Shown here in pieces: positions 1 through 23,104 of a stretch of 23,104 bases of DNA (positions within the stretch are counted from its first letter, which is position 1; each line of letters begins with the position of its first letter). Position numbers and translations under genes: made by a program. The DNA is taken from positions 1 to 23,104 of the forward strand of contig JAQIWT010000334.1 of assembly GCA_034696485.1 (NCBI GenBank). The letters are read 5' to 3'. A model generated the notes under the pieces. That model made no database searches. It was given only the letters and a program-made list of their open reading frames with translations, and had not been told where the DNA came from. Origin of the DNA: Isohypsibius dastychi. Lineage: Eukaryota; Tardigrada; Eutardigrada; Parachela; Isohypsibiidae.

Positions 1-181
1 TAAACGCTTCGCCTATTAGAGCCTCATTGTTTGCGGATACTTGCCGCTCAAGCGGCGGCTTGGGATTCGAGGTTCTCGCAACGGATGTTGAGACATTGGT
101 GTGGGTGTCCTTGTCGTTTGATTTTGTTTTCAACCCGTTGCCCTTGGTCCTTGCTGACCAGGCCTGACTGAATCGTCGCAT
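1..181 (-). CDS. N-terminus of an unknown protein, cut by the window edge
   Basis: Reading leftwards from an ATG at 181, the frame stays open for 60 codons to the window edge, so this would be the start of a gene lying mostly outside. The visible part begins MRRFSQAWSARTKGNG and is basic, rich in Ser, Thr, Asn and Lys, with no hydrophobic segment, like the disordered N-termini of other proteins in this window. No family can be recognised. The opposite strand is also open from the edge to a stop at 165-167, but that reading has no start in view and a less protein-like composition. The leftward orientation matches the next gene, which ends 222 bases away. The call rests only on the open frame, the ATG and composition. 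Confidence 0.45.
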   Translation of the reverse strand, partial: MRRFSQAWSARTKGNGLKTKSNDKDTHTNVSTSVARTSNPKPPLERQVSANNEALIGEAF

Positions 182-403
182 CCTTGAAAGACAACGGCTA
201 GGCGGAGGGGAGGACGTAACGAAACAAAATATGTGATCTTGTTTTAGCCAGCAGAGCAATCCGTTTGCGGTTTGGCCCCACGAACCAGTTCGAAAGGTGA
301 CCTGGACGACCGTTGCCAGCGCATTGTCGTTTCTACAGTGTCTCTCGAGGTACGGTGGGTGTAGAAGTAGAAATGACCTCAACGGATTTGAACTTAAACA
401 CGA

Positions 404-3400
404 TTACAATAATAAGAAATCAGGGTCAGCTTCTATATCAGCCTTGTTGTCTGTGCATAAGTTTGGCAAGCTTTTCTCGTTCCCTTTATCAGAGACCTCT
501 GCTGCCCGATGTCCTCGTAGTAGATCTGACGCTTGGGTTTCTGCGACAACGGATTTCTTTGTCTCGTCCATCTGAGGAAGGTTGAATGTGGCCGCTTTGA
601 CTGGTTCAATGGATGTGGGAAAGCCATCCGCGCTTGATTCTACCACTGTGAGCATATCTGCCCATTGAACGGAGCATCCCCCGTCGTTTTGTTGTTGGTG
701 GAGTGGCCGCAGGTCGTTCGGGTCCTTCTTCCTTATTTCTACCGCTGTAAGTGTATCTGTCCATCTCACGTGGAGTGGCCGCAGGTCGTTCGGGTCCTTC
801 TCCTCGTCGGGTTCGTCCTGTGGCTGCTGTTGTTGAACCACGTCTAAATTTTGTGGCGAGTCTGACCGCAATAGTGGGAATAAAATAGCCCTATACCGCG
901 AGTCGTCATCCGCTATCACTTGTGTTTGGTCACTCGCTTGGCTAACGAGATCTGACTGTTGAACGATCCTAGCGGCATCTAATGTCGCTGCAGTTTGGAC
1001 TTGCGACCTGTCACCTGCTGCTAGCAAGGTCGCGATTGTCTCCGTGGTTGAATGACTTAGAGTATATGCAAACCGAATCGATCGAGTGCGTTCTGTCGCG
1101 TTTGGTGTGGTGTTTGACCACGCAAGCGTCAACTCGCACGCATCAGAGGCAACGTAAAAGTCATCGAGAATGTGACCAAATAGTATACGGTTGGGCCCAC
1201 TCCCGTCACTACCACCATTATTGGGCCTGATAGTTGTCGATGCAGACGATAAAGACGGTTGGTGAAAATCTGAGGATGGCGATGATTCTACAGAAAATAG
1301 AATGTCATGAGCGATCAATGTCCATGAATAGTCTAAATGATCTCCGCTGGACAAGTCGAATGATATCCTATGGGTCTTTCCGGGTTGAATGTGAATATCC
1401 GAAAACTGTCCCGGTCGCCCCCGTCCTTGAGAGATTCCTGTTTCCACATCGCTTCTGGCCGACATCATCTTCATGCGAGGCGTTACATTCGAAGCTGCCG
1501 CGAATCCATCACCACTATCGCCAACAACAGCTCCAGCGGCTCCGAAAAAATGTCGACCAAGTTCATCTTCATGCCCTTGCCATTCATCTGATGTCATCAT
1601 TGAGGATACAACACTCTCCCGCATTTCTATGTAGCGTAACGCCTTCATGCATCGAGTTTCTAAAGCGTCGCGGAAAGGGATCAAACTTCCCACCTTCGTT
1701 GAAGTGGAATTTCCCCCAAGACGTCGCGTCGGAGGCGTACGTGTTCGTGACCCCTTGAGTGCTTCGGAAAAGTACGCATGAGCCTGAAGGTACTTTTCTT
1801 GCCTCAAGTAGAGGGAGCCTCGCTCATATTGGCCGAATGCACAATACCACCACGTGAGACGATCGGGGGGGATGTTGGCAAACAACTTGTATAGAACATT
1901 CTCCGCTTTCTTATACTCCCCCTTGGCCGTATATGCGGCTCCGCACAATAACGCGCAGATTAGCATGTCGTCGCGCGCTTGTCGGCGAGTCATGTGGCGC
2001 TCAGGATCGGGATGGACCAGGCAGATCTCCGAATCGTACAGTACTGTCTCAAGTTGGCGTGTGGTTGAATCGAGCCATTCTGAGGCAAACTTGGTTTGGG
2101 CATGGTGCGTGGTAGCCCAAACTTCGTGGTCTACCCACTCGAATACGCCACCAAAGTAGGCAATCGCATATACCAACACTTTGGTGTTTGACGAGATCAA
2201 CTCTGGATTTGGTACGCTACGTGTCCAATTCATCGCTTGGAGTCGATCGGATATCATTTCATAGCATGCAGCGAGCATCATCGCGTCTTGGGCGTTGGTG
2301 ACGGTGTCGTATCCACCCAGGTTCACGCGCATAAGCAACCCACAGGAACGTATGTATCGAACACATCCACTCCAATCTCTTTGAGCAAACAGAAGCATTG
2401 CAATGTCACGTGCGAGGTGTGCGACGCCCGTACCAATCGGCTTGAGTGAAGCGTCTACAGATGGGGACGACGTCGGTAAGTTCGTCCCAGGTAATCTACT
2501 ATCGCGACGTCGAATTGTCATGACTTGACGCAATATCGCTTCAGCTTCTTTGCATCGGCCAAGTCTTGAGAGACATTTTGCGTGATACCACATGAAGATA
2601 GGCCACGTCCCTCGTGGAGGAGCCGGCTGTGACGACGACACATCTGTAGGCGTTTGTAGGGCCGTCGCGGACGATTTCATGTCTACACCAAGAGCTTCCA
2701 AGGCATATTGCAAGTAGACGGCTCGATCGGGACGATACTCATGGTTCGAGATGTACAAAGCATATGCAGCAAGAAACAGTCTTGAAAGGTTATGCACCTC
2801 ACCCCAGGGATGCGACGTTCGCATTACGCGGAGTAATCGAAGCATGCCTTGTTTGGGATTCCACACTTGACCCATGAGATCTTGACAGATGCGACGAACC
2901 CACTCTGGAGCATAACCCATTCCCATCTCCAAGCAACCAAGGACGATTTCCGAATATGCGAGGTTTGTATTTTGGCCCATGTTCACACCGTCTTGCATGA
3001 CAAAGGATCTGTGTGGATGGTCCTCAAAATCCAATCGCCGGACCATCTGTATCGCTCGCCGCAGTTGAATGGTGGCTTGTTTGTCGTTACCCACGTATAT
3101 TTGAACGAATCCACATGCTAGTGCGCATAGTGCGCCAAGCCCAGCCGAGTCAATTTCGTTTGGACTTTCTGATGGAGTTGGGGAATGCTTCGGTGGATCC
3201 CGTGTGGGCGGCCTTAGCGTCGAATCCAAGCCTCCTCGAGACAGGCTACCATGCGAAACATGAGAAGGCGTAGATAAGACAATGCTTCCGCGGTTGACCA
3301 TGAATGTTTGTGAAGGTTTCCGTGGAGCGGCTATCGAGAATCCCTTTGCAGTAGAGCCAACTGCCATGATTGAAGCAATATTACTGATGGATCTTCGGAT

Positions 3401-4120
3401 CGACGTGGATGATCGACCCGATGAAGAAGTCGGGGTTAGCAGTGTTGGTGGAATTGTTTGGACAGGTCGTGGAATTGCGACGACGAGGGATGTGGTCAGA
3501 GCCAACTTGGCCGCGCGGGAACAGATATCTTCTGCAATTTTGTAGCGTTCATAGACTGGCTTTGCAAGATCTGGGTCCATATCATCATCAAGGATCCATT
3601 GCATCATCACACAATGTGCAGCTCGCACATGACTAAGAAGCGGGCGGTCTTGATACTCGCGCGTGATCAAGACATCCATCGCGACTGCAAGTTCACCTTG
3701 CCAGATTCGTAACAAAGAATCGAGCCGAGACTCGATTCCATCCTTGTAATATTTACTTTCACGCCTTTTCATATGACCGATAGGAGGCGGGAGGGGATCT
3801 TGGTGATTTTCAACCATGTCATTCGCACGACCCCCACTATTGGATATGGAAGATGCCTGCATTTGTCGTTGTTCTGTGTTAGAGCGAGGGGATTGGCCCA
3901 GCGATTTTGAAAAGTTCAAACCTTGCCTTTCAGAATGCTCGCGACTTTCTTCTAAGGTGAGACCAGGCCGATTTAGCGATAACCGTTGAGAGGATACGCG
4001 TGATTTCCGTGAACCTAACGTATTGCGCAACGCCGGTGGAACCCGTCGATCGGCAGCATCTAAATCAAACACGGTCGGTTCATCGTCACCGTCTGTAGCG
4101 CTTGAAGTGACATGCTCCAT
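404..4120 (-). CDS. Large TPR-like repeat protein with a GOLD-like domain
   Basis: A 1238-residue protein, one of the largest here. Residues 1-115 are polar and probably disordered. From about 120 to 800 the chain is helical, with TPR/solenoid-like helix pairs: near 327-360, near 500-533 (GRCKEAEAILRQVM) and near 715-790 (KGEYKKAENVLYKLF, then KYLQAHAYFSEALKG). Around 905-1025 the pattern fits a GOLD beta-sandwich: a turn after IQPGK, the hDIxFsV-type strand AHDILFSVES, and a closing ELTLAWSNTTPN followed by RSIRFAYTLS, which parallels the wDNSys...sirY ending of GOLD domains. GOLD domains in p24, Sec14-like and ACBD3-type proteins bind lipids or proteins in membrane trafficking, so a membrane-trafficking or scaffold role is plausible but inferred. 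The C-terminus holds a duplicated KDPNDLRPLH segment. The start is the ATG at 4120; a TTG seven codons upstream is less likely. It is divergent from the 7TM gene across 152 bases. Confidence 0.8.
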   Translation of the reverse strand: MEHVTSSATDGDDEPTVFDLDAADRRVPPALRNTLGSRKSRVSSQRLSLNRPGLTLEESREHSERQGLNFSKSLGQSPRSNTEQRQMQASSISNSGGRANDMVENHQDPLPPPIGHMKRRESKYYKDGIESRLDSLLRIWQGELAVAMDVLITREYQDRPLLSHVRAAHCVMMQWILDDDMDPDLAKPVYERYKIAEDICSRAAKLALTTSLVVAIPRPVQTIPPTLLTPTSSSGRSSTSIRRSISNIASIMAVGSTAKGFSIAAPRKPSQTFMVNRGSIVLSTPSHVSHGSLSRGGLDSTLRPPTRDPPKHSPTPSESPNEIDSAGLGALCALACGFVQIYVGNDKQATIQLRRAIQMVRRLDFEDHPHRSFVMQDGVNMGQNTNLAYSEIVLGCLEMGMGYAPEWVRRICQDLMGQVWNPKQGMLRLLRVMRTSHPWGEVHNLSRLFLAAYALYISNHEYRPDRAVYLQYALEALGVDMKSSATALQTPTDVSSSQPAPPRGTWPIFMWYHAKCLSRLGRCKEAEAILRQVMTIRRRDSRLPGTNLPTSSPSVDASLKPIGTGVAHLARDIAMLLFAQRDWSGCVRYIRSCGLLMRVNLGGYDTVTNAQDAMMLAACYEMISDRLQAMNWTRSVPNPELISSNTKVLVYAIAYFGGVFEWVDHEVWATTHHAQTKFASEWLDSTTRQLETVLYDSEICLVHPDPERHMTRRQARDDMLICALLCGAAYTAKGEYKKAENVLYKLFANIPPDRLTWWYCAFGQYERGSLYLRQEKYLQAHAYFSEALKGSRTRTPPTRRLGGNSTSTKVGSLIPFRDALETRCMKALRYIEMRESVVSSMMTSDEWQGHEDELGRHFFGAAGAVVGDSGDGFAAASNVTPRMKMMSARSDVETGISQGRGRPGQFSDIHIQPGKTHRISFDLSSGDHLDYSWTLIAHDILFSVESSPSSDFHQPSLSSASTTIRPNNGGSDGSGPNRILFGHILDDFYVASDACELTLAWSNTTPNATERTRSIRFAYTLSHSTTETIATLLAAGDRSQVQTAATLDAARIVQQSDLVSQASDQTQVIADDDSRYRAILFPLLRSDSPQNLDVVQQQQPQDEPDEEKDPNDLRPLHVRWTDTLTAVEIRKKDPNDLRPLHQQQNDGGCSVQWADMLTVVESSADGFPTSIEPVKAATFNLPQMDETKKSVVAETQASDLLRGHRAAEVSDKGNEKSLPNLCTDNKADIEADPDFLLL
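698..801. repeat. Perfect 32-base direct repeat inside the GOLD protein gene
   Basis: Positions 698-729 and 770-801 are identical over 32 bases, with a spacing of 72 bases (24 codons, in frame). Flanking sequence is also related: the segment at 642-667 resembles 741-766 at an offset of 99. The repeat therefore looks like a tandem duplication of a block coding RWTDTLTAVE and KDPNDLRPLH, with a small Gln/Gly-rich insertion in one copy. Perfect identity across degenerate codon positions suggests a recent duplication or ongoing homogenisation. Confidence 0.9.
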
Positions 4121-4272
4121 CTTTTCTTTCACCAATCTCAATTTTGGTATTTGTTGGTGTGCTGCAGTGAGTCAGTCCTACGACGCAGTCGGGCAAACAG
4201 TACGCACACACAAATAGACAAAATTTTGATTTTTGATTCAAGATTAGAATCGAGATCCTGTGATGTTGAGAT

Positions 4273-5304
4273 ATGGCGAATACTTCGATAACCGATTGGC
4301 ATCTACCATGTCCAAATCCATCCTTGACGTACGATGATTTGTTCATTCGGAATGGACAGTGTAACCTGAAAGTGGATGTGCGATTGGGAATTTTTGGATC
4401 GATTGCCGCTCTAATCTATCTTGCCAGCACCACGCTCTTCATCATGTGGTGCATGGTGCCAAATTCTCATTCTAAAAGGTGGTCCTATCCGTTGCACCAC
4501 ACGCTTCTGATTTTTAGTGCAATCTTCCTCTTGTATGGGATATCCATCACGTTTGCGCTCACAAGAGCTTGCTACATTTGTTCAATCTGGCTGTACATGC
4601 TTACACTTTGCATGCAAATGTGCGGAGGGATTCCGTACATGTCATACTCGGCTATGGGCCTGATAGATCATCCCGGGGGATTCGACAAGGAAACGATCAA
4701 CAAGGAAACAATGGTGTTTTTGAGGAATTCCATTATTAGTCTATCAATTTTGTTCGTGCTGACGTCGCTCGGGACAACTTTGGCGTTCTCATTTGCCTGG
4801 CCCATTTCAAATGAAACTAAGCAGATCGTGACAGCCCGAAATGAATTGTTTGGCATAGCGAACTATGCCCTCCAGTTATTAACAGCGTTGCAATTGCTGA
4901 TATTTGCATTCATCCTTGATTCTGTATCAAACGCCATTGATCGTTACCTGAAAAGTTGGAGTCCAGAGAGTTTTCATGTTGCATTTAACGAGGAAGTTAG
5001 TGGGATTTCGATAGACGAGACTGATACGAGGAAGAAATCGCTCCAGCATGCAAAACTTGTATTCGCCCGAGTCAGCTTTATGATCAACATGATCACGACC
5101 TTTACGATTCTTCTGAATGCGATCGTCTTTGGTCTGCATATGTTTTATGGGGAGCTGAAAAATCCCATCGTCTATCAATCATTGCTCTTGGTTTCGCAAC
5201 TGATGTATTATCCATTGGTTGTATATCTCTCCGCTCACCATTCACCTCCGCAACGACGCGGTGGATACAGCGGAATCAATCCACATCCAGACGATTATCG
5301 ATAG
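4273..5304 (+). CDS. Seven-transmembrane protein, receptor-like topology
   Basis: A 343-residue protein with seven hydrophobic segments at about 38-61, 75-97, 99-125, 150-176, 194-217, 265-291 and 300-319. A short N-terminus carries an Asn-Thr-Ser sequon at residue 3, and the loop between segments 4 and 5 carries Asn-Glu-Thr at 180. Basic residues (SHSKRW) follow segment 1, and a charged 47-residue loop lies between 5 and 6. All of this is consistent with an N-outside, C-inside membrane protein of the kind seen in G-protein-coupled receptors. No DRY motif follows segment 3, no Cys is present in the second outer loop, and segment 7 has no Lys, so it is not a canonical class A receptor and not a retinal-binding rhodopsin. 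Receptor, transporter or structural membrane roles all remain open. The ATG at 4273 precedes a hydrophilic N-terminus, which supports this start. It is divergent from the GOLD protein gene. Confidence 0.75.
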   Translation: MANTSITDWHLPCPNPSLTYDDLFIRNGQCNLKVDVRLGIFGSIAALIYLASTTLFIMWCMVPNSHSKRWSYPLHHTLLIFSAIFLLYGISITFALTRACYICSIWLYMLTLCMQMCGGIPYMSYSAMGLIDHPGGFDKETINKETMVFLRNSIISLSILFVLTSLGTTLAFSFAWPISNETKQIVTARNELFGIANYALQLLTALQLLIFAFILDSVSNAIDRYLKSWSPESFHVAFNEEVSGISIDETDTRKKSLQHAKLVFARVSFMINMITTFTILLNAIVFGLHMFYGELKNPIVYQSLLLVSQLMYYPLVVYLSAHHSPPQRRGGYSGINPHPDDYR

Positions 5305-5458
5305 TCGTTGGAGTTTGTGGTTGCATATTTCCGAGTACTTGAGCCTACCAAAGCAAAGCAATCCAAAAACTTCTACGAACAAGTACAGACCACCACGAAC
5401 ACACACAACATTTTACAACTTTCCTAACTTTCACAATACACACCGCACATAACTGAGA

Positions 5459-6154
5459 ATGACTCACCATTCAAAAAAAGGAAAGGTGTCGACGGACGCA
5501 ACGGTCGACTGGAAGTGGAGTGCAGAAGCCTTGAAAAAGCACTACCTCACCGACCAGCTCGGTCCACCACAAGAGTGGGTGAAGTTCATAAAGAAAGTGT
5601 TGGATGAGGACGTGGGTATTCCATATTTCACGACGTATGGCAACGTCTCATTCCGTTTTGCTTGGAATAAACGCACCGATAGGGTCGAAAAACTAAGAGA
5701 CTCAGTACGGGTTGTCAAGAAAGAGTCTGTGGATGCGAGAATCAATGTGCTCGTTAAGCTCGCAAGTGTCGTGCAGTTCACAGGGAAGGTTAATAACGCA
5801 TTCATCCCAGGGCAGATTCTTGACGACGAAGACCTTGCAAATTTGAACAGCCATTCGCATGGAGATAAAGTCGATGTCAGCTATCTCGTTCTGAGTACCA
5901 ACGAATATGTTGAAGGCGATTGTATCGACGAATATGGTGAAGATGTTGTTGTCGATGACGATGGATTTAAGACAGAGTTGCACGAACCATCGATGAAAGA
6001 CGACGCATGCTTAGATGAGTTCGGCGCATATCACGGACAGCTCACTCCGTCGCTCGAGAATTTCTATTGGAGGTTGTTGCATTACTACTATAGCGGAGAT
6101 GACTGTGCAGAAGATGCTGGATATCGGGTGGGCGACTTCTGTAGCGCATTGTGA
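5459..6154 (+). CDS. Unknown acidic 231-residue protein
   Basis: No family is recognised. The first 100 residues look globular, with a Trp-rich start (VDWKWSAEALKKHYL) and an aromatic stretch (YFTTYGNVSFRFAW). The second half is strongly acidic, with repeated Asp-Glu and Asp-Asp clusters around residues 120-185 (for example EYGEDVVVDDDGF) and several Cys. There is no signal peptide or membrane segment. Possible roles include a soluble regulator or a DNA-mimic-like acidic protein, but neither has specific support. The ATG at 5459 follows an A- and C-rich, G-poor leader typical of transcript leaders. The immediate start context CTGAGAATGA is identical to that of the importin-like gene at 19912. 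It lies 154 bases after the 7TM gene on the same strand and is convergent with the next gene. Confidence 0.7.
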   Translation: MTHHSKKGKVSTDATVDWKWSAEALKKHYLTDQLGPPQEWVKFIKKVLDEDVGIPYFTTYGNVSFRFAWNKRTDRVEKLRDSVRVVKKESVDARINVLVKLASVVQFTGKVNNAFIPGQILDDEDLANLNSHSHGDKVDVSYLVLSTNEYVEGDCIDEYGEDVVVDDDGFKTELHEPSMKDDACLDEFGAYHGQLTPSLENFYWRLLHYYYSGDDCAEDAGYRVGDFCSAL

Positions 6155-6358
6155 GATTAGATGCTGGAGTCCTATTTACATTTAGTACATAAGGTAATCA
6201 TGCAAGCTGCTTAGATAATATTACGTGATTTGGTGGGATTTTCAATTCCCGCAACAATTCGATGAATTGGGCCACACGAACGTCCAAGGGGGGATTCAGC
6301 ATACCCTTCCACTCCGTCGTTCATGACCAGCAAGACGTAACGTTGTGTATGTGTTCCT

Positions 6359-7522
6359 TCATTGGCCATCAACCGCACAGCCGATATAATTGCTCAGACG
6401 TGCAATTGCAGCAGAAGGCTCTTTTTGAAGGTAAACCTTATTGATCATCGATTCATTCAATACAAGACCATGCCAACTTTGGATACACAATCGCATATCC
6501 GAAACGGATGGCGAGTTCCCCGCTTCAACCTGTGGTGATGATGGTAATGACCCAACACTACCACCACTGATGGATCGAAACAAGGTATTGACTCCATCAG
6601 CTCCACACCCAACGCCTCCAATTTTGCTAAACTCCCGTAAAGTGCGAACATGCTGCAGAAAGGATCGCATCGACTCGCATCGGAGAACATGAATGAGCGC
6701 CAATTTCGCAGCATCCCACACGGACGGAACATGTTTGATGCCCTTAGCAATTCGATACAGCAAATCAAAGCGATGATACAAAAACACTGCTCGGGGAATA
6801 TCAATCGAATAGTATATATTCTCAAGCTCGTCCAAGAGTGCACCATCTTCAAAACGATAGGATTTTGCATGCTGCTTCCCATGTAAGCTACATGCTGGCA
6901 TCAAAAATACATCGTCGGAGACTGATCGAGATAACCGGAGAGTGTTTCCACCATCACCGCCACTCTCATGATTACAACAATTGCTAACTGCGCCGAGAAT
7001 CCTCCATTGATTGTCCATCACGTCAAGTTTCTTGCGGAATTCGATAAAGATCATAGGAATTTGGTTGGGAGATACAATGTCCCAGACTTCTTCGTGAAAT
7101 GTTAATGGGTCAGAAGATGCCAGTTCCCAATGAGATACCAAGCGAACAAGATCTGCTGGGATGGATCCTTGATGAACGTTCGATCTATTTTGTCTTGTCG
7201 CAGCTTGTTGTTGTTGCTCACATCTCGCCGCGGAGAAGATGTCTTTTAAGGGATGTTCGGGTGAATCCTGTGAATCCATCTGCACATCACATCCACCATC
7301 CGTCGGTTCGGATGTAGACCCGCCGCCAATTTCGTCGATTGTTGAATGAGAGTATGTACGAATCTCACTGTCCGCAAACATTGCTACAACTACGGGTTGG
7401 TCTTCATTACTCCTGATGCGTTTTCGATCCTTACGAGACATCTTTTTCTTGCGAGTCATCAATGAATGGGATGACGATGTTCGAGATGGGCGAGCCCCAC
7501 CTGACCATAGAGCAGCCATCAT
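6359..7522 (-). CDS. Unknown 387-residue protein with a basic N-terminal tract
   Basis: No family is recognised. Residues 23-37 (TRKKKMSRKDRKRIR) form a strong basic tract that could act as a nuclear localisation or nucleic-acid-binding signal. Residues 40-125 are polar and Gln/Ser-rich. From about 130 onwards the chain is helical and globular, with motifs such as HEEVWDIVSPNQIPMIFIEF and a Cys/His-containing patch (ACSLHGKQHAKSYRF). A short Gly/Ser linker (SISGGSVGSLPSSP) interrupts it near residue 320. There is no membrane segment. It starts at the ATG at 7522; a second ATG follows directly. It lies 121 bases downstream of the gene at 7644-8252 in the same direction, so the two may form a leftward pair. 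The confidence reflects the long open frame with ordinary protein composition, not any known function. Confidence 0.7.
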   Translation of the reverse strand: MMAALWSGGARPSRTSSSHSLMTRKKKMSRKDRKRIRSNEDQPVVVAMFADSEIRTYSHSTIDEIGGGSTSEPTDGGCDVQMDSQDSPEHPLKDIFSAARCEQQQQAATRQNRSNVHQGSIPADLVRLVSHWELASSDPLTFHEEVWDIVSPNQIPMIFIEFRKKLDVMDNQWRILGAVSNCCNHESGGDGGNTLRLSRSVSDDVFLMPACSLHGKQHAKSYRFEDGALLDELENIYYSIDIPRAVFLYHRFDLLYRIAKGIKHVPSVWDAAKLALIHVLRCESMRSFLQHVRTLREFSKIGGVGCGADGVNTLFRSISGGSVGSLPSSPQVEAGNSPSVSDMRLCIQSWHGLVLNESMINKVYLQKEPSAAIARLSNYIGCAVDGQ

Positions 7523-7643
7523 TTCAAGACTAAGGGTTTACCAAATATGGATGTCCTTCACATTCCTAGAGCATAATGTCGTTGAAATCAAGTGTGCTCA
7601 TCAAGAATTGCAATGTTTTGCATCCACACCGGATTTCATCCCA

Positions 7644-8252
7644 TCAAATCAGACGATATGCACGCGGCATCAAGGTGATTCTTCCACACGCACTACTCAC
7701 CACAGAGGCGTCACCAACACAATCCCTCGTGGCAAGAGAGGCTCGAATGATCATACAACGGAGTTCGACTCGTTTCGCACGCCGTCGCCGAAGTCTAGTG
7801 CGATTCGCGCGTGATTCTAACGAACAAGAATCGGGCATTCGAACACTGAGGATTGTACCAGGTTCCAACAACGCACCCCAATATCCAACTTCTCGCTTAG
7901 GACGCAGTTTGTAATCAAATATACCTAGTGCACCGGCTGGTATGAACCAAGCTCGATCCGACGTCCATCTGTTCTGATGAGGAAAGGTATGGGAATGATA
8001 TTGAGTAAGAACGGCAGAAACATTCCGATCATCGATAAGAATTGTTTTAATGATCGAATCTAAGTAATTGTTGTCCTCGTCGCTTTCATTATCCGACACA
8101 TCATTGAACTCCGATGTTTGGTTCGAACGCAACGCTTCGTACAATAAGGTCCAAGCATTTTCGATTTCAAGATCAGTCACTTGCCACCTAGTACTACCGT
8201 CGACTTTACCATCCGCCTCGCGCACGGTGCGAGCTGTTGCTAGACTTGACAT
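7644..8252 (-). CDS. Unknown 202-residue protein with acidic and Arg-rich tracts
   Basis: No family is recognised. The chain has a helical start (DLEIENAWTLLYEALRS), an acidic loop at about 50-65 (DVSDNESDEDNNYLD), and a compact middle region with RAWFIPAGALGIFDYKL and YWGALLEPGTILSV that suggests a beta-rich fold. An Arg-rich stretch lies at 148-165 (RTRLRRRRAKRVELR) and may bind nucleic acid or act as a nuclear signal. There is no signal peptide or transmembrane helix. The ATG at 8252 is the first in frame and sits 80 bases from the divergent start of the next gene, so the two probably share a short bidirectional promoter region. A remote nucleotidyltransferase-like or virion protein is possible but unsupported. 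Confidence 0.62.
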   Translation of the reverse strand: MSSLATARTVREADGKVDGSTRWQVTDLEIENAWTLLYEALRSNQTSEFNDVSDNESDEDNNYLDSIIKTILIDDRNVSAVLTQYHSHTFPHQNRWTSDRAWFIPAGALGIFDYKLRPKREVGYWGALLEPGTILSVRMPDSCSLESRANRTRLRRRRAKRVELRCMIIRASLATRDCVGDASVVSSACGRITLMPRAYRLI

Positions 8253-8332
8253 GATAATGTAGAACGACAGGCGAACTATAGCGTGTCCATGTACCCAATT
8301 CCCGTGTGTGACCTAAACTCCATACGTCGACC

Positions 8333-9382
8333 ATGGCTGAACCATCAGATGATCGCACAGGGACATCCGCACTCGAACTCCCAAACTCGAGATTTTTTGA
8401 CCCCCCAGATCTCGGATCAGCGAGATCCGAACCACAACTCCCAAACTCAAACTTTTTCAATCCCCCACAGCCACACCTACCAGATCTCGGATCATTATTC
8501 ACTGGGTTAAACAAGACGTTAAAGGACTGGAATGTGGATAGCCCGTCCGCCGCGGAAGATACCCAGGCTGCGACATCGCAGCCTCGATCAAGTTCATCAT
8601 CGAAGATAAGATCAAACCATCCTCCCCCGTCGTTGTCGTCGTCAAGAAAATGGACGACTCTTGATGCTAGTGGAAGTGGAAATGGTGGCGGAGGAGGAGG
8701 AAGTGATGAGACAAAGTCAAGAAATCGGCGTCGCCCTAGACATGATGACGCCGACGATGAGGATGGATATGATAGCGACTTCAACGATGGGCGGATATCT
8801 GAAAAACGCATACGGGAGACTCGCGAGACGGTGAACGACGCAAATATTATGCGGAGAAGTGATCGTCTCGTCCAATTTCTCGTTCTTGGCTTTGGGAGAA
8901 TAGATCGAGATGTGCGAGATTGTTTCAACAGCATGCCTCCAGATACTGCGGTGAAATTCGATGAACTCAAGTCTTACCTTACACCGAGAGCAGCAGCTGC
9001 ATACGCACTTACCAAAGCAACCTTGAACCAGGCTTCTCGAGGGCGTCTTGACTTGAACGAGTTTCTGACGTACAACGACCCTTCGAATCCTGCCATTGTC
9101 TCTCGCATGCCATGTCATATTCCCCCGCACGATTATGAGAATATTTACATGGCCCTCGTCCAGTTGTTCACCGTTTACGTTCGAGAAAGCTATCGGTCGA
9201 ACGACGCGCGTTTCAACAATACCAGGTCTAACAAACCGCTGTTCGACCATGAAAAGAACGATGCGACCATGCAACTCCTTATGGTGGTTCGTGAAAGATA
9301 TGCGAACCCAATTAGAGCACACGCGTATTCGAGGACACCCGCGCCTCAGCAAGTGTTTAACCCACGTTTAGCCTTTGGCTAA
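8333..9382 (+). CDS. Unknown Pro/Ser/Gly-rich protein with a helical C-terminal half
   Basis: A 349-residue protein with no recognised relatives. The N-terminal 150 residues are low complexity and contain a near-duplicate LPNSRFFDPPDLGS and LPNSNFFNPP...LPDLGS, a Ser run, a Gly run (GNGGGGGGSDE) and an acidic patch (HDDADDEDGYDSDF). The C-terminal 190 residues look folded and mainly helical (RLVQFLVLGFGRIDRDVRD, DELKSYLTPRAAAAYALTKA). The start at 8333 lies in a CCATGG context. It is the first of three closely spaced same-strand genes, with 35 bases to the next. That arrangement with a coiled-coil and a membrane protein suggests a structural or assembly cassette, but only by association. The long antisense reading across its N-terminal part is a compositional shadow. 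Confidence 0.7.
   Translation: MAEPSDDRTGTSALELPNSRFFDPPDLGSARSEPQLPNSNFFNPPQPHLPDLGSLFTGLNKTLKDWNVDSPSAAEDTQAATSQPRSSSSSKIRSNHPPPSLSSSRKWTTLDASGSGNGGGGGGSDETKSRNRRRPRHDDADDEDGYDSDFNDGRISEKRIRETRETVNDANIMRRSDRLVQFLVLGFGRIDRDVRDCFNSMPPDTAVKFDELKSYLTPRAAAAYALTKATLNQASRGRLDLNEFLTYNDPSNPAIVSRMPCHIPPHDYENIYMALVQLFTVYVRESYRSNDARFNNTRSNKPLFDHEKNDATMQLLMVVRERYANPIRAHAYSRTPAPQQVFNPRLAFG
8377..8494. repeat. Imperfect internal duplication in the 5' part of the Pro-rich gene
   Basis: The segment from about 8377 is repeated at an offset of 60 bases (8437 onwards), sharing the block CTCCCAAACTC and the following T-rich and C-rich runs. A second shared block, CCAGATCTCGGATCA, lies at 8405-8419 and 8480-8494. 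In protein terms this duplicates the motif LPNSxFFxPP...PDLGS. The unequal spacing of the two blocks shows that a short Gln/Pro/His insertion separates the copies. Confidence 0.75.
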
Positions 9383-9417
9383 CCGTTGCGAAGATTATAC
9401 AGCCTAACATTGTAAGG

Positions 9418-11634
9418 ATGTCGGACCACGAGTTCGAGGCTCTGGAAGCATCGTCGACAACTCAACGGACACGAAAGCCAAGTGATGGTACACTAGACAA
9501 GCGAATTAAGCTTAGTCAAGTAGATTCGATCAGTAAACTTGTGGAAAAGTATGATAAACTCGAGAGCGAATGGAATGAATTGAAGAGAACCTATTTGAGA
9601 AAATTGGCAAGCTTAGAGTCCAAAGATAACAATCGGTTACCAACAGAAGTGAAGAAGAAGTTGTTAAATTATTTGAGAAATGTTCGTGATGAATTTTTTG
9701 GGTATGAACCACCACCGCTTAAAAAGGAATTCCGAAATATTCGCAATGACGAAAACGTCGTCTTGTTGGAACGTCTTCTGGATGCGCTTAAAACTGAGCT
9801 GACGACAGTTACAGCTGCAATTGAACAACAGGAGGCCGTGATAATGGAACAATATAAAAATGCTGATAAAGTCGTGAATAACGCTATAGAGCAGGCCATG
9901 ACTGTCGAGAACATGGCAGCGAAAGATGCTACAGAAGCTGCGAGGCTTGAGGCCGAGAACCTGGCAGCGAAAGAAGCAGAAGCTGCTGTAGCTGCGAGGA
10001 TTGAAGCCGAGAACCTGGCAGCGAAAGAAGCAGAAGCTGCTGAAGCGGCAAGGATTGAGGCCGAGATAAAGGCGGCGAAAGAAGCAGAAGCTGCAGAGGC
10101 GGCAAGGATTGAGGCCGAGATAAAGGCGACGAAAGAAGCAGAAGCTGCGAAGATTGAGGCCGAGCACCAAACAGCGGAACAAGTAGAAGCTACGAGAATT
10201 GCGGCCGAGAACCAAGCAGCAAAAGAAGCTTCAGAAGCCGCAAAAATTGCGACCGAGAGAGTAGCTTCAGTGTTTAAGCGTGATCTTGAGAAACTCGAGG
10301 AACAGTATAATGTTATTCTCAAAACTGCCCAGAAAATTAAGTCTGATTTATCAAGCTTCAAGAATGGTTTTCAGGACAAGTGCACGGAAGTCCATCGAGC
10401 TATGGCTATGTTGGGGGATTTGATGAATCTGAACCAACTCAGAGCTGAACTTATAGACGTCGAAGAGGAATCCAACCGCTATGATCCATGGGACGACTTT
10501 CATAACAAACGTGACAGTTATAACCAATGGAATTCGGATGCGCGTACCAACCCGCAAGCATTGGAAGATGGCATACAGCTCATAAAATCGATGCAGAGCG
10601 AACTTTCCACGGTGCGGGATAACATCGTAAAAAAGAAAATCAATTTGCGCGGCACCTTTGCTGCCATCCAGAGAAGAGTAGATGAGCTGGAAACGATCAA
10701 GCAGGGTAGAGATGAGGCTTCCAAACGCGCAGCTAATTCCTCAATCGCGAGAAAGAAGGACATCAGTGAAAGGAATAAGATTGCCAGACAGAACTCTGCA
10801 GAAGCGTTCAAGCGACATATGAGAAACCTTGAAGATGAAGAGAAATGGTTAGTAGATGGAATTCAGAAACTAGATGATGAACTTCAACGTTCCGCAGAAC
10901 AACACGATGCAGAGAGAATAACAGGTCTCAAGACCGAAATTGATATCGTCAGATTGCGCTTACATCATATAGTACAAGGACAAGTCTTGCATGTTGATGA
11001 TTTCCATTCTCGATCAAGACACGAAATCTCAAAGGCAGAGAGAATCATCAAACGTCTAGATGGTATAACCAGCTCGAAGCTGAAAACACCTATAAGTGAT
11101 GAGCAGCAGTTTCAAAGGCTGATTAGAATGAGAGACGAGTTATCCCGTATCAAGGAATTGATTGAAGCGACATCAACTTCCAGGTTAGAGGCGTATCGCA
11201 AAACGATCGACGGATACGACTCGTTCGATCGCAAAGGTCACGTCATGACCACCATCCAAGTCGTACAAGGGATATTGCAAGCATATGAAACCTGGGAACG
11301 CGACATCGGGAGTCAATTCACACAGATTGTAAATGCCATGTCAGGTTTGAATCCACATTTTGAGACTCTTCACAATCTTGATGTGCGCCTGGCGGAAGAG
11401 GTCGCCCTGGCGGAGGAGGTGGCAGCATCACGAGCTTTCGAAGATGAGGCCAAATTGGATGTACCCCTTCCACCATCTCCAACGCCACAGGAAACACCAA
11501 TACAGCGCATAGATGAGTTGACGGGCTTGAAGTACATTCCAAACTTCATTGATTATCTAGAGGCAAACCTGAAAAGGATGAACGATGCCCCAACGTCCAC
11601 TCCAAGATTCGTGCAACCACACACGACAATCTAA
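9418..11634 (+). CDS. Long coiled-coil protein with Ala/Glu-rich repeats
   Basis: A 738-residue, almost entirely helical protein rich in Glu, Lys, Ala and Arg with few Pro except at the end. Residues 1-160 are heptad-like. Residues 172-281 carry about six imperfect copies of a 19-residue unit of the form AARIEAENLAAKEAEAAEA, reminiscent in composition of TolA-type or myosin-like rods. Residues 285-660 are further coiled coil with bends. The last 80 residues include a short duplication (LAEEVALAEEVA) and a Pro-rich linker (DVPLPPSPTPQETPIQ). There is no signal peptide or membrane span. A filamentous scaffold, tegument-like or internal virion protein is a reasonable guess; no enzyme motif is visible. 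The ATG at 9418 follows the previous stop by 35 bases, and the membrane-protein gene begins 40 bases after its end. Confidence 0.8.
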   Translation: MSDHEFEALEASSTTQRTRKPSDGTLDKRIKLSQVDSISKLVEKYDKLESEWNELKRTYLRKLASLESKDNNRLPTEVKKKLLNYLRNVRDEFFGYEPPPLKKEFRNIRNDENVVLLERLLDALKTELTTVTAAIEQQEAVIMEQYKNADKVVNNAIEQAMTVENMAAKDATEAARLEAENLAAKEAEAAVAARIEAENLAAKEAEAAEAARIEAEIKAAKEAEAAEAARIEAEIKATKEAEAAKIEAEHQTAEQVEATRIAAENQAAKEASEAAKIATERVASVFKRDLEKLEEQYNVILKTAQKIKSDLSSFKNGFQDKCTEVHRAMAMLGDLMNLNQLRAELIDVEEESNRYDPWDDFHNKRDSYNQWNSDARTNPQALEDGIQLIKSMQSELSTVRDNIVKKKINLRGTFAAIQRRVDELETIKQGRDEASKRAANSSIARKKDISERNKIARQNSAEAFKRHMRNLEDEEKWLVDGIQKLDDELQRSAEQHDAERITGLKTEIDIVRLRLHHIVQGQVLHVDDFHSRSRHEISKAERIIKRLDGITSSKLKTPISDEQQFQRLIRMRDELSRIKELIEATSTSRLEAYRKTIDGYDSFDRKGHVMTTIQVVQGILQAYETWERDIGSQFTQIVNAMSGLNPHFETLHNLDVRLAEEVALAEEVAASRAFEDEAKLDVPLPPSPTPQETPIQRIDELTGLKYIPNFIDYLEANLKRMNDAPTSTPRFVQPHTTI
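9931..10260. repeat. 57-base tandem repeats coding the Ala/Glu-rich rod
   Basis: Within the coiled-coil gene, a unit of about 57 bases (19 codons) is repeated about six times. Its recognisable core is GAGGCCGAGAA or GAGGCCGAGAT followed by GCGAAAGAAGCAGAAGCTGC. Central copies are very similar and the outer ones are more diverged and partly shortened, as expected of in-frame repeat expansion by slippage or unequal recombination. Confidence 0.88.
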
Positions 11635-11674
11635 CCTCGAGTCAAGTGCTAGTAAAGTGATCACACCAGAGAAA

Positions 11675-13138
11675 ATGGCTTCCTCAACGGCATTGGCAGT
11701 ACTATACCCTATAATCACTCTCGTCCACTATGCTGGTCTAATCATCCTTCCTATGTTTTTGTTTGCAGGAATATTTCGGTTCATCGCCCACGACAAAGCA
11801 ATCGAATTGGCCCTCACACGCTTGCGCGGAATGGACAAAATGCACATGCTAGCGATGATTCCCGAGGCGATGGGATATCAATTCAACAAACAAACATCCT
11901 CGAATACAGCGGCCTCTACAGCAATGACGACCGCCTCGACGACAGCACGAAATCTCGTCTTACATCAAGCGCAGACGGCGACGATGACGCGGACAGACTC
12001 GAGCGAAGAAATTTTTGATTCACAGCAAACTTTCATCCAAAACTTCCAAGCCCCTGATATTGTGACGACATCATCCTCATCACTGTTATCGTCTGCATCT
12101 CACGCCTCGTCCTTTGGTGTTGGAGTAGTGCAAGCGAGACTTTCCTTAATTCGGGACGTATTCCTTGCGGACGTAATCAGCACAGTCCTCATAGGCACGT
12201 TCTGTTTCCCAGAAATTGTTTATTCCCGTCTCAACATATCTGTTCAGCATGAGCCAAATTTGAATATGGAATTCAGTGTGATGCTAGCGGTGTACGTTGT
12301 CCATGCATGTGCTATGATGATTACCACAAACTTAAGCGAGACTCCTCCGTCAATCACTGAGCGAATTTTTCTAGGGACTGGATTTGGAATCGTGTTGTGG
12401 AGACGAAGTCGGGATTCGCTGTTCCATCGGTTCGTGTTAGGAGTGCTATTAGCCGATTATTTCCGATGCGTGGGAATTATCGAGAGAATGTGGAGAGGAT
12501 CTATGGAGTCTTCCCATACCCTCTTGCGCATGTGCCTTCTAGCCCCGATTGCATGGGAAACATTTTCATGGACCAATCTGCCATGGATGATCGTCCTGAT
12601 TGCGATTATTACCATTCCTGAAATTCCCGAGCCAGCTCCATTGGATGTGACCTCCATGCACCAAGCCACCAAAACAATGACACAGTTGATGCTAACGGGC
12701 CATAAAAACGCAACGACAAACCTGGAATTGGAGGACAAGTCTTCCTCGCGAATTTTGCAAGATTCAAGTTCTGACATGATGAGTTCAACGACGACTGCGA
12801 AAACGTCTGAGGTTCAGACATCGTCATTCCAAACGCACACAGACGGAGATGATATTCCTGAGCTAGAGGAGATTGAACAAGAACCCGAACTCGGATGCGA
12901 TTTAAAGGATAGAATCGGTATTCAAGAACAATTTGTTGTCGCACGCCCCCCAACCCAAACCAAAACACCACTCCCTTCTCCAAGAACAGCTGATTCACCG
13001 AGGATCCATCCTCCTACGAACACCACTTCTCCAACGACACAAACACAATTAGCAACTAAGAGTGAAGCGAATGGTGATCGCACGAAAGCGGTCTCGCGCC
13101 GCGGAAGAAATAAACGACCCGTTGGTAAGCAATCATAG
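11675..13138 (+). CDS. Multi-pass membrane protein with a charged C-terminal tail
   Basis: A 487-residue protein. Hydrophobic segments appear at about 6-37 (long, starting right after the Met), 161-183, 199-219, 248-268 and 283-314, with a weaker one near 230-243. Between the first and second lies a Ser/Thr/Ala-rich loop (about 72-148). The final 165 residues are hydrophilic: Ser/Thr-rich, then acidic (ELEEIEQEPELG), then Pro/Thr-rich, ending in a basic tail (RRGRNKRPVGKQS). No family is recognised. It may be an envelope or inner-membrane protein of a particle, or a host-membrane protein. The frame is open further upstream to 11585 and would overlap the coiled-coil gene by 50 bases. The ATG at 11675 is preferred because it clears the previous stop by 40 bases and puts the hydrophobic segment at the N-terminus. 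It is convergent with the resolvase gene, 40 bases apart. Confidence 0.75.
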   Translation: MASSTALAVLYPIITLVHYAGLIILPMFLFAGIFRFIAHDKAIELALTRLRGMDKMHMLAMIPEAMGYQFNKQTSSNTAASTAMTTASTTARNLVLHQAQTATMTRTDSSEEIFDSQQTFIQNFQAPDIVTTSSSSLLSSASHASSFGVGVVQARLSLIRDVFLADVISTVLIGTFCFPEIVYSRLNISVQHEPNLNMEFSVMLAVYVVHACAMMITTNLSETPPSITERIFLGTGFGIVLWRRSRDSLFHRFVLGVLLADYFRCVGIIERMWRGSMESSHTLLRMCLLAPIAWETFSWTNLPWMIVLIAIITIPEIPEPAPLDVTSMHQATKTMTQLMLTGHKNATTNLELEDKSSSRILQDSSSDMMSSTTTAKTSEVQTSSFQTHTDGDDIPELEEIEQEPELGCDLKDRIGIQEQFVVARPPTQTKTPLPSPRTADSPRIHPPTNTTSPTTQTQLATKSEANGDRTKAVSRRGRNKRPVGKQS

Positions 13139-13178
13139 AATGGCAAGTCTTAGTATCGATTCATCTGATCATGTGTAA

Positions 13179-14141
13179 TTATTCATCTTCCATCTCTTCA
13201 TCATCGTCTTCACCTTCACCTTCATCGATGCTGATAACATTGTCACCACCAGTACCATCGACCCCATCCAGATCGTCGCGACTCGACTCTTCACTAGAAT
13301 CATCCAAAGAAACTATTTGATCCGTACGTTTCTTATGTTTCTTGGTTGCCATCTTACGATGACGTTTCAGAAAGAATTTCCGCGGAAGGTGTGGTCGTCC
13401 AGTCTCCGCATCACTAATGACACCAGATTTCAATTTACAAGCAAACGCCCACTCATATTGACCTTGAATCAGATTGATTAGGCTTGGATACCGCGTAGCC
13501 ATAGGCCAAACTGTTGATGCATGTTGTTGCTTCGAGGATACGGACATTGCAGGATCCGATCCTCTCACACTCATGTAAGACGGAAGCAACTCCCTTGCCG
13601 CATAGATGGCATACAAAGATGCTTCTACAGCATCTGGATCAAACTTCCTCTTTTCAGTAAATGTACGCCTAAACCGAACGAGTGCATCCGGATCTAGTTC
13701 GTACATGTAGTTCACTGCGAGCTCACAACTCTTTTGTTTGCGAACGGCATAGAGTGGATGTGAAGTTCCGAAATACGTTCGCACCGTTTGCGGTCTCAAT
13801 TGAACCACGAGCATATGAGGGTATTTTGCCAACAACGCAGCATGTATGACGGATGTAATTGCGATGGCCAACTTGTTGCTTTTAGGAACTACCATCGCTT
13901 CCATACACGTCAACGTCACAAAGGTGAATACTTCGTCTTCAATCATGAGCCAGCGCGCCACCACTTCACCCAAATTCAGCCAAGACAACTTCACTCCGGG
14001 CTTTAGATAATCCTTTAGAGAGATTTTTTTAATCACTACTGCTTGCGCATACGGGTCCACGACGCCGAAGCCAAATTTACTAGTACCAGGATCTATGCCT
14101 GCGACCAAAGTTGGCGGTCGCCGTGTTGTTGTTGTCGACAT
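13179..14141 (-). CDS. Holliday-junction resolvase, RuvC fold, A22/Cce1-like
   Basis: A 320-residue protein likely to cleave four-way DNA junctions arising in replication and recombination. Residues 12-29 (LVAGIDPGTSKFGFGVVD) carry the first RNase H-fold strand with the catalytic Asp17 and the following Gly-Thr typical of RuvC-like resolvases. Glu81 in TCMEAMVVP fits the second acidic residue. The segment RKFDPDAVEASLYAIYAA (about 165-182) matches the final helix that normally reads K-x-D-D-x-x-D; here Asp168, Asp170 and Glu173 are the candidates, so the last residue may be Glu instead of Asp. After the domain come a basic tract (about 253-274, including KKHKKR) and a long acidic tail to the end, absent from the short poxvirus A22 proteins; it may bind basic partners. 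The start at 14141 puts the catalytic strand at the usual distance. It is divergent from the zinc-finger protein gene. Confidence 0.85.
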   Translation of the reverse strand: MSTTTTRRPPTLVAGIDPGTSKFGFGVVDPYAQAVVIKKISLKDYLKPGVKLSWLNLGEVVARWLMIEDEVFTFVTLTCMEAMVVPKSNKLAIAITSVIHAALLAKYPHMLVVQLRPQTVRTYFGTSHPLYAVRKQKSCELAVNYMYELDPDALVRFRRTFTEKRKFDPDAVEASLYAIYAARELLPSYMSVRGSDPAMSVSSKQQHASTVWPMATRYPSLINLIQGQYEWAFACKLKSGVISDAETGRPHLPRKFFLKRHRKMATKKHKKRTDQIVSLDDSSEESSRDDLDGVDGTGGDNVISIDEGEGEDDDEEMEDE

Positions 14142-14381
14142 GGCCGTTAATCGTTCTCGTTGTCGAAATTACGATACTATGAAGTACACATACGAATTAG
14201 TACCACGGGTACCATAGACCGTTGCGTTGCACAAGCCGTTCAAACCCGACAAATTCAAATCGCGCACTCTCTCACACTCATATATCATGTGTGCGCGTGT
14301 GTTTGCGTGAGAATTAATCTTATGAAGGCGAAAGTTATCACATCGAATCAAATCTAGTCCTCGCGTGCGGAGTCTGAAAAG
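14142..14381. promoter_or_regulatory. Divergent promoter region of resolvase and zinc-finger genes
   Basis: The 240 bases between two divergently transcribed genes must hold both promoters. A CATATATC A/T core near 14278-14285 lies between a CACTC-rich side and a GTGTGTGCGCGTGTGT-type side, forming a loose mirror of CA/GT runs. No exact motif shared with other genes is evident. The regulatory reading is inferred from gene layout. Confidence 0.35.
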
Positions 14382-17183
14382 ATGGGTCCGAGCCGTCGCC
14401 CTGAGACGGGCAACTCAACACACAACGACGCTGTAGGTTTGAAGTGGAGCAAGAGGCGGCGCAAAGAAGGTCAAGTGGACTTTGCCACAGATCTTCGAGA
14501 TAAGCTTGAACATCTCATGTGGGACCAACAGTCTCGCTTGCAGAAAGAGCTAGGAGCTGGCCACTTTGCACCAACGGCCTACGCTCGCTTCTTTCCAGGA
14601 AGTGTAAACGCGGCAAAGCTTCAACAACGTATAGACTCATCTGCGTCATCCACGAAGAATTTACCAGGGCGCGGGAGACCACAACAAGAATTGAATAGGC
14701 GACGCTGTGAGATAATTTCACCTTACCTTCTCAAAATGGGTGTATCTCGAGCGCACATTGAATGGTACATCTTTTCATGTAATCCTGAGATGCTCCAACA
14801 ATGGGACAAAAAGGCAGGCGTTGAAGAGAGCCCCACAACGTCGGGAAACTGGAAGACGCGGCTAGCTAGCGCAATTGTTCGTACACCATTCTTTGATCAC
14901 GATCTCATCAAGAATTATGCGCGACAAGCTTTGGATGTTGTTCCAGCCACATCAAACCAATCTGAGGATGAAATGAACCAGATTCACTTGACAAAGCCGA
15001 AACGTCGAAGTGGTCAAGGAATGGCATACTCACACAGCATCGACTATGAGGATACGCCAATTCTAATTGAGCATATTGACCCAACGCCAATTGCAACGGC
15101 GTTGATTGGCATGGAGGCCACATTTGTCCACTTTGAGCGAGCGGTGGGATCTTCAGTTGGAGTTGCCACTCCACATCCAAGTGGACTAGGCATTATCGTC
15201 CCTCTAGATCGCGAAGAAGCTTCACCAATGTCATTTTCCATATCTTCGCCAACATCATCCTCATCTGCAGGAGCAACAACGACCACCACCTCGAAGACTA
15301 GAACAGCAACAACAACATCGGCGGGAAATGGTAGCACCACGTCCTCACACGATACGCTGTCGGGTCACTTGGTCCTCAACATTGAGGACTTGGGCATGAT
15401 GGCACTCTATGATATGAAAAATAGTCCAAAAGTCGAAAGTGGTGGCAGAGTGTATGGGAATCTCGGGAGGGAGAGTGATTCAAGGCATCCAGCATGTAAC
15501 AGCACCAAAGGCGATGGTGCAATGGATGATTCTCATGAACCGTTCGAACCATTTGATTATCTTGTATGTCCAGATGGAACAATTCGACCTCTCGGTCGCG
15601 TGTACCTAGCCGGTCATTTGGAGCCAAAGATATCTTGTGCGAACGAGAGCTTGGGTGAATATGGGAACCAAGAAGCTCTGGTACACGCGATTGGAGATGT
15701 TCCATACCAAAGCATGAATCCATTTTCAAAGAACGATGAAGGCATTAGTTCTAAAATCACTCCGGGTGAAATGGCAATGTTTAGATCACAGAGACGAGCT
15801 TTGAATGCGATCATGAATGAAGGGTGGATAACAAAGTGTTGTCACGCCGACCCAATCGACATTCTGGAAGCGTATACAATATTCAAAAAACAAGTTCACG
15901 CGCTCATTCTACAGGAGCGAAGCTTTGACGTAAACTCGACGACGCTGACAGATTCACTAAAAGACCAAATGCGGGCAGCTCGGTACATCATGCAACGGCT
16001 AGAGGTAACCCCCTGGTTTCGATCATACATGTTTGTTACATTATTTCATCGGGTCATGGATGCTAAAAATCCATTCCTTGGACAGACGTCCATGCGCGTG
16101 ACTGGCTGGGGCGATACAAGTGAGAAGGGCTTGATATTGAGCACAGTTCCGCATTTTATGGGTCGTCTTGCTCATTTGTCGATAGACACGGATCCCAACT
16201 ATTATGAGGACGAAGATAACATCGGCTTTCGAACAAATTACGCGAGCACAAAGCGAACGCCGTTTGAACCACCCGTGGAGAAAACTAAAATAAGTGAAAC
16301 GGACTGTGACATACGCGCAGTCACAGAGGCGGTCTTGGACTCGACTCTTCGCGCACTGAACCTGAGCGATGAGGACATCGAAAAGGGTTTCGAAAATCGA
16401 TGGGATAAAACGTTTGCAATTCGTTTTCGCGCCTCTGCGGACGATGGAAATCGCGTGCTAGGGGGGAGCATATTTCAGTATCGCCGCAAAGAATTTATGA
16501 TGCCGCGAGGAGCTACGCCTGGTCGAACTCCACGTAACAGAATCACCGCACAATACGGCGATACCGCAGGAGTTGAGCATATGCCATTTTTCCAAATCTT
16601 CCGAGATCGAGCAACTGTGGTGAATAGGCGCATACGCACATTAGTTGCGGGTGAATGGTCATGGCAACCATCGAATGTATTCAGGCGTGGCAAGCTGAGA
16701 ATTGAGAACCAGGCGAAGTCAACGGCGTTGGTGCTATCTACAAAATCTTTCACAGATCGACCATGCTACCTGTTCATGGAAAAGGATGATATGCAAGAAG
16801 ATTTTGTTGAGATCACGCTTGCAAGGAAGAATCATCGATTCGGTTTACACTCGGAGAAGTCGATGGGTTTGGCAACAAGCACTGCTGTTTCTGATCATGG
16901 TGGTCCAAGCAGCGAAGTTGCAAGTTTGAAAACCGAGTCTCAGTTGTTTGAAATGTTGTTGGCTACTAGAAAGCCATTAGAGAAGATGAAGGCGATTACA
17001 GACCTGCGACGTTCGCGCATGTCCGAGGGTGAGCTATGTAGCGCGATGCTAGCTGGGTCGAAATGTGCGAATGACACATGCCTCAAATTTCATCCTGCAA
17101 ACTTGATTCGTCGAGCCGTACTTACGGTGGATCATAGAGCCAAGACTACTATTATGAGCGTCGAGTATGTACCAGAGTGCTGA
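14382..17183 (+). CDS. Large unknown protein ending in a CCCH zinc finger
   Basis: A 933-residue protein. The N-terminus is basic (LKWSKRRRKEGQ at about 20-31), followed by helical segments. A Ser/Thr/Ala-rich linker lies near 283-323. A long globular region follows (about 340-850) in which no family is recognised; it includes LVCPDGTIRPLGRVYLAG and a helical block around EMAMFRSQRRALNAIMNEGW. Near the C-terminus Cys886, Cys895, Cys900 and His904 have the spacing C-x8-C-x4-C-x3-H, followed by Pro, which is the signature of CCCH zinc fingers that usually bind RNA and sometimes DNA. A nucleic-acid-binding role is therefore likely; catalytic activity is not evident. The ATG at 14382 is preceded by an A-rich GAAAAG. 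The SNF2 ATPase gene starts 55 bases after the stop in the same direction, suggesting shared regulation or function. Confidence 0.78.
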   Translation: MGPSRRPETGNSTHNDAVGLKWSKRRRKEGQVDFATDLRDKLEHLMWDQQSRLQKELGAGHFAPTAYARFFPGSVNAAKLQQRIDSSASSTKNLPGRGRPQQELNRRRCEIISPYLLKMGVSRAHIEWYIFSCNPEMLQQWDKKAGVEESPTTSGNWKTRLASAIVRTPFFDHDLIKNYARQALDVVPATSNQSEDEMNQIHLTKPKRRSGQGMAYSHSIDYEDTPILIEHIDPTPIATALIGMEATFVHFERAVGSSVGVATPHPSGLGIIVPLDREEASPMSFSISSPTSSSSAGATTTTTSKTRTATTTSAGNGSTTSSHDTLSGHLVLNIEDLGMMALYDMKNSPKVESGGRVYGNLGRESDSRHPACNSTKGDGAMDDSHEPFEPFDYLVCPDGTIRPLGRVYLAGHLEPKISCANESLGEYGNQEALVHAIGDVPYQSMNPFSKNDEGISSKITPGEMAMFRSQRRALNAIMNEGWITKCCHADPIDILEAYTIFKKQVHALILQERSFDVNSTTLTDSLKDQMRAARYIMQRLEVTPWFRSYMFVTLFHRVMDAKNPFLGQTSMRVTGWGDTSEKGLILSTVPHFMGRLAHLSIDTDPNYYEDEDNIGFRTNYASTKRTPFEPPVEKTKISETDCDIRAVTEAVLDSTLRALNLSDEDIEKGFENRWDKTFAIRFRASADDGNRVLGGSIFQYRRKEFMMPRGATPGRTPRNRITAQYGDTAGVEHMPFFQIFRDRATVVNRRIRTLVAGEWSWQPSNVFRRGKLRIENQAKSTALVLSTKSFTDRPCYLFMEKDDMQEDFVEITLARKNHRFGLHSEKSMGLATSTAVSDHGGPSSEVASLKTESQLFEMLLATRKPLEKMKAITDLRRSRMSEGELCSAMLAGSKCANDTCLKFHPANLIRRAVLTVDHRAKTTIMSVEYVPEC

Positions 17184-17238
17184 CTTGACCTTTGAACGAA
17201 GGCGCTACACAGGATATCGTGGTCAGATCTACTTGAAA

Positions 17239-19143
17239 ATGGCCGAACTCGTCAGAGTTCCAGAACATCCTGGCGTGCTAGCTCTTTTATTAAAAAAACG
17301 CATGTACCCGGTCACACCAAATGAAATTCGAAACATAATAGCACTCCAACCCCCGGAAATGCAACTCCAGTTGCGTCGAACCCTCGGCTTCGTAGCAGAG
17401 AGGTCGAGGTTTATGTCAGACTCTGCGAGTTCTGCGTCGTCAGCAGCTAATCAATCAAGCATTGATCCCCGGCGCTTAGTAGGCCTACTTCCACATCAAA
17501 AAGTTGGGGTCAACAAGATCATTCGTGAGCACAACGGGAGATGTTTAGTGGCGTTTGACATGGGCACCGGAAAGACACCAATAGCCGCGGTAGTGTGCGA
17601 TCATTACGGAGGTCTTGCTTGTTTGATTGTACAATCTGGGAAAATTAGTGATTGGGATGATCATATGCAGCGGTGGGCACGCACTTTGTGCAAGATCTCT
17701 GATCGTGATCCAAACAAAGATCCGGTCATGGTCATCCGAAAGTCGTCTGATATCTATGAAAAAGGGTTAGCACCGAGTGCAACGTCAGATTCACAACGCA
17801 GAGTGCGCAATAAGGCGAAATCAACTTCTACCACTATGGACGATGTGAGTACATTCCCAATCATGACACCCAAGCGACATGGGTCAAGTGGTGTCGCGAC
17901 GACTGAATCGCCCCAAAAGCGAACAAGGATGGTTCATAGGCAGGTAAGTCGAAAGTCACAGCCGGGGGAACTTGAGAACGTGGAAATGGACGTAGAATAT
18001 GGTGACGAGGACGATGATGACGACAATGACGATTCTGAATCTCTTTGTTCGAGGCCGCTGAAATCTCTCGATGGCATTAATGTGATTATTATTTCACACT
18101 CGTTAGTTTGTCGGGGAGTGTTAACCAAATTGCTTGACCACCACTCTTCTGAAAACCCCATACGGACACTTGTTGTCGACGAAGCGCACCACATTAAGAA
18201 TTATCACTCAAAGCTAACCCGATATGTATGGGAGCTTTCAACTCGTGCGCGGAATGTCTTGTTGCTCACCGCAACGCCACAGCCTAATCGAAACATCGAA
18301 CTGTTTGCATTATTACACGCACTTTACCCCAAGTGGTTTCCGTGCCGATTTGAATTTGCGAGACGTTACTGCAACGGGAGAATGGATCGTTTTGGACAAT
18401 GGAATGACAAGGCGTCAACTCGACGTGAGGAAATGTCAATTGTGATCGGCGCCGCGATGATTCGATGTGACAGGACCGTGGTGCTAAAGGGTCTCCCCAG
18501 GCTTCAACGAATCTACCATACAGTATCTCTACGCGAAGATGAAGAGTTTAACCGTGCATATCGCCAGGTAAAGGTTAAGTTGCAACATGCATCCTCTGAA
18601 AGTGAGCGGAATGCGTTGGTGACTCAAGCCCACATCCTGACGAGCAAGGCGAAAATATTCTGGTCTATTCCATTCATCCTGCAAATCATTCGTGAAATGC
18701 CCCGAAATCAATGTGCGCTCATCTTTTGCGAGTACCTCGACACAGTGGCCGCGATATCCCAAGAACTTTGTCGTTCTGGTGTCAAACACTGCACGATCAC
18801 GGGCGAAGTTGAAGTCAAAAAGCGAGATGAACTGGTTCGCAGAATAAGCAGTGGACAGGGTCCCGAACGTTGTGTTATTGCTACTCGAAAAACGTGCGGA
18901 GAAGGCCTAAACTTCTGTCCAGGCGTTACCCGTGTAGTGCATGCAGAGCTAGCGTTCACTTCAGCGGATATGGACCAAAGTGACACCCGTGCACATCGAT
19001 TCGGGGCACAGCAGACCATTTACAGCCATTGGCTAGTCTCACCAAACTCTTATGATGACGATATGATGGAACTAATTCAATCAAAATCTAAGTTAGCCCA
19101 ACAAACTGTTGGTAGCCATGCGGGCGTTACAAACGACGGATAA
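17239..19143 (+). CDS. SNF2-family ATPase, SMARCAL1/ZRANB3-like
   Basis: A 634-residue superfamily 2 ATPase. In order: a Q-motif-like LLPHQKVGVNKI (83-94), motif I DMGTGKT (107-113), motif II DEAH (314-317), motif III LLTATP (342-347), motif V-like TRKTCGEGLNF (549-559) and motif VI HRFGAQQ (586-592). The last is the SNF2 form of the arginine-finger motif. The phrase GRCLVAFDMGTGKT resembles fork-remodelling members such as SMARCAL1 and ZRANB3, which anneal or reverse replication forks; that role here is inferred. Between motifs Ia and II an insertion of about 110 residues (160-275) is low complexity and ends in an Asp run. The frame is open upstream to 17167, overlapping the previous gene by 17 bases. 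The ATG at 17239 avoids this and has an AAAATGG context. Co-orientation with the CCCH protein gene and proximity to the resolvase suggest a recombination or repair module. Confidence 0.88.
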   Translation: MAELVRVPEHPGVLALLLKKRMYPVTPNEIRNIIALQPPEMQLQLRRTLGFVAERSRFMSDSASSASSAANQSSIDPRRLVGLLPHQKVGVNKIIREHNGRCLVAFDMGTGKTPIAAVVCDHYGGLACLIVQSGKISDWDDHMQRWARTLCKISDRDPNKDPVMVIRKSSDIYEKGLAPSATSDSQRRVRNKAKSTSTTMDDVSTFPIMTPKRHGSSGVATTESPQKRTRMVHRQVSRKSQPGELENVEMDVEYGDEDDDDDNDDSESLCSRPLKSLDGINVIIISHSLVCRGVLTKLLDHHSSENPIRTLVVDEAHHIKNYHSKLTRYVWELSTRARNVLLLTATPQPNRNIELFALLHALYPKWFPCRFEFARRYCNGRMDRFGQWNDKASTRREEMSIVIGAAMIRCDRTVVLKGLPRLQRIYHTVSLREDEEFNRAYRQVKVKLQHASSESERNALVTQAHILTSKAKIFWSIPFILQIIREMPRNQCALIFCEYLDTVAAISQELCRSGVKHCTITGEVEVKKRDELVRRISSGQGPERCVIATRKTCGEGLNFCPGVTRVVHAELAFTSADMDQSDTRAHRFGAQQTIYSHWLVSPNSYDDDMMELIQSKSKLAQQTVGSHAGVTNDG

Positions 19144-19215
19144 GGTAATTTAGGTGGATGAATGCACTCGCTCACCCTCACACACACCTATGATCGCATA
19201 AATCCCCATATTCGC

Positions 19216-19761
19216 TCAATAATCTAGAACGACGTCGACGGGTACGGCTTGTTTGTCCCAGAAGTGTTTGGCATCTTTGAAGATGGATTTGATTCTCTTA
19301 GGTTTGAGATCCTTCACAAACTGCGATCCCACTCCCAATCTCCTAAAGTCTTCGTGAACCCAAAGATATCCAATGTTGTTTTCGGAATCGCGCGTGCAGA
19401 AAGCTGGTATGGTAGCCTCATGCTCGTTGCCACAGATGAAGTGGTTCGGTTTGTAAAGCGAACAAGGTTGTTTTGGAATGATTATCATGGCATAAAAGCG
19501 ACCTTGACGAAACCTTTCAAGTATGCTTTCCCTGTAAGACCAAAAATCGGTATCTGAGTCGTCTGACTGTTGTTGGAGTTCGCTCATGATTGCCCAAAAC
19601 TGTTCGGCGTCGGCGATAACCGTGCGACGCTCAGAACACTCAACGAGACGCTTTAGCATTCTCCGGTTAGATCGACCTCTTTCATAGTTGTCCAAGCTCA
19701 ATCTTGGTTTTGTGTCGATCTTTTGTTTCTTCCTCATTTTCACACTCTTCTTTTTATTCAT
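19216..19761 (-). CDS. GNAT-family acetyltransferase with a basic N-terminal tail
   Basis: A 181-residue protein. The C-terminal half carries GNAT motif A: strand NIGYLWVHEDF (129-139) followed directly by RRLGVGSQFVKDL. This gives the acetyl-CoA pyrophosphate-binding loop R-x-x-G-x-G at residues 140-145 and the start of the following helix. Upstream, FYAMIIIPKQPCSL and EATIPAFCTR fit the beta strands that precede motif A. The substrate is unknown. The first 45 residues are strongly basic (MNKKKSVKMRKKQK, SNRRMLKRL) and could send it to the nucleus or to nucleic acid, so a protein or histone-type target is conceivable. It is short for the family, with only a rudimentary motif B (about 155-175). 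The ATG at 19761 is the only in-frame start before the basic tail. It is divergent from the importin-like gene (150 bases) and convergent with the SNF2 gene (72 bases). Confidence 0.72.
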   Translation of the reverse strand: MNKKKSVKMRKKQKIDTKPRLSLDNYERGRSNRRMLKRLVECSERRTVIADAEQFWAIMSELQQQSDDSDTDFWSYRESILERFRQGRFYAMIIIPKQPCSLYKPNHFICGNEHEATIPAFCTRDSENNIGYLWVHEDFRRLGVGSQFVKDLKPKRIKSIFKDAKHFWDKQAVPVDVVLDY

Positions 19762-19911
19762 GTGTGATGAATTGTCTTTGTTTGTGAAGTTTACTTGTGA
19801 TCACACACGAGATTCACAAATCGAACTCGATGCGCAAACTCACATTTATAATTATTTTCAAAAGACAAAGTTTAAACAACAGAAAAATCAAATTTATTCA
19901 TCATCCTGAGA
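19762..19911. promoter_or_regulatory. Divergent promoter region with a TATA-like core
   Basis: This 150-base A+T-rich gap lies between the divergent acetyltransferase and importin-like genes. It contains TTATAATTATTTTCA near 19846-19860, about 60 bases before the importin-like ATG, followed by an A-rich leader (AAACAACAGAAAAATCAAAT). The other side has a run of CACA/AAACAAAG-type sequence on the minus strand before the acetyltransferase ATG. The TATA-like call is by eye and by position only. Confidence 0.35.
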
Positions 19912-21594
19912 ATGAATGAAAATACGCTTCTCTTGAATCCTGGTCAACAACGACCTCGCGTGACTATCGTGGGTGACAGGCGAGCCAGGTATCGTGCACA
20001 GAGGACTACTCGCTTGGCGAACGAGCGCAAAAGTGAACTGGCTTCAAGACGTGAGCTAACGTTTCGCTCAACTCAACTAAAAGATTGCTTAGACCGGTTC
20101 ATGCTCATTTCCATGTTGGATGAGTTAACGTGGATCTGCGAGAGTTTGTACAAGTTTCAACACCTTCTCAGCGGTACACTGGTTGAGTGTTTAACTGGCA
20201 TAGCGCGTATTGAAAGAAATGTAACTAAACTACAAACCGCAGCAATACATGGCATTTCTTGTGATGACCTTAGCGAGAGTCAGAGCCATGAAATACATAC
20301 CGATCATACCAAATGGATCGAACTGTCGCGGGAAATGGTGCAGAGAGAGCTTCCCGCATTATGGCATATGCTGACCCATGAGTTAAGGCAGATGCAGAAA
20401 GGCTTTAGCGAGAGTGTAGAGACTGATCTAACATGTTTGTTGGAGCGAGTAGACGTGCTGAAGGAGTTACATGCGTTCGATCAGAGACTATTTGAACTTG
20501 AATTAATGGCTGAGTTTTTGACTAAAGAGGATTTACTCGCTCGTCGTATTCGAATCATTCATGAACTTTGTAGCCTTGAATACGCCTCTTGTATACAAAA
20601 GTCTATGGTTGAATCCGGTGTGGTCTCGTCAATGGTAACTATGATCCGATCGCTTGGAGACGGCGATTTGAATACAATGCGCGAGGTGTGTTCGATTCTA
20701 CGGGTTCTAAGTGACGGTGCTCATCAACAAACACGTTACTTGGTTGACTGTGGGGTGATTCCAATCATGCTTGCTGTTACCTTGGTCGATGTAAATCGAT
20801 GGATTTTGGATGCCGATCTCGACCAAGTCAGTGAAGCATACCGAGTCGCTATTCTTTCTTGTCATTGGCTTCAAATCAAGTCTGATGCAATTTGGATTCT
20901 ATCAAACATCGTATTAGCTGACGGGGAGTATTGTCAATACATCATGACTGAGTTACCAATGAATCTGGATCGACGCCAAATACATTCAATTAATCGCTCG
21001 GCTGTCTTATCCACAGCTGGAGCGTGTCCAGGCTCATGTGGTGTTACCACAGACAATGGACTCATTTCCTATCTTTGTATGTGCATGGAGATGTCATTCG
21101 TCACACTTACAGAAGACAACGGATTGATAAAACCGTCTATAGATATACCTAGCAGTCAGAATCTAGTTGGAGGCGTTCATGAGATTGATTCGGTGATACA
21201 TAATCCATCTACAACTCAAGAATCCATACGATATACACTTATGGGTCGCGTTGCTCTCCTACTAACCAAACTTCTGACCTGCTCTCGATTTGATGCGACT
21301 GTGACATCGGGACTTCATTATCGCATTTCAAGCATCGCTATGAGGTATGTTTACACTCTTGCAACCAATAACGGTCGATTTGTTGAGTTTCTGGTCCTTA
21401 TTAACGAAATCTTGGACGATCTCGACAAGCGGATTGGCGATGAATGGTTGTTTGAGAGGTCTCGGATTACTCGCAACTTGTCCTCGATGAGAGCACCAAA
21501 TTTGATCTCCCGAGACGATGATTCCGGAATGCAGAAGACAGCTCGCCTTTTTGACGCGTTGGGGTTGTCAAGTCGAAATGTTACCTCGATGTAA
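19912..21594 (+). CDS. Importin-alpha-like armadillo-repeat protein
   Basis: A 560-residue protein resembling karyopherin alpha, the adaptor that carries nuclear-signal cargo to importin beta. The N-terminus (about 22-56; RRARYRAQRTTRLANERKSE then LASRREL) has the spaced Arg/Lys pattern of an importin-beta-binding domain. A diverged helical region follows (60-205). Residues 211-245 (RRIRIIHELCS, then SMVESGVVSSMVTMI) match armadillo repeat 1. Residues 257-291 (LSDGAHQQTRYLVDCGVIPI) match repeat 2, but lack its usual Trp and Asn. Residues 322-345 (IKSDAIWILSNIVLADGEYC) match repeat 3, with the W-x3-N pair (Trp328, Asn332) that grips cargo side chains. Later repeats are interrupted by inserts and hard to follow. 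Length is close to the cellular protein, about 520-560 residues. A changed cargo preference is likely, given the lost pair. The start at 19912 is the first ATG in frame. Confidence 0.72.
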   Translation: MNENTLLLNPGQQRPRVTIVGDRRARYRAQRTTRLANERKSELASRRELTFRSTQLKDCLDRFMLISMLDELTWICESLYKFQHLLSGTLVECLTGIARIERNVTKLQTAAIHGISCDDLSESQSHEIHTDHTKWIELSREMVQRELPALWHMLTHELRQMQKGFSESVETDLTCLLERVDVLKELHAFDQRLFELELMAEFLTKEDLLARRIRIIHELCSLEYASCIQKSMVESGVVSSMVTMIRSLGDGDLNTMREVCSILRVLSDGAHQQTRYLVDCGVIPIMLAVTLVDVNRWILDADLDQVSEAYRVAILSCHWLQIKSDAIWILSNIVLADGEYCQYIMTELPMNLDRRQIHSINRSAVLSTAGACPGSCGVTTDNGLISYLCMCMEMSFVTLTEDNGLIKPSIDIPSSQNLVGGVHEIDSVIHNPSTTQESIRYTLMGRVALLLTKLLTCSRFDATVTSGLHYRISSIAMRYVYTLATNNGRFVEFLVLINEILDDLDKRIGDEWLFERSRITRNLSSMRAPNLISRDDDSGMQKTARLFDALGLSSRNVTSM

Positions 21595-21665
21595 ATCGAT
21601 GGCTCTAAAATCATTGTAAATTTAGCGGTCGAAATACATGTACAGCATCGGTCGGTTTTTCAAGT
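21595..21665. other. Short unique gap before the repeat region
   Basis: From the stop of the importin-like gene to the first repeat unit the sequence is A+T-rich without an open frame or recognisable signal. A 17-base string straddling the stop (21586-21602) also occurs inside the gene at 20786-20802. No polyadenylation hexamer AATAAA is seen. Confidence 0.5.
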
Positions 21666-21839
21666 ACGTATAGTAAAATTGGAAGTCATAAATCGTGATT
21701 AAAAATGTCCAAAACCAGATTTTAATCTGAGTTTTCCGAATTTGAGTTTAACGTATAGTAAAAATGAAAGTCGAAAATTGTGAGAAAAAATGTCCAAAAT
21801 CAGCTTTTCATGTGGGTTTTTTGAGTTTTTTATCGAAAG
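21666..21839. repeat. Left array of about 86-base A+T-rich units
   Basis: Two units begin with CGTATAGTAAAA at 21666 and 21752, 86 bases apart. They differ in their second half: the first (type alpha) contains the near-palindrome AGATTTTAATCT at 21717-21728, and the second (type beta) contains CAGCTTTTCATGTGGG and then a T-rich run. The same two types recur in the right array, so the two-unit order is conserved. No coding potential is apparent; the short open frames are not protein-like. Confidence 0.88.
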
Positions 21840-21881
21840 GTATTGACCTCCTAGGGTTAGTAGGGTTACCCCCCCTACCCC
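21840..21881. repeat. 42-base telomere-like element, left copy
   Basis: This element directly follows a beta-type unit and is identical to 23058-23099. It contains TAGGGTTAGTAGGGTTA followed by a C-rich run, so the G-rich telomere-like side and the C-rich side can pair: GTAGGG at 21860-21865 with CCCTAC at 21873-21878 around a 7-base loop. The resemblance to TTAGGG telomere repeats is only two units long. Confidence 0.85.
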
Positions 21882-22080
21882 GAAAAATTTTTCAGGTGAC
21901 TCAACTTTATGCTTTACTAGTAAAGTACAAAAGTCAGATTTTTTTCGTCATTTTACTAGGCAAACGACCAAAAAAAGCCGAAAATTGATGTCAAAACCTA
22001 TGAAAACTCTGTTTTGGAGGGGTCAATATTTATCGTATCACTTACGAACCACTACCGTTTACGGTTTCCCTCAACTCGAA
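21882..22080. other. A+T-rich non-coding spacer with a 14-base palindrome
   Basis: No gene is visible. A perfect palindrome, CTTTACTAGTAAAG, lies at 21912-21925, and its half TTTTACTAG recurs near 21952. Sequence from about 22010 onwards looks like a badly degraded upstream copy of the following 160-base repeat. Confidence 0.6.
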
Positions 22081-22378
22081 ATTTCAGATTCCATCGAATC
22101 TCGAGGACCATGGCGGACCTTGTCTCGACCAGAAAGTCACCAGTTTGAGGTCCAAAAGTCACGTTTTAGCTGAGAGTCGCTCACTCGACTTTTTTCTACG
22201 TTATACGTTGTATAACTCGATGATCTTACGCTCGACCGAGATTTCAGATTCCGTCGAATCTCGAGGACCATGGAGGTCGAAAAAGTCAAGTGAAAATCTC
22301 CATTTTGACCTTCAGAAGCCGTGTTTTAACTGAGAGTCGAGACATTGACAGATTTCTACATTTTACGTGTATAACTGG
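22081..22378. repeat. 160-base imperfect tandem repeat with conserved hairpins
   Basis: Two copies start with ATTTCAGATTCC at 22081 and 22241, exactly 160 bases apart, and stay alignable over the length (shared blocks: TCGAATCTCGAGGACCATGG, CTGAGAGTCG, TTTCTAC, GTATAACT). Each contains a 6-base-stem hairpin AGATTC-(4)-GAATCT at 22086-22101 and 22246-22261. The loop sequence differs between copies while the arms are kept. Small open frames in this stretch are shared by-products of the repeat. Confidence 0.85.
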
Positions 22379-22799
22379 CCGTTTTATACATTTTCTAATT
22401 TCTCTGCCCTGGTTCAGCCAACTCCCCCTCGAGCTGTCCTCGCTCGTCCTCCGCTTCCCCTGTATGGCCATGTCCCCATCGCGCTCCCCTGTACGAGCCG
22501 TTCCGTCGGCTGCATCGCTTGTTTGCTCTCAGCCCTCCGTGGGAGGATATCTCGGTCCACTCTTGATGTCGCCTCGCACCACTATCCCCAGTCTTATACG
22601 TTATACCGCTAGTCACTAATGCAGCTCCCCATCCCCCTGGCCAACGCTGCCGCTATGAGATTTCTCAGTTCCATCCACAGTCCACAGTTTCTCGTACTTA
22701 ACGTCGTCGTGGTTTGTGATCTGTCTCACCATGCTGAGGAGGAACTCAAATTTCCCTTTGGCGTAATTCCCAAATATGTCGAACATCAAAGGCTGCACC
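22379..22799. other. G+C-rich island without a convincing gene
   Basis: Between about 22400 and 22660 composition shifts sharply to C-rich (CCCCTCGAGCTGTCCTCGC, CCGCTTCCCCTGTATGGCC), unlike both the repeats around it and the genes to the left. Overlapping short open frames exist on both strands, the longest 109 codons, but none has a protein-like composition or a recognisable motif. It may be a gene remnant or inserted sequence of other origin. From 22660 to 22799 composition is ordinary and no feature is seen. Confidence 0.5.
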
Positions 22800-23057
22800 T
22801 ATATATATGAAATGGAAATAAAAACAGGCGAGTAAAACTATTGAAAACCAGCTTTTCATGTGGGATTTCCGAAGTTGAGTTTAACGTATAGTGCAATTGG
22901 AAGTAACAAAATGTGAGTAGAATTGATCAAAACTAGATTTTAATCTGAGATTTTCGAAATTGAGTTTAACGTATAGTAAAATTGGAAGTAAAAAAATGTG
23001 AGAAAAAATGTCGAAAATCAGCTTTTCATGTGGATTTTTTGAGTTTTTTATCGAAAA
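22800..23057. repeat. Right array of about 85-base A+T-rich units
   Basis: Three units can be aligned, starting near 22800 (degenerate), at 22885 and at 22970, in the order beta, alpha, beta by the criteria of the left array. The alpha unit has AGATTTTAATCT at 22935-22946. The alpha-beta pair at 22885-23057 corresponds to 21666-21839 with a shift of about 1218 bases. Confidence 0.87.
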
Positions 23058-23099
23058 GTATTGACCTCCTAGGGTTAGTAGGGTTACCCCCCCTACCCC
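23058..23099. repeat. 42-base telomere-like element, right copy
   Basis: Identical over 42 bases to 21840-21881 and in the same position relative to a beta unit, 1218 bases further on. The window ends five bases later, so whether a third period follows cannot be seen. Confidence 0.88.
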
Positions 23100-23104
23100 C
23101 AAAA

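What the first reader, a model, noticed from the sequence alone, without database searches (positions are those of the whole stretch)
19912..21594. An importin-alpha-like adaptor encoded beside viral-type recombination genes
The sequence shows a basic, IBB-like N-terminus, armadillo repeats 1-3 in the right order, and one intact W-x3-N cargo pair (Trp328/Asn332). Importin alpha is a cellular nuclear-import adaptor, and I do not know of it as a standard gene of large DNA viruses. If the contig is viral, it may encode its own adaptor to import selected viral proteins or to compete with the host adaptor. Repeat 2 has lost the Trp/Asn pair that forms part of the major cargo site, so binding may be altered or selective.
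Basis: partly seen in the sequence, partly recalled or inferred. Interest (0 to 1): 0.78.

Follow-up and report, generated by a model that had tools for sequence, protein, structure and literature searches.

The report
Divergent armadillo protein, not importin alpha
The gene encodes a real but very diverged armadillo-repeat protein whose nearest recognisable relative is the nuclear-import adaptor importin alpha; it lacks that family's hallmark parts, and it sits on a compact, possibly viral piece of DNA assembled together with an animal genome.

Summary
The ORF at 19912-21594 (560 aa) is real. Its armadillo (ARM) similarity is above chance by three tests. Uncut, it aligns to importin-alpha ARM1-3 in order over residues 233-374. 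The "IBB-like" N-terminus is not supported: 1317 of 5000 shuffles score as well and no Pfam IBB is found. Only about three of ten repeats are detectable. I therefore do not file it as an importin alpha.

The window is an entire contig in an assembly that also holds intron-rich animal contigs (with the single, canonical importin alpha) and an intron-poor cellular contig. The window is 94% coding, nearly devoid of recognisable families, and shares dispersed repeats with similar contigs. That looks like a large DNA virus, but no capsid, VLTF3, D5 or viral polymerase was found, so viral origin is unproven. The neighbouring SNF2 and RuvC-like genes are not virus-specific.

Best reading: an ARM scaffold, derived from or convergent with importin alpha, that binds peptides of partner proteins without importin beta. 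It may compete with the host adaptor, but that is inference.

The parts
19912..21594 (+). 560-aa ARM-repeat ORF (the finding)
20608..21033 (+). residues 233-374: stretch aligned to importin-alpha ARM1-3 by hhalign, unedited sequence
20692..20706 (+). ARM2 position of the lost Trp/Asn pair (Ser261, Val265)
20779..20871 (+). about 31-residue insert between ARM2 and ARM3 (residues 290-320), absent from importin alpha
20893..20907 (+). ARM3 W-x3-N pair, Trp328/Asn332, the only one in the protein
19216..19761 (-). neighbour: weak GNAT acetyltransferase-like ORF, under Pfam cut-off
17239..19143 (+). neighbour: SNF2-family helicase (ATG 17167 or 17239)
14382..17183 (+). neighbour: 933-aa ORF without recognisable relatives
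13179..14141 (-). neighbour: RuvC-like ORF (N-terminal GIDPG motif; weak profile and phage matches)
21666..23104 (.). ORF-free right end with 221-nt direct repeats and repeats shared with contigs C1260, C433, C1382, C103

Best explanation
The ORF encodes a strongly diverged ARM solenoid. Its best-preserved part descends from, or is very like, repeats 1-3 of importin alpha. It has lost (or never had) the importin-beta-binding domain and most of the Trp/Asn ladder, and has gained a roughly 200-residue helical N-terminal region and an insert between repeats 2 and 3. Most likely it works as a peptide-binding scaffold for a few partner proteins rather than as an importin-beta-dependent import adaptor. 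If its source is a virus that uses the host nucleus, it could hold viral cargo or compete with host importin alpha. Shown: the ORF, the ARM similarity and the order of repeats, the single W-x3-N, no detectable IBB, and a compact contig poor in known families. Inferred: helical fold, peptide binding, biological role, viral source.
For: Three independent comparisons place ARM similarity above shuffles or at significant E. hhalign on the uncut sequence gives the ARM1-3 register. Both single-sequence models are almost entirely helical in that region, though at pLDDT about 42. No IBB. The canonical importin alpha in the assembly is a separate, intron-rich gene on C1578 closest to KPNA6/KPNA1, so this ORF is not that gene.
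Against: The signal rests on about 140 residues and a single sequence, because no homologue was found. Other ARM families (Vac8, beta-catenin, ciliary ARM proteins) were not scored one by one: only the top 60 PDB hits are visible. The W-x3-N pair also fits the general ARM consensus, so it is not diagnostic of importin. The structure predictions are too poor for a fold test. Host-adaptor competition is untested.
Confidence: 0.55

Rival explanations
1. It is a genuine, virus-encoded importin-alpha adaptor that imports selected viral proteins through importin beta.
For: ARM1-3 register and one cargo-site pair; basic N-terminus; compact contig with few known families.
Against: IBB no better than shuffles; only about three repeats detectable; no hallmark viral gene in the assembly (searches had no positive control); no importin alpha found in IMG/VR with the two motifs used.
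Confidence: 0.12
2. It is a cellular ARM-repeat protein of an intron-poor microbial eukaryote (for example an early-diverging fungus or another protist) co-assembled with the animal; the neighbours are also cellular genes and the poverty of known families reflects a poorly sampled lineage or a subtelomere.
For: Another contig of the assembly, C333, is clearly an intron-poor cellular eukaryote with SelO, COQ5, Nup84 and an MPN/MitMem_reg (eIF3f-like) gene; SNF2 and RuvC-like proteins also occur in cells; eukaryote-like start contexts.
Against: Window codon usage differs from C333 (21 of 2000 permutations as far apart); gaps are much shorter (medians 100 and 438 nt); families over cut-off 1 of 19 against 7 of 10 (p 0.0005); C1260 and C433, which share the repeat, show no Pfam family either.
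Confidence: 0.35
3. The ARM similarity is only convergent helical-repeat resemblance; the protein is an unrelated alpha-helical repeat protein.
For: Each single alignment is weak (i-E about 0.2; 12.7 bits); the Pfam gathering score is not reached.
Against: No shuffle or reversed control reaches the real score, and the other window proteins that scored were at or below -1.5 bits. Repeats align in the right order.
Confidence: 0.15

Closest known systems
Importin alpha (karyopherin alpha; Pfam IBB + Arm)
   Same: ARM1-3 register over residues 233-374; QQT-x-x-x-x-x-x-G-x-x-P loop between ARM2 and ARM3; one W-x3-N at ARM3
   Different: No IBB signal; ARM2 Trp/Asn lost; ARM4-10 not detectable; about 200 residues before ARM1; 31-residue insert between ARM2 and ARM3
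Consensus-designed ARM proteins (YIIIM5AII and relatives)
   Same: Among the top PDB matches
   Different: Artificial consensus; shows ARM character, not ancestry
Pfam PF00514 Arm in general (Vac8, beta-catenin, ciliary ARM proteins)
   Same: Sub-threshold Arm match at residues 272-285
   Different: These families were not compared one by one

Membership tests
Importin alpha | N-terminal importin-beta-binding (IBB) domain | tested here: not met
   No Pfam IBB in residues 1-83; 2.7 bits against 85-96 for true IBBs, 1317 of 5000 shuffles as high
Importin alpha | Array of about ten ARM repeats | tested here: not met
   Only about three repeats detectable by profile; repeats diverged beyond detection cannot be excluded
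Importin alpha | Trp/Asn ladder of the major NLS site (ARM2-4) and the minor site (ARM6-8) | tested here: not met
   One W-x3-N only, Trp328/Asn332; ARM2 pair is Ser261/Val265
Importin alpha | Binds NLS cargo, importin beta and CAS | not testable with these tools
   needs biochemistry
ARM-repeat superfamily | Sequence-profile similarity to ARM repeats above chance | tested here: met
   16.2 bits against shuffle maximum 7.7; hhalign 42.1 against 32.5; PDB E 7.5e-8; Pfam just under cut-off
ARM-repeat superfamily | ARM solenoid fold | tested here: inconclusive
   Two single-sequence AlphaFold2 models almost all helical but pLDDT about 42; no fold search made on them
Nucleocytoviricota (source of the contig) | Hallmark genes: major capsid protein, VLTF3, D5 helicase-primase, family B polymerase | tested here: not met
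   None in the assembly beyond an intron-containing polymerase; capsid and VLTF3 searches rang in no control, and the assembly may be incomplete or masked

The most novel reading that the evidence does not exclude
A large DNA virus of an animal or of its associated microbe has captured importin-alpha ARM repeats, dropped the IBB, and uses the remnant as a decoy or cargo-holding platform that does not need importin beta: a viral nuclear-import adaptor derivative with no described counterpart that I found.
Probability: 0.2. Interest if true: 0.75.

Novelty: new variant of a known kind. Interest (0 to 1): 0.42.

Why it matters
Viruses commonly exploit host importin alpha, but four literature searches found no report of one encoding its own. 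If the source is viral, this would be a captured and stripped-down import adaptor and a natural test of what an ARM groove can do without the IBB. If the source is cellular, it is a fast-evolving ARM paralogue of modest interest. The compact contig itself, nearly free of known families and tied to similar contigs by repeats, may be the more interesting object.

Tried and rejected
Single-sequence AlphaFold2 of the whole ORF and of residues 181-357: pLDDT about 42, too poor for a fold search, so none was made. Relatives in IMG/VR for the ORF, SNF2, RuvC-like, 933-aa, membrane and coiled-coil proteins: none beyond generic SNF2; importin alphas as an alignment query also found none. A PDB search with the 31-residue insert cut out raised importin scores to E about 1e-13; the cut was chosen after seeing the alignment, so I do not count it as evidence. 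The idea that the ORF is the animal's importin alpha was rejected: that gene is on C1578, intron-rich and canonical. The animal and the microbe were not identified. I first suspected a sliding clamp in C1260; no profile or PDB match supported it.

Full report
The ORF. Window 19912-21594 (+) is an intact 560-aa ORF with ATG in a eukaryote-like context, present once in the assembly.

Is it ARM? Pfam gives only Arm, at E 0.089 for the whole protein and 0.00056 (20.3 of 20.6 bits) for residues 200-350. Against the PDB the best hit is importin alpha 8g4j at E 7.5e-8, and all 60 hits shown are importin alphas or designed ARM proteins. That E-value sums several target repeats matching mostly the same query stretch (232-312); the best single alignment has i-E 0.21, so it overstates the evidence. 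A profile from five importin alphas scores the ORF at 16.2 bits; the best of 3000 shuffles reaches 7.7, the reverse is negative, and the other window proteins that scored are at or below -1.5. A single-repeat profile gives 10.4 against a shuffle maximum of 7.3 for the whole sequence, but its best single match (5.0) is within the shuffle range (6.4). hhalign of the uncut ORF aligns residues 233-374 to importin ARM1-3 in register, score 42.1 against a maximum of 32.5 in 200 shuffles, probability 56%. ARM homology is therefore likely, and the order ARM1-3 is supported.

Is it importin alpha? The only W-x3-N is Trp328/Asn332, aligned to the ARM3 pair; the ARM2 pair is Ser261/Val265. The Pfam Arm consensus as I know it also contains such a motif, so it is not diagnostic. 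The N-terminus scores 2.7 bits against an IBB profile, where true IBBs score 85-96, and 1317 of 5000 shuffles do as well. No further repeats were detected by profile; residues 472-500 look ARM-like by eye only. Importin-alpha membership fails on the IBB, on the number of repeats and on the Trp/Asn ladder.

Where does the window come from? It is the whole of contig C334 in a 30.4-Mb, 1648-contig assembly. Other contigs sampled are animal-like (a GPCR, a P450, a chitin-binding protein, read by eye from the ORFs), with an intron-rich canonical importin alpha on C1578 closest to KPNA6/KPNA1. Contig C333 is an intron-poor cellular eukaryote with SelO, COQ5, Nup84 and an MPN/MitMem_reg gene, so the assembly appears mixed. 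The window is unlike both: 94% coding between 404 and 21594, median gap about 100 nt against 438 in C333 (p 0.0002 with C1260 pooled), and 1 of 19 proteins over a Pfam cut-off (window, C1260 and C433 together) against 7 of 10 tested in C333 (p 0.0005). Its codon usage is homogeneous from end to end and differs from C333 (21 of 2000 permutations). Repeats in its ORF-free right end recur, in inverted orientation, at both ends of C1260, at the start of C433, and in C1382, C103 and others. C1260 and C433, as far as read, also show long unspliced ORFs without a recognised family. This fits a large DNA virus or a very divergent compact genome.

Against a virus: no major capsid protein, VLTF3 or D5 helicase-primase, and only an intron-containing family B polymerase, were found in the assembly. 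The capsid and VLTF3 searches had no positive control, and contigs shorter than about 10 kb seem to be missing. Six window proteins found no relative in IMG/VR beyond generic SNF2 matches. Dinucleotide composition does not separate the window from the animal contigs.

The neighbours. 17239-19143 is a clear SNF2 helicase with a strong match to the phage family phrog_62 (5.5e-53), although individual phage hits are only 21-26% identical. 13179-14141 has an N-terminal GIDPG motif, weak RuvC profile matches and a weak match to the RuvC of Pseudomonas phage Phabio (E 0.01). Both kinds of protein also occur in cells.

How it might work. The likeliest picture is an ARM solenoid that displays a peptide-binding surface without an importin-beta handle, hence a scaffold or competitor rather than an import adaptor. 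Peptide binding and competition are inferred, not shown. Two single-sequence AlphaFold2 models are almost entirely helical in the ARM stretch but have pLDDT about 42 and carry little weight. Four literature searches turned up no virus-encoded importin alpha.

Noticed in passing
window 21666-23104: ORF-free right end with 221-nt direct repeats (89%) and repeats that recur at both ends of C1260 in inverted orientation and in C433, C1382, C103, C1372 and C1614.
   Followed up: partly
G000 contig C333 (L042, L029, L043): Intron-poor cellular eukaryote contig inside an otherwise animal-like assembly: a co-sequenced microbe or contaminant.
   Followed up: partly
G000 contig C1260 (L065, L067, L068): ORF-dense contig with no Pfam family over cut-off; a 375-aa serine/threonine-rich ORF with several N-glycosylation motifs and a C-terminal hydrophobic stretch, and a 388-aa ORF with a weak Herpes_UL31 match (E 0.017), probably chance.
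   Followed up: partly
window 9906-10240: 54-nt tandem repeats inside the 738-aa coiled-coil ORF (9418-11634).
   Followed up: no
window 404-4141: 1245-aa TPR-like ORF (ATG probably near 4117) with no intron, unlike the animal genes of the assembly.
   Followed up: no
G000 contig C433 (L066:192-1199): ORF with a 'FVSYAW...WMDVAMVDQH' motif that resembles a domain I recall from protists; no Pfam match.
   Followed up: no
G000 contig C968 (L011): ARM-repeat exons followed by SAM-like sequence, possibly a SARM1-like animal gene.
   Followed up: no
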